A stretch of DNA of 64,000 bases from Exiguobacterium artemiae 255-15 (GTDB lineage: Bacteria; Bacillota; Bacilli; Exiguobacteriales; Exiguobacteriaceae). A program made the position numbers and the translations under genes. Each line of letters opens with the position of its first letter. The first letter of the stretch is position 1. The stretch is from positions 2,134,001 to 2,198,000 of the forward strand of contig NC_010556.1 of assembly GCF_000019905.1 (NCBI RefSeq). The letters run 5' to 3'. The notes beneath the pieces were generated by a model that saw nothing but the letters and a program-made list of their open reading frames with translations, was not told the origin of the DNA and searched no databases. Of this stretch, positions 1-64,000 are shown piece after piece.

Positions 1-497
1 TCCAGCTCACTGACACTCTTTCGCATGACACCGTACGGTAACCGTTCCGGCCGTGTCTCAAATGTTTCCAGTGCCTTACTGTATTTTTCCACGGTCTTTT
101 TCCCGAAGCCCGGCATTGCTTCCACTGTACCATCTGCCAGTTTCTCAGCGAAGGAATCTGCATCAATGACACCGACTTCATGCAGTTTCGCGAGTTTCTT
201 TCCACCAAGTCCCGGAATCTTCAGTAAGGCAATCAATCCTTCCGGGACCTGTTGCTCAAGTTCCGTCAATGCGGTACTCGTTCCGGTTTCACGGAATTCC
301 TCAAGGACCGTTGCCGTTCCTTTTCCGATTCCTTTCATCGCTGTAAAGTCTTCGATCGCCATGAAATCAAGTTCCGCTGCTTCGAGCAGACTTGCTGCCT
401 TTCGAAACGCATTGATCTTAAACGGGTTTTCACCTTTTACTTCGAGATAAACTGAAATTCGTTCCAAATGTCGAATCGCATCTTGTGTCGTCCGCAT
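1..497 (-). CDS. polX: DNA polymerase/3'-5' exonuclease PolX, N-terminal part (runs off window)
   Basis: Only about 165 N-terminal residues are present; the gene continues beyond base 1. The protein begins MRTTQDAIRHLERISVYLEV and then has KGENPFKINAFRKAA, matching the N-terminal 8-kDa-like domain of bacterial family X polymerases. Two helix-hairpin-helix motifs follow (MKGIGKGTATVLEEF and KIPGLGGKKLAKLHE), with a third Gly-rich turn (MPGFGKKTVEKY). Bacterial PolX fills gaps in base excision repair and carries a C-terminal PHP exonuclease, which is outside the window. It starts just downstream of the cvpA terminator, so it probably has its own promoter or is reached by read-through. In Bacillus polX also follows zapA and cvpA (yshA-yshB-polX). 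Confidence 0.9.
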   Translation of the reverse strand, partial: MRTTQDAIRHLERISVYLEVKGENPFKINAFRKAASLLEAAELDFMAIEDFTAMKGIGKGTATVLEEFRETGTSTALTELEQQVPEGLIALLKIPGLGGKKLAKLHEVGVIDADSFAEKLADGTVEAMPGFGKKTVEKYSKALETFETRPERLPYGVMRKSVSEL

Positions 498-513
498 GTT
501 CAATTCTCCCCTC

Positions 514-540
514 AAAAAAAGCTCCCATTCAACGGGAGCA
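514..540 (-). terminator. Rho-independent terminator after zapA-cvpA
   Basis: On the minus strand GCTCCC (539-534), a 7-nt loop and GGGAGC (526-521) are followed by seven T. It lies just past the cvpA stop and before the polX start. Confidence 0.8.
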
Positions 541-542
541 CG

Positions 543-1091
543 TTATTTTATCAAACCGACTTTTTGCATTAACCAATCTGCGAGGACCGGTGTATGTTGA
601 ATCATAAATGACGCTAAACTTGAATCTGCAATGGCATCTTGAATGGACTGAATCGGTGCAAAGGCTGCCAGGAACAAAACCAGGAAGATGAAGATATACA
701 TCTCGATGAATCCGAAGATACCTCCCAAGAGACCTTTGACCTGCTTGAGAACTGGAATGTTCGTCAGTGAATCAAACATTGCGATGATAATCGATAACAC
801 GATTTTCGTCGCAAAAAACAAGACGATGAACCAAAAGGCTTTATAAAATACTTCATCCAAACCAACCGAACTCGGGATGGAGAACATCGTTAAATCAATT
901 CCGGCATCATCCAGCGTTGATGGGTAAGGAATCCATAACTTGAACTTCTCGGCCAACTCATCGTAAAACGACAAAGCGACAATAAACGAGATGATCAGGC
1001 TTAATAAATGACCTGCCTGTAACACAACACCCCGACGGACACCCGTCATCGTGCCTAAAGCTAAAAACAGTAAGATAACAAGAGACATCAT
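543..1091 (-). CDS. cvpA: CvpA family membrane protein
   Basis: A 182-residue protein with four hydrophobic segments (about residues 2-20, 26-42, 82-105 and 118-145), typical of the CvpA/colicin V production family. This is an inner-membrane family of poorly defined role, linked to envelope maintenance and purine metabolism in other bacteria. It follows zapA by two bases, as yshB follows zapA (yshA) in Bacillus, so the two genes form an operon ending at the 514-540 terminator. Two in-frame ATGs lie at the start; the first was taken. The family call rests on topology, size and gene order. The exact function is unknown. Confidence 0.8.
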   Translation of the reverse strand: MMSLVILLFLALGTMTGVRRGVVLQAGHLLSLIISFIVALSFYDELAEKFKLWIPYPSTLDDAGIDLTMFSIPSSVGLDEVFYKAFWFIVLFFATKIVLSIIIAMFDSLTNIPVLKQVKGLLGGIFGFIEMYIFIFLVLFLAAFAPIQSIQDAIADSSLASFMIQHTPVLADWLMQKVGLIK

Positions 1092-1093
1092 GT

Positions 1094-1330
1094 TTAAAGT
1101 TCACCCAAATTCTTTTTGATTTTGACATAGTCACTACCGATATTGAGAGCTGCTAGAACAGCAATTTGTCGCACGTCGAGTTGTGGTGCCTGGTCTCTGA
1201 TTTCACGAATTTTTGTATCCACGAGGAGACCCACTTCGCGAACATGTTCAGGTGACTCCGTTCCGACAATCGTATAATCATTTCCTGCAATATGAATCGT
1301 CGTCCGGTTCAACCCTTCTGAATCAGCCAT
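1094..1330 (-). CDS. zapA: Cell division protein ZapA
   Basis: A 78-residue protein, MADSEGLNRTTIHIAGNDYT onward, with the ZapA pattern: an N-terminal beta region containing IHIAGNDYTIVG, then a long helix (LVDTKIREIRDQAPQLDVRQ, then IAVLAALNIGSDYVKI). ZapA binds FtsZ and promotes Z-ring bundling in the cytoplasm. The open frame extends 11 codons further upstream, but a strong AGGAGGACAGG ribosome binding site sits directly before the ATG at 1330, and this start gives the usual family length. It is followed by cvpA and divergent from rnhC. Confidence 0.9.
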   Translation of the reverse strand: MADSEGLNRTTIHIAGNDYTIVGTESPEHVREVGLLVDTKIREIRDQAPQLDVRQIAVLAALNIGSDYVKIKKNLGEL

Positions 1331-1449
1331 TTTCCTGTCCTCCTCATACTTTGCTTCTTTCATATAGTACCATCATTTTTGAAATAGGAAAAGAAGTCCA
1401 CCATCCGACTTAAGGATGGTATGCTTATTTTCGAAAGGGTGATCATGTC

Positions 1450-2370
1450 ATGGGAACAGTCGTTTTAAAGCTAACAAAAGAAAAACAGGAAACCGTCATT
1501 TCCGATTTCACGCGTCATCAAGTTTCGCCTCCGCCTTATGCACGATTCGCCGCACGAACGGCCGGATGTATCGTGACCGTCTATAACTCGGGAAAAGTCA
1601 TGTTTCAAGGACAGGAAGCTGAAACTGTCGCTGTACGTTACGGTTCGCCGATAGCAAAAAAAACCGTTTCTCCGGCAAGCGGCTCTTTACCAGAAGGATT
1701 TGCCAACTGGTCGGTCGTCGGCAGTGACGAAGTCGGAAAAGGTGACTTTTTTGGTCCTTTAGTCGTCGTTGCCGCTTACGTTGACAAAACGAAAATCGAA
1801 CTGGTCCGGGAGCTCGGAGTCCGCGACTCTAAAAACGTCTCCGATCCGGAAATCCGAACGATTGCTCGTGATTTGCATGCTGTGATTCCTTATGAATACC
1901 GGATCCTGCACAATCCGGATTACAATCGAATGCAACGGACGATGACACAGGGCAAGATGACCGCCCTGCTTCATAATTCCGCGCTCAATGGATTACTCAC
2001 TCGACTGGATGAACCGCCGCAAGCCATCCTGATTGATCAATTCGCTGAAAAAGCTGTCTACTACAAACATCTTTCCGGAGAGACGAACCAGGTCAAGGAC
2101 AACGTCTACTTTTCGACGAAGGCGGAAGGAATCCACGTCGCCGTCGCCGCCGCCTCAATTTTGGCACGGGCCATCTTCTTAAAAGAGATGGATCAGTTGA
2201 GCCGCCAGACCGGGACGGAGATCCCGAAAGGTGCCGGTGCAAAAGTCGATCAGGTCGCTGCTTCGCTCTTATTAAGATACGGTCCTGAACGTTTACAGGA
2301 ATGGACAAAATATCATTTCGCCAATACTAAAAAAGCGGAAGCTTTAGCTAAGAAAAGAAACCGACCATAA
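1450..2370 (+). CDS. rnhC: Ribonuclease HIII
   Basis: A 306-residue type 2 RNase H. The N-terminal about 85 residues form the TBP-like substrate-binding domain found in RNase HIII. The catalytic domain starts at WSVVGSDEVGKGDFFGPLVV, which holds the first acidic residues (D and E of DEVGKGD). Further conserved positions include RDSKNVSD, ILIDQFAEK and KAEGIHVAVAAASILAR. It cleaves the RNA strand of RNA/DNA hybrids. The start at 1450 was preferred over the out-of-frame ATG at 1445 because the latter gives only a seven-codon peptide. Monocistronic, divergent from zapA, with a terminator overlapping its stop codon. Confidence 0.95.
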   Translation: MGTVVLKLTKEKQETVISDFTRHQVSPPPYARFAARTAGCIVTVYNSGKVMFQGQEAETVAVRYGSPIAKKTVSPASGSLPEGFANWSVVGSDEVGKGDFFGPLVVVAAYVDKTKIELVRELGVRDSKNVSDPEIRTIARDLHAVIPYEYRILHNPDYNRMQRTMTQGKMTALLHNSALNGLLTRLDEPPQAILIDQFAEKAVYYKHLSGETNQVKDNVYFSTKAEGIHVAVAAASILARAIFLKEMDQLSRQTGTEIPKGAGAKVDQVAASLLLRYGPERLQEWTKYHFANTKKAEALAKKRNRP

Positions 2371-2390
2371 TGAAAAATGGTCGGTTTTTT
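2361..2390 (+). terminator. Rho-independent terminator overlapping the rnhC stop
   Basis: CCGACCA (2361-2367) and TGGTCGG (2378-2384) form a 7-bp stem followed by six T. The left arm includes the last rnhC codons. Confidence 0.85.
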
Positions 2391-3858
2391 ACATGGCCGT
2401 CTCCTGACCGGATAACCGAATCAGTTCATCGGTTAAAATCTTGACTTCATCGAACGGCACGTGCTCCGTCCCAATCTGTTCGAACCGTTCATGCCCTTTC
2501 CCGACAATGACCATCCGCTTCCCGGTCAATGCAACCTTTGCTGCAATCTGGAGTGCTTCTTTTCGCGACTCATGACAGGTGATGATTTTTCGAGGCGGTA
2601 TCTCTACCAGAAGCTCTTTAATGATTTGTTGCGGCTGTTCCCGCCTCGGATCATGTACCGTCACGATGATTCCCTCGCAATACTGACCGGCAATCCGTCC
2701 CATCACCGCTCGTTTGGAACGATCTCGTTCCCCTGCTGCACTCAGCACCATATATAAAGGTTCGCCCGGAACAGACAATGCTTTCAAACACTTCTCCAAT
2801 CCGTCCGGTGTGTGCGCATAATCAATGTATACTTCGCACCCTTCAAACGGAATCTGTTCCAAACGTCCTTTCGGAAGACGAAGTTCCGGTATATGGCGGA
2901 TCAGCTGATACATATTAACGTTACCTGCCTGCATCAGTCCGATGGCCGCCGCAAGATTCGCAGCATTGAAATCGCCGAGAAGAAAGACAGGAACTTCCGT
3001 CACTGTCCCGTCAATCCGGACACTGACAGTCTCCTCTTTCCACTCCACTGTGATTGGTGCTTCAGACAGCGCTTTTGTTGCGTACCAGATGACAGGCACG
3101 CCTTCTGCCGCTTTTTCCATGACTCGACTCTTCGGATCAGCCTCATTTAGAATGACCGCTTGCCCTCCGCTCGTTGCAACTTGTTTGAACACCAAGGCTT
3201 TTGCCTGCGCGTATTCCTCCATCGAGGCATGGTAATCAAGGTGATCGTGTGTCAGGTTCGTAAACGCTGCGGCATGAAACTTTACCCCTTCCACGCGACC
3301 TTCCATTAAAGCGTGCGAAGAAACCTCGAGTACACAATCGGTGACCCCCTGCTCGACCATCTGGTATAACAGACGATGCAAAATGATAGCTTCCGGTGTT
3401 GTATTCGGTGTATCGATCATTTCTCCGTCAATCATCGCTCCGATTGTGCTGATCATCCCTGCCTTCTGTCCGGCAGCACGAAATAAATCGTATGTCAGTT
3501 TGGTCGTCGTCGTTTTCCCGTTCGTACCCGTTATTCCATAAACCTTCAACTTGTGACTCGGATGATCGTAAAATAAATCCGCCACTTTTCCGGCTGCATG
3601 TTTTGTATCCTGTAATAGGACGACGGGAACTTCCACTCCGTCGATGGGTTCTTCCGCTAAAATCGCAACGGCTCCGTTTGCAACGGCCTCTTCAGCGTAC
3701 TGGTGTCCATCAACGGTATAGCCGCGGACACAAATATACAGACAGCCTTTTGTCACTTCACGCGAGTCTGTTGCGATGCCCGTGATGGAAGGATTTACTT
3801 CGCATGTGAGATGAAATGGCGCAATTAATTCGGACAGGTGTTTATCTAAAAGATTCAT
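2389..3858 (-). CDS. murE: UDP-MurNAc-tripeptide synthetase MurE (probably L-lysine-adding)
   Basis: A 489-residue cytoplasmic Mur ligase. Domains run as: N-terminal UDP-binding (ITGIATDSREVTKGCLYICV), central ATPase with the P-loop YGITGTNGKTTTTKL, and C-terminal ligase domain. It adds the third amino acid to UDP-MurNAc-L-Ala-D-Glu during peptidoglycan synthesis. The residue-specificity motif, DNPR in meso-DAP enzymes, reads HDPR here (VTVHDPRREQP). This departs from the DAP signature, and Exiguobacterium walls are known to carry L-Lys. Substrate choice is therefore inferred as lysine, not shown. A strong AGGAGGAGAG site precedes the ATG. Isolated from the dcw cluster; convergent with rnhC. 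Confidence 0.9.
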   Translation of the reverse strand: MNLLDKHLSELIAPFHLTCEVNPSITGIATDSREVTKGCLYICVRGYTVDGHQYAEEAVANGAVAILAEEPIDGVEVPVVLLQDTKHAAGKVADLFYDHPSHKLKVYGITGTNGKTTTTKLTYDLFRAAGQKAGMISTIGAMIDGEMIDTPNTTPEAIILHRLLYQMVEQGVTDCVLEVSSHALMEGRVEGVKFHAAAFTNLTHDHLDYHASMEEYAQAKALVFKQVATSGGQAVILNEADPKSRVMEKAAEGVPVIWYATKALSEAPITVEWKEETVSVRIDGTVTEVPVFLLGDFNAANLAAAIGLMQAGNVNMYQLIRHIPELRLPKGRLEQIPFEGCEVYIDYAHTPDGLEKCLKALSVPGEPLYMVLSAAGERDRSKRAVMGRIAGQYCEGIIVTVHDPRREQPQQIIKELLVEIPPRKIITCHESRKEALQIAAKVALTGKRMVIVGKGHERFEQIGTEHVPFDEVKILTDELIRLSGQETAM

Positions 3859-3917
3859 GATGTATGTTCTCTCCTCCTGAGTTTAAACGAACAGCGACAG
3901 TATTCTGACGGGCTTTA

Positions 3918-4075
3918 CCGGTGAACTACTCACCACTTATTTGCTTCGCAAATTGAAGTTTCCTTTTGATTCGTTACACTGATTGTATCCAACAATCTCA
4001 GTCTTGAAAAACAGGGCGATTCATCTTCCACCTATGCTGGGCTTCGCCCTGAGACGCTTAGAGGTGGGAGAATTC
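3918..4075. other. Hairpin-rich non-coding block, possible IS200/IS605-type end or stranded guide-RNA scaffold
   Basis: The gap between divergent murE and the response regulator holds four consecutive hairpins. GGTGA/TCACC is at 3920-3934, ATTTGC-TTC-GCAAAT at 3939-3953 and GATTGT/ACAATC at 3981-3997. The fourth, large and branched, has outer arms CCACCT/AGGTGG (4028-4067) and an inner GGGC-TTC-GCCC (4039-4049). None carries a T-run like an intrinsic terminator. A final hairpin reading AGGTGGGAG resembles right ends of IS200/IS605 elements in Firmicutes, where the TnpB-associated RNA is encoded. No tnpA or tnpB remains. Identity is inference; a structured leader RNA is the main alternative. 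Confidence 0.4.
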
Positions 4076-4134
4076 TCGCTAAATTCAGTTAAACTTCAGA
4101 TAATGATGGTACAACTAAGTATGAGGTGAAAAAA

Positions 4135-4797
4135 ATGACACATATTTTAATTGCGGAAGATGAATTTGATATCCGCGAACTCTTAACTGAACTGCTTGAA
4201 TCGAGCGGCTATCATGTCACAAGTGCCGCTAACGGAATGGAGGCACTTAAGCTGCATCAGTCAGCGACATTCGATTTGATGATACTGGATATCATGATGC
4301 CTTATCTGGACGGTTTTGAAGTCGCGCAACAGGTTCGAAAAACGTCTCAAACGCCGATTATCTTTTTGACCGCTTTACAAGATGAAGACAATCAAGTAAA
4401 AGGGTTTGACCTTGGGATCGATGACTATATTGCCAAACCCTTTTCCTTACGCATTTTATTGCGCAGAATCGAAGCCGTCATTCGACGAATCCGGACGAAT
4501 GACGAAGAACAGCTCTCTTTCCGTGAAATTACCCTATTTCCGGCAAGCTATAACGTTTTAATTTCTGGTAACGCTGTTATTTTGACGTTAAAAGAGTTTC
4601 AAATCCTTCATTTATTGTTGGAAAATCCAGGTCGAGTACTGGAACGAGAACAACTGATTCAACAATTATGGGGATTTGACGCTTTTGGGGATACACGTTT
4701 TTTAGATACACACATTAAAAACCTTCGCAAAAAAATCAACGTTCCCTACATTCAGACCGTAAAAGGAGTCGGATATAAACTTGAAGCGACTAATTAA
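4135..4797 (+). CDS. OmpR-family response regulator
   Basis: A 220-residue regulator. The receiver domain (residues 1-115) has ILIAEDEFDIRELL (acidic pocket), MILDIMMPYLDGFEV (phospho-acceptor Asp) and DDYIAKPFSLRILLRR (conserved Lys). The winged-helix DNA-binding domain (about 130-220) ends LDTHIKNLRKKINVPYIQTV, then KGVGYKLE. The start was set at ATG 4135, with the GAGGTG ribosome binding site ending at 4128; a GTG at 4126 lies within that site. It overlaps the partner kinase by 17 bases. The target genes are not evident; the nearby efflux and ABC genes are possible but unproven targets. Confidence 0.92.
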   Translation: MTHILIAEDEFDIRELLTELLESSGYHVTSAANGMEALKLHQSATFDLMILDIMMPYLDGFEVAQQVRKTSQTPIIFLTALQDEDNQVKGFDLGIDDYIAKPFSLRILLRRIEAVIRRIRTNDEEQLSFREITLFPASYNVLISGNAVILTLKEFQILHLLLENPGRVLEREQLIQQLWGFDAFGDTRFLDTHIKNLRKKINVPYIQTVKGVGYKLEATN

Positions 4798-6184
4798 ACG
4801 CCATCGGATAACGTGGAAGTTGTTTTCATTAACGGTTAGTTTGCTGATGATTGCCGTCCTGTCGACTGTCGGCTTTCTATATGCAACATTACCGTCTTAT
4901 TATCAAAGCTACCGGGAAGATCAGTTTCATACAACGATGTTAACGATCCAACAGACCGCTCAAAAAAAATCCAGTGCCCAATTGATTACGGAGCTCGACC
5001 GTCTATCGGATCAAGGAATTCGTTTTTCTCTTTGGACGGAAACCAATCAGTTGTATTATGCACCCGGCTTTGAACGGAGTCCTCTCCGGCAAGCGCGTCC
5101 TGTTTCTGACAATGCGCCAAAAGGTATGATTCAAGAATCCTTGACGCTCGACTTGACTGACCAGACTTTGATTTTAGAGGCCAATCAAATGATTCAACCG
5201 ATTGATGAAGTGAAAAGTGTGATTTTGAATCTTGCCCCCTATATCGTTCTTCCGTTGCTGTTACTTGCTGCTTTAGCCGCTTTTTTGTATTCTCGAACCA
5301 TTTCACGCCCTTTACTGACGATCAATCAAGCTACAAAAGAACTCGCCCACTTGAATTTTTCGGTACGGACACACCATACCTCGTCCGATGAATTAGGCGA
5401 TTTATCAGAAAACATCAATCGTCTGGCAACAAAACTGGAATCGACGATGCAGTCGCTGCATACTTCGAACGAACGCTTGCGTCTCGAATCTGAAAAAGAT
5501 CGGCAACGTGATGCGGAACGGCGTAATTTATTTTTAGCCATCTCACATGAGCTGAAGACACCGTTAACAATCATAAAAGGACAGGTTGAAGGGATGTCAC
5601 TCAATCTAGGAGCTTACCGGGATCGCGATTATTATTTGGAACGCGCCGGACAAGTCATTGAAAATATGGAGCGATTGGTTGCAGAACTTCTTGAAGTCGC
5701 CCGCGTCGAACAAATAGAAGTCAAAAAACATGATATCTCCCTGCATGAAATCCTACAGCAACAACTACGACCACTTGAGAACCTGATTACGGAGCGTCGA
5801 CTGGACGTCACAGTAACCGGAAATGATGCTTGGATTCAGAGTGATCCTTCTTTGTTGGGTCGTGCCCTTCATAATGTACTCATGAACGCCGTCTCTTACA
5901 CCGCTGTCACGGGAAACATCCAAATTTCGACAGACACAACGGATACAGCTGTCGTCTTGACGATTACCAATGAACCAACCGTTCAAGATACAAGTGAAAC
6001 CGCAAACTGGTTTGATCCTCTCGTTCGTTCGGAGCAATCCAGAAATCGGATTCATGGCGGGAGCGGTTTGGGTCTGTTCCTCGTTCGTCAAATCATGGAC
6101 CGGCTCGAAATCATGACTCAAATCAACGGCTCAATCAATCAGGTCACGTTTCAAGCCGTCTTTGCGCTTCCTTCCGAAAAATAA
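4781..6184 (+). CDS. Sensor histidine kinase (HAMP-HisKA-HATPase)
   Basis: A 467-residue membrane kinase. It has TM1 (about residues 14-36), an extracytoplasmic sensor of about 110 residues, TM2 (about 147-168), and HAMP (SRTISRPLLTINQATKEL). The HisKA domain carries the phosphorylated His in LFLAISHELKTPLTIIKG. The ATPase has an N box (LGRALHNVLMNAVSYT) and a Gly-rich segment (RIHGGSGLGLFLVRQI); the usual DxGxG motif is poorly kept (TITNEPTVQDT). The start is TTG at 4781, within the regulator gene, with AAAGGAG upstream. It should phosphorylate the regulator encoded just before. Its stimulus cannot be read from the sequence; the sensor domain matches nothing I recognise. Confidence 0.9.
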   Translation: MKRLIKRHRITWKLFSLTVSLLMIAVLSTVGFLYATLPSYYQSYREDQFHTTMLTIQQTAQKKSSAQLITELDRLSDQGIRFSLWTETNQLYYAPGFERSPLRQARPVSDNAPKGMIQESLTLDLTDQTLILEANQMIQPIDEVKSVILNLAPYIVLPLLLLAALAAFLYSRTISRPLLTINQATKELAHLNFSVRTHHTSSDELGDLSENINRLATKLESTMQSLHTSNERLRLESEKDRQRDAERRNLFLAISHELKTPLTIIKGQVEGMSLNLGAYRDRDYYLERAGQVIENMERLVAELLEVARVEQIEVKKHDISLHEILQQQLRPLENLITERRLDVTVTGNDAWIQSDPSLLGRALHNVLMNAVSYTAVTGNIQISTDTTDTAVVLTITNEPTVQDTSETANWFDPLVRSEQSRNRIHGGSGLGLFLVRQIMDRLEIMTQINGSINQVTFQAVFALPSEK

Positions 6185-6185
6185 C

Positions 6186-6214
6186 TTGTCATCGTGTTAC
6201 CGATTCGGTATACT
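6186..6214 (+). promoter_or_regulatory. Sigma-A promoter of the marR-MFS operon
   Basis: TTGTCA (6186-6191), a 17-bp spacer and TATACT (6209-6214). The last two bases of the -10 are the first two of the palindromic operator, so a bound regulator would block RNA polymerase. Confidence 0.8.
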
Positions 6215-6244
6215 CCTTTAAGTTAACTAGTTAACTTAAAGGAG
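6213..6244 (+). promoter_or_regulatory. Perfect 32-bp palindromic operator of the MarR operon
   Basis: Bases 6213-6228 (CTCCTTTAAGTTAACT) are followed by their exact reverse complement at 6229-6244. The left edge overlaps the -10 box. The right edge contains the AAAGGAG ribosome binding site of the marR-like gene. MarR dimers bind such palindromes, so this is the expected autoregulatory site. In RNA the same sequence would fold into a hairpin hiding the ribosome binding site. Confidence 0.8.
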
Positions 6245-6252
6245 TTTTTTAT

Positions 6253-6690
6253 ATGACCACGTTTCAAGAAGATCTGTTAGGGCAGTTATCCAAAGTAGCA
6301 CGCCTCGCAAAACGTGACATCGATGCGGCGCTTCTGCCTTTTTCGTTACACACCGGACAATGGGGGTTAATCAAAGCGGTCGCCATTCTCGAACCCGTCT
6401 CGCAAGTTGCCTTATCCAAATACTTAGTCATTGAAAAACCCGCCGTCACCAAGACGGTTGCACGTCTTGAAGAGTTAGGCTACATCACGCGAACGGGTTC
6501 TGGACGTAAACGCCTGATTACTTTAACGCCTTCCGCCCGTCACGCTTATCGTGAAATCGATCAGGCCGTCCAGTCTGCTCATCATGCATTTCTGCAATCT
6601 GTATCATTCGACGATCAAAGCATCATTGCGGCAGTCATGACACAGTTACTCGCAACACACCGTCCAGATGAACAGGAGGATTCACTTTGA
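6253..6690 (+). CDS. MarR family transcriptional regulator
   Basis: A 145-residue winged-helix protein. The recognition region PVSQVALSKYLVIEKPAVTK, then TVARLEELGYITRTGSGRKR, is the typical MarR helix-turn-helix plus wing. Flanking N- and C-terminal helices would form the dimer interface. MarR proteins usually repress their own operon until a small ligand binds. The gene overlaps the following MFS transporter by four bases and lies directly behind a palindromic operator that overlaps promoter and ribosome binding site. It is therefore most likely the local repressor of an efflux pump. The inducer is unknown. Confidence 0.92.
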   Translation: MTTFQEDLLGQLSKVARLAKRDIDAALLPFSLHTGQWGLIKAVAILEPVSQVALSKYLVIEKPAVTKTVARLEELGYITRTGSGRKRLITLTPSARHAYREIDQAVQSAHHAFLQSVSFDDQSIIAAVMTQLLATHRPDEQEDSL

Positions 6691-7871
6691 AAAACCGTTT
6701 ATTTCATCGTCATTACGTACTGACTTTATTGATCAATCTGTTGTTATTCATTACGTTTTATTTACTCAATGCTTCACTTCCTTTACTTGCCGCTAAACAA
6801 TTTGATGTTTCACAGGCTGCACTGGGTTGGGTCGTCACCAGCTTTATTTTAGCAACCGTTTGTTCCCGACCCTTGATTGGTCATTGGCTTGATCGCCACG
6901 ATGTCAAACGGATGCTGTTGATTTCTGCATCATTGTTCACAATGATGAGTGTTTTGTATCTGTTGGTTCTTCCTCTGAATTCTTTTTTGTATCTCATCAT
7001 CGTCCGTATTTTTCATGGTTTTAGCTTCGGCATGTTGTCTTCATCCATCAGCTTGGCCGTAACGACACTTATTCCGAAAACCCGTCAAGGTGAAGGGATG
7101 GGGTATTTTGTTTTATCCATGAATCTTGCCTCTGTTCTCGGACCGGTCATCGGACTTAGTTTGATTCAGCATGATGCCTTTTTCCTTTATTTCATCACGG
7201 TCGCATCGCTCGCATTCGTTTCATTCGTTCTGATGATTCGCTTACCGTTAACGAGTCAACATGTACCGAATACGCGCGTCTTCCGGCTTCATCAATCACT
7301 TTTCTTATCCCGTCCGTTATTATTGTTTGCCACTGTTTTAGCCGGTGTCGCCATCTCCAGTACAGCGGCTTTCATTTCATTGTATACGGATTCAATTGGT
7401 CACATTTCTTACGCGTCTTACTTTTATGCCCTCGTCGCACTTGGCATGGTAGCAATCCGTCCGCTTGCCGGCAAATGGTTTGACCAAAAAGGACCGGGTT
7501 TCGTTTTATTTCCTTCTTTCCTGCTGTATAGTCTAGGTTTTATTCTCTTAGGCGTTTTCCCTTCGTTACCCGGGTTACTTTTGGCTGCACTCATCATCGG
7601 AATCGGATCTGCTTCGATTTTCCCCGGACTCCAGACTGTCATGCTGACCTACGCTGCACCACATCAAAAAGGAAAAGCCATTTCTACCTTTTTCTTGGCT
7701 TATGACAGCGGATTTGGTCTTGGCGCATTATTACTGTCGGGCCTTGCTGCCAAAATCGGTTACTCGAACATGTTTTTGTTTTGCAGTATCATCGTTCTTA
7801 CAAGTGGTTTCATCTACTTCATTTTCAATCGTCGAAACGAACCACCGCATGAGCAGGAACTTGCTTCATGA
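6687..7871 (+). CDS. MFS transporter, probable drug or metabolite exporter
   Basis: A 394-residue membrane protein with about 12 hydrophobic segments. The loop 2-3 motif GHWLDRHDVKRMLL is MFS motif A-like. A conserved stretch FHGFSFGMLSSSISLAVTTL, then IPKTRQGEGMGYFVLSMN, is typical of the DHA1-like family. The start is TTG at 6687, with AGGAGG seven bases upstream and a 4-base overlap with the marR-like gene, indicating translational coupling. Coupling to a MarR repressor suggests induced efflux of a toxic compound. The substrate cannot be named. No terminator of its own is seen; the hairpin at 7967-8019 faces the minus strand. Confidence 0.88.
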   Translation: MKNRLFHRHYVLTLLINLLLFITFYLLNASLPLLAAKQFDVSQAALGWVVTSFILATVCSRPLIGHWLDRHDVKRMLLISASLFTMMSVLYLLVLPLNSFLYLIIVRIFHGFSFGMLSSSISLAVTTLIPKTRQGEGMGYFVLSMNLASVLGPVIGLSLIQHDAFFLYFITVASLAFVSFVLMIRLPLTSQHVPNTRVFRLHQSLFLSRPLLLFATVLAGVAISSTAAFISLYTDSIGHISYASYFYALVALGMVAIRPLAGKWFDQKGPGFVLFPSFLLYSLGFILLGVFPSLPGLLLAALIIGIGSASIFPGLQTVMLTYAAPHQKGKAISTFFLAYDSGFGLGALLLSGLAAKIGYSNMFLFCSIIVLTSGFIYFIFNRRNEPPHEQELAS

Positions 7872-7966
7872 TGTTTAGATTTTATCCGGAAAGAAGATCG
7901 GTGGTTCACCTCCCACTTTCTTTTCGTTTAGAATCGGCAGTCCTCTCACCTAATTGGGGTAGATAC

Positions 7967-8019
7967 AAAAAAGCACCGGCTGCCTTCCTGTTCTGTCAAG
8001 AACAAGAAGATGGCCGGTG
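7967..8019 (-). terminator. Terminator of the ABC transporter operon
   Basis: On the minus strand CACCGGC (8019-8013) pairs with GCCGGTG (7980-7974), enclosing an inner TGTTCT/AGAACA stem, and a T-run follows (7972-7967). Confidence 0.75.
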
Positions 8020-8042
8020 TATTCTGTCTCCCGGAATAATGG

Positions 8043-8735
8043 TCATACCGTCTGAGGCTCGGCATTTGTTCTGATTCGGAAGTGTTGTTGTTTCAATTCG
8101 ATGATATGATCTGCTGCACGGGCAACTTCCGCTGAATGTGTCACGGTAATAATACAACGATTCGATTCATGTGCAAGTCGTTTAAACAGTTCAATGATAT
8201 CGGCAGCTGTTTTTTCATCCAGAGCACCGGTCGGCTCATCTGCCAAAATGATCGGCGCCTCCGTTGCCAGTGCACGGGCAATAGCTACACGTTGCTGTTG
8301 ACCGCCACTTAGTTGAAGCACTTTTTTCTCGGCATGTGTTTCATCTAGTCCGACTTGAGCGAGCAGATCTAAAGCGTGACTTCTTTTCGATTTGACCTTT
8401 CTCCCACTCAATTCCAGCGCCACGATGATATTGTCAATCGCATTCAGATACGTCAGTAAATTAAAGGCTTGAAATACGGTTGCAGCATGACGTGAGCGGT
8501 ATCTTGTTAAACCAATTTTTCGCAAGTCTCGTCCATCATACTCAATTTGTCCTTCAGTAGGTGAATCGAGACCACTCAGCAAACTGAGTGCAGTCGTTTT
8601 CCCAGATCCCGATTCGCCAAGAACAGCGTAAAAGTGACCGGCTTTAAATTCAATCGATACATTTTTTAAGATATGTTGAATCTTACTTCCCGATGTATAG
8701 GCATACGAGACATCATTCATTTTTAAGATAGTCAT
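8043..8735 (-). CDS. ABC transporter ATP-binding protein (MacB/LolD type)
   Basis: A 230-residue ATPase with Walker A GESGSGKTT, Q-loop (VFQAFNLLTYL), signature LSGGQQQRVAIARAL, Walker B IILADEPTGALDE and H-loop VTHS. The TGALDE form and short length are typical of ATPases that pair with FtsX/MacB-type permeases. These drive mechanical transport or substrate extrusion rather than a classical channel. It follows its permease gene by four bases and is the last gene of the operon. The substrate is not evident; antimicrobial peptides or lipoproteins are possibilities from family knowledge only. Confidence 0.93.
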   Translation of the reverse strand: MTILKMNDVSYAYTSGSKIQHILKNVSIEFKAGHFYAVLGESGSGKTTALSLLSGLDSPTEGQIEYDGRDLRKIGLTRYRSRHAATVFQAFNLLTYLNAIDNIIVALELSGRKVKSKRSHALDLLAQVGLDETHAEKKVLQLSGGQQQRVAIARALATEAPIILADEPTGALDEKTAADIIELFKRLAHESNRCIITVTHSAEVARAADHIIELKQQHFRIRTNAEPQTV

Positions 8736-8739
8736 TGGA

Positions 8740-10167
8740 TTAATCCTCCCGTAACAAAATTTCTTTTGGATTCATACGCAGTAAGGCGACTGATGGGAAC
8801 AGAACGGACAAGAAGACGATCAAGCTTCCGATCTCCATTACCTGAATTAGTGTCACCCAGTCGATATTAGTCGTCATTTCGGTGATTTGCGGAATACTGT
8901 TCAGCATTTGTTGTCCGGGACCGCCCGGACCTCCAAATCCGGTTTGTGTCGCAACCGTACTTGTTGCTTCCGTCACTTCTCGGCTGAGCAGTTGATCTGT
9001 CATAAACTGAGAGGTCATGCCGCCTGTTGCATATGTGATCAGGAAAGCAACCGTTGCAACCGCAAACGTCTCAATCAACAATTGTCCCATCAATTTGGAA
9101 CGTTTTTCACCCATCGCAAGTAAAATCCCCATTTCTTTTCGGCGTTCACGAACAGACAATAAAATCAACAACGCTAAAATCAATCCCCCTGCAATGCTGA
9201 CGAGATATACAACCGATTTAGAAAACGAAGCAACCTGTTCGATTGGTCCGACCATCTTTTGATAAGCCGCATCATTAGCATCAAGCATATACGTATCCCA
9301 GTCCAAATCACTTGCTGCAAGTTGCGCTTCTTTTTTAAAGGTCGCAATCGTTGCCGGATCTTTTAATGTATACACAACACTCGATACACTGACTTCTCCA
9401 TCTTCTGTCGCAAAATCAGCTAACGTATCATTCGAGACATACATCTGGTTCATCGGATCCATGAAACCGGCGGCCTGGAAACCAGCATCGGATGTCGCTT
9501 CCGTCGATGACGACAGACCGATAATCGTCAATTTTTGAGATTGTTTTGTAGTCGTTGCTTTTAATTTAATCGTATCCCCGACCTTTAAATCGTTTTCTGA
9601 TGCTAAGTTTTCATCAATGACGACACTGTTTTCAGGTGAATCGGTGGTCAACGCTTCCCCCTCGACTACTGTTAAGGTCCCTTCCGTGTAGGCATTTATC
9701 AGTTCCATACTCGTGACACCGTTCAGGGAAAAGTCAGGTGTTGTCATCCCTTCCGGCATCTCCATCGTACCAGGACCTTTTTGTTCGGAATCAGACGTTT
9801 CCGTCGATTCACTGGTTACTGGATCGACACTACTGGAAGTGGCGGTTGCTTGTGATAAGTAATTGACAGATTTGACTTCGCTGAGATTAGCAACCGCTTC
9901 AATCTCTTTCAGACTAATCGCCTGTTGTTCAGGTCGCCCCCGTTCTCCGGATGCTTGTCGTTCCTGCATCTGTTTTTGTCGGTCGACTTGAAGGGTGACG
10001 GTCGCTCCGAGTTCTTTTCGTGCTTCTTCCCCTGCATTTTTTGCAGCTTCCTGGATGGCAAATCCGGATAGCACAAGTGACCCAATCACTGTCAAGATGA
10101 TCAGCATGATCAGCGTCTTTCCTTTTCGTGCAATAATACTTTTTCCTGCCCGTTTTAAAAAATTCAT
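8740..10167 (-). CDS. ABC transporter permease, FtsX/MacB family
   Basis: A 475-residue membrane protein. An N-terminal TM helix (about residues 15-35) is followed by a large extracytoplasmic MacB-like domain of about 280 residues (including VVIDENLASENDLKVGDTIK, characteristic of this domain). Three TM helices follow in the C-terminal third (about 318-340, 368-390, 438-460) with the conserved cytoplasmic loop VRERRKEMGILLAMGEKRSK. An unusual Gly/Pro-rich loop, TGFGGPGGPGQQ, lies between the last helices. It forms a transporter with the downstream ATPase. GGGAGG precedes the ATG. Function is inferred from the family only. Confidence 0.9.
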   Translation of the reverse strand: MNFLKRAGKSIIARKGKTLIMLIILTVIGSLVLSGFAIQEAAKNAGEEARKELGATVTLQVDRQKQMQERQASGERGRPEQQAISLKEIEAVANLSEVKSVNYLSQATATSSSVDPVTSESTETSDSEQKGPGTMEMPEGMTTPDFSLNGVTSMELINAYTEGTLTVVEGEALTTDSPENSVVIDENLASENDLKVGDTIKLKATTTKQSQKLTIIGLSSSTEATSDAGFQAAGFMDPMNQMYVSNDTLADFATEDGEVSVSSVVYTLKDPATIATFKKEAQLAASDLDWDTYMLDANDAAYQKMVGPIEQVASFSKSVVYLVSIAGGLILALLILLSVRERRKEMGILLAMGEKRSKLMGQLLIETFAVATVAFLITYATGGMTSQFMTDQLLSREVTEATSTVATQTGFGGPGGPGQQMLNSIPQITEMTTNIDWVTLIQVMEIGSLIVFLSVLFPSVALLRMNPKEILLRED

Positions 10168-10275
10168 ATATAAGCCTCCCTTTTTCTTCTGACTTCATCT
10201 TATCGAGCGGACCTGTAGCCAACCTGTAGTCCGACTGTATCTCAAGCGAAGAAAAAAATAGTTTATAGACATATC

Positions 10276-10310
10276 AAAAAGGGAGCTGGATTTTGATTCA
10301 TCCAGCTCCC
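10276..10310 (-). terminator. Terminator of pheST
   Basis: A 10-bp stem, GGGAGCTGGA (10281-10290) with TCCAGCTCCC (10301-10310), has T-runs on both strands. On the minus strand it follows pheT. It could also stop plus-strand read-through toward pheT. Confidence 0.85.
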
Positions 10311-10350
10311 TTTTCCGGGTAATCATTCACTTTTAAAAAGGTATAAACGA

Positions 10351-12747
10351 TTAAGAACGCAATTCGGCTTTAAACGATGATTGAAGGGCTTCAATGACTT
10401 GTTGATGAGCTGTCGTGACCTCTTCATCGACGAGTGTCCGTTCTTTATTTTGATAACGGAGCGAGAAGGCAAACGACTTCTGATCCGCTCCAACATTATC
10501 ACCGGTATAGACATCAAACAGTTCCACTTGCTTCAATAATGGTCCTGCAGCTTGCATGATGACGGCTTCGACTTCGCTCGCAGATACAGAACGGTCGAGA
10601 ACAATCGCGACGTCACGCGTCATTGACGGGAAACGTGAAATTTCCTGATAGACACGGGCTACTTTAGAGTGTAGTGCCATCGCATCGAGTTCGAAGACAT
10701 AGACCTCCTTCAGACCGTATTCTTCTTTCGATAAGCCGGGGTGAACTTGTCCGACAAATCCAATCGCTTCCCCGTCAAGGAGAATTCGTGCCGTCCGGCC
10801 CGGGTGCATCGACTGCATTGCTGCCGCTTCATACGTTAACGGCACATCAAGCGCCTCAGCCAGCGTCTCGACGATTCCTTTTATGACAAAGAAGTCCGTT
10901 TTGACGTGCGTTCCGTGAACACGATGTTGCTCTGCCAGACCGACCATGATGCCTGCGAGCATTTCCTGTTCAAGCGGTAATGTCTCAAGTGAGGCATCAC
11001 GTTGCAGATAAACACTTCCGAGTTCGTAGTAGGCAAGATCAGCATGTTGTCGTGCCACATTATGTTGTGCGACTTCCAGCAGTCCCGGAATCAAGGATGT
11101 CCGAAGCGTGGAACGGGCTTCACTGATCGGCATCGCCAATTTAACCGGATGCAAATCTTGCTGTTCATTGAATTGCATCGCACGTTGCTCACTTGTCAAC
11201 GAGTACGTGATGGCTTGTGAAAGACCAGCACCTTGAAGAAGCTGACGCATCTTACGACGGTGTTGGTTACGTTTTGGTAAGAAACCGCGGCTTGCTTCGC
11301 GCGGCAGGCTCGACGTCAGCGCATCATATCCGTAAAGACGGGCAACCTCTTCCGCTAAATCGGCCGGAATCATCAAGTCTTGACGACGTGTCGGGACACT
11401 GACTGTCAATGCATCTGCCGACAATTCGACTTCAAGACCAAGACGCTCGAGCAGATCCTTCATGACCGTTCCTTCGATTTCCATACCAAGGCGGTGATTG
11501 ATGTACGAAACACTGCCTTCAATCAGATGATCCTCCAGTTGAAGCGTACCGGCTTCAGCCGTTCCGGATAATACTGTACCTCCTGCCAGTTCAGCAATCA
11601 GCATCGCGGCCCGGTCCAGCGCTAACACGACACGACGCGGATCGACACCTTTTTCAAAACGCGAGCTCGAATCCGATCGAAGACCGAGAACACGGCTTGT
11701 TTTCCGAACCGATGTCGGTGCAAAATAGGCAGACTCAAGGACGATGGACGTCGTCGCAGAATCCACTTCCGTATTCGCGCCCCCCATGACACCGGCAAGC
11801 GCCACTGGACGTTCACCGTCTGTGATGACGAGCATCGACGGATCAAGTGTCCGTTCGACTTCATCAAGAGTTTGGAACGTTTCACCGGCTTTTGCCTGGC
11901 GAACGACGATTTGTTGCCCCAGTTTGTTGGCATCAAACGCATGCAACGGCTGTCCCGTCTCCAGCAAAACGAAGTTCGTGATGTCGACGACGTTGTTGAT
12001 CGGGCGGATTCCGTTCGCGATTAGACGATTTTTTAACCAGAGCGGCGATTCCCCGATTGTAATATCGCGAATTTCACGGGCCGCATAAAACGTACAGGCT
12101 TCCGAATCCAGTTGAACAGTTACTGCAGTCGACGATGCTGCTTCCGGTACTTCGACAGACGGAAAAACAGGTGTCGTGTTCAAGATGCCGGCTACTTCAT
12201 GCGCTACCCCATACATGCTCAAACAATCAGAACGGTTTGGCGTCAACCCGAGTTCCAGTACTTCATCGTGGAGTCCAAGCAATTCGAGGACATCTTGCCC
12301 GGGTGTGACCGGTTCACGGAACGTATGAATGCCGTCCTGTTCATCTTCCCGGATGTACTTCTTCTCGAAACCGAGTTCTTCAAGGGAACAAATCATTCCT
12401 TCCGAAACAACACCACGCAGTTTGGCACGCTTGATTTTAATGCCCGGCAGACGGGCTCCGACGCGGGCAACGATGACATCTTGTCCGGCATCGACATTCG
12501 GTGCACCGCAAACGATTTGAACCGGCTCTTCTTGTCCGATATCGACTGTCGTGACATTTAATTTATCCGCTTCCGGATGTTTTTCTTTCGTCAGGACACG
12601 ACCGACGACGATATTGTTCAAGTCAGCGTCCCGAACCTCGACACCTTCGACTTCAATCCCGCTTTTTGTAATCAAGTCAGCCAATTCCTGACCTGTCTTA
12701 TGACGAACATCAACAAATTCCTGCAACCATTGTTTTGAGACTAACAT
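10351..12747 (-). CDS. pheT: Phenylalanyl-tRNA synthetase beta subunit
   Basis: A 798-residue subunit of the alpha2-beta2 enzyme that charges tRNA-Phe. An N-terminal tRNA-binding (EMAP-like) domain (residues about 40-150, VVGRVLTKEKHPEADKLNVT) is followed by the B3/B4 editing domain (about 210-390, with RPINNVVDITNFVLLETGQP and PLHAFDANKL). B5 and the catalytic-like core come next, then a C-terminal anticodon-binding domain (about 705-798, FPSMTRDVAIVLDRSVSASE). It follows pheS by 12 bases and shares its T-box control. Length is standard for Bacillus-type PheT. Confidence 0.97.
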   Translation of the reverse strand: MLVSKQWLQEFVDVRHKTGQELADLITKSGIEVEGVEVRDADLNNIVVGRVLTKEKHPEADKLNVTTVDIGQEEPVQIVCGAPNVDAGQDVIVARVGARLPGIKIKRAKLRGVVSEGMICSLEELGFEKKYIREDEQDGIHTFREPVTPGQDVLELLGLHDEVLELGLTPNRSDCLSMYGVAHEVAGILNTTPVFPSVEVPEAASSTAVTVQLDSEACTFYAAREIRDITIGESPLWLKNRLIANGIRPINNVVDITNFVLLETGQPLHAFDANKLGQQIVVRQAKAGETFQTLDEVERTLDPSMLVITDGERPVALAGVMGGANTEVDSATTSIVLESAYFAPTSVRKTSRVLGLRSDSSSRFEKGVDPRRVVLALDRAAMLIAELAGGTVLSGTAEAGTLQLEDHLIEGSVSYINHRLGMEIEGTVMKDLLERLGLEVELSADALTVSVPTRRQDLMIPADLAEEVARLYGYDALTSSLPREASRGFLPKRNQHRRKMRQLLQGAGLSQAITYSLTSEQRAMQFNEQQDLHPVKLAMPISEARSTLRTSLIPGLLEVAQHNVARQHADLAYYELGSVYLQRDASLETLPLEQEMLAGIMVGLAEQHRVHGTHVKTDFFVIKGIVETLAEALDVPLTYEAAAMQSMHPGRTARILLDGEAIGFVGQVHPGLSKEEYGLKEVYVFELDAMALHSKVARVYQEISRFPSMTRDVAIVLDRSVSASEVEAVIMQAAGPLLKQVELFDVYTGDNVGADQKSFAFSLRYQNKERTLVDEEVTTAHQQVIEALQSSFKAELRS

Positions 12748-12759
12748 CTGTTTTCCCCC

Positions 12760-13782
12760 TTAAAACTGTTCGCTGAAGCGAACGTCATTCGTATAGAAGT
12801 GGCGAATATCATCAACACCATATTTCAACATGGCGATTCGTTCAATCCCCATTCCGAAGGCGAAACCAGACATTTTCGTACTGTCATATTCCGCCATTTC
12901 AAGCACGTGAGGGTGAACCATTCCTGCGCCCAAGATTTCAATCCAACCTGTCTGTTTACAGATGTTGCATCCTTTACCGCCACATTTGAAGCACGATACA
13001 TCGACTTCGACCGATGGTTCCGTGAACGGGAAGAAGCTCGGACGTAACCGGATTTCGCGTGCTTCACCGAACATTTGTTTAACGAATGCTTCAAGTGTTC
13101 CTTTTAAGTCTGCCATTGAAATCTCTTCACCGACGACCAGTCCTTCCACCTGCATGAATTGGTGCGAGTGTGTCGCATCATCTTCGTCTCGGCGGTACAC
13201 TTTTCCGGGACAAAGAATCCGGATCGGTTCACCTTTTGAAGCGAGCATCGTCCGGGCTTGTACCGGTGAAGTATGCGTCCGCATCAAAATCTCATCCGTG
13301 ATGTAAAACGAATCCTGCATATCGCGGGCCGGGTGATCTTTCGGTAAGTTCAACATTTCGAAGTTGAACAGATCCTGTTCGACTTCCGGACCTTCGGCAA
13401 TCGTATAACCGAGACCGACAAAGATATCTTCGATTTCATCTGTCACTTGTTGCAGTAAATGGGCTTGACCGACCTGTTTCGGACGACCGGGAAGGGTCAC
13501 ATCAATCGCTTCAAGTGCTAATTTTGCGTCCATTTCCTGTTGTTTGACATCAACAAGACGCTGTTCGAGTTCAGTTTGAATGACACTGCGGACAGCATTC
13601 GCAATTTCTCCGACGACTGGTCGTTCTTCAGCTGAAAGTTTTCCCATTCCCCGAAGCACTTCTGTAATCGGTCCCTTTTTCCCAAGGTATTTTACCCGGA
13701 CATCGTTTAATTCTTTTTGTGTACTTGCTTGATTAACGAGTTGCAACGCTTCATCACGTAAAGCTTCTAATTGTTCCCGCAT
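12760..13782 (-). CDS. pheS: Phenylalanyl-tRNA synthetase alpha subunit
   Basis: A 340-residue catalytic subunit. An N-terminal coiled coil (about residues 1-90) precedes the class II core. Motif 2 is [20 protein letters not shown] and motif 3 is [19 protein letters not shown]. The segment [20 protein letters not shown] holds four cysteines in a likely zinc knuckle, seen in many bacterial PheS. The ATG at 13782 was chosen because AAGGAG lies eight bases upstream; the upstream in-frame GTG at 13791 overlaps that site. First gene of pheST, behind a T-box leader. Confidence 0.97.
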
Positions 13783-13804
13783 GTTCCTCACTCCTTTTCC
13801 AAAT

Positions 13805-14059
13805 AAAAAAATCGTCCCTCCGGCAAATGCCGAAGGGACGATTTAATATAATCGTGGTACCACCCTTGTTCAACTTGAAATTCTCAAGTCCTCAAGCGGC
13901 GCGGTAACGGGCGCCTCCCGTCACGATTTCTCGTGCGACTCCGGAGTGAATTCAGCTAGCAGATTCGTAAAAAAGCTCTCAGTCTAAGGCTTTTTCTCCC
14001 TGATCGAATCGTTTTCTAACCTACTCTGTTCCATCGTTGTCTAGTTAAATATGATGCTG
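13805..14059 (-). ncRNA. T-box leader of pheST
   Basis: The minus strand carries the T-box sequence AAGGGTGGTACCACG (13867-13853), followed by a terminator with arms ATCGTCCCT and AGGGACGAT (13842-13811) and a T-run. Upstream is the stem I region. In its internal loop a UUC triplet (13950-13948) directly precedes ACUC, which closes the basal stem with GAGU. UUC is a Phe codon, so uncharged tRNA-Phe would stabilise the antiterminator and turn on pheST. The 5' end was set from the predicted promoter. Confidence 0.93.
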
Positions 14060-14065
14060 TAACTC

Positions 14066-14094
14066 ACTTTAGCACGAACGTTCCTTGGATTCAA
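14066..14094 (-). promoter_or_regulatory. Promoter of the pheST T-box transcript
   Basis: On the minus strand TTGAAT (14094-14089), a 17-bp spacer and TAAAGT (14071-14066). The -35 overlaps the stop codon of the trmH-like gene. Confidence 0.55.
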
Positions 14095-14846
14095 TCAGCC
14101 GGAGCAAAATGATACAGTAAAATTCCGGCAGCAACTGCCGCATTTAAAGATTCTGCTTTTCCGCGAATCGGGATGTATGCCCGACCATCACATTGGTCGA
14201 GTAACTCTGGAGCAACACCTTGTGCTTCATTTCCGATAATCAGACCGATTGCCCCAAGGTTCTCAACGTCTGTGTACGGTTGAGCGCCACGTAAGGCAGT
14301 CCCTAAAATGAAGACTCCAAGCTCATGTAAGTCTTGAATAGCTTCTTCAAGTGACATCATGATGACCGGTAAGTGGAAAATCGAACCTTGTGTCGCCCGA
14401 AGGACTTTACTGTTATAGACATCCACTGTCCCGTGACCAATGATGACACCGTCAAAACCGGCAGCATCTGCTGTCCGAATCATCGTTCCGACATTTCCCG
14501 GATCCTGGAGACGATCGAGTAAAAGATAACGCCCGCGTTCCAAACGTTCTGTCTGCTGTTTCATTTCACAGACAGCAAAAATACCTTGTGTCGTTTCTGT
14601 CTCAGAAAGAACTTTTGCGACGGATTCATCAATCGTAATTAAATCAGCAGCATTCTTTTTCCAAGAACCCGGTACTTGAACATCTTCGCGCACGATCAAT
14701 TCTTTAATGATTCCGGCACGAACGGCTTCTTCCACTAAATGTTCCCCTTCAATCAGGAAACGTTTTGTTTGCAAGCGTCCTTTTTTAGTCAATAATTTTT
14801 TCCATTGTTTAACGATTTCGTTTTTTGGAGATGAAATGTGTTTCAT
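14091..14846 (-). CDS. TrmH/SpoU family RNA 2'-O-methyltransferase (YsgA-like)
   Basis: A 251-residue SPOUT methyltransferase. The N-terminal RNA-binding region (KNEIVKQWKKLLTKKGRLQT) resembles the L30e-like substrate domain. The SPOUT knot motifs are QDPGNVGTMIRTADAAGFDG, GLIIGNEAQGVAPELL and IPIRGKAESLNAAVAAGILL. It uses SAM to methylate ribose in rRNA or tRNA; the target nucleotide is not known for this branch. It is last in an operon with the M42 peptidase and dUTPase (3-12 base gaps). In Bacillus, ysgA also lies immediately upstream of pheS. Confidence 0.92.
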   Translation of the reverse strand: MKHISSPKNEIVKQWKKLLTKKGRLQTKRFLIEGEHLVEEAVRAGIIKELIVREDVQVPGSWKKNAADLITIDESVAKVLSETETTQGIFAVCEMKQQTERLERGRYLLLDRLQDPGNVGTMIRTADAAGFDGVIIGHGTVDVYNSKVLRATQGSIFHLPVIMMSLEEAIQDLHELGVFILGTALRGAQPYTDVENLGAIGLIIGNEAQGVAPELLDQCDGRAYIPIRGKAESLNAAVAAGILLYHFAPAD

Positions 14847-14849
14847 GGT

Positions 14850-15932
14850 TTACCCCTCGTAAATCGCTTGGACCGTCTCTGCATCTAAACGTTTCGTCAC
14901 CGCGACAATCAAGTCGACGGCAGCTTCGAAATCTGCTTTATGCATGATTGAAACGTTTGTGTGCAGGTAGCGGATCGGAACAGTCAAGGCAAGTGAAGGA
15001 ACACCCGTATGAGACAGGTGGAACTTCGCTGCATCTGTTCCGCCACCCGGTGTCAGATCCAATTGATATTTAATGTTTTCTTCTTTAGCAACTGTTGTTA
15101 CAAAATCAATCAATCCGCGATGCGCAATCATCGTCGCATCAAACAGGATGACTTGAACACCTTCTCCAAGTTTGGATAAGGCTTCACGATCCGTCATACC
15201 TGGTGTATCACCCGGAATTCCTGTATCGACTGCAAAAGCAATCGTCGGACGAAGCAGATTCGCAATCGTTTGAGCACCACGTAAACCGACTTCTTCCTGT
15301 ACCGTAGCACCGGCAAAAATCGTATTCGGGTGACCCTCTTCTTTTAAGCGTTTGATCGCTTCGATTGCAATGGCGCAACCGACACGGTTATCCCACGCTT
15401 TTGCCATCAGGAAATTATCATTTTTCATCACAGTAAATTCGCAATGCGGAACAACCGTATCTCCCGGTCGGATTCCCCACCCTTCCACTTCTTCTTTCGA
15501 AGTGGCACCGATATCGATGAACATCTCTTTGATATCGACTGGTTTATTGCGCGCTTCCGGTGGTAAAACATGAGGTGGTTTCGCACCGATGACACCTGGA
15601 ATGACTTCACCAGACGATGTGACAATATTCATACGCTGTGCAAGAAGAACCTGTCCCCACCATCCACCGAGTGGCTGGAAGCGAAGGAATCCTTTCTCAT
15701 CAATCTTCGTGACCATGAATCCGACCTCGTCCATATGCCCGGCAATCAAAATCCGTGGTGCATCTTCTCCCGCTCCTTGACGTTCGGCAAACAAACTGCC
15801 TAATCCATCTTGATGGAAGTTTTCTGCATGCGGTTCAAGATATTCACGCATTAATTGACGTACTTCTTTCTCATTTCCGGGAACACCCGTTGCGTCCGTA
15901 AGACGTTTCAGCATATGTAATTGTTCATTCAT
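14850..15932 (-). CDS. M42 family metallopeptidase (glutamyl/endoglucanase-M type aminopeptidase)
   Basis: A 360-residue dinuclear metal aminopeptidase. Metal ligands and catalytic residues are visible in order: ILIAGHMDEVGFMV (His, then catalytic Asp), AKAWDNRVGCA (bridging Asp), ATVQEEVGLRGA (catalytic Glu and metal Glu), FAVDTGIPGD (Asp) and RYLHTNVSIMHK (last His). These enzymes form large tetrahedral complexes in the cytoplasm and trim N-terminal residues from peptides. Length is normal for Bacillus YsdC. It is the middle gene of a dUTPase-M42-trmH operon. The precise residue preference is not predictable. Confidence 0.93.
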   Translation of the reverse strand: MNEQLHMLKRLTDATGVPGNEKEVRQLMREYLEPHAENFHQDGLGSLFAERQGAGEDAPRILIAGHMDEVGFMVTKIDEKGFLRFQPLGGWWGQVLLAQRMNIVTSSGEVIPGVIGAKPPHVLPPEARNKPVDIKEMFIDIGATSKEEVEGWGIRPGDTVVPHCEFTVMKNDNFLMAKAWDNRVGCAIAIEAIKRLKEEGHPNTIFAGATVQEEVGLRGAQTIANLLRPTIAFAVDTGIPGDTPGMTDREALSKLGEGVQVILFDATMIAHRGLIDFVTTVAKEENIKYQLDLTPGGGTDAAKFHLSHTGVPSLALTVPIRYLHTNVSIMHKADFEAAVDLIVAVTKRLDAETVQAIYEG

Positions 15933-15944
15933 CTGATTTCCTCC

Positions 15945-16427
15945 TCAGTAACCGTTGTCTTGGCGAACGTGATTCGCCTCGTTTTTTGCGACATAAGCTT
16001 TGAAAATCATTTCTTGTGTAAATCCAAGTGTAGCACCTAATGCGAGATAAGCACCAATCAGAACGTCATAACTTTGTTCTGTCCGCGAAATCGCAAACAC
16101 GTTTGTCTTATTATAGACATCCAAAAACGCATCTGTCGCTGTCAGATAGTAATCCCCTTCGACAAAGTCGTTTTTACGATAGTCTAAAGAAAGTCCTAAA
16201 GAAAGTAGAAAATGGACACCGTCGACGTACTCTTCGAGAATCGTAACTTGAGCCGATGGTCCTTTTGTCGACCAGAATTTAAAACAACGCGTTTCGTTCG
16301 CAAGTTCACCAAGCTCCACTAATAGCGCCAGCAAACGTTCATCAAATTGATTTCCCGTCAAATTATGTTCTGACTGAATCCGTTTATCCAATTGTTCCTG
16401 CATTTCAAAAAGTGTCAACCAGTCCAT
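15945..16427 (-). CDS. dUTP diphosphatase, all-alpha dimeric type
   Basis: A 160-residue protein with the all-alpha NTP pyrophosphohydrolase pattern. The magnesium-binding acids are in LVELGELANETRCFKFW (ExxE-like) and LEEYVDGVHFLLSLGL (ExxxD). This places it with dimeric dUTPases such as those of Bacillus and its phages, not the trimeric Dut family. It would hydrolyse dUTP to dUMP, limiting uracil incorporation and feeding thymidylate synthesis. AGGAG precedes ATG 16427. It is the first gene of the operon with the M42 peptidase and trmH. A related nucleotide could be the substrate. Confidence 0.88.
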   Translation of the reverse strand: MDWLTLFEMQEQLDKRIQSEHNLTGNQFDERLLALLVELGELANETRCFKFWSTKGPSAQVTILEEYVDGVHFLLSLGLSLDYRKNDFVEGDYYLTATDAFLDVYNKTNVFAISRTEQSYDVLIGAYLALGATLGFTQEMIFKAYVAKNEANHVRQDNGY

Positions 16428-16499
16428 CTTAATTCTCCTTTTAATCTAAAAAAATTGCCTCAGCCCATAAAATGCGCTTTTTTATTTTACCATGAATCC

Positions 16500-16532
16500 A
16501 AAAAAAACGTCGGAGAATTAAATTCCCCGACG
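16500..16532 (-). terminator. Terminator of infC-rpmI-rplT
   Basis: On the minus strand CGTCGGGGAAT (16532-16522) pairs with ATTCTCCGACG (16518-16508) across a short AT loop, with one G/T wobble, followed by eight T. Confidence 0.85.
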
Positions 16533-16543
16533 AATTGTAGAAC

Positions 16544-16903
16544 TTAAGCGTTCAATTTTGCTTTTGCTGTATCAGCAAGTGAAGCAAATGCAGTTGCATC
16601 TGTAACTGCGAGGTCAGCGAGCATCTTACGGTTAACGTCGATACCTGCTAATTTAAGACCATGCATCATGCGGCTGTAAGAAAGACCGTTGATACGTGCA
16701 GCCGCATTGATCCGAGTGATCCAGAGGCGACGGAAGTCACGTTTCTTTTGACGACGGTCACGGTAAGCATACATGAGAGATTTCATGACCTGCTGTTTTG
16801 CAACCTTGAAGAGTGTATGTTTCGAGCCGTAGTAGCCCTTAGCTAATTTGAGTTGTTTTTTACGACGTTGACGAGTCGTATATCCGCCTTTTACGCGTGG
16901 CAT
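16544..16903 (-). CDS. rplT: 50S ribosomal protein L20
   Basis: A 119-residue, strongly basic protein beginning [20 protein letters not shown] with the conserved [20 protein letters not shown] region. L20 is an early assembly protein that binds 23S rRNA. In Bacillus it also binds the infC leader and represses the operon. It is the last of infC-rpmI-rplT and is followed by a terminator. Confidence 0.98.
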
Positions 16904-16940
16904 ATAAATTCCCTCCTAAATCTGTGTACGATTGGGTAAA

Positions 16941-17135
16941 TTACTTAGCGATCATGTGACGGATACGTTTAAAGTCACCCGATGATACCATGCTAGCTTT
17001 ACGTAATTTACGTTTCGCTTTAGTTGATTTGTTACCGAATAAGTGGCTTGTGTAAGCACGACCACGTTTCAATTTACCAGAAGCAGTACGTTTGAAACGC
17101 TTAGAAGCACCGCGGTGCGATTTCATTTTAGGCAT
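16941..17135 (-). CDS. rpmI: 50S ribosomal protein L35
   Basis: A 64-residue basic protein, [20 protein letters not shown], the standard L35 sequence. It lies between infC and rplT in the conserved operon and is part of the large ribosomal subunit. Confidence 0.98.
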
Positions 17136-17162
17136 GAGAGATTCCCTCCTACTTCGATTCGA

Positions 17163-17678
17163 TTAGTCTTCTTTCTTTGGAGCAAGCACTAGGAACATGC
17201 TGCGTCCTTCCATCTTCGGTCTCTGTTCAATGACACCGAACTCGCTTAATTCTGTAGCGAGACGTTCGAGGACACGTCTACCGATTTCTGAGTGAGTGAT
17301 GGCACGTCCGCGGAAACGAATACTCGCTTTCACTTTGTTGCCGTTCTCCAAGAATTTCTTCGCATTACGGAATTTCGTTTGGAAGTCATTCTCCTCGATC
17401 GTCGGGCTGAGACGGACTTCTTTCATCTGAATCACTTTCTGATTCTTCCGAGTTTCTTTGTCCTTTTTTTGCAACTCAAAACGGTATTTACCGTAGTCCA
17501 TGATTTTACATACAGGCGGTGTCGCTTGTGGTGCGACCATGACGAGGTCAAGGTCAGCTTCCTCAGCAAGACGTAACGCTTCCGTACGTGATTGGACTCC
17601 AAGTTGAGCGCCATCCGCTCCGATAAGACGAACTTCTCGAGCGCGAATGCCTTCATTGATTAACAGATCTTTGCTAAT
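17163..17678 (-). CDS. infC: Translation initiation factor IF-3, AUU start
   Basis: A 171-residue factor, [20 protein letters not shown] at the N terminus, with the IF3 N domain (residues 1-80), a basic linker and the C domain ([20 protein letters not shown]). IF3 checks start codon pairing on the 30S subunit. The frame is open far upstream with an ATG at 17693, but that ATG is part of the GGAGGT ribosome binding site. Seven bases after that site comes ATT at 17678, exactly where homologs begin. AUU starts in infC are known from other bacteria and allow IF3 to limit its own synthesis. First gene of infC-rpmI-rplT. Confidence 0.95.
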
Positions 17679-17689
17679 GGTTAGCACCT

Positions 17690-17880
17690 CCATCGTGCAG
17701 AGCACGAAAAATGAATGATATAAAACGCTATAAAAAAAGCGTCGGCAGTTTTTCCCGCCCACACTCATAAAGTATACAATAGTCAGAGAACACTCTACTA
17801 TCACATATCATCATGATGGACCAGCATAGCTTGCTATACGTGGTGAGAAGCGGGATGCTTCTGCTTTGTTGTCATTTCAC
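17690..17880 (-). ncRNA. L20-type autoregulatory leader of infC
   Basis: About 190 nt of untranslated leader lie between the promoter and infC. It contains the segment GCAGAAGCATCCCGCTTCTC, which forms a GAAGC/GCTTC hairpin and is followed by ACC. I recognise this feature from Bacillus L20 leaders, where it mimics the L20 site on 23S rRNA. Later GGCAGT... and AAAGCG-type inverted segments with a T-run (around 17745-17730) could form the regulated terminator. The class is inferred from this local likeness and operon context. Confidence 0.7.
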
Positions 17881-17886
17881 TTTGCT

Positions 17887-17916
17887 ATCATAGCACTTGT
17901 TTTCCCTCGATGTCAA
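17887..17916 (-). promoter_or_regulatory. Sigma-A promoter of infC-rpmI-rplT
   Basis: On the minus strand TTGACA (17916-17911), an 18-bp spacer and TATGAT (17892-17887). Transcription would begin near 17880. Confidence 0.75.
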
Positions 17917-18070
17917 GCCGCTATATCTGTTCGGTTAGAACGTTGCTCAGATACTTGATTATAATAGCAATCCTCTGTCCGTTTAGCAAGAAGTTTCTAA
18001 GTTTGTTCGTCTGGGTAAATAAAAAAAATTCAAAACAAGTTTTCAGAATTTGCAGAGCATTATTCTTTAT

Positions 18071-18094
18071 TTAGAATAATTATTGTTTTATAAT
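18071..18094 (+). promoter_or_regulatory. katA -10 region with PerR-box-like sequence
   Basis: TTAGAATAATTATTG (18071-18085) resembles the PerR consensus TTATAATnATTATAA, matching 11 of the 14 defined positions. It lies just upstream of a TATAAT -10 (18089-18094). A second overlapping inverted repeat, ATTATTCT/AGAATAAT, spans 18059-18080. PerR control of catalase is well known in Bacillus. The -35 is weak. Confidence 0.55.
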
Positions 18095-18127
18095 CAATGT
18101 AATCTTATACATAAGGGGGAGTTATTA

Positions 18128-19597
18128 ATGAGTGAAAAACGATTAACCACAAACCAGGGTGTCCCGATTGGTGACAATCAGAATTCGCGTACGGCCGGTC
18201 GTCGCGGTCCAACACTGCTTGAAGACTATCAACTGATTGAGAAAATGGCCCATTTCGACCGGGAACGTGTTCCTGAGCGTGTTGTACACGCCCGCGGTTT
18301 TGGTGCACACGGCGTCTTCACGGTAAAAAATTCGATGAAGAAATATACAAAAGCGGCATTCCTTCAAAACGAAGGGACCGAGGTTCCTGTATTCGCCCGT
18401 TTCTCAACCGTTATTCACGGTACACATTCTCCTGAAACGTTACGTGATCCACGTGGCTTCTCGGTTAAGTTCTATACAGAAGAAGGAAACTGGGATTTCG
18501 TCGGAAACAACTTACCGGTCTTCTTTATTCGCGATTCGATGAAGTTCCCGGATATGGTCCACTCGCTGAAACCGGATCCACGCACGAATATTCAAGACCC
18601 TGACCGCTACTGGGACTTCATGACATTACGCCCGGAATCTACAAATATGTTGATGCACCTCTTTACGGATGAGGGAATTCCGGCAAGCTACCGTAAAATG
18701 CGCGGTTCGTCCGTCCATGCTTTTAAATGGGTGAACGCTCACGGCAATACGGTTTATGTCAAGTTACGTTGGGTGCCAAAAGTCGGTGTTCATAACCTGT
18801 CAGCAGATGAAGCGACAGAGATTCAAGGAAAAGACTTTAACCATGCATCAAACGACACGTATCAGGCGATTGAAGACGGAGAATTCCCGGAGTGGGATCT
18901 GTTCGTCCAAGTTCTTGATCCGGCTGATGTCGACAACTTCGACTTCGATCCACTCGATGCAACAAAAGATTGGTTTGAAGATGTCATCCCGTTCCAACAC
19001 GTCGGAACGATGGTATTAAACAAAAACGTCGACAACTACTTTGCTGAAACGGAATCGGTCGGCTTTAACCCGGGTGTACTGATCCCAGGCATGTTGCCGT
19101 CAGAAGATAAATTGCTCCAAGGGCGTCTCTTCTCGTATTCCGATACACAGCGTTACCGTATCGGAACGAACTATCAACAGTTGCCGATTAACTGCCCGTT
19201 CGCTCAGGTCAACAACTATCAACGTGACGGTGCAATGCCGGTCGGACAACAAACAAGCCCGGTCAACTACGAACCAAACCGTTACCAGGACGAGCCGAAA
19301 CAAACGCCGGAATACACGGAAGAAAACCAGCCGTTGTATGATGACATTCACGGTCGTCTTGAAATCGAAAAAACAAATAACTTCGGTCAAGCCGGTGAAG
19401 TGTACCGTCGTATGACAGAAGAAGAACAAACGGCACTCCTGAACAATTTAGTGGATGACTTAAAACAAGTCCGCCATGAAAACACTGTCTTGCTTGCCAT
19501 CTGTAACTTCTACCGTGCGGACGAATCGCTCGGCAAGAAATTATCAGAAGCGTTACAAGTCGATATCCAACCGTTCTTGCAACAGATGCAAAAATAA
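18128..19597 (+). CDS. katA: Monofunctional heme catalase
   Basis: A 489-residue catalase that dismutates hydrogen peroxide in the cytoplasm. The catalytic His lies in RVVHARGFGAHG, the catalytic Asn in FVGNNLPVFFIRD, and the proximal heme-ligand Tyr in LFSYSDTQRYRIG. Length fits the small-subunit type with a C-terminal segment after ENQPLYDDI. The ATG at 18128 follows GGGGGAG; the upstream in-frame ATG at 18083 lies within the promoter region. It stands alone with a PerR-like site upstream and a duplicated terminator region downstream. The gene symbol follows the common small-subunit naming. Confidence 0.96.
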   Translation: MSEKRLTTNQGVPIGDNQNSRTAGRRGPTLLEDYQLIEKMAHFDRERVPERVVHARGFGAHGVFTVKNSMKKYTKAAFLQNEGTEVPVFARFSTVIHGTHSPETLRDPRGFSVKFYTEEGNWDFVGNNLPVFFIRDSMKFPDMVHSLKPDPRTNIQDPDRYWDFMTLRPESTNMLMHLFTDEGIPASYRKMRGSSVHAFKWVNAHGNTVYVKLRWVPKVGVHNLSADEATEIQGKDFNHASNDTYQAIEDGEFPEWDLFVQVLDPADVDNFDFDPLDATKDWFEDVIPFQHVGTMVLNKNVDNYFAETESVGFNPGVLIPGMLPSEDKLLQGRLFSYSDTQRYRIGTNYQQLPINCPFAQVNNYQRDGAMPVGQQTSPVNYEPNRYQDEPKQTPEYTEENQPLYDDIHGRLEIEKTNNFGQAGEVYRRMTEEEQTALLNNLVDDLKQVRHENTVLLAICNFYRADESLGKKLSEALQVDIQPFLQQMQK

Positions 19598-19668
19598 TCT
19601 TTTCTATAAAAAAAGTCTATTCCGCAAAGGAATAATCTTTTCTATAAAAAAAGTCTATTCCGCAAAGG
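19593..19668 (+). repeat. Two exact 38-bp tandem copies after katA
   Basis: The unit beginning AATAATCTTTTCTATAAAAA occurs at 19593-19630 and again at 19631-19668 without a mismatch. It includes the katA stop codon and the left half of the terminator hairpin. Only the second copy is followed by the full right arm and T-run. Confidence 0.95.
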
Positions 19669-19681
19669 AATAGGCTTTTTT
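19646..19681. terminator. Bidirectional terminator between katA and the beta-helix gene
   Basis: CTATTCC-GCAAA-GGAATAG flanked by A- and T-runs on both sides. It serves katA on the plus strand and the convergent beta-helix gene on the minus strand. Confidence 0.8.
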
Positions 19682-20877
19682 TAAGGAATAAAATTAAAGC
19701 GTTCTGATGTTTCCGCCGAGTAGACACCTAGCTTGGAAAACAATACGACTTGATTTACCGTTGCTTGATTCACTTCATTCTGACGGAAGCTCAGTTTTTC
19801 TTTATCTGTGAATCGATTGTAGAGCGGCTTGAATCCATAGTTGACGTGAGGCTGGAATTGAATTGCCCGGTCGACCTTTTCCAGTCGATTATGTTTAATG
19901 CTCCCACCGACTACTCCACGTCCTAAAATAGCAATCGCTTTCCCGTCTGCCCGATGTACGTTTCGAATCGTATTGTATTGAATGACGGGTTGGTTCCAGT
20001 TCATCATTGAAATCGCATAGTCTTTTGTCCCGTCAATTACATTATTCAAAATGCGCACAGCCGTATGCGGACGATCTTGAGAGTATTGATGTGTTCCGAT
20101 TGCGACATTGATATTAGTGAAGTCATTGTTTCGAATCGTAATATCATGGTTTGGTGTCCGGTCTTGGGCTGACCATTTCCACTGGAATCCCTTTGTGACC
20201 GGATCCGGCGTATCAAGGTTAATCGATTCATTTGGTCCTGTCCCGGCAATCATCTTGGCATCGACAAAATGCATGTTTTCAATGAGAGCTGTTTTGGTCG
20301 CATCCAGTTCAATCGCATGTGATCCTTGCTGATGACGAATCGTAATTCCTCCAAGATACAGATTTTCATTATGTGCAATGGCGAAAGCCGAACCACGCGG
20401 AAAATAATTTAAATCGATTTGAGCATTTCCCTGCCCGATGATTTTAATATTTTTGGACCCGCTGTATGTCCCGACTGTTTTATTCAATCGTAAAACGGAT
20501 GGCGGTACCAAATCAAAGATACTCGTCGTCGCTTGAAGTTTTGGTGTGCCGGTCTCATTCGTCTTTTTGATGATGACGCCATCCTCTAAAATGATGGTTG
20601 TATTGGAAGGAACGCCGACACGTAACGGAGATTGATACATCCCTTTCGACAAGACCAATGTTCCTCCGCCTTCCGCTTCAATTTTTTCAAGATATGACCG
20701 GAGTGTGTAATGATTTCTAGTTTGGGCATTATATGTGGAGTAAGCGCGAAGTACAGGATCGATCGGTTCTGTCTGCGGCGTAATCCGGTAACTTTTCATA
20801 CTGACTGCATGTTCCGTATCAGGCAGGAGCAGAAAAGCAACAATCAGACATACTGCAAGCATCATTCTTGTTTTCAT
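19681..20877 (-). CDS. Secreted right-handed parallel beta-helix protein
   Basis: A 398-residue protein with an N-terminal signal peptide (MKTRMMLAVCLIVAFLLLPD). The body has repeated short beta-strand turns with Asn and Ile/Val, such as NIKIIGQGNAQIDLN, DITIRNNDFTNINVAIGTHQ, AVRILNNVIDGTKDYAISM and GSIKHNRLEKVDRAIQF. This is the pectate-lyase-like/NosD fold used by polysaccharide lyases and hydrolases. The start 20877 was chosen because GGGAG lies upstream of it. No catalytic residues could be assigned, so the substrate, if any, is unknown; a wall- or polysaccharide-related role outside the cell is inference. Monocistronic, between two bidirectional terminators. Confidence 0.82.
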   Translation of the reverse strand: MKTRMMLAVCLIVAFLLLPDTEHAVSMKSYRITPQTEPIDPVLRAYSTYNAQTRNHYTLRSYLEKIEAEGGGTLVLSKGMYQSPLRVGVPSNTTIILEDGVIIKKTNETGTPKLQATTSIFDLVPPSVLRLNKTVGTYSGSKNIKIIGQGNAQIDLNYFPRGSAFAIAHNENLYLGGITIRHQQGSHAIELDATKTALIENMHFVDAKMIAGTGPNESINLDTPDPVTKGFQWKWSAQDRTPNHDITIRNNDFTNINVAIGTHQYSQDRPHTAVRILNNVIDGTKDYAISMMNWNQPVIQYNTIRNVHRADGKAIAILGRGVVGGSIKHNRLEKVDRAIQFQPHVNYGFKPLYNRFTDKEKLSFRQNEVNQATVNQVVLFSKLGVYSAETSERFNFIP

Positions 20878-20939
20878 TCTTTCGTCTCCCTTCTCTGTTC
20901 CTATTATCGGTACTTCCATACAAAATCTGTAGAAGACAC

Positions 20940-20973
20940 AAAAAGAGGATGGCTGACAGCCATCCTCTTTTTA
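20940..20973. terminator. Bidirectional terminator between thrS and the beta-helix gene
   Basis: GAGGATGGCT-GAC-AGCCATCCTC (20945-20967) with A- and T-runs outside. On the minus strand it follows thrS. Confidence 0.85.
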
Positions 20974-20987
20974 CTGGTAAGACATGC

Positions 20988-22928
20988 TTATTTTGAACGG
21001 TTCGCGATTTCTTGTTCCAAATCGCTGACGAACTGTTCGAGTGATGCGTTACTTGAATCTTTTGAACCGTAACGGCGGATATTGACTTCGCGCGCTTCAA
21101 TTTCTTTATCGCCGAGGACCAACATGACCGGTACTTTATTGACTTGTGCTTCACGGATCCGGTAACCGAGTTTTTCATCACGGAAGTCCGTTTCGACACG
21201 AATTCCTTTTTTCAAAAGCATCGTTTTGATTTCACGTGCGTAGTCTTCATGTACGCTTGAGACCGGAATCAACTTGACTTGAACCGGTGCGAGCCACGTC
21301 GGGAACGCTCCTTTGTACTCTTCAATCAAGTAAGCGACAAATCGTTCCATTGTCGAGACGACACCACGGTGCAAGACGACAGGACGGTGATCTTGTCCGT
21401 CGTTTCCTTTGTATGTCAGCTCAAAGCGTTCAGGCAAGAGGAAGTCGAGTTGAACGGTCGACAGCGTTTCATCTTTACCAAGCGCTGTGCGGACTTGTAC
21501 GTCAAGCTTTGGTCCGTAGAATGCAGCTTCGCCTTCCGCTTCAAAGTACGGCAGCTCGAGCTCATCCATTGTCTCTTTCAACTCACGTTGCGCCATTTCC
21601 CAAATCGCATCGTTGTCGAAGTATTTTTCTTTATCCGCCGGATCACGATACGAAAGACGGAATTTATAGTCCGTGATACCAAAGTCGGCATACACTTCTT
21701 GAATCAAGTGAACGATGGCTTTAAATTCTTCCTTCATCTGATCCGGACGAACAAACGTATGACCGTCGTTTAAGACCATGTAACGGACACGCTGAAGACC
21801 TGTTAACGCACCCGACATCTCATACCGGTGCATACCACCGAGTTCTGCGACGCGGAGCGGTAAGTCACGGTACGACCGCGGTTCATTTTTATAAATCATC
21901 ATATGGTGTGGACAGTTCATCGGACGGAGAACCAACTCTTCATTGTCCATTTCCATTTTCGGGAACATATCATCTTGATAGTGATCCCAGTGTCCTGATG
22001 TTTTGTACAGTTCAACAGAACCAAGAACCGGCGTATAGACGTGCTCGTATCCGAGTTCAAGTTCTTTATCGACGATATAACGCTCGACCGTCCGGCGGAT
22101 GGCCGCTCCTTTTGGTAACCACATCGGCAGACCTTGTCCGACATCTTGGGATGTGAAGAACAAGTCGAGTTCTTTCCCGAGTTTCCGGTGATCGCGCTCT
22201 TTGGCTTCCGCCAAGAAGTGCAGGTGTTGTTTTAACTGATCTTTGTTTGCCCATGCTGTTCCGTAAATCCGTTGCAACATCTTGTTTTTTGAATCACCGC
22301 GCCAGTAAGCACCGGCGATGCTCATCAGTTTAAAGACTTGGAGTTTCGCTGTCGCCGGTACGTGCGGTCCGCGGCATAAGTCGAAGAACTCGCCTTGACG
22401 GTAGAACGTTAAATCCTGATCGGCAGGAATCGATTCAATCAATTCGATTTTGAGCGGATCGTTTAATTCCTGATAAACAGCTAATGCTTCATCGCGTGAA
22501 ACGACTTCCCGTTCGATCGGTAAGTTTTCACCGGCAATCTTATTCATCATCTTTTCGATTTCCGGCAGGTCTTCCTCTGTCAGACGACGCTCCATATCAA
22601 TGTCGTAGTAAAACCCGTTTTCGATCGTCGGTCCGATTCCGAGATGAATCGTCTCGTCCGGGTACAGACGTTTAATCGCTTGTGCCATCAAGTGGGCAGA
22701 TGAGTGACGGATTAAATCCAGTCCTTCTTCCGAATCCGGCATGACGAGTTCAATTGAACCGTCTTCCTCAATTGGACGACGATAATCGATGACTTGACCG
22801 TTTAATTTTGCGGCAAACGCTTTTTTCCGTAATCCCGGGCTGATTGAAGCGGCGACTTCTTCAGCTGTCGTTCCGGCTGTAAATTCTTTTACTGCACCAT
22901 CTGGAAATGTAAGAGCAATGTTTGACAT
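20988..22928 (-). CDS. thrS: Threonyl-tRNA synthetase
   Basis: A 646-residue class II synthetase. Domains: N-terminal TGS (residues 1-64), N2 editing domain (about 65-220; [20 protein letters not shown] is its typical HxxxH entry), catalytic core and C-terminal anticodon-binding domain (about 535-646, [20 protein letters not shown]). The core has [13 protein letters not shown] with the zinc-binding Cys, and motif 3 [19 protein letters not shown]. It charges tRNA-Thr and deacylates mischarged Ser. It is transcribed alone behind a T-box leader. Confidence 0.98.
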
Positions 22929-22954
22929 GACTGCTTCCCCCTATAAATTAAAAT

Positions 22955-23207
22955 AAAAAAGACCCATCCCTCAAAAAGGGACGAGTCTCAATCTCGTGGT
23001 ACCACCCTCGTTCCCGAACATGTTTCCATGCACCGGCTCGAACACGCGCTAACGGGCGTGACGCGCAAGCGGATTATCCCCGCCTGAGCTATGAGGGAGT
23101 AAAGAAATGACGGATTCCATGAGAAGCTTTCACCATCCTTCTCTCGCTTGTTTGGTCCCTGTTCATTTTTCATATCCTCAATCGTAGCTGACATCTATAC
23201 AGATTGT
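22955..23207 (-). ncRNA. T-box leader of thrS
   Basis: The minus strand contains AGGGTGGTACCACG (23008-22995), the conserved T-box. It is followed by a terminator (GAC...CCCT, TTTTG, AGGG...GTC, 22987-22961) and six T. Stem I lies upstream of this. An ACU triplet (23100-23098), a Thr codon, sits at the base of stem I directly before CCCU, which can pair with AGGG near the 5' end. The specifier assignment is tentative. Uncharged tRNA-Thr would promote read-through into thrS. Confidence 0.92.
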
Positions 23208-23213
23208 GTCCTT

Positions 23214-23243
23214 AGTATAGCCAAAGTCGAACTTCTTTGACAA
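23214..23243 (-). promoter_or_regulatory. Sigma-A promoter of the thrS T-box transcript
   Basis: On the minus strand TTGTCA (23243-23238), an 18-bp spacer and TATACT (23219-23214). Its position fits the 5' end of the T-box leader. Confidence 0.75.
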
Positions 23244-23249
23244 GAGAAA

Positions 23250-24167
23250 TTAATACCGGCGTCGGTTTTCGCCTAAAAACTCAACCGGATTCGTCGTCGT
23301 CCGGATCCGCTCCATCAGACGCATGGCTTTCAGTTTGTCTCCCTGGTCATTCGTAATCCCGAAATGCAGCTCCAGTTCGTCGTACGACAGGTTGGAACTG
23401 AACAGGGTCGGCAAACGATGCATCATCCGGTACTGCAGGATGATGCCGAATAATTCGTCACGGACCCATGGACTGATCGACTCTGCTCCGATGTCGTCAA
23501 TCAACAAAACCGGGACGGTCTGAAAACTTTCCAAAAACGTATCGAAACTATCCGACCGGATCCGCCGCTTCGCTTCCGAGACGAAACCGGGTGCGTGAAC
23601 CAAAATCGTCGCAACCCGTTCCTTTTTCAACGCATTACCGATCGCTGCGAGCAGATACGTTTTCCCGACACCAAAACTGCCGTGCAGGTACAATCCTTTG
23701 ACTTGTTGTTTGGAACGGACTGTATTTAAAAACTGTGAAGCGGCACGTAAAGCGAGCTTTCGGTCCGTCGTCGTTAAATCAAAGTCACTGAAGTTCGCAT
23801 CCCGGACTTCATCCGGTAAGAAGAGACTTTTAAATTTCTTTTCGAGAGCCCGCTCGTTCTCACGGTCCCGTAACGCTTGGGTTTTTTCATAAGCGACCAT
23901 GATCTGGCCTTTTTCTAAGTGCAGGACAGGCTGATAACCTTCGATGACGGCTTTCTTTTCAATGATTTGATTTCCGTTCATCTGTTCCGCATACTCGTTT
24001 AGTTTCAGCATGCCGCGTTCAATCATCCGTTGATCGATTTCAGGATGCGTCCGCAAAAACATGATGACCCCCGGGTGTGACAAGACACGCTGATGAATGG
24101 CCCGAACTGATTCTGCCACGTCCGGCCGGTTTAAAATCTTTTCAATCGATGATTGGATATGTTCCAT
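23250..24167 (-). CDS. dnaI: Helicase loader / primosomal protein DnaI
   Basis: A 305-residue AAA+ ATPase. The N-terminal helicase-binding region (about residues 1-130) precedes Walker A LHGSFGVGKTYLLAAIGN, Walker B VPVLLIDDIGAESISPWVRD and sensor motif LFSSNLSYDELELHF. The C-terminal arginine finger region is MRLMERIRTTTNPVEFLGEN. DnaI loads the replicative helicase at the origin and at restarted forks. The usual N-terminal zinc-binding residues of Bacillus DnaI are not obvious: this copy has no cysteines. It follows dnaB by 12 bases in the nrdR-dnaB-dnaI operon. Confidence 0.94.
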   Translation of the reverse strand: MEHIQSSIEKILNRPDVAESVRAIHQRVLSHPGVIMFLRTHPEIDQRMIERGMLKLNEYAEQMNGNQIIEKKAVIEGYQPVLHLEKGQIMVAYEKTQALRDRENERALEKKFKSLFLPDEVRDANFSDFDLTTTDRKLALRAASQFLNTVRSKQQVKGLYLHGSFGVGKTYLLAAIGNALKKERVATILVHAPGFVSEAKRRIRSDSFDTFLESFQTVPVLLIDDIGAESISPWVRDELFGIILQYRMMHRLPTLFSSNLSYDELELHFGITNDQGDKLKAMRLMERIRTTTNPVEFLGENRRRY

Positions 24168-24179
24168 CTCACTACTCCT

Positions 24180-25535
24180 TTATTTGCCTTTGAGTTCCCG
24201 CAGAATCCGTTCCATTTCTTCATCATCCGGCACCTCAGCTTCAAAATCGGCTTTTTTTGTCGCTTCATATTGCTGCTGTTTTTCTTTTTCTTCCTGCAAC
24301 CATTTCGGATTTGGTCCGGTCGCATTGGAACGGCCTCTTCGTCCTCCGACGGTCTGCCGCGAACGTTCCTGTTTTTGATCCTGTTTTTTTGAAATCAGTT
24401 CGTCTTGCTCTTTCGTTTTGGCCAACGCTTCGGCTGCCGTTACGTATCCTTTTTGTTTCCAGTCATCGACGATCGACAACAGGAAGTTTTTACTGAAACG
24501 GTTATCCTTTTTAATGACCAACGCATAATAATAAGCGGCGTTGACGATTCCGGACGACATTTCATAGTCGATAATCAATTGCTGAATCAACTCTTCATCA
24601 CGTTCCGACAACGCTTTAACTTTTCTTAACTTCGCGACGTAATGCTTCGGATGGGTTCCTTCCATCGTCTCGGTTTCACTGAGTTCCCCGACTTCCACCT
24701 CTTCGAGAACCGCAACTTTGGCTTTCTTTTCCCGACTGAGCTTTTGCTTCGCCGATAACATCATCTGTTTACATCGTTCCTGCTTTTCACTGTCTGTCAT
24801 CGGCAGATAGGCTTCATGACGGAAACGGGCGTTCAGGAGTTCTGCCATGAGTGCTTCATTTGATTGTGTGACGTAAGCGAGTTTCAACAGCAGATGATCA
24901 ATCGATTTCGTATAAAAGCTCCGCGGCAGGAATCGATCGGTTTGACGTTTCATTTCTTCAAGGTCAAACGAATAATCAAATTCATAGGCTGCCCGTTCCT
25001 GTTTTGCATAGGATTTCGGCTGATGGGCGGAGGCAAGTCCCGCCTTGACATCAAATACTTGATCAAACCGGACGGTCCGGTCGACGACATTTTTTGGTAG
25101 CGGATCGGTTCGGAACCGATTCTGCAAAGCACGGAAACGAATTTCACCAACACGGTAAAACAGTAAACTCGACAGCACACCATCGTTTAAAAATGTATTC
25201 GGAGCTAACGGGACACGGATTTGATAGACATAACGGTAAGCGGCCTGTTTCGCTTCAAACGTCCGAATCAAACCAATTCCCTCGAGTTTAAATAGTTCTT
25301 CTTTAAATTCATCGACTGAGAATCCGAGCAATGTGCCGAGTTCTGCATGCGAGATATATTGTGATTTCGTCTTCCCCGGAATCATCTCACTCCAAAACGT
25401 TTGATACAGCCCAAGGGCCTTTACACCGATGATTGGTTGATACAGATAATAAAGCGATTGATACGCTTCCCGGTCGACGACACCATTACTCATGATCAAG
25501 CAGAGATCGGTCCCTGACAATTCACGTTCCATCAT
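24180..25535 (-). CDS. dnaB: Replication initiation and membrane attachment protein DnaB
   Basis: A 451-residue Firmicutes-type DnaB, unrelated to E. coli DnaB helicase. It has an N-terminal DDBH1 winged-helix region (YLYQPIIGVKALGLYQTFWS) and a C-terminal DnaB/DnaD DDBH2 region (QQLIIDYEMSSGIVNAAYYY, then ALVIKKDNRFSKNFLLSIVDDWKQKG, the YxxxIxxxW-type motif). A charged, low-complexity tail follows. It acts with DnaD and DnaI to load helicase. The ATG at 25535 has GAAGGG at a suitable distance; the in-frame ATG three codons earlier is too close to that site. It lies between nrdR and dnaI as in Bacillus. Confidence 0.93.
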   Translation of the reverse strand: MMERELSGTDLCLIMSNGVVDREAYQSLYYLYQPIIGVKALGLYQTFWSEMIPGKTKSQYISHAELGTLLGFSVDEFKEELFKLEGIGLIRTFEAKQAAYRYVYQIRVPLAPNTFLNDGVLSSLLFYRVGEIRFRALQNRFRTDPLPKNVVDRTVRFDQVFDVKAGLASAHQPKSYAKQERAAYEFDYSFDLEEMKRQTDRFLPRSFYTKSIDHLLLKLAYVTQSNEALMAELLNARFRHEAYLPMTDSEKQERCKQMMLSAKQKLSREKKAKVAVLEEVEVGELSETETMEGTHPKHYVAKLRKVKALSERDEELIQQLIIDYEMSSGIVNAAYYYALVIKKDNRFSKNFLLSIVDDWKQKGYVTAAEALAKTKEQDELISKKQDQKQERSRQTVGGRRGRSNATGPNPKWLQEEKEKQQQYEATKKADFEAEVPDDEEMERILRELKGK

Positions 25536-25555
25536 TTGCTTCATCCCTTCTTTCG

Positions 25556-25600
25556 TGAGAAAAAGAGAGGGCGCTCTGAACAGTCAGACGACCTCTCCTT
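25556..25600 (-). terminator. Possible terminator or attenuator between nrdR and dnaB
   Basis: On the minus strand GAGAGG (25597-25592) and CCTCTC (25570-25565) close an imperfect hairpin followed by TTTTTC. It would reduce read-through into dnaB-dnaI. Confidence 0.55.
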
Positions 25601-25602
25601 CA

Positions 25603-26085
25603 TTAGGTTTGATTTTCCTGTTCGGTGTCTTGATGACGTTCCATCAATTCGGATAATTCTTGGAAAAAGACATTGATGTCTTTAAATTGTTTGTAGACAC
25701 TGGCGAACCGGACATATGCCACTTCATCGACAGACGCCAGTTCATTGAGCACGAGCCGTCCGACCTGTTCGCTCGGAATTTCATGTTGCGCCGTCGCCCG
25801 CAATGTTTTTTCGACCCGGCTGACGACTGTTTCCAATTGTTCGATGGAAATCGGGCGTTTTTCACATGCCCGGACTAATCCGCGCAAGATTTTGTCCCGA
25901 TTGAATTCATCACGGGTCCCATCTTTTTTGACGATGATGAGCGGGGTTTGTTCGACCATCTCAAATGTCGTAAACCGGTAGCCGCATGATTCACATTCCC
26001 GACGTCTGCGAATCGAACCAAAATCTTGCACGGGTCTCGAATCTAATACTTTTGTCCCGTTATAGTTGCAGGCTGGACAACGCAT
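25603..26085 (-). CDS. nrdR: Transcriptional repressor NrdR
   Basis: A 160-residue repressor of ribonucleotide reductase genes. The N-terminal zinc ribbon has [18 protein letters not shown] and [16 protein letters not shown] (two CxxC pairs). The ATP-cone domain (about residues 47-140) starts [20 protein letters not shown]. It senses ATP/dATP and binds NrdR boxes. In Bacillus, nrdR (ytcG) also precedes dnaB. The upstream gene is a small unknown protein 13 bases away. Confidence 0.97.
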
Positions 26086-26098
26086 GTCGTACCTCCAT

Positions 26099-26467
26099 TC
26101 ACGTAATTTCTTTAGTGCCGATCATTTTTAAACGGTATGTCGAATCAAGATCCTCATAAATCAATTCAATCCATTTTTCTAAGTCCGGACCGAGCAGACC
26201 GTCCCGGTGAAGGAACAGATCAACCGCCGTACGGCCGGATCCGACCATGATGACTGTCGCAAGACCGTCTAATCCGGGTGCTGTAAAGGCCAGTTCTCCG
26301 CGTCCTTGATCGATGCGTTTGACCGTTCCCTGCTGTTTCGTGACCGTCGCCTCTAATCCCGTAAACAGCATCTCTACTGTTGCTGCATAATAATGGGTCT
26401 GTAACTTTTCATTTTTATGTGTATCTGACGTTTCCATTTGCTTTTGTAATCGTTCTTTCAGTCCCAT
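26099..26467 (-). CDS. Hypothetical protein upstream of nrdR
   Basis: A 122-residue soluble protein that I do not recognise. It begins [20 protein letters not shown] with a short amphipathic helix, then alternates beta-like stretches ([40 protein letters not shown]). There is no signal peptide or membrane segment. AAGGTGAT precedes the ATG. It is the first gene before nrdR-dnaB-dnaI with a 13-base gap, so it is likely co-transcribed. The standard Bacillus order does not have this gene here. No function is proposed. Confidence 0.75.
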
Positions 26468-26527
26468 TCCGTCATCACCTTTTTCTGTTTTCTTCTACTA
26501 TTAAGAATAACAGACGTCAGACATATT

Positions 26528-26555
26528 AAAAAGCCCTCGCCATAAGACGAGAGCT
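26528..26555 (-). terminator. Terminator of speD
   Basis: On the minus strand AGCTCTCG (26555-26548) pairs with CGAGGGCT (26539-26532), with one G/T wobble, followed by TTTTT. Confidence 0.8.
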
Positions 26556-26573
26556 TGTTCATTCGTGTTTTTG

Positions 26574-26960
26574 TCAGTTAACGTGCTGAACCGTAGCAGC
26601 TGGAACTTCAACAGGTCCCATACCACGTGGAATTTCGACATTTTCACGGATTTTCGCATCGAGTCCGTCCGCGATATAATGCGCTGCGATGGCTGGATCG
26701 ATTCGATCGCCACATGTAAATACATCAACTGATGCATAACCATGCTCTGGGAAACTGTGAATCGTTAAGTGCGATTCAGAAATAATGACGACGCCGCTGA
26801 CGCCGTGTGGAGCAAACTTGTGGAATGCGACTTCGCGTACTTCCGCACCTGCTTGAAGTGCTGCATCAACAAAAAGTCGTTCTACGTATTCCATGTCGTT
26901 CAATTTTTCAGGATTACAATCCCAAAGTTCTGCAATAATGTGTCTTCCCATAGTATCCAT
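26574..26960 (-). CDS. speD: S-adenosylmethionine decarboxylase proenzyme
   Basis: A 128-residue bacterial-type SpeD. The self-cleavage site is in [20 protein letters not shown], where the Ser of ESH becomes the pyruvoyl group. The later catalytic Cys is in [12 protein letters not shown]. It makes decarboxylated SAM, the aminopropyl donor for spermidine. Start 26960 follows GGGGGGATCCACAA; the frame is open 11 codons further upstream but without a better site. It is monocistronic, with its own promoter, an unusually structured leader and a terminator. speD next to gapB is conserved in Bacillus. The gapB ribosome binding region (GGGGGATCCGCAA) is nearly identical. Confidence 0.96.
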
Positions 26961-27104
26961 TTGTGGATCCCCCCTACATTCAATGGTCTTCAAAGTAGTT
27001 GATCACTTACTTTGCGCCTGAGTCGTTCGCACCCACGGGGGAAAGTTAGTCCAGAGAGGTCCTAACCCTTTAAGCTGCGATTGCCAGACCGATTGAAGTT
27101 CACG
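26961..27104 (-). ncRNA. Structured 5' leader of speD, candidate cis-regulatory RNA
   Basis: The leader is about 140 nt. TTCAATCGGTCT (27097-27086) and AGACCATTGAA (26989-26979) form an 11-bp closing helix with one bulged base. Inside are GGGTTAG/CTAACTT (with wobble pairs), TGCG/CGCA and CAAAGTA/TACTTTG hairpins. A CCCCC run lies between hairpins, and the ribosome binding site GGGGGG follows directly after the closing helix, so alternative pairing could hide it. I know no named riboswitch class with this layout. The ligand is unknown; SAM, decarboxylated SAM or a polyamine would be logical. Confidence 0.6.
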
Positions 27105-27110
27105 ATTTGA

Positions 27111-27139
27111 ATTATAGCGAGTATCAAAAAGATACACAA
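27111..27139 (-). promoter_or_regulatory. Sigma-A promoter of speD
   Basis: On the minus strand TTGTGT (27139-27134), a 17-bp spacer and TATAAT (27116-27111). It predicts a transcript start near 27104, well upstream of the speD ATG. Confidence 0.75.
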
Positions 27140-27175
27140 GGATAAATTTCGAATTTTATTATATTTTCTCGAAGA

Positions 27176-27205
27176 AAACGCTCTACACGTTGATGTAGAG
27201 CGTTT
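27176..27205 (-). terminator. Terminator of gapB
   Basis: AAACGCTCTACA and TGTAGAGCGTTT form a 12-bp stem around a 6-nt loop. T-rich sequence follows on the minus strand. Confidence 0.75.
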
Positions 27206-27218
27206 CTTTAACATTATT

Positions 27219-28262
27219 TTATTTTAACTCCAGTTGTTTCGCTTCGTTTCCAGTCGCTTCAATGTGTGCTCCGACGAGATGAACAAGATCGACGACACGG
27301 CAGGAGTAGCCCCACTCGTTATCGTACCAGGCGAGGACTTTGACTTGCCGTCCTCCCATGACCATCGTCGATAAACCATCAACGACAGTCGACTTCTCTT
27401 CCCCGTTAAAATCAATCGAGACGAGCGGTTCCATCGTTAAGCCGAGGATACCGTCAAGCGCTCCGTCCGCTGCCTTAACGAACGCTTCATTAACTTCAGC
27501 GACCGTCGTATCACGACTGACCTCGACGACAAGATCGACCAGTGAGACGTTTGGTGTCGGAACACGCAGTGCCAGTCCATTGAGTTTTCCTTCGAGATGC
27601 GGCAAGACGAGTGAAATCGCTTTGGCTGCTCCGGTCGAAGTCGGAATGATGGACGATCCGCATGCCCGCGCCCGTCGTAAATCCTTATGCGGATTATCGA
27701 TATTGTTCTGGTCATTCGTAAAAGCATGAATCGTCGTCACAAGACCTGACTCAATTCCGAATGCCCGGTCGATGACCTGGACGACAGGTGCGAGACAGTT
27801 CGTCGTACATGAAGCGTTCGAGACAATCGCATCCGTCTCATGGTCATACATCTCGTCATTGACCCCCATGACGATTGTACGTAAATCCCCTTTTGCCGGA
27901 GCTGTAATGACGACTTTTTTTGCACCGGCCGTCAAGTGTTTTTCAGCACCCGTTTTCGAATTAAATTTCCCCGTTGCTTCGACGACGATATCAATCCCCA
28001 GTTGTCCCCACGGCAACTGTTCCGGATCACGTTCGCTGACGATTTGAATTTGTCGTCCATTCACCATCAATGCCCCGTCAATGATGTCGACTGGATATGC
28101 AAATTTCCCGTGAACCGTGTCATATTTGATGAGGTGTGCCAATGTTTCCACCGGATAACTTGCATTAATCGCGACGACCTCACTTTTCCCTTCAGCGATC
28201 AGACGCCGAAATACCATTCGACCAATTCGACCAAACCCGTTAACTGCCACCTTGACTCCCAT
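27219..28262 (-). CDS. gapB: Glyceraldehyde-3-phosphate dehydrogenase, gluconeogenic GapB type
   Basis: A 347-residue enzyme with an N-terminal Rossmann domain (VKVAVNGFGRIGRMVFRRLI) and the catalytic Cys in VSNASCTTNCLAPVV. The substrate loops include STGAAKAISLVLPHLEGKLN. It interconverts glyceraldehyde-3-phosphate and 1,3-bisphosphoglycerate. The N-terminal NASYPVE region and the speD neighbourhood match Bacillus GapB, which prefers NADP and works in gluconeogenesis. Start 28262 follows GGGGGATCCGCAA; the frame is open 41 codons further but crosses the promoter. A full-match cre site overlaps the likely -35, suggesting CcpA repression on glucose. Confidence 0.94.
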   Translation of the reverse strand: MGVKVAVNGFGRIGRMVFRRLIAEGKSEVVAINASYPVETLAHLIKYDTVHGKFAYPVDIIDGALMVNGRQIQIVSERDPEQLPWGQLGIDIVVEATGKFNSKTGAEKHLTAGAKKVVITAPAKGDLRTIVMGVNDEMYDHETDAIVSNASCTTNCLAPVVQVIDRAFGIESGLVTTIHAFTNDQNNIDNPHKDLRRARACGSSIIPTSTGAAKAISLVLPHLEGKLNGLALRVPTPNVSLVDLVVEVSRDTTVAEVNEAFVKAADGALDGILGLTMEPLVSIDFNGEEKSTVVDGLSTMVMGGRQVKVLAWYDNEWGYSCRVVDLVHLVGAHIEATGNEAKQLELK

Positions 28263-28311
28263 TTGCGGATCCCCCTTCAATGTGACGGATAATGCTCCGT
28301 TTACAGATAGA

Positions 28312-28340
28312 ACTATATCATGAAATGTAAGCGATTTCAT
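28312..28340 (-). promoter_or_regulatory. gapB promoter with overlapping cre-like site
   Basis: TGAAATCGCTTACA (28339-28326) matches the cre consensus TGWAANCGNTNWCA at all defined positions. The likely -10 is TATAGT (28317-28312) with a -35 at about 28340-28335, so the cre overlaps the -35 and spacer. A CcpA complex bound there would block polymerase. Confidence 0.65.
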
Positions 28341-28350
28341 TACGTAATCT

Positions 28351-28386
28351 AAAAAAAGTGAGAGAAGTTGGTAACTTTCTCCCACT
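28351..28386 (-). terminator. Terminator of polA-mutM-coaE
   Basis: On the minus strand AGTGGGAGAAAGTT (28386-28373) pairs with AACTTCTCTCACT (28369-28357), followed by seven T. It separates coaE from the gapB promoter. Confidence 0.8.
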
Positions 28387-28437
28387 TTGATTCCGAAAAT
28401 ACTTTTGCCGACAGAAAACGGTCATAAGAAAACGGCG

Positions 28438-29025
28438 TTAGACTGAACGAAGCGTTTTTAACCAGCTATCAATTTGCCGGTATAATGCTTCCCGTGTACT
28501 TTCATTAGTCAGAACGTAGTCTGCCAATTGCTTTTTCTGTTCGATATCGAGTTGCGAATTCATACGGGCCTGTGCCTCTTCCGCAGTCAGATGATTTCGT
28601 TCCATCAGACGCTGCTTTTGCAATTCGGCAGGACAATAGACGACTACGACTTGATCGACAAGTTGTTTCCAGTCCCCTTCTAGCAATAAAGGGATATCAA
28701 AAACGATGATCGATTGTCCGGCCTGTTCCTGTCGATTTGCCATTTCTAACATCTGTTGCCGAATTTTCGGATGCATCAATTCATTCAGGATAGTCCGCTT
28801 TTCATTATCGTAAAAAATGATATCGCCAAGCTTTGACCGGACGAGCGCATCGTCGGAAAAAGCAGTCGGAAAAGCCGCTTTGACTTCCTCGTATGCCAAT
28901 CCACCCGGTTCGATGACCTGCCGGGCGACCAGATCCGCATCGATGACGTCAATCCCTTGTTGGTGTAAATAGGCGGATACCGTACTTTTTCCGGTTGCAA
29001 TCCCTCCGGTCAGTCCGATTCTCAT
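28438..29025 (-). CDS. coaE: Dephospho-CoA kinase
   Basis: A 195-residue kinase of the last CoA synthesis step, phosphorylating the 3' hydroxyl of dephospho-CoA. It has a P-loop at residues 4-12 (GLTGGIATGKST), the DADLVARQVIEPGG substrate-site segment, the lid region ERNHLTAEEAQARMNSQ, and the core element VFDIPLLLEG. The ATG at 29025 overlaps the mutM stop as ATGA, giving translational coupling. Last gene of polA-mutM-coaE. Confidence 0.96.
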   Translation of the reverse strand: MRIGLTGGIATGKSTVSAYLHQQGIDVIDADLVARQVIEPGGLAYEEVKAAFPTAFSDDALVRSKLGDIIFYDNEKRTILNELMHPKIRQQMLEMANRQEQAGQSIIVFDIPLLLEGDWKQLVDQVVVVYCPAELQKQRLMERNHLTAEEAQARMNSQLDIEQKKQLADYVLTNESTREALYRQIDSWLKTLRSV

Positions 29026-29852
29026 AAAGCCACCTGTTGACAGGTCGGGCAAAAGTGCGTTCCTCGTCCGCCGACTTTAATTTTTTCGATTGCCGTCCCG
29101 CATCTCGGGCAAGGTGCACCGGTTTGACCGTATACAGCAAGCTGTAATTGAAACTCCCCTTTTCCGGTCGGAGAGACATAACTGCGAATCGTACTTCCGC
29201 CGCTTTCAACGGCTTTGGCGAGTACATCTACACCTGCCGCGTGAATCCGGGAGATATCATCAAGCGTCAGTGCCCCGGCTTTCGTTAACGGATGGACCCG
29301 GGCGGCAAACAATGTCTCATCGACATAAATATTCCCCAACCCTAAAAAAATCGATTGATCAAGCAGAGACGTTTTGATTGGACTGCGCTTTTTCCGGATC
29401 AGGTTCTCTGCCAAGACTTCAGCCGTAAACGTCGGATCAAACGGCTCACGTTCAAGCTGGGCCAGTGGCGGAACCGACATCGCCGTCTCCTTCTCACGCA
29501 ACTCCATCGTCCCGAATTTCCGGACATCGTTGTAATGCAGTTCCGAGCCATCTGTAAAGCGGAAGATGACATGGGTGTGTTTATCTTTTTCAATCGCCTG
29601 CGGATAAGGGAAATACTTCCCTTCCATCCGCAAATGACTGACGAGATAAAATCGATCAAATGTGAACAATAAAAATTTCCCCCGACGCTCCACTCGTTCA
29701 ATCCGCTCCTGTTTCAAGGCGTCAACAAATGGTGCGACTTCCATTCCCCGAATCATCTTCGGATGAAATACTTTAACGGAAGAAATCGTTTTTCCAGAGA
29801 CCGTCCGTTCCAAGCTTCGTCTGACGGTCTCGACTTCAGGTAATTCAGGCAA
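29022..29852 (-). CDS. mutM: Formamidopyrimidine-DNA glycosylase
   Basis: A 276-residue bifunctional glycosylase/AP lyase that removes 8-oxoguanine and Fapy lesions. Pro2 and Glu3 of MPELPEVETVRRSL form the active site. A conserved Lys is in VERRGKFLLF. The helix-2-turn-helix region and the C-terminal zinc finger (CPRCGTAIEKIKVGG then GTHFCPTCQ) are complete. It overlaps coaE by four bases and follows polA by 24, the conserved repair/CoA operon of Bacillus. Confidence 0.97.
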   Translation of the reverse strand: MPELPEVETVRRSLERTVSGKTISSVKVFHPKMIRGMEVAPFVDALKQERIERVERRGKFLLFTFDRFYLVSHLRMEGKYFPYPQAIEKDKHTHVIFRFTDGSELHYNDVRKFGTMELREKETAMSVPPLAQLEREPFDPTFTAEVLAENLIRKKRSPIKTSLLDQSIFLGLGNIYVDETLFAARVHPLTKAGALTLDDISRIHAAGVDVLAKAVESGGSTIRSYVSPTGKGEFQLQLAVYGQTGAPCPRCGTAIEKIKVGGRGTHFCPTCQQVAL

Positions 29853-29876
29853 CTGTTTTCCTCCTCTGACAACTTG

Positions 29877-32474
29877 TTATTTGGTTTCATACCACGAATG
29901 ACCGGCATCGCCGTCGACACGAAGCGGAACGGATAATTGAACCGTCTGTTCCATCGCTTGTTTGACCAGCGTCTTCAGGGCATCCAGTTCTTCATCCGGC
30001 GCTTCGAAAATCAGTTCATCGTGTACTTGGAGCAACAGGCGGGCGCGCAACGGTGACTGTTCAAGCGCCGCATGGACATCGAGCATGGCTTTTTTGATGA
30101 TATCGGCGGCCGAGCCCTGGATCGGTGTATTGATGGCCGTCCGCTCTGCAAAACCACGTAAGTTAAAGTTTTTCGAATTGATATCCGGGATGTTCCGGCG
30201 ACGGTTCATCAACGTCTCGACAAAACCGTTCATCCGCGCCTTCTCGATGGCGGCATCCATGAACAACTTGATTTGCGGGAACAATTCAAAGTAACGGTCA
30301 ATGAAGTCCTGCGCCTCTTTGCGGGAGATATTGAGGTTCTGCGACAAACCGTAGTCACTGATGCCGTAAATGATTCCGAAGTTGACCGCTTTGGCCTGAC
30401 GGCGCATATTGCCGGTTACGTCATTTGGTGCGACACCAAACACGCTGCTGGCTGTCTGCGTGTGGATATCGGCATCATCCAAGAACGCCTGGACAAGCGT
30501 CTTGTCTTCCGACATATGGGCCATGACCCGCAATTCGATTTGTGAATAATCGGCAGCGTATAACGACCAGCCCGGTTCGCTCGGAACAAATGCTTTCCGG
30601 ATTTTTCGTCCTTCCTCGATCCGGACCGGAATGTTTTGCAAGTTCGGGTTAACGGAACTGAGCCGGCCTGTCTGGGCAATGGTCTGCGCAAATCGGGTAT
30701 GGATTTTTCCGTCTTCTTTAATGACCTTCTGCAAGCCTTCAACATACGTGGATTGCAGTTTTTGAAGCTCCCGGTACAACATGATATGGTCGATGACCGG
30801 ATGCAGCGGACGGAGTTTTTCCAATACGTCGGCAGCGGTCGAATAACCGGTCTTCGTTTTCTTAAAGGCAGGCAGTTCCATTTTCTCGAACAGAATGACC
30901 CCCAGCTGTTTCGGTGAGTTGATATTGAATTCCTCGCCGACTTCCCCGTAAATCAATTGTTCCAAATCGTGCAGACGTCCGGCTAAATCATGTTGCATCT
31001 CCTGGAGCGTTCCGACATCGACACGGATGCCGGTCCATTCCATTTCAGCGAGAACACCCGACAACGGCCGTTCCAGCGTTTCATATAGTTCAAACTGTTG
31101 GTTGGCCTTCAGTTCTTCTTTGACTTTCGGGAACAACAGCTCAATCATCCGGGCTTTTTCCGCCAGATATGGATGCAGCACGTCGTCTGCCGGAGCAAGA
31201 CGTTTCGCCCCCTTCCCTAAGACGGCTTCTTCGTTTGGTGCCATTAGCATATAATGGCCGGCAATCGATGCGAGCGTCGTCCCGCCGCTCAGATTCAATA
31301 AATAACCGGCGAGCAGTAAATCATCGAATGCCGTTAATTTCAAACCGTGTTTCCGTAAGGCAAACGCGGCTTGTTTCGCATCCAGACAGATTTTTTGATG
31401 ATCCGATTCGATCCAGTCACGAAATGCCGGATCATCGACGAGTTCAGCTGAAGCGACGTAAATTTGATCCGGTGTCGCGATACCGAATCCGATGATGTCT
31501 TCTTCCATGTAATCTTCACGAAGTTGTTCCACGACGAGAACGGCATCGGTCACATCCTCCGGAAGCGAAGTAATCGCTTGGACGTTTAACTGTTCTTTAT
31601 CCGCTTCTTCGACGACCGGAGCAAACCGGTTCGTCAAGGACTTAAAGCCAAGTGATTGGAACAATGAATACGGTACTTGTGTATCGACGTCACTGATTTG
31701 TAAATCGTCGAGTGTCACATCGAGTGGAACGTCCAACTTGATGGTCGCCAGTTCTTTCGACAATCGAGCCAATTCTTCATTTGCGACGACTTTTTCTTTT
31801 TGTTTCCCTTTTAAGTCTTCAACATGCTCATACAGACCTTCGACGGATCCATACGCAGAAATCAATTTGATGGCTGTTTTTTCACCGATTCCCGGCACTC
31901 CTGGAATGTTATCGGATTTATCACCCATCAACCCTTTCAGATCAATCATCTGAATTGGCTTCAGTCCACCATAAGTTTCGGCAAATAATTCTTCTGTCAT
32001 ACAGAGAACGTCTGTGATGCCACGCTTCGTAATCAACACTTCGACCTGACTCGTCACGAGTTGAAGTAAATCCTTATCTCCCGTCACGATTCGGATTCGA
32101 TCAGCCGGCATCGTTTGTGCCAATGTACCGATCAGATCATCCGCTTCATAACGGTGCAGTTCCATCATTTGAATGCCTAACGCTTCACAGATGTCCCGCA
32201 CAATCGGAAACTGTTCCCGAAGCTCAGAAGGCGTCTTTTCCCGACTGCCTTTATATTCCTGATACACGTCATGCCGGAACGTTTCGCTCGAGGCATCAAA
32301 TGCGACGAGCATGTGTGTCGGCTGTTCCTCTTCAAGTAATTTCAACAGCATCATCGTGAAACCGTAAGCTGCGTTCGTATTGCGTCCCTGCGCATCCGTC
32401 ATTGGTGGTAACGCAAAAAAAGCACGATACGTCAGTGAGTTTCCATCAATCAATAAAAGTTTGTTTTCCATCAT
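29877..32474 (-). CDS. polA: DNA polymerase I
   Basis: An 865-residue family A polymerase. The N-terminal 5'-3' exonuclease is intact (LLIDGNSLTYRAFFALPP; VTGDKDLLQLV; LMGDKSDNIPGVPGIGEKTA). The middle 3'-5' exonuclease-like domain lacks the DxE metal motif (around VLVVEQLREDYM), as in Bacillus and Taq enzymes, so proofreading is probably absent. The polymerase domain has motif A (YAADYSQIELRVMAH), motif B (RRQAKAVNFGIIYGIS) and motif C (LLLQVHDELIFEAP). It acts in Okazaki fragment processing and repair. First of polA-mutM-coaE; it follows phoR in the same direction after a terminator. Confidence 0.97.
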   Translation of the reverse strand: MMENKLLLIDGNSLTYRAFFALPPMTDAQGRNTNAAYGFTMMLLKLLEEEQPTHMLVAFDASSETFRHDVYQEYKGSREKTPSELREQFPIVRDICEALGIQMMELHRYEADDLIGTLAQTMPADRIRIVTGDKDLLQLVTSQVEVLITKRGITDVLCMTEELFAETYGGLKPIQMIDLKGLMGDKSDNIPGVPGIGEKTAIKLISAYGSVEGLYEHVEDLKGKQKEKVVANEELARLSKELATIKLDVPLDVTLDDLQISDVDTQVPYSLFQSLGFKSLTNRFAPVVEEADKEQLNVQAITSLPEDVTDAVLVVEQLREDYMEEDIIGFGIATPDQIYVASAELVDDPAFRDWIESDHQKICLDAKQAAFALRKHGLKLTAFDDLLLAGYLLNLSGGTTLASIAGHYMLMAPNEEAVLGKGAKRLAPADDVLHPYLAEKARMIELLFPKVKEELKANQQFELYETLERPLSGVLAEMEWTGIRVDVGTLQEMQHDLAGRLHDLEQLIYGEVGEEFNINSPKQLGVILFEKMELPAFKKTKTGYSTAADVLEKLRPLHPVIDHIMLYRELQKLQSTYVEGLQKVIKEDGKIHTRFAQTIAQTGRLSSVNPNLQNIPVRIEEGRKIRKAFVPSEPGWSLYAADYSQIELRVMAHMSEDKTLVQAFLDDADIHTQTASSVFGVAPNDVTGNMRRQAKAVNFGIIYGISDYGLSQNLNISRKEAQDFIDRYFELFPQIKLFMDAAIEKARMNGFVETLMNRRRNIPDINSKNFNLRGFAERTAINTPIQGSAADIIKKAMLDVHAALEQSPLRARLLLQVHDELIFEAPDEELDALKTLVKQAMEQTVQLSVPLRVDGDAGHSWYETK

Positions 32475-32545
32475 CTACGCCCCTTTGGAAGATTTTCTGT
32501 TCTTATTGTATCACTCTACACACATTTGTTCGCTAAAAAAGCAGA

Positions 32546-32580
32546 CAAAAAAGACGACCGGCTAAAAAGCCAGTCGTCCC
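32546..32580 (-). terminator. Terminator of phoP-phoR
   Basis: On the minus strand GACGACTGGCT (32578-32568) pairs with AGCCGGTCGTC (32563-32553) and TTTTTT follows. Confidence 0.85.
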
Positions 32581-32675
32581 TGTGTATCCCGACATGGGAG
32601 CTGAACCAGTCGAGGCACAGATGATGAAGAAGGTACTTTAAGCATACGATTCTTCTGTAAAGGAAATATGAACTC

Positions 32676-34409
32676 TTATCCCTTTTTCGGTAAACGTATC
32701 GTAAAAGTCGTTCCTTGATTTTCTTCGGATTCCACGTCAATCGTTCCGTGATGCAGATCGATGATATGTTTGACGATTGCGAGACCAAGACCTGTCCCGC
32801 CCGAGTTCCGGCTCCGGGCTTTGTCGACCCGGTAAAAACGTTCAAAAATCCGTTGCATCTCTTTCGGATGGATTCCGATTCCGTCATCTTTAATCCGCAG
32901 CATGACGGCCTCTTCTCCGTCCTCAAGACTAATCCAGACATTTCCGCCGTTCGGAGTATAATTCAACGCGTTCGCCACCAGATTGACGACGACTTGCTTC
33001 AGACGATTTAAATCTGCCCGGATGAAGACTTCCTCTTCCGTTTCAAGGTGAATCGTCATCTGTTTTTCAGTTGCTTTTCGCTGGAGCAGCGTGGCTGTTT
33101 CGTGGAGTAAACTCGTGACATCGACAATTGTCGTTTCCAGTTGGTAATTATCCTGTTCAAGACGGGATAATTCGAGTAAATCTTCGACCAGCGTCTGCAT
33201 CCGCTCGGATTCATCATGAATGATGTTCAGGAACTGCTCCCTGATTTCCGGGACGTCCTGGGCACCATCGAGCAGCGTTTCGGCAAATCCTTTGATTGAC
33301 GTCAGCGGTGTCTTCAGCTCATGGCTGACATTGGCGACGAAGTCCTTCCGCATCTGTTCAAGCTTTTTGATTTCCGTAATATCGTTAAATACGACTGTCG
33401 TCCCCTGAACGCGTCCGTTTTTCCCAAAAATCGGTGCCGCACTGACCATGAAAGTCCGACTGTTCAATCCAAACCTGACACTCGATTGTTTCCGGTTCGG
33501 TTTTTCCGTCAGATAGACATCTTCGATGACCTGACTCATCTTTTCATTCGGTAAAACCCGGTAGTACAATTGTCCATTCGACTGACCGTAGATATTAAAC
33601 ATTTCCCGGTATGTCCGATTAACCAGAAGAACATACCCTTTCTCATCGATCAGCATCAAGCCGGCTCCCATGTATTCAATCAGTGACTCGAGTCGCGCCC
33701 GCTGCATCGCTTCGCCGGAAGACGCATTCTCTAAATTCCGGGCTAACAGATTAATGGATTTCCCGAGATCTCTTGATTCATCCGGTGCCGTCAATTCATA
33801 AACCCGGGATTTGTAGTTCCCATGTGACAATTCGTGTAAGACTTCTGTTGCTTCCGCAATCGGACGCAGGAAACGCTTTGTCGAACTGTAGACAGCAAAG
33901 AAAATGATACAAAACGATGTCAACAGCGATAAAATGATGACGGTCCAAATCCGTGAATAAATCATATTTAAATCTTTTGTATAGCGGATGAAACTGATAT
34001 AGACTTCCCCCCCGTCAGCAGTCAGGACGGGTTTCGTATATTGCAGACTCGTCTCATCGACTTTCGATTCGAAGGTCCCATCATTCGGAATGGCAGAAAA
34101 ATTGATAGCCCGAACGTTCAACTTCGTGACATCGATCGGGGTTCCGGCAATGATTTCCCCGCGACCGTTAAATAAAATCATGTCGAAATTCGATTCAGCA
34201 TACATCTTATCAACGTAAGCTGCCATATCCGGCACTGTCCGCTCCCGTAAAATGGATTCCACCAGTGAAGTCTCATCCACTAATTTTTCTTTTTCATTAT
34301 TGATATAAAAATCTTTAAATGATTGTCCAAGCAAAAAGCCCAGTGCGATTAAGACCAGGCTGATGAAAGACAACATTTTCAGAATGAATCGTTTGCGGTA
34401 TTTACTCAT
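32676..34409 (-). CDS. phoR: Phosphate-type sensor histidine kinase PhoR
   Basis: A 577-residue kinase. It has TM1 (about residues 12-28), an extracytoplasmic domain (about 30-150), TM2 (about 157-178) and HAMP. A PAS domain (RLESLIEYMGAGLMLIDEKG) follows. HisKA has the phosphorylated His (FVANVSHELKTPLTSIKGFA). The ATPase has its N box (LKQVVVNLVANALNYTPNGG), G1 box (IKDDGIGIHPKEMQRIFERF) and G2 box (GGTGLGLAIVKHI). Domain order and the mdh-phoP-phoR-polA neighbourhood match Bacillus PhoR, which senses phosphate limitation through wall teichoic acid precursors. Overlaps phoP by four bases. Confidence 0.93.
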   Translation of the reverse strand: MSKYRKRFILKMLSFISLVLIALGFLLGQSFKDFYINNEKEKLVDETSLVESILRERTVPDMAAYVDKMYAESNFDMILFNGRGEIIAGTPIDVTKLNVRAINFSAIPNDGTFESKVDETSLQYTKPVLTADGGEVYISFIRYTKDLNMIYSRIWTVIILSLLTSFCIIFFAVYSSTKRFLRPIAEATEVLHELSHGNYKSRVYELTAPDESRDLGKSINLLARNLENASSGEAMQRARLESLIEYMGAGLMLIDEKGYVLLVNRTYREMFNIYGQSNGQLYYRVLPNEKMSQVIEDVYLTEKPNRKQSSVRFGLNSRTFMVSAAPIFGKNGRVQGTTVVFNDITEIKKLEQMRKDFVANVSHELKTPLTSIKGFAETLLDGAQDVPEIREQFLNIIHDESERMQTLVEDLLELSRLEQDNYQLETTIVDVTSLLHETATLLQRKATEKQMTIHLETEEEVFIRADLNRLKQVVVNLVANALNYTPNGGNVWISLEDGEEAVMLRIKDDGIGIHPKEMQRIFERFYRVDKARSRNSGGTGLGLAIVKHIIDLHHGTIDVESEENQGTTFTIRLPKKG

Positions 34410-35113
34410 TCCGCTTTCGGCTCCTCCATCTTGTAACCTAATCCGCGAATCGTTTTAATGTAGATCGGCTTTTTCGTATTCGGTTCAATCTTTTCCCGGA
34501 CATGACTGATATGGACGTCGACGATTCGTGTATCCCCAACGAAGTCATAATTCCAGATGGCGGACAATAATTGGTCCCGTGTCAAGACACGTCCCTTGTT
34601 TTTTGCGAGATACACTAACAGCTCAAATTCCTTTGGTGTTAATTCAAGTCGCTCTTCCGCCTTGAACGCTTCGTAGTTGTCCGGTACGATTTTGACGTCT
34701 CCAATCAGAATCGTTCCATCCGTCACTTCCTCCGCGACAGTTTGCTGGTTCATCCGGCGCAGGATCGCTTTGACACGGGCGACGACTTCACGCGGACTGA
34801 ACGGCTTCGTCAAATAATCATCTGCTCCGAGTTCCAGTCCGAGCACTTTATCGAACTCATCATCTTTTGCCGTCAGCATTAAGATCGGGGTATTAATTTT
34901 TTGTTGGCGTAGTCGCTTGCAGACTTCCAGTCCATCCAGTTCCGGTAACATGAGATCCAGGACAATTAACGCCGCATCCTGTTTCTCCGCTAACTTCAAC
35001 CCTGTCATGCCATCATGGGCCGTTTCAACAACAAATCCGGCTTGCTCTAAATTAAATTTCAAAAGTGTGGCAATCGAGAGTTCATCATCAACAACGATTA
35101 TTTTATCTTTCAA
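34406..35113 (-). CDS. phoP: Response regulator PhoP
   Basis: A 235-residue OmpR-type regulator. The receiver has IIVVDDELSIATLL (acidic pair), ALIVLDLMLPELDGLEVC (phosphorylated Asp) and ADDYLTKPFSPREVVARV (Lys). The C-terminal winged helix has RVLTRDQLLSAIWNYDFVGD and TIRGLGYKME. The start is TTG at 35113, with AGGAGG nine bases upstream; an ATG seven codons earlier lies upstream of that site. The 4-base overlap with phoR fits a phoP-phoR operon. It presumably controls the phosphate-starvation regulon. Confidence 0.93.
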   Translation of the reverse strand: MKDKIIVVDDELSIATLLKFNLEQAGFVVETAHDGMTGLKLAEKQDAALIVLDLMLPELDGLEVCKRLRQQKINTPILMLTAKDDEFDKVLGLELGADDYLTKPFSPREVVARVKAILRRMNQQTVAEEVTDGTILIGDVKIVPDNYEAFKAEERLELTPKEFELLVYLAKNKGRVLTRDQLLSAIWNYDFVGDTRIVDVHISHVREKIEPNTKKPIYIKTIRGLGYKMEEPKAE

Positions 35114-35334
35114 GACAGTTAGCCTCCTCAGCACATTTCATCTTTGAATGAGGAATTCCGTGGAATCCGCTTCTTCTGTCTTCATCTTAACGACTTTCGC
35201 TACTAAACCACAAATCTTTCTGGTCTTTCTTTACATAATCTTTAAGGTCGGACACTTTCTTCCAGTAGTTTCCCGTGTTGAAATGGCGGAATTGGGGAAA
35301 CAGTTACATATCGTGATCATGTGGAGGAATGAAT

Positions 35335-35760
35335 ATGGAATGGAATCACCCGCTGTTTGCAGCAATTACAGCCTGGTTTATCGCACAAGCCGCTAAACTC
35401 GTCACCGGTTTAATCAAAACAAAAAAATTTGACCTTGAAATCATGTTTGCTTCAGGGGGCATGCCGAGTTCACATAGTTCGACTGTCGTCGCACTGGCTG
35501 TCGTGATTGGTTTTCAAGAAGGCTTTAGTTCTTCCCTGTTTGCACTTGCCGCCATTTTCGCTGTCATCATCATGTATGATGCGACCGGCGTTCGCCAAGC
35601 CGTCGGGTTACAGGCCAAGCTGTTAAATGATTATTTCAAAGGAATCCGGCACAAGACACCTTTGCTCAATGAACTGGTCGGACACACCGAGTTCCAGGTC
35701 TTCGTGGGTCTTCTGCTTGGTCTTGCCGTAGGTTTCCTATGGCCCGTCTTGTTCTTCTGA
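35335..35760 (+). CDS. Divergent PAP2/DUF212 family membrane protein (YuiD-like)
   Basis: A 141-residue membrane protein with about four hydrophobic segments. The motif SGGMPSSHSSTVVALAVVIG and MYDATGVRQAVGLQAK, then the late GHTEFQVFVGLLLGLAVG, are the acid-phosphatase-like residues of the DUF212/YuiD family, distantly related to PAP2 lipid phosphatases. The activity is not established; a lipid phosphate phosphatase is possible. The ATG at 35335 was chosen over the one at 35329 because GGAGG ends at 35327, too close to the first. It is divergent from phoP and ends at a bidirectional terminator. Confidence 0.9.
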   Translation: MEWNHPLFAAITAWFIAQAAKLVTGLIKTKKFDLEIMFASGGMPSSHSSTVVALAVVIGFQEGFSSSLFALAAIFAVIIMYDATGVRQAVGLQAKLLNDYFKGIRHKTPLLNELVGHTEFQVFVGLLLGLAVGFLWPVLFF

Positions 35761-35802
35761 TCGTAACGCCCACCTGGTACATCGGATATAATTTTTTCAC
35801 AT

Positions 35803-35836
35803 AAAAGACCGCTTCGGATATCGAAGCGGTCTTTTT
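35803..35836. terminator. Bidirectional terminator between the YuiD-like gene and the alcohol dehydrogenase
   Basis: GACCGCTTCG (35807-35816) and CGAAGCGGTC (35822-35831) with A- and T-runs outside, serving convergent genes. Confidence 0.9.
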
Positions 35837-35846
35837 GCTGATTGCG

Positions 35847-36986
35847 TTATGGTTTTAAAATGACTTTAATGCACCCGTCCTCATGATCGTTAAACGTTTG
35901 ATAGGCATGGGCTGCCTGTTCCAAATCGATTTTGTGCGTAATGATATCGGTTGGATCAAACTCCTGATTGATGATTTTTTGGAACAATTCGGGCATCAGA
36001 TGAACGACCGGAGCCTGTCCCATCTTGAGCGTGATGTTCCGCGTAAAGAAATCTCCGAGCGGGAACTGATTGTATTTTTTGGCATAGACACCCGTCAATT
36101 GGACGGTTCCAAATTTCCGAACAGCATCTTTCGCGATATTGATGGCACTCAACGTTCCGCCTTGCAAACCGACTTTTTGTTCCACTTTTTCAACAGCCGA
36201 CATCTTACCGTCCAGTCCGACACAATCAATGACGACATCTGCGCCGCCCTGAGTCAGTTCCTTCAGATATTGACCGGTCTCTTTGTGATCCTGCAAATTG
36301 ACTGTTTCGACGCGGTTCGTCATCTTGGCATGATTTAACCGGTATACCTGCTGATCCACGGCAATGACCCGTTTTGCTCCTTGCATCCAGGCAAATTTCT
36401 GTGTCATCAATCCGACCGGCCCCGACCCGAGAATGACGACCGTATCCCCTTTTTTGACTCCCGAATTGATGACGCTCCAGTATGCTGTCGGAATGACGTC
36501 TGATAAAAACAACAACGCTTCGTCTTCCAGTTCACATGATTCAGGAACAACGAGCGGCATGAAGTTTCCAAACGGGACTTTTAAGTACTCTGCCTGACCG
36601 CCCGGATGCCCGCCGAATTCTTCCGTAAATCCGAAATACCCGCCTGTATCAACATGAGGGTTTCCATTAGAGTTATCGCACTGACTCTCCATATCGTGTT
36701 CACAAAAGAAACAATGTCCACACGCGACGTTGAACGGCAGGACAACTCGGTCTCCCCGCTTGACCTTCGTCACATCCGGACCAACTTCTTCAACAATCCC
36801 CATCGGTTCATGTCCAATGACATAATCTTTTTTCGCCGGCATGTTTCCTTGATAGATATGCAAATCTGACCCACAGATGGCAGTAGACGTAATCTTGACG
36901 ATGATATCATCGTTCTTCTCAATCGACGGATCCTGGACATCTTTCACTTCGACATTTTTTGTACCTTGATACGTAACGGCGCGCAT
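35847..36986 (-). CDS. Zinc-dependent alcohol dehydrogenase (glutathione-independent formaldehyde dehydrogenase-like)
   Basis: A 379-residue medium-chain dehydrogenase. Catalytic zinc ligands are in STAICGSDLHIY (Cys), VIGHEPMGIVEEVG (His-Glu) and later FLSDVIPTAYWS (Asp). The structural zinc site is NVACGHCFFCEHDMESQCDN (four Cys). The NAD site is VVILGSGPVGLMTQKFAWMQ. The insert NPHVDTGGYFGFTEEFGGHP is typical of the formaldehyde dehydrogenase-like branch (e.g. Bacillus AdhB). It would oxidise an aldehyde or alcohol with NAD; the substrate is not certain. Monocistronic, with a GTAAA-GG-TTTAC inverted repeat upstream. Confidence 0.92.
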   Translation of the reverse strand: MRAVTYQGTKNVEVKDVQDPSIEKNDDIIVKITSTAICGSDLHIYQGNMPAKKDYVIGHEPMGIVEEVGPDVTKVKRGDRVVLPFNVACGHCFFCEHDMESQCDNSNGNPHVDTGGYFGFTEEFGGHPGGQAEYLKVPFGNFMPLVVPESCELEDEALLFLSDVIPTAYWSVINSGVKKGDTVVILGSGPVGLMTQKFAWMQGAKRVIAVDQQVYRLNHAKMTNRVETVNLQDHKETGQYLKELTQGGADVVIDCVGLDGKMSAVEKVEQKVGLQGGTLSAINIAKDAVRKFGTVQLTGVYAKKYNQFPLGDFFTRNITLKMGQAPVVHLMPELFQKIINQEFDPTDIITHKIDLEQAAHAYQTFNDHEDGCIKVILKP

Positions 36987-37100
36987 GAAATTTCCCCCTT
37001 TAAAGTTTTAAAAAAAAGGTCTACTGTAAAGGTTTACCCTAAAAACCAGGCATTCATGTTACATGTTTCTTACAAAAAGAAGATTTTTTAATCCAATACA

Positions 37101-37131
37101 AAAAGACACCCAATCTATTGATTGGATGCCT
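37101..37131 (-). terminator. Terminator of citZ-icd-mdh
   Basis: On the minus strand GGCATCCAAT (37130-37121) pairs with ATTGGGTGTC (37114-37105), allowing wobble pairs, followed by TTTTT. Confidence 0.75.
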
Positions 37132-37149
37132 TGTTTACTAAAATTGAAG

Positions 37150-38082
37150 TCAGAGCATTTCCAACACAGAACGGACCGTTGAAACAGATCGATCCAGCCC
37201 TTGCTTTTCTTCTGACGTCAAGTCCAACTCAAGTACCTGTTCTACGCCGTTCCCACCAAGAATGGTCGGAACACCGAGATACAAGTCCTCATACCCGTAT
37301 TCTCCTTCGAGATAGGCAATCGCCGGCAAAATGCGCCGCTGATCTTTTAGAATCGCTTCCACCATCTCGACGATGGCCGCTGCCGGTGCGTAATAGGCCG
37401 AACCATTCCCGAGTAACTGAACGATTTCACCGCCGCCTTTGCGTGTCCGTTCGACGATGGCAGCTAATCGTTCCGGTGTCAGCAGTTTCTCCAGCGGAAT
37501 TCCGCCCGCGTAGGAATAACGTAACAACGGTACCATATCGTCGCCATGCCCACCGAGCACGAATCCGGAGATATCCTTAACGGAGACATTCAGTTCCATT
37601 GCGACGAACGTCCGGAAACGTGCTGTATCGAGCACACCGGACTGACCGATGACGCGTTCTTTCGGAAAACCGGATGCTTGAAAGACGGTATACGTCATCG
37701 CATCGACAGGGTTCGTCAACACGATGATGATCGATTCCGGTGCATGGGTCACGATTTCTTTCGTGACGGCTTTCATGACGTTTGCATTCGTGCTGACAAG
37801 ATCTTCACGACTCATCCCCGGTTTTCTGGCAATCCCCGCCGTAATGACGACGATGTCAGAACCTTGAATGTCTTGATAATCAGATGTTCCGTTGATCCAG
37901 GCGTCAAAACTTTGAATCGGTGCTGTTTCCTGCATATCAAGTGCTTTTCCTTTGGTTGCGTTTTCCTGTTGCGGCATATCGACGAGCACGATATCCCCTA
38001 ACTCTTTTTGAGCGAGATACAGTGCCGTCGTCGCTCCAGTAAATCCGCTACCAATCACCGAAATCTTTTTCCGTCGATTCAT
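37150..38082 (-). CDS. mdh: Malate dehydrogenase (LDH-like)
   Basis: A 310-residue NAD-dependent enzyme of the TCA cycle that oxidises malate to oxaloacetate. It has a Rossmann motif near the N terminus ([20 protein letters not shown]), [17 protein letters not shown] (NAD specificity and LDH-like MDH family signature), the substrate Arg in [11 protein letters not shown], and the catalytic His in [14 protein letters not shown]. Third gene of citZ-icd-mdh, 22 bases after icd, as in Bacillus. The next downstream regulatory pair, phoP-phoR, is also in the Bacillus position, but separated here by adh and a YuiD-like gene. Confidence 0.97.
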
Positions 38083-38104
38083 TGTCCCGTCCCCCTATGC
38101 AAGA

Positions 38105-39379
38105 TTACATATTCTTGATGAGTTCATCTGCGAATTCAGAACATTTCACTTCTGTTGCGCCATCCATGAGACGTGCGAAATCATATGTGACGACTTTGCC
38201 TTCAATTGATTTTTCCATTGACTGAATGATTAAGTCTGCGACTTCATTCCATCCGAGGTGACGGAACATCATTTCTCCTGAAAGAATGACAGAAGATGGG
38301 TTTACTTTATCAAGTCCTGCATACTTCGGTGCTGTACCGTGAGTCGCTTCAAAGATTGCGTGGCCCGTCATGTAGTTGATGTTGGCACCCGGTGCAATCC
38401 CGATTCCGCCGACTTGTGCTGCAAGCGCATCTGAAATGTAGTCTCCGTTTAAGTTCATTGTTGCAACGACATCGAATTCTTTTGGACGCGTCAAGATTTG
38501 TTGTAAGAAGATATCAGCAATCGAGTCTTTAACGATCAATTTGCCGGCTGCTTCTGCTTCAGACTGTGCTTTGTTCGCTGCATCAGCACCTTCTTCATCT
38601 TTGATACGGTCATATTGGTTCCATGTGAAGACGTGTTCTGCATATTCACGTTCTGCGAGTTCATAACCCCAGTTTTTGAATGCGCCTTCCGTGAACTTCA
38701 TGATGTTTCCTTTGTGGACGAGCGTCAATGAAGCGCGTTTGTTTTCAAGTGCATATTCGATTGCTGCACGGACAAGACGTTCTGTTCCTTCTTTTGAAAT
38801 CGGCTTGATTCCGAGACCAGATGTTTCAGGGAAACGGATCTTGTTGACACCCATCTCTGTTTGCAGGAAGTTAAGTAATTTTTGTGCTTCTTCGCTGCCT
38901 GATGCGTACTCGATTCCAGCATAGATATCTTCTGTGTTTTCGCGGAAGATGACCATATCTGTATCTTCTGGACGTTTAACCGGTGAAGGAACGCCTGTGA
39001 AGTAACGGACCGGACGAAGACATGTATATAAATCAAGTTCTTGACGAAGCGCAACGTTTAACGACCGGATTCCGCCGCCGACTGGTGTCGTGAGTGGTCC
39101 TTTGATTGCGATGATATGTTCACGAATCAGATCAAGTGTTTCTTCAGGAAGCCAGTTGCCTGTTTTGTTGAAGGCTTTTTCTCCGGCGTAGACTTCTTTC
39201 CACTCAATTTTCTTCTCGCCGTTATATGCTTTTTCGACAGCAGCGTCGAAGACACGAACTGCAGCATTCCAAATATCAGGTCCAGTGCCATCACCGATGA
39301 TGAATGGAATGATTGGTGAATTCGGTACGTTAAGTGTTCCGTCTGTTACTGTGATGTTTTCGCCTTGAATTGTAGCCAT
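38105..39379 (-). CDS. icd: Isocitrate dehydrogenase (NADP)
   Basis: A 424-residue dimeric enzyme converting isocitrate to 2-oxoglutarate. The phosphorylatable substrate-binding region [20 protein letters not shown], then LRPVRYFTG, is standard. Metal/substrate residues are in [20 protein letters not shown] and [20 protein letters not shown]. The NADP loop is [20 protein letters not shown]. Second gene of citZ-icd-mdh, preceded by a terminator-like hairpin that may reduce its expression relative to citZ. Confidence 0.98.
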
Positions 39380-39413
39380 TTGTAAAATCCCCCTTGAATA
39401 TGATTGATGTCAT

Positions 39414-39444
39414 CAAAAAGCAGGAGAGGATTTCTCCTCTCCGC
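39414..39444 (-). terminator. Internal terminator-like hairpin between citZ and icd
   Basis: On the minus strand GCGGAGAGGA-GAAA-TCCTCTCCTGC (39444-39420) is followed by TTTTT. It lies inside the citZ-icd gap, so it may set a lower level for icd-mdh. Confidence 0.7.
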
Positions 39445-39448
39445 CTTT

Positions 39449-40561
39449 TTAACGTTCGTTCATGGACACGTATGTCCGGTGTGTTTCACCAATATAATCG
39501 GCGCGTGGACGAATGAGGCGGTTGTCGCTATACTGCTCTAAAATGTGCGCTAACCAACCTGACATACGACTAACGGCAAAGATTGGTGTAAACAATTCCG
39601 TATCAAGTCCAAGTGCATGGTACGTCGAAGCCGAATAGAAATCAACATTTGGTTTCAATCCTTTTTCCGATTGGACGATTTCGTCAATCTTCACTGACAT
39701 CTCATACCATTTCGGTTCTCCGATTTGTGCTGTCAATTGACGGCTCATCTCTTGGAGATGCTTCGCACGCGGGTCGCCGTCCTTATAGACACGGTGACCG
39801 AAGCCCATGATTTTTTCCTTGTTCTTAAACTTATTATGAACATACTCGTCAACCTTTTCAACTGAATCAATTTCAACCAACATCTTCATGACGGCTTCGT
39901 TCGCTCCACCGTGAAGCGGACCTTTCAAAGCACCCATGGCAGCCGTGACACCTGAATAGATGTCAGACAACGTCGCGACACAGACACGCGCCGTAAATGT
40001 TGAAGCGTTCAGCTCATGATCCGCGTGCAGGACAAGCGCCTGGTTAAAGGCTTTTTCTGCTACTTCTGTCGGCTCTTCGCCTGTCAGCATGTAGAGGAAA
40101 TTCGCTGCATATGAAAGTCCAGCTTTCGGTGCAACCGGCTCTTGACCTTTTTTGATTCGTGCATATGCAGTCACGAGTGTCGCAATCTGCGCTTGGAGTT
40201 TGATGGCTTTAGCGTAATTCGCCTCTGTCGACATATCTTCCACCGATTCATCATATAATGCAAGTTGTGACAAAGCCGTTCGGATGGCTGACATCGCGTT
40301 AGCGGTTTTTGGCGCCACTTTTAATGTCTCAAGGACTGCTGGTGCAACCGTCGCTTCAGAAATCAAAGCTTCTGACAATTGCTTCAGTTCGTCTTCTTTT
40401 GGTAAGCGGTCATTCCAAAGTAAAAAGACCACTTCTTCAAATGAGGCGTGCTCCGCCAAATCATCAATTGTATACCCACCATACGTCAACTGACCATCGA
40501 TGATCGAACTGATCTTCGATGATGTTGCGACGATTCCTTCTAAACCTTTTGTTTGTGTCAT
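39449..40561 (-). CDS. citZ: Citrate synthase
   Basis: A 370-residue type II-short citrate synthase. Catalytic His residues are in LVLHADHELNASTFTARVC and MGFGHRVYKDGDPRAKHLQE; the catalytic Asp is in LKPNVDFYSASTYHALGLDT. It condenses oxaloacetate and acetyl-CoA. First gene of citZ-icd-mdh. The promoter TTCACT/TATACT lies about 130 bases upstream, and a cre-like site with one mismatch sits between promoter and start, so CcpA roadblock repression is likely. 2-Methylcitrate synthase is the main alternative but the operon argues for citrate synthase. Confidence 0.95.
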   Translation of the reverse strand: MTQTKGLEGIVATSSKISSIIDGQLTYGGYTIDDLAEHASFEEVVFLLWNDRLPKEDELKQLSEALISEATVAPAVLETLKVAPKTANAMSAIRTALSQLALYDESVEDMSTEANYAKAIKLQAQIATLVTAYARIKKGQEPVAPKAGLSYAANFLYMLTGEEPTEVAEKAFNQALVLHADHELNASTFTARVCVATLSDIYSGVTAAMGALKGPLHGGANEAVMKMLVEIDSVEKVDEYVHNKFKNKEKIMGFGHRVYKDGDPRAKHLQEMSRQLTAQIGEPKWYEMSVKIDEIVQSEKGLKPNVDFYSASTYHALGLDTELFTPIFAVSRMSGWLAHILEQYSDNRLIRPRADYIGETHRTYVSMNER

Positions 40562-40592
40562 ACAAAAATCCCCCTTTTTTTCCCCCAGAAAT

Positions 40593-40606
40593 TTAAAACG
40601 CTTTCA
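40593..40606 (-). promoter_or_regulatory. cre-like site in the citZ leader
   Basis: TGAAAGCGTTTTAA on the minus strand matches TGWAANCGNTNWCA except at one position. It is downstream of the predicted start point near 40689. Confidence 0.5.
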
Positions 40607-40695
40607 TTTCCGTATTGAAAAAAAGACGTCTAAGCAAGAGTCGTTCCCCACATCGAACCGTTTGCTCCTGAATAGACCATCTTGTTTCTGTTCTT

Positions 40696-40724
40696 AGTAT
40701 AAACAAAATTAACCAAAAAGTGAA
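40696..40724 (-). promoter_or_regulatory. Predicted citZ promoter
   Basis: On the minus strand TTCACT, a 17-bp spacer and TATACT (40701-40696). It predicts a leader of about 130 nt for citZ. Confidence 0.5.
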
Positions 40725-40778
40725 CGAACTTGCATACTATTATCAAAAAATTAATTCTGTTCCCTATTACAACATCCC

Positions 40779-41249
40779 TTAGCCGCTGATTGCTTTGACG
40801 ATGATGTCCCACATCCCGATGACAAGAGCGGCGATTCCCGCTCCGATTAAAGGACCGACCGGCACACCCCGAAACAATCCGACTGCAAGAATCGTTCCGG
40901 CAAGCAACGCTGTCGTGACGAGGGGATCTTCCTTCATCAGACCCACACCGTGGGCCGCAATGATTGCGACAAAAATTCCCGCTAAAAACGAAATGATACC
41001 GATATGTCCCCGTACGCTGTTGAGCAGTTCCCTGAATCCGATGTCTCCCGTAGCAATCGGTACCAGGATGGCCGCTGTGATCAACGTGACTCCCCAGGTG
41101 ATGCCTTTCGCCTGTAAAGACGGAAACAGACGTCCGTCGAGACCAATCGCCTTAATGATCAGCAAAAAAGCAGCTGCAATGATCAATGATTTGTTTTGAG
41201 CGATGACACCGATCAACACGAGACCGATCAAAAACAGATAGGCTTCCAT
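40779..41249 (-). CDS. DUF441 family membrane protein (YtwI-like)
   Basis: A 156-residue, very hydrophobic protein with about four to five membrane segments (MEAYLFLIGLVLIGVIAQNK; GVTLITAAILVPIATG; GIISFLAGIFVAIIAAHGVG; TALLAGTILAVGLFRGVPVG; GIAALVIGMWDIIVKA). This is the DUF441/UPF0756 family, found next to citZ and pyk in Bacillus (ytwI). Its function is unknown. The start was set at ATG 41249 with GGGGG upstream; this ribosome binding site lies just after the pyk terminator. Confidence 0.92.
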   Translation of the reverse strand: MEAYLFLIGLVLIGVIAQNKSLIIAAAFLLIIKAIGLDGRLFPSLQAKGITWGVTLITAAILVPIATGDIGFRELLNSVRGHIGIISFLAGIFVAIIAAHGVGLMKEDPLVTTALLAGTILAVGLFRGVPVGPLIGAGIAALVIGMWDIIVKAISG

Positions 41250-41266
41250 GTTAAAACCCCCGATTT

Positions 41267-41299
41267 GAAAAAACGGATATGGCTTTCGCCACATCCGTT
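41267..41299 (-). terminator. Terminator after pfkA-pyk
   Basis: On the minus strand AACGGATGTGGC-GAAA-GCCATATCCGTT (41299-41272), with one wobble pair, is followed by TTTTTC. It lies between pyk and the YtwI-like gene. Confidence 0.8.
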
Positions 41300-41306
41300 T
41301 CAGTGA

Positions 41307-43055
41307 TTATGCGTTGTACAATTTACCTGTTAACGGATCGATTGAAATACGTTGACCATCCGTGAAGATTGTCATGGCGTTTTCAACACCGACGATAACC
41401 GGTTTACCGAGTGAAGGACCAACGATTCCAGCATGGCTAGTCAATCCGCCGTCTACTGTGACCATTGCTGCAGCCATCTCGATTGCAGGCATCATGTCGC
41501 GATCCGTTGAGTTCGTGACAAGAATCATGCCTGGTTTTGCTTTTGCGTTTGCTTCTTCAGCTGTATGCGCGATGACGACTTCGCCAACGACACCACGTTC
41601 ACCGATTCCGCGACCGTTTGTGATTTCTTTACCGACGATGTGAATTTTCAACATGTTTGTTGTACCTGCTGTAAGAGCCGGGATACCTGCAGAGATGACG
41701 ACGAGGTCACCGTCTGTGACGAATCCTGCTTCTTTTGCTGTATCAGCAGCAAGTGTCAACATGTCATCCGTGTTGTCTGAGAGGTGATCGACAACGATCG
41801 GATAAACACCCCAAACGATGTTGAGTTGACGTGCAACACGCGCGCTCGGTGTGACGGCAACGATGTTTGGCTCTGGACGGTATTTTGAAATCCGGGCAGC
41901 TGTGTAACCAGACTGTGTCGGTGTCAAGATTGCTTTTGCGTCCAGGTTGATGGCTGTATGCGTAACCGCTTGAGCGATCGCATCCGTCACAGTGTGCTCA
42001 CTGCGTGTTTGACGATCTTTCAAGAGCATTTTGTAGTCGAGCATTTTCTCCGTACGCTTCGCAATCGTGTGCATCATTTGAACAGATTCAATCGGGTAGT
42101 CCCCGGCTGCTGTTTCACCTGAAAGCATGATGGCATCTGTTCCATCAAGAATTGCGTTGGCGACGTCTGATGCTTCCGCACGTGTCGGACGCGGGAAACG
42201 TTGCATCGAGTCAAGCATCTGCGTTGCTGTGATGACCGGTTTACCGTAGTCATTACAAATTTTGATGAGATCTTTTTGTGTCGGCGTGACTTCTTCAGTC
42301 GGAATTTCGATCCCGAGATCACCACGTGCGACCATCAAACCGTCAGAAATCGCGATGATTTCTTCGATGTTGGCGACACCTTCCTGGTTTTCGATTTTCG
42401 GGAAGATTTTGATGTGGCTGGCATTGTGTTTTTCGAGCAATTGACGAATCGCAACAACGTCAGACGCACGACGCACGAATGAAGCAGCGATCAAATCGAT
42501 GTCGCTCTTAATTCCGAACTCGATGTCTGCGATGTCTTTGTCTGTCAAAGCAGGCAAGTTAACTTTTACATTTGGTAAGTTAACCCCTTTTTTCGTTTTA
42601 ATGATTCCTTCGTTTTCGATGTCGCAAAGAAGTTCACGGTTGTCGAGTTTTTCTGCGACACGGAGTCCGATTAACCCGTCATCAAGCATAATCATTGAAC
42701 CGACTTCGACATCATCGTATAAACCGTCGTATGTGACAGAGAACTTGTCAGCTGTACCGACGATTTCGTTTGCGTCACCGCTGACGACGATAACTTGTTT
42801 GCCGCGTACGAGGAGGGCTTTACCTTCTTCAAACGTATGCGTGCGGATTTCCGGACCTTTTGTATCTAAAAGAATCGTAACTAATTTGTTTGCTTCTTCT
42901 GCTGCACGACGGATATCCGTGATGCGGGCACCATGTTCTTCATAGTCACCGTGTGAGAAGTTAAGACGAGCAACGTTCATACCCGCTTCAATCATTTCTG
43001 GAAGACGTTTTTCTGACGCCGGTCCAATCGTACATACAATTTTAGTTCTGCGCAT
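41307..43055 (-). CDS. pyk: Pyruvate kinase
   Basis: A 582-residue pyruvate kinase. The TIM-barrel core has [53 protein letters not shown] and the substrate loop [13 protein letters not shown]. The C-terminal allosteric domain ends near residue 475. An extra C-terminal domain of about 105 residues ([20 protein letters not shown], ending [18 protein letters not shown]) resembles the PEP-utilizing mobile domain seen in Bacillus and Geobacillus enzymes. It makes ATP and pyruvate from PEP. Start 43055 follows GGAGG by 10 bases. It follows pfkA by 82 bases in a glycolytic operon. Confidence 0.97.
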
Positions 43056-43137
43056 ATTCCATAAACCTCCTACAATGTTTGGCTGTTCGATCACAATGCC
43101 AATAAACCTATACCAATACGACGAATGTCAGTCTACC

Positions 43138-44133
<996 letters not shown>

Positions 44134-44135
44134 CT

Positions 44136-44165
44136 AAAATAGCACGTAGTTTTGTTGTTTTACAA
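44136..44165 (-). promoter_or_regulatory. Predicted pfkA-pyk promoter
   Basis: On the minus strand TTGTAA (44165-44160), an 18-bp spacer and TATTTT (44141-44136). The match is moderate. The cre site is about 70 bases upstream. Confidence 0.4.
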
Positions 44166-44233
44166 CAGGGCAGACTGCATAAACTTTCTACAGCAGTTTG
44201 TTCATCCTCTCACGAAATAAGGAATGCCAATCA

Positions 44234-44247
44234 TGATAGCGATTACA
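44234..44247 (-). promoter_or_regulatory. cre-like site upstream of pfkA-pyk
   Basis: TGTAATCGCTATCA (44247-44234 on the minus strand) matches TGWAANCGNTNWCA at all defined positions. It lies in the accA-pfkA gap, upstream of the predicted promoter, a position suited to activation by CcpA. Confidence 0.6.
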
Positions 44248-44253
44248 TGCAGG

Positions 44254-45189
44254 TTATGTGCCAATTTGGTGATATTTTTCTGTACGCTTCTCGATTAACT
44301 GTTCTGGTGTCAAACGGGTCAGTTGGGCAAGCTTTTGTTCTAGAACAGATTTTAGTTTGTCCGCCTGTAATGAAACATCTAAATGCGCTCCACCGATGAC
44401 TTCTGAGATGATGCCATCCGCAATCCCGAGTCGCAGTAAATCAGGCGCCGTGATTTGCATCGATTCCGCCGCTTTCTCCGCGAGACTGGCGTCTTTCCAA
44501 AGAAGGGCAGCTGCACCTTCAGGTGAAATGACGGAGTACGTGGAGTTCTCCAACATCAACAGCTGATCGCAGACACCGATTCCGAGTGCTCCGCCCGATC
44601 CGCCTTCGCCGATGACGATCGAAATAATCGGGACCGGCATTCCGGCCATTTCAAACAGGTTTTTCGCAATGGCTTCACTTTGTCCGCGCTCTTCCGCTGC
44701 ACGGCCGGGATATGCGCCTTTTGTATCAATGAATGTAATGATGGGACGATTGAACTTCACTGCTTGTTGCATCAACCGTAAAGCTTTCCGGTACCCTTCA
44801 GGATGCGGCATACCAAAGTTACGGCGGATATTTTCCTTCGTATCTTTCCCCCGCTGATGACCAATCACCGTTACGGCTTGTCCATTCAGCATTGCAATAC
44901 CTCCGACGATGGCTGCATCGTCATATCCATGCCGATCACCATGCAATTCAATGAAGTCGTCACAAATCAAGCGCACATAATCGAGTGTCGTCGGACGTTC
45001 CGGGTGCCGTGCCAGTTGCACACGGTTCCACGCTTTCATATTCCCGTAAATATCGAGTTCTAACCGACGCAGCCGCTCTTCCAATAAATTCAGTTCTTCT
45101 TTGAAATCAAGGCCTTGCGTCTCTGCCATATCGTGCAGTTCTAATATTTTTTTGCGCAATGCGATTACTGGTTGATCAAATGGTTGCAT
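44254..45189 (-). CDS. accA: Acetyl-CoA carboxylase carboxyltransferase subunit alpha
   Basis: A 311-residue crotonase-fold subunit that transfers carboxybiotin CO2 to acetyl-CoA together with AccD. It has the conserved [56 protein letters not shown] and [16 protein letters not shown] (oxyanion glycine) segments. The N-terminal helical region [16 protein letters not shown] is typical. GGAGG precedes ATG 45189; it overlaps accD by 14 bases, so the two are coupled for equal synthesis. Confidence 0.97.
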
Positions 45190-46036
45190 GATTGGTTTCC
45201 TCCGAGTGCATCATCAGAATTCGTGTGTAGTAGGTTTTCAAGTCGTGTCGCGATACGACATCGTCGAGTTGTCCCGCCTGCAGTAAGAACTCTGACGTTT
45301 GGAAGTCTTCCGGTAATTTTTCACGAATCGTCTGTTCAATGATCCGCCGGCCGGCAAAGCCGATCAAAGCGCCGGGTTCTGCGATATTAAAATCGCCTAA
45401 CATGGCAAAACTTGCCGATACTCCACCTGTCGTCGGATGCGTCATACATGAAACGTAGAGCAATCCGGCATCAGAATGCTGTTTCAGGAATAAGCTTGAT
45501 TTCGCCATCTGCATCAGGCTGACCATTCCTTCCTGCATGCGTGCTCCACCTGAAGCTGAAAAAATCGTTACGGGTAATCTTTCTTTTGTCGCGTAACGGA
45601 TTGCTTCCGAAATCGCTGCTCCGACTGCTGCTCCCATTGAGCCCATCCGGAAACGGGCGTCCATGACACAGGCGACGAGCGGATATCCGTTGACTTGACC
45701 GACACCGCAGACAATCGCTTCTTCAAGTCCTGTCCGCACTTGATCACCTTTCAGCTTTTCAGGGTAATCCTGAAAATCGAGTGGATCGGCCTTGACTGCC
45801 GGTAAATCAAAATACGTAATCGTTCCCGCATCAAATAATTGTTCAAATCGTTCAGTCGCTGTTAACGGATGATGGTATCCACAGACACAGACTTTTAAGT
45901 TCGCTTCGAGTTGTTTCGTATATTGGATCAGTTTGCACTTCGGACATTTTGTCATTAAACCAACCGGTACATCGACCCGCTGTTCCTTTGACGTCAGAGT
46001 GACAAATTTTTTAGGTTTTCGAAAAAATGCTTGCAC
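45176..46036 (-). CDS. accD: Acetyl-CoA carboxylase carboxyltransferase subunit beta
   Basis: A 286-residue partner of AccA. The N-terminal zinc ribbon starts [19 protein letters not shown], but its second knuckle reads VCVCGYHH: CxC instead of the usual CxxC, a one-residue deletion. The carboxylase core has [40 protein letters not shown] and [13 protein letters not shown]. It works in the first step of fatty acid synthesis. It follows the FadR-type regulator by 21 bases. Whether zinc binding survives the shortened knuckle cannot be told from sequence. Confidence 0.96.
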
Positions 46037-46057
46037 GTTAGTTCCCCCTTGTGGTTC

Positions 46058-46576
46058 CTACGAGCGTTTTAGAAAAGCTTCCCGTTCCGCTCGCGTATAG
46101 AGCTCCCCTTGACCAAAACTTTGATAGAAGGCATTCACTTGCCGCCAGATCCTCTCAAACAAATCATTATCGATTGTAGCGATCAGCGTTTCCCGAAATG
46201 CCGCATCGGAATCGACGTGCTCTTCTAGAATGGACACGTCTGCGAGTTGAACAAAAGCTGCCTGTTCAAGCAAACGAAGTGTTCCTGCCAAATCTTCAAA
46301 TTTTGAATCGCCGGTCACTAAAAATTGTGCGATGATCTGAATGTAGGTATGGTCATCCCGGTTTAAAAGAAAACTGCCTCCCCCGTGCCTTGTCTCGATG
46401 ATTCCGAGATAAGCGAGCGTCCGAAGTGCTTCCCGCACCGAAGGACGGCTGATCGACAGTCGTTCTGCCAATTCACGTTCTGATGGAATTCGATCTCCCG
46501 GCACAAAGCCATCCTTTTCGATCATCGTTTTGATTGCTGAAATATTCGTTTCAAAAGCATTCCGCTTTTTCTCCAT
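46058..46576 (-). CDS. FadR/GntR-family transcriptional regulator
   Basis: A 172-residue regulator. The N-terminal GntR winged helix (about residues 8-72) reads GDRIPSERELAERLSISRPS then VREALRTLAYLGIIETRHGG. The C-terminal part (about 100 residues) is helical and shorter than a full FCD domain, so ligand binding may differ from classical FadR. Start 46576 was chosen for its ATG; upstream GTGs fall within the ribosome binding region. A TTGGTCAGACCAA operator lies 55 bases upstream. It precedes accD-accA, suggesting control of malonyl-CoA supply, but this is inference. Confidence 0.85.
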   Translation of the reverse strand: MEKKRNAFETNISAIKTMIEKDGFVPGDRIPSERELAERLSISRPSVREALRTLAYLGIIETRHGGGSFLLNRDDHTYIQIIAQFLVTGDSKFEDLAGTLRLLEQAAFVQLADVSILEEHVDSDAAFRETLIATIDNDLFERIWRQVNAFYQSFGQGELYTRAEREAFLKRS

Positions 46577-46596
46577 TTTGTACAGCACCACCTTCC

Positions 46597-46610
46597 TGAC
46601 GCATGCGTCA
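46597..46610. promoter_or_regulatory. Perfect 14-bp palindrome TGACGCATGCGTCA
   Basis: The palindrome lies in the leader of the FadR-type gene just upstream of its ribosome binding site. Its binding protein is unknown; it may be a second operator. Confidence 0.4.
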
Positions 46611-46630
46611 TTTCCTTATTCCGGCGGTCA

Positions 46631-46658
46631 TTGGTCAGACCAATTACGCCTTATTATA
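46631..46658 (-). promoter_or_regulatory. FadR-type operator and -10 box upstream of the regulator-accDA operon
   Basis: TTGGTCAGACCAA (46631-46643) is a perfect inverted repeat around one base, close to the FadR-type pattern TGGTNNGACCA. On the minus strand a TATAAT -10 (46658-46653) lies immediately upstream, so the operator covers the transcription start. No good -35 is seen. Confidence 0.6.
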
Positions 46659-46678
46659 ACAAATCTTATTACCTACTA

Positions 46679-49600
46679 CTAGTTCGAACGCGGCACATTT
46701 TTCAGGATGATATTCGCTTCCCCGAAGCGAATCCGGAGTTGGGCCATCAATTCCTCTTCCTGCTGAACGGCATAAATTCCCGGTAACGGCTTGGTTTCAT
46801 TCGTATCGGCATAACGTACGACGACCGGAATATCACCCGGGGCCGATTCGAGCATCCGTTCCAGAACAGCGAGATCATTTTTAGACGGCAGTTTGACGAA
46901 TAAGACGTCCTGCCCCAAAGGACGCAACCGCTCGAGGACGAATTGACGATCTCCCTCACGTTCCTGCACCTTCACTTCAATCAACAGCACGTTTCCGATA
47001 TACAACGAACGTTTGAACGCGGCATACTGTTGCGGAAAGACAACGACTTCCTCCGTCGTATACCCGTCGACGGCATGAATGACTGCCATTGTCTGGGCAC
47101 GCTTCGTTTTGAATTCACGGATTTGCTCAATATAACAAACCAAGTAGTTGGTTTGATTCCCTTCCAGCGAGAGGGTTTGGAAATGTGTCGTCTCAACAGG
47201 CGGCTTCATCGCGGTCATCAACGGAGAATAGGTCAGCCAAAATCCAAGTGACTCGCGCTCAAGGCGTGCCCAATCGGTTGCTGTCCGGTTCGTTTGTGTT
47301 GTTGTTTTTCTCCGTCCAAGGCTTGCGAGTTCGTCCGGAAGCAGCGTATTCGAAGCCATCGTAAAGTAGTCGAGGACCTCCTGTTCTGCAAGCCCCCGGT
47401 CTCCATGAGTCGAACGATCAAACGCCCCGCTGTACAACAACAGCTCAATCTTCGCCCGTTCCTTTTTCCCCCACCCGACTGCCGACAATAACTGTGTGAT
47501 CGTCTGCGAGGTTTTCGCGGCTTCACGTAACGTATGAAAGTCTTTTTCCGTAATTCCCCGAAGCGTCTGAATTCCGAGCCGGATTCCTTTGCCTTCTAAT
47601 GTCGAACGGAAATCCGACATCCAAATATCGGGCGGCAATACCGGAAGCCGTTTTTCCCGCATGACGCGGACGAGACGTTCCGGTTGATCAATCGATACCA
47701 ATGAAAAGATTTGCGGATAATGGGCTTTCATATATCCGAGTGCATAACTGATTTTGGTATAGGCAACAGCATGACTGCGATTAAATCCATAACCGGCAAA
47801 CCGTTCGATTTGATCGTACAACGTTTCGGCAACCGTTAAATCAAAACCGTTTTGCAATGCCCCTTCGATAAAACGTTTCTTTTCCGCTTCTACAGACTGA
47901 CTGCTTTTTTTCGAAATCGCCCGCCGCAGCAAATCGGCTTGAGCCAGCGTAAATCCGGCAACCCGGCGTGTAATCTCCATGATTTGTTCCTGATAGACGA
48001 TAACGCCGTAGGTCGCGGTTAAAATTTCTTCTAAAATCGGATGAACCATTTGATAAGGTTGACCGGCTTTTCGTTTCGCATAGAGATCGATGAACTTCAT
48101 CGGTCCCGGACGGAACAGTGACATCGTCGCGACTAAATCCTCAAACCGGTTCGGCTTGACTTCGCGCAGCGTCTGTTTCATCCCTGCCGATTCAAATTGG
48201 AAGATTTGATCCGTCTCTCCTTTGGCAAACAACCGTAACGTCGCTTTGTCCTCGTCCGGTATCCGTTCGACCGAGAAATCAGGGTACGCATGCTGAATCA
48301 ACTGCTCCATCTGCCGTAACCGTGTTAAATTACGTAATCCAAGCAAGTCGATCTTCAGCAAACCTTGTTGTTCGATTGCCTTCATTAAATATTGTGTGAC
48401 GAACCGTCCACTTGCATGTAAATCAACCGGTGTCGTCTCGATCAATTCCTCTGAACCGATGATGACGCCGGCAGCATGAATCGAACGTTGTCTCGGTAAT
48501 CCTTCAATCGCTTGAGCCAGCTGTAACAATTGACGTCGTTTTTCACTGCCCGAGAACCAGCGGTAAATGGATGCTTGTTGCTCGAGCCCTTGTAGCGTCG
48601 TCACTTTTCCCAATTGTTTTGCCGCCGCGTCGGTTTCATCTTTCGAAAATTCCAATGCCCGTGCTACATCACGCAGGGCGGCTTTCGCTCCAAGAGTCGA
48701 TAACGTTCCGATTTGACCGACATGTTGCTTGCCGTACCGCTCGACCAGGTACTCAAGCACTTCCTCCCGCCGCGCATCTTCAATGTCAATATCGATATCA
48801 GGCATCGTGATCCGTTCCGGATTCAGGAACCGTTCAAATAACAAACCGTACTTCAGCGGATCGACAGTCGTAATCCCGAGGGCATAACTGACGAGTGATC
48901 CGGCAGCCGATCCACGTCCCGGGCCGACACGGATTCCTTCACTTTTCGCGTGGCGAACCAAATCTTCAACAATCAGAAAATAGTCCGCAAATCCTGTTTT
49001 TTCAATAACTTCGAGTTCATACTGCAGCCGTTTCGTCGCTTCTTCCCCGACATGTCCATGTGCAAGTAAACCATCGTGCGCCAACCGGTTCAGGGCGTGA
49101 TTCGAATCATCCGTCACCTGTGGAAGAGGACGCGATTGAAAAGGTAACGTCAGCGTCTCCTGCGACTCCGCCCACCGTGTTAACAACCGCAATTCCCGGT
49201 CCGTAAACTGATCCTGTAATTCTTCCGTCAGTTTAAGATGAGCCGATCGGCTGACCTTTTGTTCAGCGAACATCGTACCTTCGTCAATGGCACGCAGGGC
49301 TTGAAACGCATCTGCCTCTTCGCGAAAGAGATAACGGACGGGATCAATCGGAATCGTTTCAATTCCCAGGGCATTTGCCGCTTGACGGTATCGTTCCCTG
49401 CTGTCGCGTTCAACAGTCGAACGGACTGCCTTGACACCAAGTAAAATCGTGGCTTTGTGTGCTGATCCCATCCACTGGGCGACGAGACGCCGCAAGCGCG
49501 CTTCATCTTCCGGTGCCTGACGTTTCGGTTCGAGGACGGCAATCAGCTCCGAGTAATCTTCAACCGGCATTTCACTGGCCAGCCGGTAAAGTACTTTTAA

Positions 49601-49846
49601 TCCAAGGCTTGTTTTCGCATACCATAGAATCGTAAGTTCATCCGGTTCTATGACTTGTTCGAATCCGACGATCGGAATCAGTTCCCGTTGCTTACAGCCT
49701 GCCATAAATGCCGGGACGCCTGTCAAAGAAGTCTCACAAATCGCCGCAGCCGAAAAGCCGCGTCGCTTCACTTCATCGAGATAACGATCCATCCGAATCG
49801 TACTTTGCAACGGACTGTATGCTGTACGGACATTTAGTTGGACCAT
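46679..49846 (-). CDS. dnaE: DNA polymerase III alpha subunit, DnaE type
   Basis: A 1055-residue family C polymerase, the error-prone lagging-strand enzyme of Firmicutes that works beside PolC. The catalytic acids are in GPGRGSAAGSLVSYALG and MPDIDIDIEDARREEVLEYL. Further conserved polymerase stretches are FRPGPMKFIDLYAKRKAGQP and YGFNRSHAVAYTKISYALGY. OB-fold and C-terminal regions follow. The N-terminal PHP domain has lost its metal motifs: it starts MVQLNVRTAYSPLQS where HLxVHxxYS is usual, and ICETS replaces the usual LTDxx. GGAGG precedes the ATG. Confidence 0.96.
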   Translation of the reverse strand: MVQLNVRTAYSPLQSTIRMDRYLDEVKRRGFSAAAICETSLTGVPAFMAGCKQRELIPIVGFEQVIEPDELTILWYAKTSLGLKVLYRLASEMPVEDYSELIAVLEPKRQAPEDEARLRRLVAQWMGSAHKATILLGVKAVRSTVERDSRERYRQAANALGIETIPIDPVRYLFREEADAFQALRAIDEGTMFAEQKVSRSAHLKLTEELQDQFTDRELRLLTRWAESQETLTLPFQSRPLPQVTDDSNHALNRLAHDGLLAHGHVGEEATKRLQYELEVIEKTGFADYFLIVEDLVRHAKSEGIRVGPGRGSAAGSLVSYALGITTVDPLKYGLLFERFLNPERITMPDIDIDIEDARREEVLEYLVERYGKQHVGQIGTLSTLGAKAALRDVARALEFSKDETDAAAKQLGKVTTLQGLEQQASIYRWFSGSEKRRQLLQLAQAIEGLPRQRSIHAAGVIIGSEELIETTPVDLHASGRFVTQYLMKAIEQQGLLKIDLLGLRNLTRLRQMEQLIQHAYPDFSVERIPDEDKATLRLFAKGETDQIFQFESAGMKQTLREVKPNRFEDLVATMSLFRPGPMKFIDLYAKRKAGQPYQMVHPILEEILTATYGVIVYQEQIMEITRRVAGFTLAQADLLRRAISKKSSQSVEAEKKRFIEGALQNGFDLTVAETLYDQIERFAGYGFNRSHAVAYTKISYALGYMKAHYPQIFSLVSIDQPERLVRVMREKRLPVLPPDIWMSDFRSTLEGKGIRLGIQTLRGITEKDFHTLREAAKTSQTITQLLSAVGWGKKERAKIELLLYSGAFDRSTHGDRGLAEQEVLDYFTMASNTLLPDELASLGRRKTTTQTNRTATDWARLERESLGFWLTYSPLMTAMKPPVETTHFQTLSLEGNQTNYLVCYIEQIREFKTKRAQTMAVIHAVDGYTTEEVVVFPQQYAAFKRSLYIGNVLLIEVKVQEREGDRQFVLERLRPLGQDVLFVKLPSKNDLAVLERMLESAPGDIPVVVRYADTNETKPLPGIYAVQQEEELMAQLRIRFGEANIILKNVPRSN

Positions 49847-50000
49847 CCTGTTTCCTCCATCCTCACTTGATTATATTTCGCCTGTAAATGAAACGTTTTC
49901 AGAAGTTTCATATCTATGTGTTTCTCAGTCTCGCCATCCCTATCATTTTTCGCTACAATAAAAAGAGAACATCATGACTTGCACGGAAGGAGAGTTTGCC

Positions 50001-50195
50001 ATGATTTTAAACCGTAGCCAAATCGCTCGTGAAAAAGTGGAACAACTGAAATTAGGGGTCACCGCTTTTACCGAGACTGAAGAAATCGCTGAAAAAATTC
50101 GTAAGTCTGTCAAAGAACTTGAATTGAATGTCATTGAAGATCATACAGAACGGGGAACTTGGTTCATCCCCCAGGAAGAGGCTACCACTCATTGA
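50001..50195 (+). CDS. Small hypothetical protein
   Basis: A 64-residue, charged, probably helical protein: MILNRSQIAREKVEQLKLGV, then EEIAEKIRKSVKELELNVIE and a tail GTWFIPQEEATTH. No signal peptide or membrane segment. GGAAGGAG precedes the ATG by about eight bases, and a strong bidirectional terminator follows, so it looks like a real gene. It sits where Bacillus has ytrH-ytrI between dnaE and nrnA, but is not similar to them as far as I can see. Function unknown. Confidence 0.7.
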   Translation: MILNRSQIAREKVEQLKLGVTAFTETEEIAEKIRKSVKELELNVIEDHTERGTWFIPQEEATTH

Positions 50196-50200
50196 TGCAA

Positions 50201-50252
50201 AAAAGGCTGTTCGCCATGTATCCGAAACAGGATGATGGCGAGCAGCCCTTTT
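50201..50252. terminator. Bidirectional terminator between the 64-residue gene and nrnA
   Basis: GGCTGTTCGCCAT (50205-50217) pairs with ATGGCGAGCAGCC (50235-50247) with one wobble, flanked by A- and T-runs. Confidence 0.85.
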
Positions 50253-51191
50253 TTATTCGAAAGTAAAGGCTTCTGCCACTTCATTTAAACGGGATACGAC
50301 CTTATCAACTTCCGTTAAATTCTTGATTGTTGCACCTGATGCCATCGGATGTCCGCCCCCATTGAATTCTTTAGCCACCTCATTGATGACGGGCCCTTTC
50401 GAGCGCAGACGGACACGCACTTCCTTATCTGTTTCGAGGAACAAGGCCCATGCTTTTAAGCCTTTCAAGCCTGCAAAACTGTTGACAAGAAGAGAGGCCT
50501 GTTCAACGGTCGCATCGAACGTCGCCAACGTATCTTGCGTCAACACGACGTAACCGACGCCTGCTTCCGTCAACTGGATGTGTTGCAACACGTAACCTTG
50601 TAACTGTAAAGCGACTAGTTCCGTCTGATACATATTTCGATAGAGCCAATCCGTATCAATCCCTGTATCAAGCAGTTGCGCCGCGACGGAAAACGTCCGG
50701 CTTGTCGTCCCTCTGAATTGGAAACGACCTGTATCTCCAACGATTCCTGCATAAAATTGAATCGCTGCAGCGGCCGGGATATCGTACTCCCATTCATTTA
50801 AAAGATGGACCAACAGCTCCGACGTCGAACTGACGGTTGTATCGACAATCTGAACGTCTGCGTAAGGATCTTCATCCGGATGGTGATCGATTTTAATCGT
50901 CTGTTGCCCGTTCAAGGCTTCCGCTCCATCAATCCGACCTTGATTGGCTGTATCCAGTACAATGACAAGCGCCTGTTGATATTCTGTTGCGTCCACCGAA
51001 TCAAGTTCTCCCATGAAGGAAAGTGAAGCCGCCATTTCACCCACGGCCTTTATTTTTTTATCAGGAAATCGTTTTTGTAAAACTCGTTGCAGTCCAAACT
51101 GACTGCCTAACGCGTCCGGGTCTGGACGTTCATGACGATGAATGATGATCGTGGATGCTTGTTCAATCAATTGTCTGATTTGTTCTTTCAC
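50253..51191 (-). CDS. nrnA: Bifunctional oligoribonuclease / PAP phosphatase NrnA
   Basis: A 312-residue DHH/DHHA1 phosphoesterase that degrades nano-RNA and hydrolyses 3'-phosphoadenosine 5'-phosphate. DHH motifs: IIIHRHERPDPDALGSQ, ALVIVLDTANQGRID, IKIDHHPDEDPYADV and GIVGDTGRF. The DHHA1 end has FNGGGHPMASGATI. The start is GTG at 51191 with GAGGAG nine bases upstream; this gives the family's usual length, whereas the open frame runs 22 codons further. It is divergent from the ytpI-like gene, as its order in Bacillus (ytqI) suggests. Confidence 0.95.
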   Translation of the reverse strand: MKEQIRQLIEQASTIIIHRHERPDPDALGSQFGLQRVLQKRFPDKKIKAVGEMAASLSFMGELDSVDATEYQQALVIVLDTANQGRIDGAEALNGQQTIKIDHHPDEDPYADVQIVDTTVSSTSELLVHLLNEWEYDIPAAAAIQFYAGIVGDTGRFQFRGTTSRTFSVAAQLLDTGIDTDWLYRNMYQTELVALQLQGYVLQHIQLTEAGVGYVVLTQDTLATFDATVEQASLLVNSFAGLKGLKAWALFLETDKEVRVRLRSKGPVINEVAKEFNGGGHPMASGATIKNLTEVDKVVSRLNEVAEAFTFE

Positions 51192-51257
51192 AGTGCACAG
51201 CTCCTCTAAATATTGATATGATACAAACAGATACAGAAAGAAAAGGAGGTCATCCAT

Positions 51258-51575
51258 ATGCAGTTTGTTCTCATTCTGTTAATCGTCTTGTCACTCGGCG
51301 GATATCTGCTTGCCAAACGACGTGCGTTTCATACGAAAAGCACGAACCGAAAATTTTTATTTAATACGCAAGCGAGCATCTGGCTCAGCTTGTTCGTCAT
51401 CTTGTTTGCCGTCAACCAATTCGTCTCCGGTGACGGATTGACGACGACAATCGGAAAAGTCGTCTGTTCGATTTTGATTGTCATCGGTGTTGCTTCGTTC
51501 ATCGCCGGCTTCATCCGCTATAAAAAAATCTATCCGTATGTCGTCCGTGAAATGGAACAGACGGAACAGTCCTAA
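51258..51575 (+). CDS. YtpI-like small membrane protein
   Basis: A 105-residue protein with three hydrophobic segments (about residues 1-18, 32-52 and 62-88: MQFVLILLIVLSLGGYLLAK; ASIWLSLFVILFAVNQFV; VVCSILIVIGVASFIAGFIR). It resembles Bacillus YtpI in size, topology and position between nrnA and ytoI. Function unknown. AGGAGG lies just upstream of the ATG. It ends at a bidirectional terminator shared with ytoI. Confidence 0.85.
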   Translation: MQFVLILLIVLSLGGYLLAKRRAFHTKSTNRKFLFNTQASIWLSLFVILFAVNQFVSGDGLTTTIGKVVCSILIVIGVASFIAGFIRYKKIYPYVVREMEQTEQS

Positions 51576-51601
51576 AAAAGACGGTATCTACCGTCTTTTT
51601 T
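51574..51601. terminator. Bidirectional terminator between ytpI- and ytoI-like genes
   Basis: GACGGTA-TC-TACCGTC (51580-51595) with six A before and seven T after. Confidence 0.85.
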
Positions 51602-51619
51602 TGTGGCCTGTTAGTTACG

Positions 51620-52930
51620 TTATCGATCAATCAGTTGCGAGGTCACGAGGGCTTTCGCAACGATTTGTGTGCCTTGATACATCTCGACATCTACTTTTCC
51701 GAACTTCCGCCCGACATCAAAGACATTTGCCCGGATCGTGATCGTACTCTCGATTTGGACGGGTTTGATGAAATAGATACTGACATTCTCGATGACCAGG
51801 TCGCCTTTTTTCATATGACGCAACATCCGGGTCGCCCCTTCGACGAGCAAAGTCGTCAACACGCCACTTGAAGCCGTTCCCATGAAGTTCGTCATTTGCG
51901 GCGAGACTTCCAGTGAAAGGTAAGGTCCTCTCGCATCTTCCGCCGCCTTGATTTGTCCGGTGATCAAATCATCAAACGTTTCACCGACTTGCGGCTGGCG
52001 GTTCGCAAGTTGCAGGGCTTTTAGTACATCCTGTCGGCTGATGATCCCGAGCAACCGACCGTATTGATCGATGACCGGTAACATCTCAATTCCTTCCCAC
52101 ACCATCTGATGCGCGGAATTCGTCACACTCGTCCGAATTCCGACCGTGATCGGATGACGGGTCATGACTTTTTCGACGGGCCAATCGTGCGGACGGTCAA
52201 TGATATCCTTCGCCGTCACGACACCGACAACCTTCATCTGTTCATCAATGACCGGATAACGATTATGTTTCGTCTGTTCATTGAGTTCATGCCATCTGGA
52301 AATCGGATCGTTCGTTTGTAAATAAAACGTATCGTGTAAAGGAATCAAGATATCGGAGACAAGCAGGATTTCTTTTTTGATCAATCGGTCGTAAATCGCC
52401 CGGTTGATCATCGTCGCGACAGTGAACGTGTCGTAAGACGTTGAAATGATCGGCAGCTCCATTTCGTCCGCCAACCGTTTTGCGTCTTCCGTCGTATCAA
52501 ACCCGCCGGTGATCAGGACCGCTGCTCCTGCATCCAAGACCAGTTCATGTGCTTTTTCCCGGTTTCCGATAATGACGAGACTGTCGACATCGATGTAACG
52601 CATCATCGCCTCCAGCTTCATGGCGCCGATGACGAATTTCGTCAACGTCTTATGCAGTCCGTCACGTCCTCCGAGAACTTGTCCGTCGACGATATTGACG
52701 ACTTCCGCGAACGTCAGCTTTTCAATATTTTCTTTTTGTTTCTTTTTGATGCGAATCGTGCCGACGCGTTCAATCGTTGAGACGAACCCTAAATTTTCCG
52801 CTTCTTTGATGGCACGGTAGGCCGTACCTTCGGATACCGTTAAGTCCTTTGCAATTTGCCGGACGGATATTTTGGCGCCCACATCGAGATCCTCAATGTG
52901 CCGGATGATCTGTTCATGTTTTGTAGGCAT
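51620..52930 (-). CDS. DRTGG-CBS-hotdog regulatory protein (YtoI-like)
   Basis: A 436-residue multidomain cytoplasmic protein. Order: N-terminal winged helix (residues about 1-65, ISVRQIAKDLTVSEGTAYRA), DRTGG domain (about 75-180), two CBS repeats (about 185-305, NRYPVIDEQMKVVGVVTAKD and IEMLPVIDQYGRLLGIISRQ), and a hotdog-fold thioesterase-like domain (about 320-436, GASSGVLTTLLVE-like segment). CBS pairs usually bind adenosine nucleotides. The combination matches Bacillus YtoI, whose role is unknown. Start 52930 follows GAAGGG; the frame is open 37 codons further but without a good ribosome binding site. Confidence 0.9.
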   Translation of the reverse strand: MPTKHEQIIRHIEDLDVGAKISVRQIAKDLTVSEGTAYRAIKEAENLGFVSTIERVGTIRIKKKQKENIEKLTFAEVVNIVDGQVLGGRDGLHKTLTKFVIGAMKLEAMMRYIDVDSLVIIGNREKAHELVLDAGAAVLITGGFDTTEDAKRLADEMELPIISTSYDTFTVATMINRAIYDRLIKKEILLVSDILIPLHDTFYLQTNDPISRWHELNEQTKHNRYPVIDEQMKVVGVVTAKDIIDRPHDWPVEKVMTRHPITVGIRTSVTNSAHQMVWEGIEMLPVIDQYGRLLGIISRQDVLKALQLANRQPQVGETFDDLITGQIKAAEDARGPYLSLEVSPQMTNFMGTASSGVLTTLLVEGATRMLRHMKKGDLVIENVSIYFIKPVQIESTITIRANVFDVGRKFGKVDVEMYQGTQIVAKALVTSQLIDR

Positions 52931-53086
52931 GCTGTATCCCTTCTTTTTCCTATATTCTACTCTTCTGTCATTATACTGTACTACTCCAACGAATGAAAAG
53001 TGTACTAGTCTCGATTTACGAGAAATGTTTTCCATTTCCAACGATGGTATACTGAATCATGAAACGAACAGAGAGGTGGAAACGAT

Positions 53087-54190
53087 ATGTTAGAACGGAC
53101 AAACCAGATTAGTCGTGTATTAAAAGAATCAGGAATTGACGTTGCATTGATTACGTCAAAAGCGAGTGTATTTTATTTCTCAGGTGTCTATGCGGAACCC
53201 CATGAACGCGTGATGGCTGTCATCGTTGATGCGAACGGAAAACGTGCTCTTTTCTGCCCTGCGCTCGAGGCAAACATCGTCGCCGCAAGTCCATGGGACG
53301 GTGAAGTCATTACGTATGCAGACCATGAACATCCATTTGATAAAATCAGCGAAGCCCTTAAAACATTTTCGATTTCCAATAACCGGATCGGTATCGAGGG
53401 TGAACATATGACGTTCAGCCGGTTCAAAGAGTTGGAAGCCCGCCAGGAAAATGCGGCGATTCTTGATATTGGTCAGCCTTTACAAGCATTACGCCTTAAA
53501 AAAGATGCTCAAGAAATTGAGATTCTCCGTGAAGCAGCCGCACTCGCGGACGAAGCGGTTGAAATCGGCAAACAGGCGATTCGTCCCGGCGTCACGGAAA
53601 TGGAAGTCATTTCAACAATCGAGTTTGAAATGAAAAAGAAAGGTGTCCGTGAGATGTCATTCGACACGCTCGTTTTATTCGGAGCGAACAGCGCCGATCC
53701 GCACGGTGTCCCAGGTGACCGTGTCATTCAAGAAGGCGATTTCGTTCTGTTCGACCTCGGTGTCGTATGGAAAGGATATTGTTCAGACATCACCCGGACT
53801 TTCGTTTACGGAGAAGCCAGTGAAGAACAACAAACCATCTACCAAACCGTTCTTCAGGCACTTGAAGCTGCAACAGAAGCCAGCCAGGTCGGCGTGACCC
53901 TCGGCACATTGGATCAAGCAGCCCGGAACGTGATTGATCAAGCCGGTTACGGAGACTACTTCACGCATCGTGTCGGACACGGTCTCGGCATCGACGTGCA
54001 TGAATTCCCGTCACTCGCATCAAACAATTTGCTGACAGCAGAAGCCGGCATCGTCTATACGCTCGAACCGGGTATCTATGTTCCAAACGTCGGCGGAGTA
54101 CGAATCGAAGACGATATTCATCTGACAGAAAACGGTCCTGAAGCTTTGACACACTATCCGAAACATCTTCAGTCCATCCCGTCCCACTAA
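53087..54190 (+). CDS. M24 family aminopeptidase (Xaa-Pro peptidase-like)
   Basis: A 367-residue metallopeptidase. The N-terminal creatinase-like domain (residues 1-125) precedes the pita-bread catalytic domain. Metal ligands appear in order: FVLFDLGVVWKGYCSDITRT (two Asp), YFTHRVGHGLGIDVHEFPSL (His), YTLEPGIYVPNVGG (Glu) and VRIEDDIHLTENG (Glu). It removes N-terminal residues next to proline or similar peptides in the cytoplasm. GAGGTGG lies upstream of the ATG. Monocistronic, ending at a strong terminator. Xaa-Pro dipeptidase and aminopeptidase cannot be separated with confidence. Confidence 0.93.
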   Translation: MLERTNQISRVLKESGIDVALITSKASVFYFSGVYAEPHERVMAVIVDANGKRALFCPALEANIVAASPWDGEVITYADHEHPFDKISEALKTFSISNNRIGIEGEHMTFSRFKELEARQENAAILDIGQPLQALRLKKDAQEIEILREAAALADEAVEIGKQAIRPGVTEMEVISTIEFEMKKKGVREMSFDTLVLFGANSADPHGVPGDRVIQEGDFVLFDLGVVWKGYCSDITRTFVYGEASEEQQTIYQTVLQALEAATEASQVGVTLGTLDQAARNVIDQAGYGDYFTHRVGHGLGIDVHEFPSLASNNLLTAEAGIVYTLEPGIYVPNVGGVRIEDDIHLTENGPEALTHYPKHLQSIPSH

Positions 54191-54236
54191 AAAAAGAGAT
54201 CAATTCCGGAATCAGTCGGAATTGATCTCTTTTTTT
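54188..54236. terminator. Bidirectional terminator between the M24 peptidase and SDR genes
   Basis: A 13-bp stem, GAGATCAATTCCG (54196-54208) with CGGAATTGATCTC (54217-54229), has A- and T-runs outside. Confidence 0.9.
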
Positions 54237-54249
54237 GCCTTCCTCTTCT

Positions 54250-54975
54250 TCAAGGACGTGATTGATGGACGACATTGACGCCACCGGTCACATCTAAAAC
54301 TGCGCCTGTAATCAGACCGGACTCTTCCGCCAGTAAAAACGAAATGGCTCGGGCGATATCTTCTCCGACACCCGTTCGTCCGATAGGTGTCTGATCATCC
54401 GCTGCCGCTTCTTCAATCCGCTTCGATTTATTGTCCCCTACAATATTGCCGGGATTGACCATATTTACTGTGATGCCGTGTTCCGCCTCTTCAAGGGCAA
54501 CACTTTTCGTCAGACTGACCATACCGCTTTTCGCAGCGGCGAAGGCAGCCCGTTCCACCCACCCAGGTGCAGAAGCGCTCTCCGGAAAACCGTATGTAAC
54601 GATACGTCCGTATTGTTGGTCGCGCATGATTGGAAGGATTTTTCTTAACAACCAAAAACTAGCTGTCAGGTTACCGGTTACTACTTCATTCCATTCTTCA
54701 TCCGAATAGTCGACGAGCGATTTCCGTTCGAAGATATACGGCCCCGCATTTAAAATCAACGCGTCAATCCGACCGTGGACAGCCATCGTCTGTTCGACCG
54801 CCTCCATCAACTGATCTTGATTTGTCACGTCTGCTTGAATCAAATGGAGCCGTTCATGGGAAAATGTCGGTTCCGAGCGATGTAGTGCCGTAACGTGCCA
54901 ACCTTCTTCAAGCAAACGGCGGGTCACCATCTCACCTAATCCTTTTGTTCCTGCTGTAATTAATGCGTGCCTCAT
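54250..54975 (-). CDS. SDR family protein with altered active site
   Basis: A 241-residue short-chain dehydrogenase/reductase. The cofactor turn reads LITAGTKGLGEMVTRRLL (TAxxxGLG for the usual TGxxxGIG). The NAG motif is present (LILNAGPYIFERK). At the active site the usual YxxxK reads FAAAK (ERAAFAAAKSGMVSLTKSVA): the catalytic Tyr is replaced by Phe while Lys remains. The structural VNPGNIVGD and the C-terminal ITGAVLDVTGGVNVV are kept. It may be catalytically weak or a binding protein; the substrate is unknown. AGGAGG is 10 bases before ATG 54975. Convergent with the M24 peptidase. Confidence 0.88.
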   Translation of the reverse strand: MRHALITAGTKGLGEMVTRRLLEEGWHVTALHRSEPTFSHERLHLIQADVTNQDQLMEAVEQTMAVHGRIDALILNAGPYIFERKSLVDYSDEEWNEVVTGNLTASFWLLRKILPIMRDQQYGRIVTYGFPESASAPGWVERAAFAAAKSGMVSLTKSVALEEAEHGITVNMVNPGNIVGDNKSKRIEEAAADDQTPIGRTGVGEDIARAISFLLAEESGLITGAVLDVTGGVNVVHQSRP

Positions 54976-55077
54976 CTTGGCATCGCCTCCTTTCATCTCT
55001 TTCCATCTTACGGGTTCCGCTGTCGAAGAACAATTTTAAAATCTCCTTAAATGTTCCTCACCTTCTATTTAAGGGAA

Positions 55078-55086
55078 TGGTATAAT
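55078..55086 (+). promoter_or_regulatory. Extended -10 promoter of uspA-like gene
   Basis: TGG immediately precedes TATAAT (55081-55086), forming an extended -10 (TGnTATAAT) about 40 bases before the ATG. No good -35 is seen. Confidence 0.5.
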
Positions 55087-55124
55087 AAGGGTGTAAAATC
55101 AGACGAACACGAAGGGATGGATAC

Positions 55125-55565
55125 ATGATGGCAATCGTATATCACAACATTTTAGTAGCAGTCGACGGATCAAAAGAGGCAGAACGTGCTTTTGAAACGG
55201 CGATTGACGTCTCACTTCGAAACAATGCCAAACTCGTCATTGCTCACGTCATTGATACGCGGACTTTCGCGACTGTCGAAGCGTACGATCGGACGATCAC
55301 CGAACGTGCCGAATCCTATGCGAAAGAACTGCTTGATGATTACGTCAAGACGGCTCAAGAACGTGGTGTCAAAGATGTTGAAGTTGCTATTGAATACGGT
55401 TCTCCTAAAGTAACCATCGCCAAAAAGCTTGCACCGAATCATAACGTTGATTTGATCATCTGTGGTGCAACCGGTTTAAATGCTGTCGAACGTTTCTTCA
55501 TTGGTAGTGTCTCTGAAAGTATTACCCGTTATGCGAAATGTGATGTCTTAATCGTCCGCCTTTAA
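55125..55565 (+). CDS. Universal stress protein, UspA family
   Basis: A 146-residue single-domain Usp. N-terminal NILVAVDGSKEAERAFETA binds the adenine/phosphate. The ATP-binding motif G-2X-G-9X-G-S is complete in CGATGLNAVERFFIGSVSES. It is soluble and probably dimeric; such proteins are induced by stress and starvation. Two ATGs are adjacent; AAGGGATGG lies upstream. Monocistronic with its own promoter and terminator. Exact role unknown. In Bacillus, Usp-like YtfJ-region genes also lie near ackA. Confidence 0.93.
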   Translation: MMAIVYHNILVAVDGSKEAERAFETAIDVSLRNNAKLVIAHVIDTRTFATVEAYDRTITERAESYAKELLDDYVKTAQERGVKDVEVAIEYGSPKVTIAKKLAPNHNVDLIICGATGLNAVERFFIGSVSESITRYAKCDVLIVRL

Positions 55566-55580
55566 TTGAACTTATTTTCA

Positions 55581-55614
55581 GCACTCCCTCTAAAAAGAGG
55601 GGGTGCTTTTTTAA
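55581..55614 (+). terminator. Terminator of the uspA-like gene
   Basis: AGCACTCCCTCT-AAAA-AGAGGGGGTGCT with one wobble, followed by six T. Confidence 0.85.
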
Positions 55615-55617
55615 GAC

Positions 55618-55663
55618 AAAAAAAAAAAAAAAAATCAATCGCACCGATGTACGATTGATTGAA
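55618..55663 (-). terminator. Terminator of the 3D-domain gene with a 17-T tract
   Basis: On the minus strand AATCAATCG (55661-55653) pairs with CGATTGATT (55643-55635), then 17 consecutive T follow (55634-55618). Confidence 0.85.
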
Positions 55664-55668
55664 AAAAC

Positions 55669-56277
55669 TTATTTGTATTTAACAGTGACGTTACGACGAC
55701 CCCAGTTAAAGGCTTCGGCACGTGAGTAGTACAGAATATCCATCTTCTTGCCTTTGATGGCACCGCCTGTATCTGCTGCTGTGTACGTCCCTTTTAATTT
55801 CCCTTTGTAATACACTTTTACTGTTGAGCGAAGCGGAATCACGCGTGGATCAACTGCTACGACTTTCTTTTTCGAACTCTTGATGTTCCAACCGATAGCT
55901 GTTAAGTTACCGCTGCCTGGATCATATGGTGTATAAGCTGTCGCACTGACGTTTGTGATTGTTTTCCATCCGCCTGTTGATTGTTTCTTCGAACCGCTTG
56001 ATGTAACGACTTTAGAATAACGGGCACTGAGGTAAGCTGTTTTTCCTTTATAGCTGACTTTATACCAGTTTCCTGTTTTTGCTTTGTACGGCAATGTTTG
56101 ATTCTTATATAGAAGACCGAGTTTCTTGGACGCTGTTGTGGCTTTCTGGCGAACAATCAGACTATCGACCGACGACTTGACATTTTTTTTAGTTGCAGCT
56201 TCCGCTTGAAGACCTGCAAACGAACTGAGTGCTAACAAGACTGCTAAAACACTAGCGATTATTCGTTTCATCATCAT
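55669..56277 (-). CDS. Secreted SH3-3D domain wall protein (YocH-like)
   Basis: A 202-residue exported protein. Signal peptide: MKRIIASVLAVLLALSSFAG then LQAEAA. An SH3-like bacterial domain (residues about 35-95: SLIVRQKATTASKKLGLLYK, GNWYKVSYKGKTAYLSARYS) is followed by a 3D domain (about 105-200) with Asp residues in VSATAYTPYDPGSG, VVAVDPRVIPLRSTVKVYY and TYTAADTGGAIKGKKMDI. 3D domains occur in MltA-like murein hydrolases and Rpf/YocH-type wall proteins. It probably binds or cleaves peptidoglycan. GGAGGAGAG precedes the first ATG. A WalR-like box lies about 105 bases upstream. Confidence 0.92.
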   Translation of the reverse strand: MMMKRIIASVLAVLLALSSFAGLQAEAATKKNVKSSVDSLIVRQKATTASKKLGLLYKNQTLPYKAKTGNWYKVSYKGKTAYLSARYSKVVTSSGSKKQSTGGWKTITNVSATAYTPYDPGSGNLTAIGWNIKSSKKKVVAVDPRVIPLRSTVKVYYKGKLKGTYTAADTGGAIKGKKMDILYYSRAEAFNWGRRNVTVKYK

Positions 56278-56560
56278 GTAATCTCTCCTCCATAATTGTT
56301 CCTGTTTTGTAACTTACATTAATATACATGACAAAATGGAGCAGTGCCGTTACATATAGACCACAAAAAGATGACGCGATTGTTACTTTTGTGTTACAAA
56401 AGACTCATTTTTAACGGTTTCGAACCGTTTTTACGACAATAACCGGTTTAACTTTCGTTTTCACGTTTTTTATATGACAACTGTTGTAACAAACGTTTTT
56501 AACAACAGCGGCAACCCTTCTGTTTTTAGTCTGTTCAGATGATTTTTTTCAAACGACGAA
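56278..56560. other. Non-coding region between the 3D gene and the IS30 element
   Basis: No gene is seen. It holds the likely 3D-gene promoter region with the WalR-like box (56382-56398), an AACGGTT-TCG-AACCGTT hairpin near 56413-56429, and an imperfect 28-base palindrome at 56481-56508 (CTGTTGT/ACAACAG ends, AACGTT centre). The 3D gene's regulatory region ends about 280 bases upstream at the IS insertion. Confidence 0.6.
56382..56398 (-). promoter_or_regulatory. WalR-box-like repeat upstream of the 3D gene
   Basis: On the minus strand TGTAAC-ACAAA-AGTAAC, close to the WalR pattern TGTWAH-N5-TGTWAH. YocH, the Bacillus relative of this gene, is a known WalR target. Confidence 0.5.
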
Positions 56561-57602
56561 TTGTAATATTAAGTGCAACACCTAGCTGAAAACACAAAAA
56601 AACCCATAACGGCCTCGTGTAGAATAGAGTTACCACACAAAATTCAACGGAGGATTCGTTATGAGCTATATTCATCTTACCATATCAGAAAGAGTCAAAA
56701 TAGAGACGTATCTCGAGCTAGGTTTCTCTGTCCGAAAGATTGCGGGACGCCTGGGGCGTCAACCTTCTACGATTTCTCGAGAATTGAAACGAAATCCTCA
56801 TTACGATTCTTCTCATGCTGACCAGCGTTATGTGGAGCGAAAAAAGAAGTGCGGTGCACGTACGAAGTTTACGCTCGAAAAAGGAATCTGCATCCTCGAA
56901 AAATTACGGGAGACGTGGTCCCCTGAACAAATTGCCGGACGATTATTCCAAGAAGAAGGACTCTCGTTCAAGACAATTTATCGTTGGATTTATAGTGGCC
57001 TCGTCGAGGCCGATTCTGGACTTCTTCGGCAAAAGGGAAAGCGTCAGAAACCACGTGAGACGCGCGGACGCTTCAACGTCGGACTGCCAATCAGTAAACG
57101 TCCGTCCGACGTCAAAGGGCGTCAAACGTTTGGACATTGGGAGCTTGATACTGTTGTATCGGGTAGAGGAACGTCAAAAGCCTGTGTCGCAACGTTCGTC
57201 GAGCGAAAGAGTCGTTTTTATCTCGCTGTACCGATGGAAAATCGGTCCGCTCAATCGATGGAGTCTGCGATTCAAGCATTACATCTTTCCTTCCCGTTGG
57301 GAACGTTCCAAACTGCGACGACAGATCGTGGAAAAGAGTTTAGCTGTCATGAACGAATTCGTGACACGTTAGGCTTACCCATGTATTTTGTAGATCCGTA
57401 TTCTTCTTGGCAGCGTGGTAGTAACGAGAACGCCAATGGTCTTCTCCGTGAATTTTTCCCGAAGGGGACAGATTTCGGAAAGGTCAGTCGTTCTGAAATC
57501 GCTCAAGCGCTCGCCTGGATTAATGGGAGACCACGAAAATGTCTTAACTGGAAAACTGCATACGAGGTCTTCACGGAAGAAGTGTTGCACTTAATTTGAC
57601 AA
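56561..57602 (+). mobile_element. IS30-family insertion sequence
   Basis: About 1.04 kb. Inverted ends: TTGTAATATTAAGTGCAACA at the left (56561-56580) and the reverse complement of TTGTCAAATTAAGTGCAACA at the right (57602-57583). They share ATTAAGTGCAACAC and an outer TTGT. The right end includes the transposase stop codon. Flanking direct repeats are not evident, so the ends are uncertain by a few bases. Confidence 0.85.
56661..57599 (+). CDS. IS30-family transposase
   Basis: A 312-residue, apparently intact transposase. An N-terminal helix-turn-helix (ISERVKIETYLELGFSVRKI then GRQPSTISRELKRNPHYD) binds the inverted ends. The DDE core has D in FGHWELDTVVSGRG, D in ATTDRGKEFSCHE and E in RGSNENANGLLREFFPKGTD, the usual IS30 spacing. 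CGGAGG precedes the ATG. No frameshift, so the element may still move. Inserted between ackA and the 3D gene. Confidence 0.95.
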   Translation: MSYIHLTISERVKIETYLELGFSVRKIAGRLGRQPSTISRELKRNPHYDSSHADQRYVERKKKCGARTKFTLEKGICILEKLRETWSPEQIAGRLFQEEGLSFKTIYRWIYSGLVEADSGLLRQKGKRQKPRETRGRFNVGLPISKRPSDVKGRQTFGHWELDTVVSGRGTSKACVATFVERKSRFYLAVPMENRSAQSMESAIQALHLSFPLGTFQTATTDRGKEFSCHERIRDTLGLPMYFVDPYSSWQRGSNENANGLLREFFPKGTDFGKVSRSEIAQALAWINGRPRKCLNWKTAYEVFTEEVLHLI

Positions 57603-57612
57603 ACCGTCAAAC

Positions 57613-57653
57613 AAAAAAACGCCTGAACACAACTTTCGTTGTCATCCAGACGT
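57613..57653 (-). terminator. Terminator of ackA
   Basis: On the minus strand ACGTCTG (57653-57647) pairs with CAGGCGT (57625-57619), with an inner CAAC-GAAA-GTTG stem, followed by seven T. Confidence 0.75.
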
Positions 57654-57662
57654 TTGATTTAC

Positions 57663-58874
57663 TTATGCGTTTTGTTCAACCAATCCACCTACACGAACTG
57701 TATCGCGGGCAATCATCAATTCTTCATTCGTTGGAATGATGATGACTTTGACCGGTGAATGCGGATAGTTGATGAATAATTCTTCGCCGCGTGCACCGTT
57801 GTTGAGTGATGGATCCCAGTAAACGCCCATGAACTCGAGACCGCGTAAGACACGCTCACGGATCGAATCCGAGTTTTCACCGACACCTGCTGTAAAGATG
57901 ATCGCATCGACTCCGTTCATCTCGGCTGCATATTGTCCGATGTAGCCGTGGATCCGGTTCGCAAAGATGCGAAGCGCCATTTCTGAACGGTGATTTCCTT
58001 CTTTTGCAGCTGTTTGGACATCACGCAAATCGCTTGAAAGACCAGACAGACCGTAAATACCAGATTCTTTATTCATGACGTTCAAGACGTCTTCTGCTGT
58101 TTTCCCTGTCTTCTCCATTAAGAACGGAATCAGAGCCGGGTCAAGTGAACCAGACCGCGTACCCATTGTAATTCCTTCAAGTGGTGTGAAGCCCATCGTT
58201 GTGTCAATCGATTCACCGCCGGCAACGGCTGCGATTGACGCTCCGCTTCCGAGGTGACATGAGATCAGACGCAAGTCTTGTAACGGACGGCCGAGCAGTT
58301 CAGAGGCACGTTCTGTGACGTACTTATGGCTTGTTCCGTGGAAACCGTATTTGCGGATGCCGTACTCTGTATAGTACTCATACGGCAGACTGTAAAGGAA
58401 GTTTTCTTCCGGCATTGTTTGGTGGAACGCTGTATCGAAGACTGCGACTTGCGGTACGTTTGGCAAGATCGCTTGGAATGCGCGAATCCCGATCAAGTTT
58501 GGTGGAATGTGCAACGGACCGAGCTCCGTGTACGATTCGATATCTTGCATGACGTCTTCTGTAATGATGACAGAGTCCGCATATTTTTCCTTCCCGTGTA
58601 AGACACGGTGTCCGACACCTTTAATCTCATCATATGATGAGATGATGCCGAATTCCATCAGCTTCTCAAGTGACAATTCAACTGCTTCTTTATGTGTTGC
58701 AAGTGGAAGAACGTCTGTGAATTTCTGTCCTTCTCCGTATTTAATCGTAAAGATGGCATCGTCTTTTCCGACGCGCTCTACTAAACCGACTGCAATCATC
58801 GTTTCGTTCGGCATCTCAAGTAACTGGAACTTCAGTGACGAACTACCGGCGTTTACTGCCATAATCTTTGCCAT
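57663..58874 (-). CDS. ackA: Acetate kinase
   Basis: A 403-residue ASKHA-fold kinase interconverting acetyl-phosphate and ADP with acetate and ATP. It has [20 protein letters not shown] (phosphate-binding Asn and Ser), [18 protein letters not shown] (catalytic Arg region), FGFHGTSH-like segment [36 protein letters not shown] and [20 protein letters not shown]. It supports overflow metabolism. It is followed upstream by the ytxK-like gene, the Bacillus order. No cre site was found in its short upstream region. Confidence 0.97.
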
Positions 58875-58994
58875 GATTTATTTCCCCTTTTCCATTCAAA
58901 TCGATCGACATTCACATCTGTATGAGTCTTGCTCTTTTTCTGTTCTACACTAGAATAGTCAAATTAACGACAGATTTCAATCACTTTGCGCATT

Positions 58995-59903
58995 TCATTT
59001 TAATTCTGTGTTAATCCATTCATCAATCTGTTTCACCATTCCGCCAAACGCACGGGCATCCGTAAACGACGGTAACTCGGCCAGTAATGCTTGTTTCGGC
59101 ATCGTCATGCCCGCCAAGTGGTTCCGGACTATCAGATAACTTTTAGCCGCTTGCTCCTGTTTAAACATCGTCAATGGTAATTGGAGGATTCCGACGACAT
59201 GTGCTTTCGTTTCGAAATACTGCTTCAGTTTACCTTCTGTATCATGTTGAAAAAGTCCATTCGGAATGACAAACACACCAAACCCGCCCGGCTTAACATA
59301 ATTCATCGCTTGTTCAATCAACAGGAAGTGACTGTAACTCATGCCTTCGTCCCGTTTTAAAACGTACGTTTCTGAAACTTCCTCATCCGGATAGTAGCCA
59401 ATCGGCAAGTCTGCCATCGCCAAATCGACCGGATCAAGTAGGAGCGGACGTAATGCATCCTGATGCGTATAGTTGACCGGATAATCCATTAATTCCGAAA
59501 CCGATGCCGATAATCGAATCAACGTTTCATCCACTTCGACGGCTTCGGCAACCGTATCTTTTGGAAGTTGACTGAGGACAGCATGCAACATGCCGCCGGT
59601 TCCGCTTCCGAGATCAAGTAGACGGACATCCTCCTTCTTGATTAATTTCCCGATTAAATAACCCGCAAACAATGCAACGCTGTCCGGTGTCGGCAAATGA
59701 TTCGGTTGCGCTTGTTTCATTCCTTCAAGAATTGCGAGGGAAACCGCTTTGCGGACTGTTTCCGGTTCCACGTTTTCCGTATGCCGCTCATTTAAGCGGT
59801 CAATGACTTCCGTTAATCCTTCAAGATAAGGCATGTCCAAATCACGTTCTAACTTACGTGCTTGTTGCGTCAGTTCTTTATATAATTTTTCTAACGATTC
59901 CAT
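58995..59903 (-). CDS. SAM-dependent DNA/RNA-type methyltransferase (YtxK-like)
   Basis: A 302-residue class I methyltransferase. The SAM-binding motif I is VRLLDLGSGTGGMLHAVLSQ; the catalytic-type motif IV is DLAMADLPIGYYPDEE (the NPPY-like position reads DLPI). The N-terminal part is helical (ESLEKLYKELTQQARKLERD). The layout resembles N6-adenine methyltransferases of type I systems, as seen in YtxK, but no restriction or specificity gene is nearby, so it is not a restriction system. Target unknown. Start 59903 follows GGGTGG. It lies between tpx and ackA, as in Bacillus. Confidence 0.88.
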   Translation of the reverse strand: MESLEKLYKELTQQARKLERDLDMPYLEGLTEVIDRLNERHTENVEPETVRKAVSLAILEGMKQAQPNHLPTPDSVALFAGYLIGKLIKKEDVRLLDLGSGTGGMLHAVLSQLPKDTVAEAVEVDETLIRLSASVSELMDYPVNYTHQDALRPLLLDPVDLAMADLPIGYYPDEEVSETYVLKRDEGMSYSHFLLIEQAMNYVKPGGFGVFVIPNGLFQHDTEGKLKQYFETKAHVVGILQLPLTMFKQEQAAKSYLIVRNHLAGMTMPKQALLAELPSFTDARAFGGMVKQIDEWINTELK

Positions 59904-59928
59904 ATGTTTCCCACCCTTTCCAAAACGA

Positions 59929-59962
59929 AACGGCCCCCGCACTTCTTGGGAGCCGTTTTTTC
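59929..59962. terminator. Terminator after tpx
   Basis: AACGGC..CCC and GGG..GCCGTT arms (59929-59957) form a hairpin with a T-run on the plus strand and a weaker TTTCGTTTT on the minus strand, where it follows tpx. Confidence 0.6.
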
Positions 59963-60007
59963 TCATTACTTTCATTGTAGCGGTTTTACGCCGTTTGTAA
60001 ACTATTC

Positions 60008-60508
60008 TTATTTCGTTGCTTTTGCGCCTTTAGCAGCTGCAAGTGCCGAATCGAAATCAACTTCGTTCGTTGACTCTTCTAAATATTCCGCGTAGACGAC
60101 TTCATTTGACGCATCGATGACGAATACGGAACGGGCGAGCAAACGAAGTTCTTCGATTGCTACTCCGTATTGTGTACCGAATGAAAGATCGCGGTGGTCG
60201 GACAGTGTGACGACGTTATCGAGGCCGCTTGCTGCACACCAGCGACGTTGTGCAAACGGTAAGTCGTTTGAAATCGTCAAGACCGTCACACCTTCGATCG
60301 CTGCTGCCTCTTCGTTGAATTTACGTGTTTGGGCATCACAGACACCTGTATCGATTGACGGCACGACACTGATGATGCGGACTCCTTCATACGTATCGCG
60401 TGTCACCGGTGAAAGGTCGTTTGCTAGAACCTCAAAATCCGGTGCCTCTTGTCCGATTTCAACAGGTGTTCCGATTAATGTGATGGCATTGCCTTTAAAT
60501 GTTGCCAT
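60008..60508 (-). CDS. tpx: Thiol peroxidase Tpx
   Basis: A 166-residue atypical two-cysteine peroxiredoxin. The peroxidatic Cys is in [20 protein letters not shown] and the resolving Cys in [20 protein letters not shown]. It starts [20 protein letters not shown], typical of Tpx. It reduces hydrogen peroxide and alkyl peroxides using thioredoxin. The frame is open 25 codons further upstream but the promoter lies there; GGGGAA precedes ATG 60508. Monocistronic. Confidence 0.97.
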
Positions 60509-60554
60509 GTAAATTCCCCATTTCCCAATAGATTCATATGTCGTTTTCCATTCT

Positions 60555-60583
60555 ACTATAAAAATACTGCCACGATAACACAA
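60555..60583 (-). promoter_or_regulatory. Sigma-A promoter of tpx
   Basis: On the minus strand TTGTGT (60583-60578), a 17-bp spacer and TATAGT (60560-60555), about 50 bases before the ATG. Confidence 0.7.
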
Positions 60584-60678
60584 GATTTCTGCCCGTGCTT
60601 TAAGCTATCAGTACCGATTTTTGTCAAAGACAGGTATAATGAAAGAGTTCATGAAACGCTTTCAAGGGGGAATTGACC

Positions 60679-61494
60679 ATGGCTCGAAACAATGTCTACC
60701 TGTATTACCGTAATAAACAAAGACACGAGACGCAGGTACGTAAACTGATTGAAGTAGGAAATCGGTATGGATTGAACGTCGTCCAGGATCACAAACAAGC
60801 CAACATCATTGTCTCTGTTGGCGGAGACGGTGCCTTTCTTCAGGCGGCCCGCTTCACGGGATTCCGGGAAGATGCCATTTATGTCGGGTTTGGTGAAGGA
60901 CAAAATTCATTTTACTGTGATTTCGACATCAACGATCTGTCTTCAGTCGAAGCGATTTTCAAAGAAACCGGCAGCCGCGCTTCAGAAGGCGAAATTGAAG
61001 TCCGCCGTTATCCGTTGCTTGAAGCTTCGATCAACGGTGGTCCAGCCATGCTGTGTCTGAACGAGTGTTCCGTTAAATCGAGCATCATCAAGTCACTCGC
61101 AATCGAAGTTTACATTGACGGTTTCCTGTTTGAGACATTCCGCGGGGACGGTATGGTCATCTCGACACCAACCGGCTCAACGGCGTACAACAAATCATTG
61201 TCAGGTGCCATCGTCGATCCATTGATCCATTGTCTGCAAGTCAGTGAGATTGCGTCCGTCAACAACAACCGTTACCGGACACTCGGTTCAGCGTTCCTCT
61301 TAAACCGCGGTCGGAAATTGTCTTTACGTATCATCGAAGACGGCAACGACTATCCGATCATCGGAATGGATAATGAGGCGCTCAGCTTAAAACGGACAGA
61401 TTCTGTCGATATTCAATTATCGGAAAAAGAACTGAAGACCGTTAAATTAACGAATAATACATTTTGGCATAAAATCCAACGTTCTTTCTTATAA
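60679..61494 (+). CDS. nadK: NAD kinase
   Basis: A 271-residue ATP-NAD kinase making NADP. The GGDG motif is in NIIVSVGGDGAFLQAARFTG; the substrate Asn-Glu is in LCLNECSVKSSIIK; the second Gly-rich motif is FRGDGMVISTPTGSTAYNKS. Sequence and position near ytcJ-like and tpx fit the second Bacillus NAD kinase (ytdI/nadK2). The ATG at 60679 has AAGGGGG upstream; the TTG two codons earlier is less likely. Convergent with the amidohydrolase across a shared terminator. Confidence 0.93.
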   Translation: MARNNVYLYYRNKQRHETQVRKLIEVGNRYGLNVVQDHKQANIIVSVGGDGAFLQAARFTGFREDAIYVGFGEGQNSFYCDFDINDLSSVEAIFKETGSRASEGEIEVRRYPLLEASINGGPAMLCLNECSVKSSIIKSLAIEVYIDGFLFETFRGDGMVISTPTGSTAYNKSLSGAIVDPLIHCLQVSEIASVNNNRYRTLGSAFLLNRGRKLSLRIIEDGNDYPIIGMDNEALSLKRTDSVDIQLSEKELKTVKLTNNTFWHKIQRSFL

Positions 61495-61497
61495 AAT

Positions 61498-61528
61498 AAA
61501 AAAACTGCCGATTGGCAGTTTTTTTATT
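61498..61528. terminator. Bidirectional terminator between nadK and the amidohydrolase
   Basis: AAACTGCC-GATT-GGCAGTTT (61502-61521) with flanking A- and T-runs. Confidence 0.85.
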
Positions 61529-63088
61529 TTAATTCATGACCGGTGCCGACTCAAAGACTGTTTTACCTGCTTGAACAGTTTCCAGCAAGCGGTTGTGCAA
61601 AACAGCTTCCCCGCGTAACGTATAAAAATCCTGTTCGAAAATGACGAAGTCCGCGTCGTAACCCGGAAGCAACATTCCTTTTCGTCCGTGGGTGTCCGTC
61701 GCGATATGCGGATTTTTCGTAAACAATAATAACGCTTCATACATCGACAAAACTTCATTCGTTTTATTGATGTTCCCTGCTGTTCCGGTCGTCGCGGCAT
61801 ACAAGGCCCGCCGGACATCCGGATTCGAGATCGGCGCATCCGATCCGCCACATAGAAGCGCTCCCGTTTCCCCCAGTGACTTCAATCGATAAGCCCAATC
61901 GAGACGGTTCAGACCAAGACGTTCCTGCGCAAAATCTGCATCATCGAGCAGGAAGACCGGTTGGACGTCAATCAAGACCGGTAATTTACGAATCCGTGCC
62001 AATAATTCCGGACGGACGACCGTCGCATGAATGATCCGGTCCCGTGTTCCTTTTGGCGCCGGATATTTTTCGAGGACAGCGACAAAACGTTCGATCGCCA
62101 AATCGCCGATGACATGTGCCGCCACCGTGAAGCCATAACTCCGGGCTCGTTTCACGAGTTGTTCCAGTTGTTCCGGCGAATGGACTTCGATGCCGCGTGT
62201 CGTCGCATCATCCGAATATCCTCTGCCAAGCAGTGCCGTTCGTCCGCCAAGTGCTCCGTCAACAAACAGTTTCATCGCGCCGGTCGACAGAGTCGATGGC
62301 AATACAGGATTCATCTGAATGAGTTGATCGATGACTAAATGATGAACGAGCAGATGGGCATGGAAGCCTGTTTCTTCCGTCACTTCCCGGTAGGCCTGCA
62401 GGACTTCTTCTAAATCACCGTGATACGCTAAATCTTCCGTATGTGCAGCAATAATTCCGTGACGGTATAAGTCTTTGATTGCCGACCGCAACGAGGATTT
62501 ATTCCGCTCGACCGATCCGGATTGTAAGGCGTACAGCGGTTCAATCGCTGCATCGTAAAGGAATCCGTCTGCTTCTCCTGATTCAAGTAATCCGATTTTC
62601 CCGCCTTCGACGACAGTTGAGGCTTTATACCCCAGCTGTTTGAATAACACATCATTAACGAGGACTGTATGCCGATCCGTCCGCTTTAAGAGCGCTGGTT
62701 CTGTCGGGAACAGTTGGTTTAACCATGCTTTCGTCGGCGCCCGGTCAAGCTTCGTTTCATCGTACCCTTCCGCCACATGTAACCCGTTGATTGCCTCTGC
62801 CTCAACAAATGCTTTTCCTAATTCCTCAAGTGTCGCATAGTTTGATGCATCGACCCGCCCGATCGCTTCTCCGTATCCGATTAAATGAATGTGCGCATCC
62901 GTGAAGGCCGGGTAAACAGCTTTCCCGTTCAGGTCAACGATTGACAGAATCCGTCTTCCGAACCGCCGGCGTAACTTTCCTTCTTCCCCCATTGCAATGA
63001 TACGCGTTCCTTCAACGAACATCGCCGAATGAATGTCTGTTTCATGCGACATCGTTCGAATGATTCCGTTCACATACAGTTTCCCCAT
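61529..63088 (-). CDS. Amidohydrolase family 3 protein (YtcJ-like)
   Basis: A 519-residue metal-dependent hydrolase. Metal ligands: HxH in YPAFTDAHIHLIGYG, His in VAAHVIGDLAIERFVAVLE, His in RIIHATVVRPELL and Asp in ALLCGGSDAPISNPDVRRAL. The C-terminal composite beta-sandwich follows (GMLLPGYDADFVIFEQDFYT). This is the imidazolonepropionase/D-aminoacylase-like family 3. Its substrate is unknown, probably an N-acyl or amide compound. AAGGAGCG precedes the ATG. It lies next to ezrA; no shared operon is clear because a hairpin separates them. Confidence 0.92.
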   Translation of the reverse strand: MGKLYVNGIIRTMSHETDIHSAMFVEGTRIIAMGEEGKLRRRFGRRILSIVDLNGKAVYPAFTDAHIHLIGYGEAIGRVDASNYATLEELGKAFVEAEAINGLHVAEGYDETKLDRAPTKAWLNQLFPTEPALLKRTDRHTVLVNDVLFKQLGYKASTVVEGGKIGLLESGEADGFLYDAAIEPLYALQSGSVERNKSSLRSAIKDLYRHGIIAAHTEDLAYHGDLEEVLQAYREVTEETGFHAHLLVHHLVIDQLIQMNPVLPSTLSTGAMKLFVDGALGGRTALLGRGYSDDATTRGIEVHSPEQLEQLVKRARSYGFTVAAHVIGDLAIERFVAVLEKYPAPKGTRDRIIHATVVRPELLARIRKLPVLIDVQPVFLLDDADFAQERLGLNRLDWAYRLKSLGETGALLCGGSDAPISNPDVRRALYAATTGTAGNINKTNEVLSMYEALLLFTKNPHIATDTHGRKGMLLPGYDADFVIFEQDFYTLRGEAVLHNRLLETVQAGKTVFESAPVMN

Positions 63089-63105
63089 CTCAATCGCTCC
63101 TTTTT

Positions 63106-63140
63106 TTACAAAAACAGGGTGACCTGGACGGCCACCCTGA
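63106..63140 (-). terminator. Terminator of ezrA
   Basis: CAGGGTGACC and GGCCACCCTG (63115-63139) form a stem with one mismatch. On the minus strand it is followed by TTTTTGTAAAAAAA. Confidence 0.65.
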
Positions 63141-63154
63141 ATTGTCAGTGATGA

Positions 63155-64000
63155 TTATGCATGCATCGTTTCCGGTTGACCGCATGCTTTTCGAATACGT
63201 TCAATCGAATTAGGATCAAACTGTTGTAACACTTGTTCCCCTAACGCAATCGTCCGTTCATAGTCTCCTGCAAGGAACTTCGTCTCAGCAATCGTCAACG
63301 ACATATGTATCTCGTTATCTTGTCGACGGAATCGATTGGCGTATTGGACGAGTCGTTCTGCATACGTGACTTCGAATACTACTTTATCTATCCGTTCTTG
63401 CAATGTTTTAAACGTTCCGTTGACATCTTCACTTTGCGAAACGATGTAATGGACGTTAAACGGCAACTCTTCCAACCGCATCTCGAGTGTCTGCAGTGAA
63501 CGGCTTGATGCCTGTAAAGCCTCTTCGACGTCTGCCGGAATTTTCGGGAGACCGAGTCGTTTTAAGCGTAATCGGATGGTCGATAACAGTTGGCGCCACT
63601 CGGCAACACGTTGACGTACTTCTGTTTCTTCCTTCCGTAATGCCTGCAGTTCAACGGCGAACCGTTCATATTGAAGCATCAGCTGTTCTTCCAAACGGAC
63701 AGCATCCCGCATTTGATCTTCAAGCATGCTGAAAGGAATGATCCGGCTCGCAATCGATTCATCTAAATCTTTTGCTGCTCCGAACAACATTTCTTCATCA
63801 CGCTGAATTGATTCGTAATGTTCCCCTAAATCTGCTGAAATCTCATAATTCTCACGGAGCATACTGAATTCCTGCGCCAGTTGATGGACCTTTTCCCGCA
63901 TCCGTAATGCTTTTTGTTTCAATGATTGGTTTTCTTTTTTGACATGATGTCTTGCATCGACTTCCCGCCGGAACGTATCGTACATTTGATCAATATCCGA
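63155..64000 (-). CDS. ezrA: Septation ring formation regulator EzrA, C-terminal part (runs off window)
   Basis: The frame is open to the right edge, so only about 281 C-terminal residues of a usual 560-570 are seen. The visible part is a long alternating coiled coil (LKQKALRMREKVHQLAQEFS; EEQLMLQYERFAVELQALRK; RQRVAEWRQLLSTIRLRLKR). The conserved C-terminal patch is VTYAERLVQYANRFRR. EzrA is a spectrin-like membrane protein that negatively regulates FtsZ ring position; its N-terminal anchor lies outside the window. Position near the ytcJ-like gene and nadK fits Bacillus gene order. Confidence 0.9.
   Translation of the reverse strand, partial: SDIDQMYDTFRREVDARHHVKKENQSLKQKALRMREKVHQLAQEFSMLRENYEISADLGEHYESIQRDEEMLFGAAKDLDESIASRIIPFSMLEDQMRDAVRLEEQLMLQYERFAVELQALRKEETEVRQRVAEWRQLLSTIRLRLKRLGLPKIPADVEEALQASSRSLQTLEMRLEELPFNVHYIVSQSEDVNGTFKTLQERIDKVVFEVTYAERLVQYANRFRRQDNEIHMSLTIAETKFLAGDYERTIALGEQVLQQFDPNSIERIRKACGQPETMHA

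Follow-up and report, generated by a model that had tools for sequence, protein, structure and literature searches.

Four consecutive hairpins (3920-4079) separate the divergent genes murE and an OmpR-type response regulator in Exiguobacterium artemiae 255-15, and the question raised by this locus is what they are: terminators, a leader RNA, a guide-RNA scaffold or the remains of a transposon. We addressed it in a 64,000-nucleotide stretch of this genome, which we will henceforth refer to as the window and to which all coordinates refer.

Structure and setting of the hairpin block

The original prediction had described four hairpins, the last of them large and branched, and folding recovered each at its described place (Table 1). 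The genomic setting agreed as well, with murE on the minus strand (start at 3858), the response regulator gene on the plus strand (ATG at 4137) and a histidine kinase gene next after it, while the limits given for the block (3918-4075) proved slightly short of the element that comparison with other copies delimits. Segment 3900-4090 has a folding energy of -54.5 kcal/mol, whereas 200 dinucleotide shuffles average -42.3 kcal/mol (z = -3.15) and none of them folds as well; folding its minus strand gave a z of -2.28, with 3 of 200 shuffles equally good.

Table 1 Features of the hairpin block, the element and its flanks, in window coordinates.
Feature	Position	Strand	Description
Hairpin 1	3920-3934		GGTGA/TCACC
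Hairpin 2	3935-3959		ATTTGC-type stem, TTC loop
Hairpin 3	3981-3997		GATTGT/ACAATC
Hairpin 4	4016-4079	-	Large, branched, subterminal at the left end; CCACCT/AGGTGG around GGGC-TTC-GCCC
Element	3921-4088	-	Read in tnp sense from 4088 (left end) to 3921 (right end); ends set by copies in differing flanks
TTTAA motif 5' of left end	4093-4089	-	Precedes 15 of 15 extracted copies; hybrid junction by comparison with relatives
Left end, 130 nt	3959-4088	-	Branched hairpin, candidate guide motif GAATT, promoter-like site
Internal deletion junction	3959-3960	-	Base 3959 fits both sides
Right-end remnant, 39 nt	3921-3959	-	Keeps terminal hairpin and ...GGTGAGTAGTTCAC end, lacks scaffold core and GAAGC
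Flank where a guide would be read	3901-3920	-	CGGTAAAGCCCGTCAG...; now murE 5' region
Promoter-like site	4010-3982	-	TTTTCA-17-TACAAT, reading towards murE; 9 of 12 consensus letters

It had also been argued that the hairpins, having no T-runs, are not simple terminators. No continuous T-run follows any of the four stems, which bears out the first half of that argument; the second half is not absolute, since a loose terminator scan of 3800-4200 called three terminator-like sites against a shuffle mean of 0.2. We rejected a terminator array as the explanation of the block, as continuous T-runs are missing and its homology tracks a transposon, while noting the three weak calls. Searching the whole window against Rfam returned no family at its gathering score, and the same search of eight loci gave only PhrS in L042, below the gathering score and taken as chance.

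Identity of the element and its relatives

We found that the two ends of seven longer copies in the same genome are the two halves of the window block. Specifically, a search of that genome with 3900-4090 showed that 3959-4090 or 3961-4090 recurs at seven places (83-96% identity), and that at each of them a counterpart of approximately 3921-3959 (93-100%) lies some 1.2-1.6 kb from the left-end match; partial left-end matches were also present. A pattern scan with the right-end 20-mer (up to 3 mismatches) marked eight places, the window copy counted. Five of the longer copies are about 1.35 kb long and carry tnpB only, while two of 1.76 kb carry both tnpA and tnpB. Thus the dispersed relatives that the original prediction proposed to look for exist, and they carry the very genes missing from the window copy. 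Its longest open stretch in the tnp sense is 33 codons, with neither tnpA nor tnpB. On these comparisons, the block is an internally deleted IS200/IS605-type element of 168 bp on the minus strand. Of the two readings offered originally, a non-autonomous IS200/IS605 element or an exapted RNA, only the former is supported by these comparisons. The direction had been misread: the ending AGGTGGGAG, taken for a right end, is the left end, and a right end at 4075 is excluded by the longer copies, which place the tnp sense on the minus strand.

In copies of 1347-1356 bp the tnpB frame spans 372 codons (with a frameshift in L035; open in four tnpB-only copies of the window's own genome), and copies of 1756 bp have a tnpA of 140 codons followed by tnpB; the other lengths are 1486 bp and the shortened forms of 909, 419, 168 (the window copy) and 149 bp. 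The 140-codon product of a 1.76-kb copy (L040) is a Y1 TnpA (PF01797, E = 6.4e-41), and the frame of L036 encodes a TnpB (PF01385, PF07282 and PF12323). Among TnpB relatives in named genomes (n = 57), 13 were 80-92% identical, i.e., 12 Exiguobacterium loci and one in Salinicoccus; a plasmid search gave no match. Matches to some part of the block turned up in 10 of the 19 genomes of the genus (the window's own included). Pairing left- and right-end matches gave 21 elements, 15 of which were extracted end to end. All 15 have TTTAA 5' of the left end and TTCAC at the right end (L046 ends in ATTCAC, TTCAC being common to all copies), with flanks that differ; TTCAC formed part of the pattern used to locate ends, and TTTAA did not.

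The window left end is 96% identical to that of a 1356-bp copy (L035) and 97% to that of the 419-bp copy (L046), and the whole element falls 1187 bp short of a 1355-bp copy. At its internal junction, sequence 3' of the tnpB ribosome-binding site runs straight into the base of the right-end hairpin. The element is thus an ordinary genomic fossil, two ends fused and the middle lost. Non-autonomous, MITE-like derivatives of IS200/IS605 elements, in which an internal deletion fuses the two ends, form a general class, and the window copy resembles them in just this respect.

Several features are those of IS200/IS605 elements such as IS608 and ISDra2, in which a Y1 TnpA occurs with TnpB: subterminal hairpins at both ends (here the left by pair counts over 31 ends, the right by folding), insertion 3' of a short motif kept in the left flank, a candidate guide motif 5' of the hairpin, and tnpA and tnpB in the longer copies, though in the window copy neither gene is present. 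The flanks show no visible target duplication, as judged against empty sites from relatives only. By analogy, TTTAA would be the target and left cleavage site, and it is the expected TAM of the TnpB; the motif differs from the TTAC and TTGAT reported for IS608 and ISDra2 (PMC5934647). Free-standing IS605 stem loops near genes have been described on Borrelia plasmids (Delihas 2009, PMC2775950), which are similar in that end hairpins lie beside host genes with the transposase gene absent; some of those are reported there to be conserved as RNA structure, whereas nothing shows selection on the window element. None of the publications listed for Exiguobacterium with IS605, or for IS605 with MITEs, appeared to treat this element.

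We then asked how well the branched hairpin is retained across related left ends (36 pattern matches, of which 31 were aligned; four without a TTTAN end were taken as chance and L053 is shortened). Standard pairs filled 92.4% of 618 cells, a level reached by none of 500 shuffles (90.2% paired), and sliding the pairing by 1-3 columns lowered it to 35-49%. Cells changed on both sides numbered 19 (0 of 500 shuffles). Two of the five covariation measures did not stand clearly above shuffles: the five pairs with changes on both sides were equalled in 74 of 500 shuffles, and the count of pair types in 332 of 500. Since the aligned ends are related, we take these counts as support, not proof, that the left-end hairpin retains its pairing. 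Pair 22-64 is broken in the window copy alone.

The candidate guide motif and the TTTAN target give a second signal: in 49 of 50 ends, distant Bacillota among them (56 matches, of which 6 without TTTAN inside 22 nt were left out; few clades are represented), their final bases are complementary. TTTAA goes with GAATT, GAAGT or TAAGT, and TTTAT with GAATA, GGATA or TAATA; the sole exception is TTTAC with GAATA. This co-change is what guide/cleavage-site pairing like that described for IS608 (PMC5934647) would give.

The genus also holds a second short repeat that has the left-end hairpin in common with the element but is preceded by TTTAT (TTTAC in L030), found at L042 (~1040-1160), L043, L019, L020, L021, L027, L030, L032, L033 and L056. 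The copies that we read have a further part in common, like GTGTCGGGCAATTGACGTGTCG...GACACGCCTTGCCCGAA. Given the many matches to the left end only in two genomes (G007 and G015), this repeat may be an amplified IS605-type MITE.

Probable history of the locus

To follow the locus through the genus, we searched 18 relatives, 17 of which gave a murE match. The 330 nt ahead of murE are free of the element in all 17, and scanning their murE loci of ~4.4 kb for left- and right-end motifs (up to 4 mismatches) gave no match. Conserved pairing of a unique block always sitting upstream of murE, as in a leader RNA, had been named originally as the observation that would speak against a transposon; in none of the 17 relatives does the block sit there. 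A conserved murE leader RNA or riboswitch could account for the strong folding, yet all 17 relatives lack it ahead of murE, the homology is tied to the transposon copies and not to murE, and Rfam offers no match at gathering score; we regard it as virtually excluded.

Alignable empty gaps came from relatives with 83-90% murE identity, which differ mutually at the very site; across it, L062 reads GCCG-CTAAAAAATACAGGTCATCTCATCTCCAGTTAAACTTCAG where the window reads ACCG-[element]-CTAAATTCAGTTAAACTTCAG. On the minus strand, relatives carry a TTTTTTAA or TTTTTTAG stretch, an expected target, near the start of the window's right-end flank. Combining these observations, we consider it very probable that a tnpB-only element inserted beside murE and then decayed in place through an internal and a second deletion. 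Specifically, an IS200/IS605-type element carrying tnpB only would have entered the minus strand after TTTAA in the gap between murE and the response regulator gene, at a stretch like the TTTTTTAA of relatives (expected empty site TTTAA^CGGTAAAG). An internal deletion of ~1.19 kb would then have removed tnpB together with the bulk of the omega-RNA scaffold and the motif preceding the right-end hairpin, and a second deletion of ~29 bp, between the repeats TTTAGTTAAA in the left end of the element and TTCAGTTAAA in the response-regulator promoter box, would have brought the left end directly against the response-regulator promoter. Recombination between these 10-bp repeats would explain the hybrid CTAAATTCAGTTAAAC, and the window TTTAA probably belongs to the promoter box as a consequence. 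The hairpins that remain would formerly have been single-stranded binding sites for TnpA. Comparison establishes what the element is, its ends, its direction, its internal junction and that relatives lack it at murE, whereas we infer where it inserted and that a second deletion occurred, as the relatives' gaps differ at the site and come from other species; decay in place, the order of events, the loss of mobility and the lack of a working guide RNA are likewise proposed. The element could also have inserted directly at the promoter-box TTTAA and then undergone a deletion that began precisely at its right end, but this is less economical than insertion with a 10-bp-repeat deletion, which also accounts for CTAAATTCAGTTAAAC.

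Alternatively, the 168-bp form may itself transpose as a mobile MITE, moved in trans by the TnpA of the 1.76-kb copies, and we think this unlikely. The two tnpA-tnpB copies in the same genome could supply such a TnpA, the window copy retains TTTAA and TTCAC along with its two ends and the left-end hairpin, three more short forms (149, 419 and 909 bp) exist in relatives, and with one genome sampled per species its movement may have gone unnoticed. Against it, the internal junction occurs once in the genome, and a 23-mer across it had no exact match in genome_contigs (a set that may omit the window's own genome). Moreover, the GAAGC 5' of the right-end hairpin is lost although 13 of 14 other copies have it, so are two possible foot pairs present in most copies, and the four short forms of the genus all differ in length and junction. 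The single occurrence of the junction favours a decayed element over a spreading or amplified MITE, and the loss of the motif 5' of the hairpin makes decay in place the simpler reading.

On the far side of the locus, window 4084-4099 (TTCAG-TTAAAC-TTCAG) contains two TTCAG repeats 11 bp apart, a pair also found before the response regulator gene in relatives (one repeat altered in L070); they are a possible autoregulatory OmpR-type site. Four genomes (G014, G008, G013 and G004) gave no response-regulator match at E 1e-60, and fragments resembling the gene adjoin murE in L062, L063, L064 and L065, so that the two-component system appears to be decaying in several lineages.

Candidate guide RNA and promoter at the murE side

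The guide-RNA scaffold of such transposons is described as having its 3' terminus at the right end (PMC10278001), and a guide-RNA scaffold was among the roles originally suggested for the block. This right end is the stretch of 39 bp closest to murE, read on the minus strand, with terminal hairpin and end kept. Of the 14 other extracted copies, 13 have a scaffold core; the window copy has lost it, left-end sequence standing in its place, and so the suggestion is not supported for the window copy. GAAGC, which by analogy with IS608 could act as the right guide, precedes the hairpin in 13 of 14 other copies (GAAAC stands in its place in the longer copy L036) and is missing here. The 909-bp form has lost the core and kept GAAGC, while the 419- and 149-bp forms have both. 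The deletion of core and GAAGC makes a working guide RNA from the window copy unlikely and its mobility doubtful.

A stand-alone guide RNA would mean that the right end yields an RNA bound by TnpB, the murE leader serving as guide, and that other copies supply the TnpB. The terminal hairpin and the guide boundary are kept, open tnpB frames exist in four tnpB-only copies of the same genome, and the 3' stem-loop that is retained is reported as the sole conserved scaffold structure of typical TnpBs (PMC10278001). Only 39 nt of right end are left, however, against 106 nt for the processed AmaTnpB scaffold (PMC10278001), the upstream scaffold of 13 of 14 other copies is deleted, and in the window's own genome TTTAA plus the first 11 flank bases matched no place with fewer than 2 mismatches. 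At 2-3 mismatches, this search found 41 places (one being the locus itself) compared with 21 for the reversed pattern. Taken together, we judge a stand-alone guide RNA highly improbable. The 149-bp derivative (L047:1032-1180, in G008) is the opposite of the window copy, having kept scaffold core and GAAGC and lost most of the left end, which by its sequence makes it the better candidate for a stand-alone guide RNA.

We also asked what the element may do to its neighbour. Its right end lies 62 bp ahead of the murE start codon, and its promoter-like site reads towards murE. Of the 15 copies, 14 have a corresponding site with 9 or 10 of 12 consensus letters, which in the longer ones precedes tnpA or tnpB; the 149-bp copy lacks this part. 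The site is the only match in the first 160 nt of the copies, save an overlapping one in L041. Since chance alone would place 0.9 such sites in the 400 bases scanned, only its recurrence in the copies supports the site, and as these copies are closely related, the recurrence is weak evidence. On the minus strand, the stretch from the promoter-like site to murE contains none of the three terminator-like sites.

It is possible that the putative left-end promoter adds transcription into murE. In the fuller form of this idea, which we put forward tentatively, transcription from it would run across the right-end remnant into murE and would replace or supplement that from the native promoter; it is favoured by the recurrent site, by the path to murE free of terminator-like sites on that strand, and by the native upstream sequence, which is displaced and apparently partly deleted. 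Beyond the chance expectation and the relatedness of the copies, it has against it that our consensus search named no native murE promoter, giving only matches of 8-9 of 12 letters. Somewhat less probable still is the complete picture in which the remnant is one, or the only, promoter of the essential murE, giving a leader of ~115 nt with the transposon's terminal hairpin, while its far side abuts the response-regulator promoter box.

With the orientation of the hairpin array now fixed, its misannotation as a guide RNA or a leader RNA can be avoided. The four deletion derivatives with their differing junctions, together with the agreement between target and guide, provide a small data set on how such elements decay. 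If the remnant does drive murE, a cell-wall gene would depend on a transposon end, i.e., an essential gene would have been rewired by a transposon.
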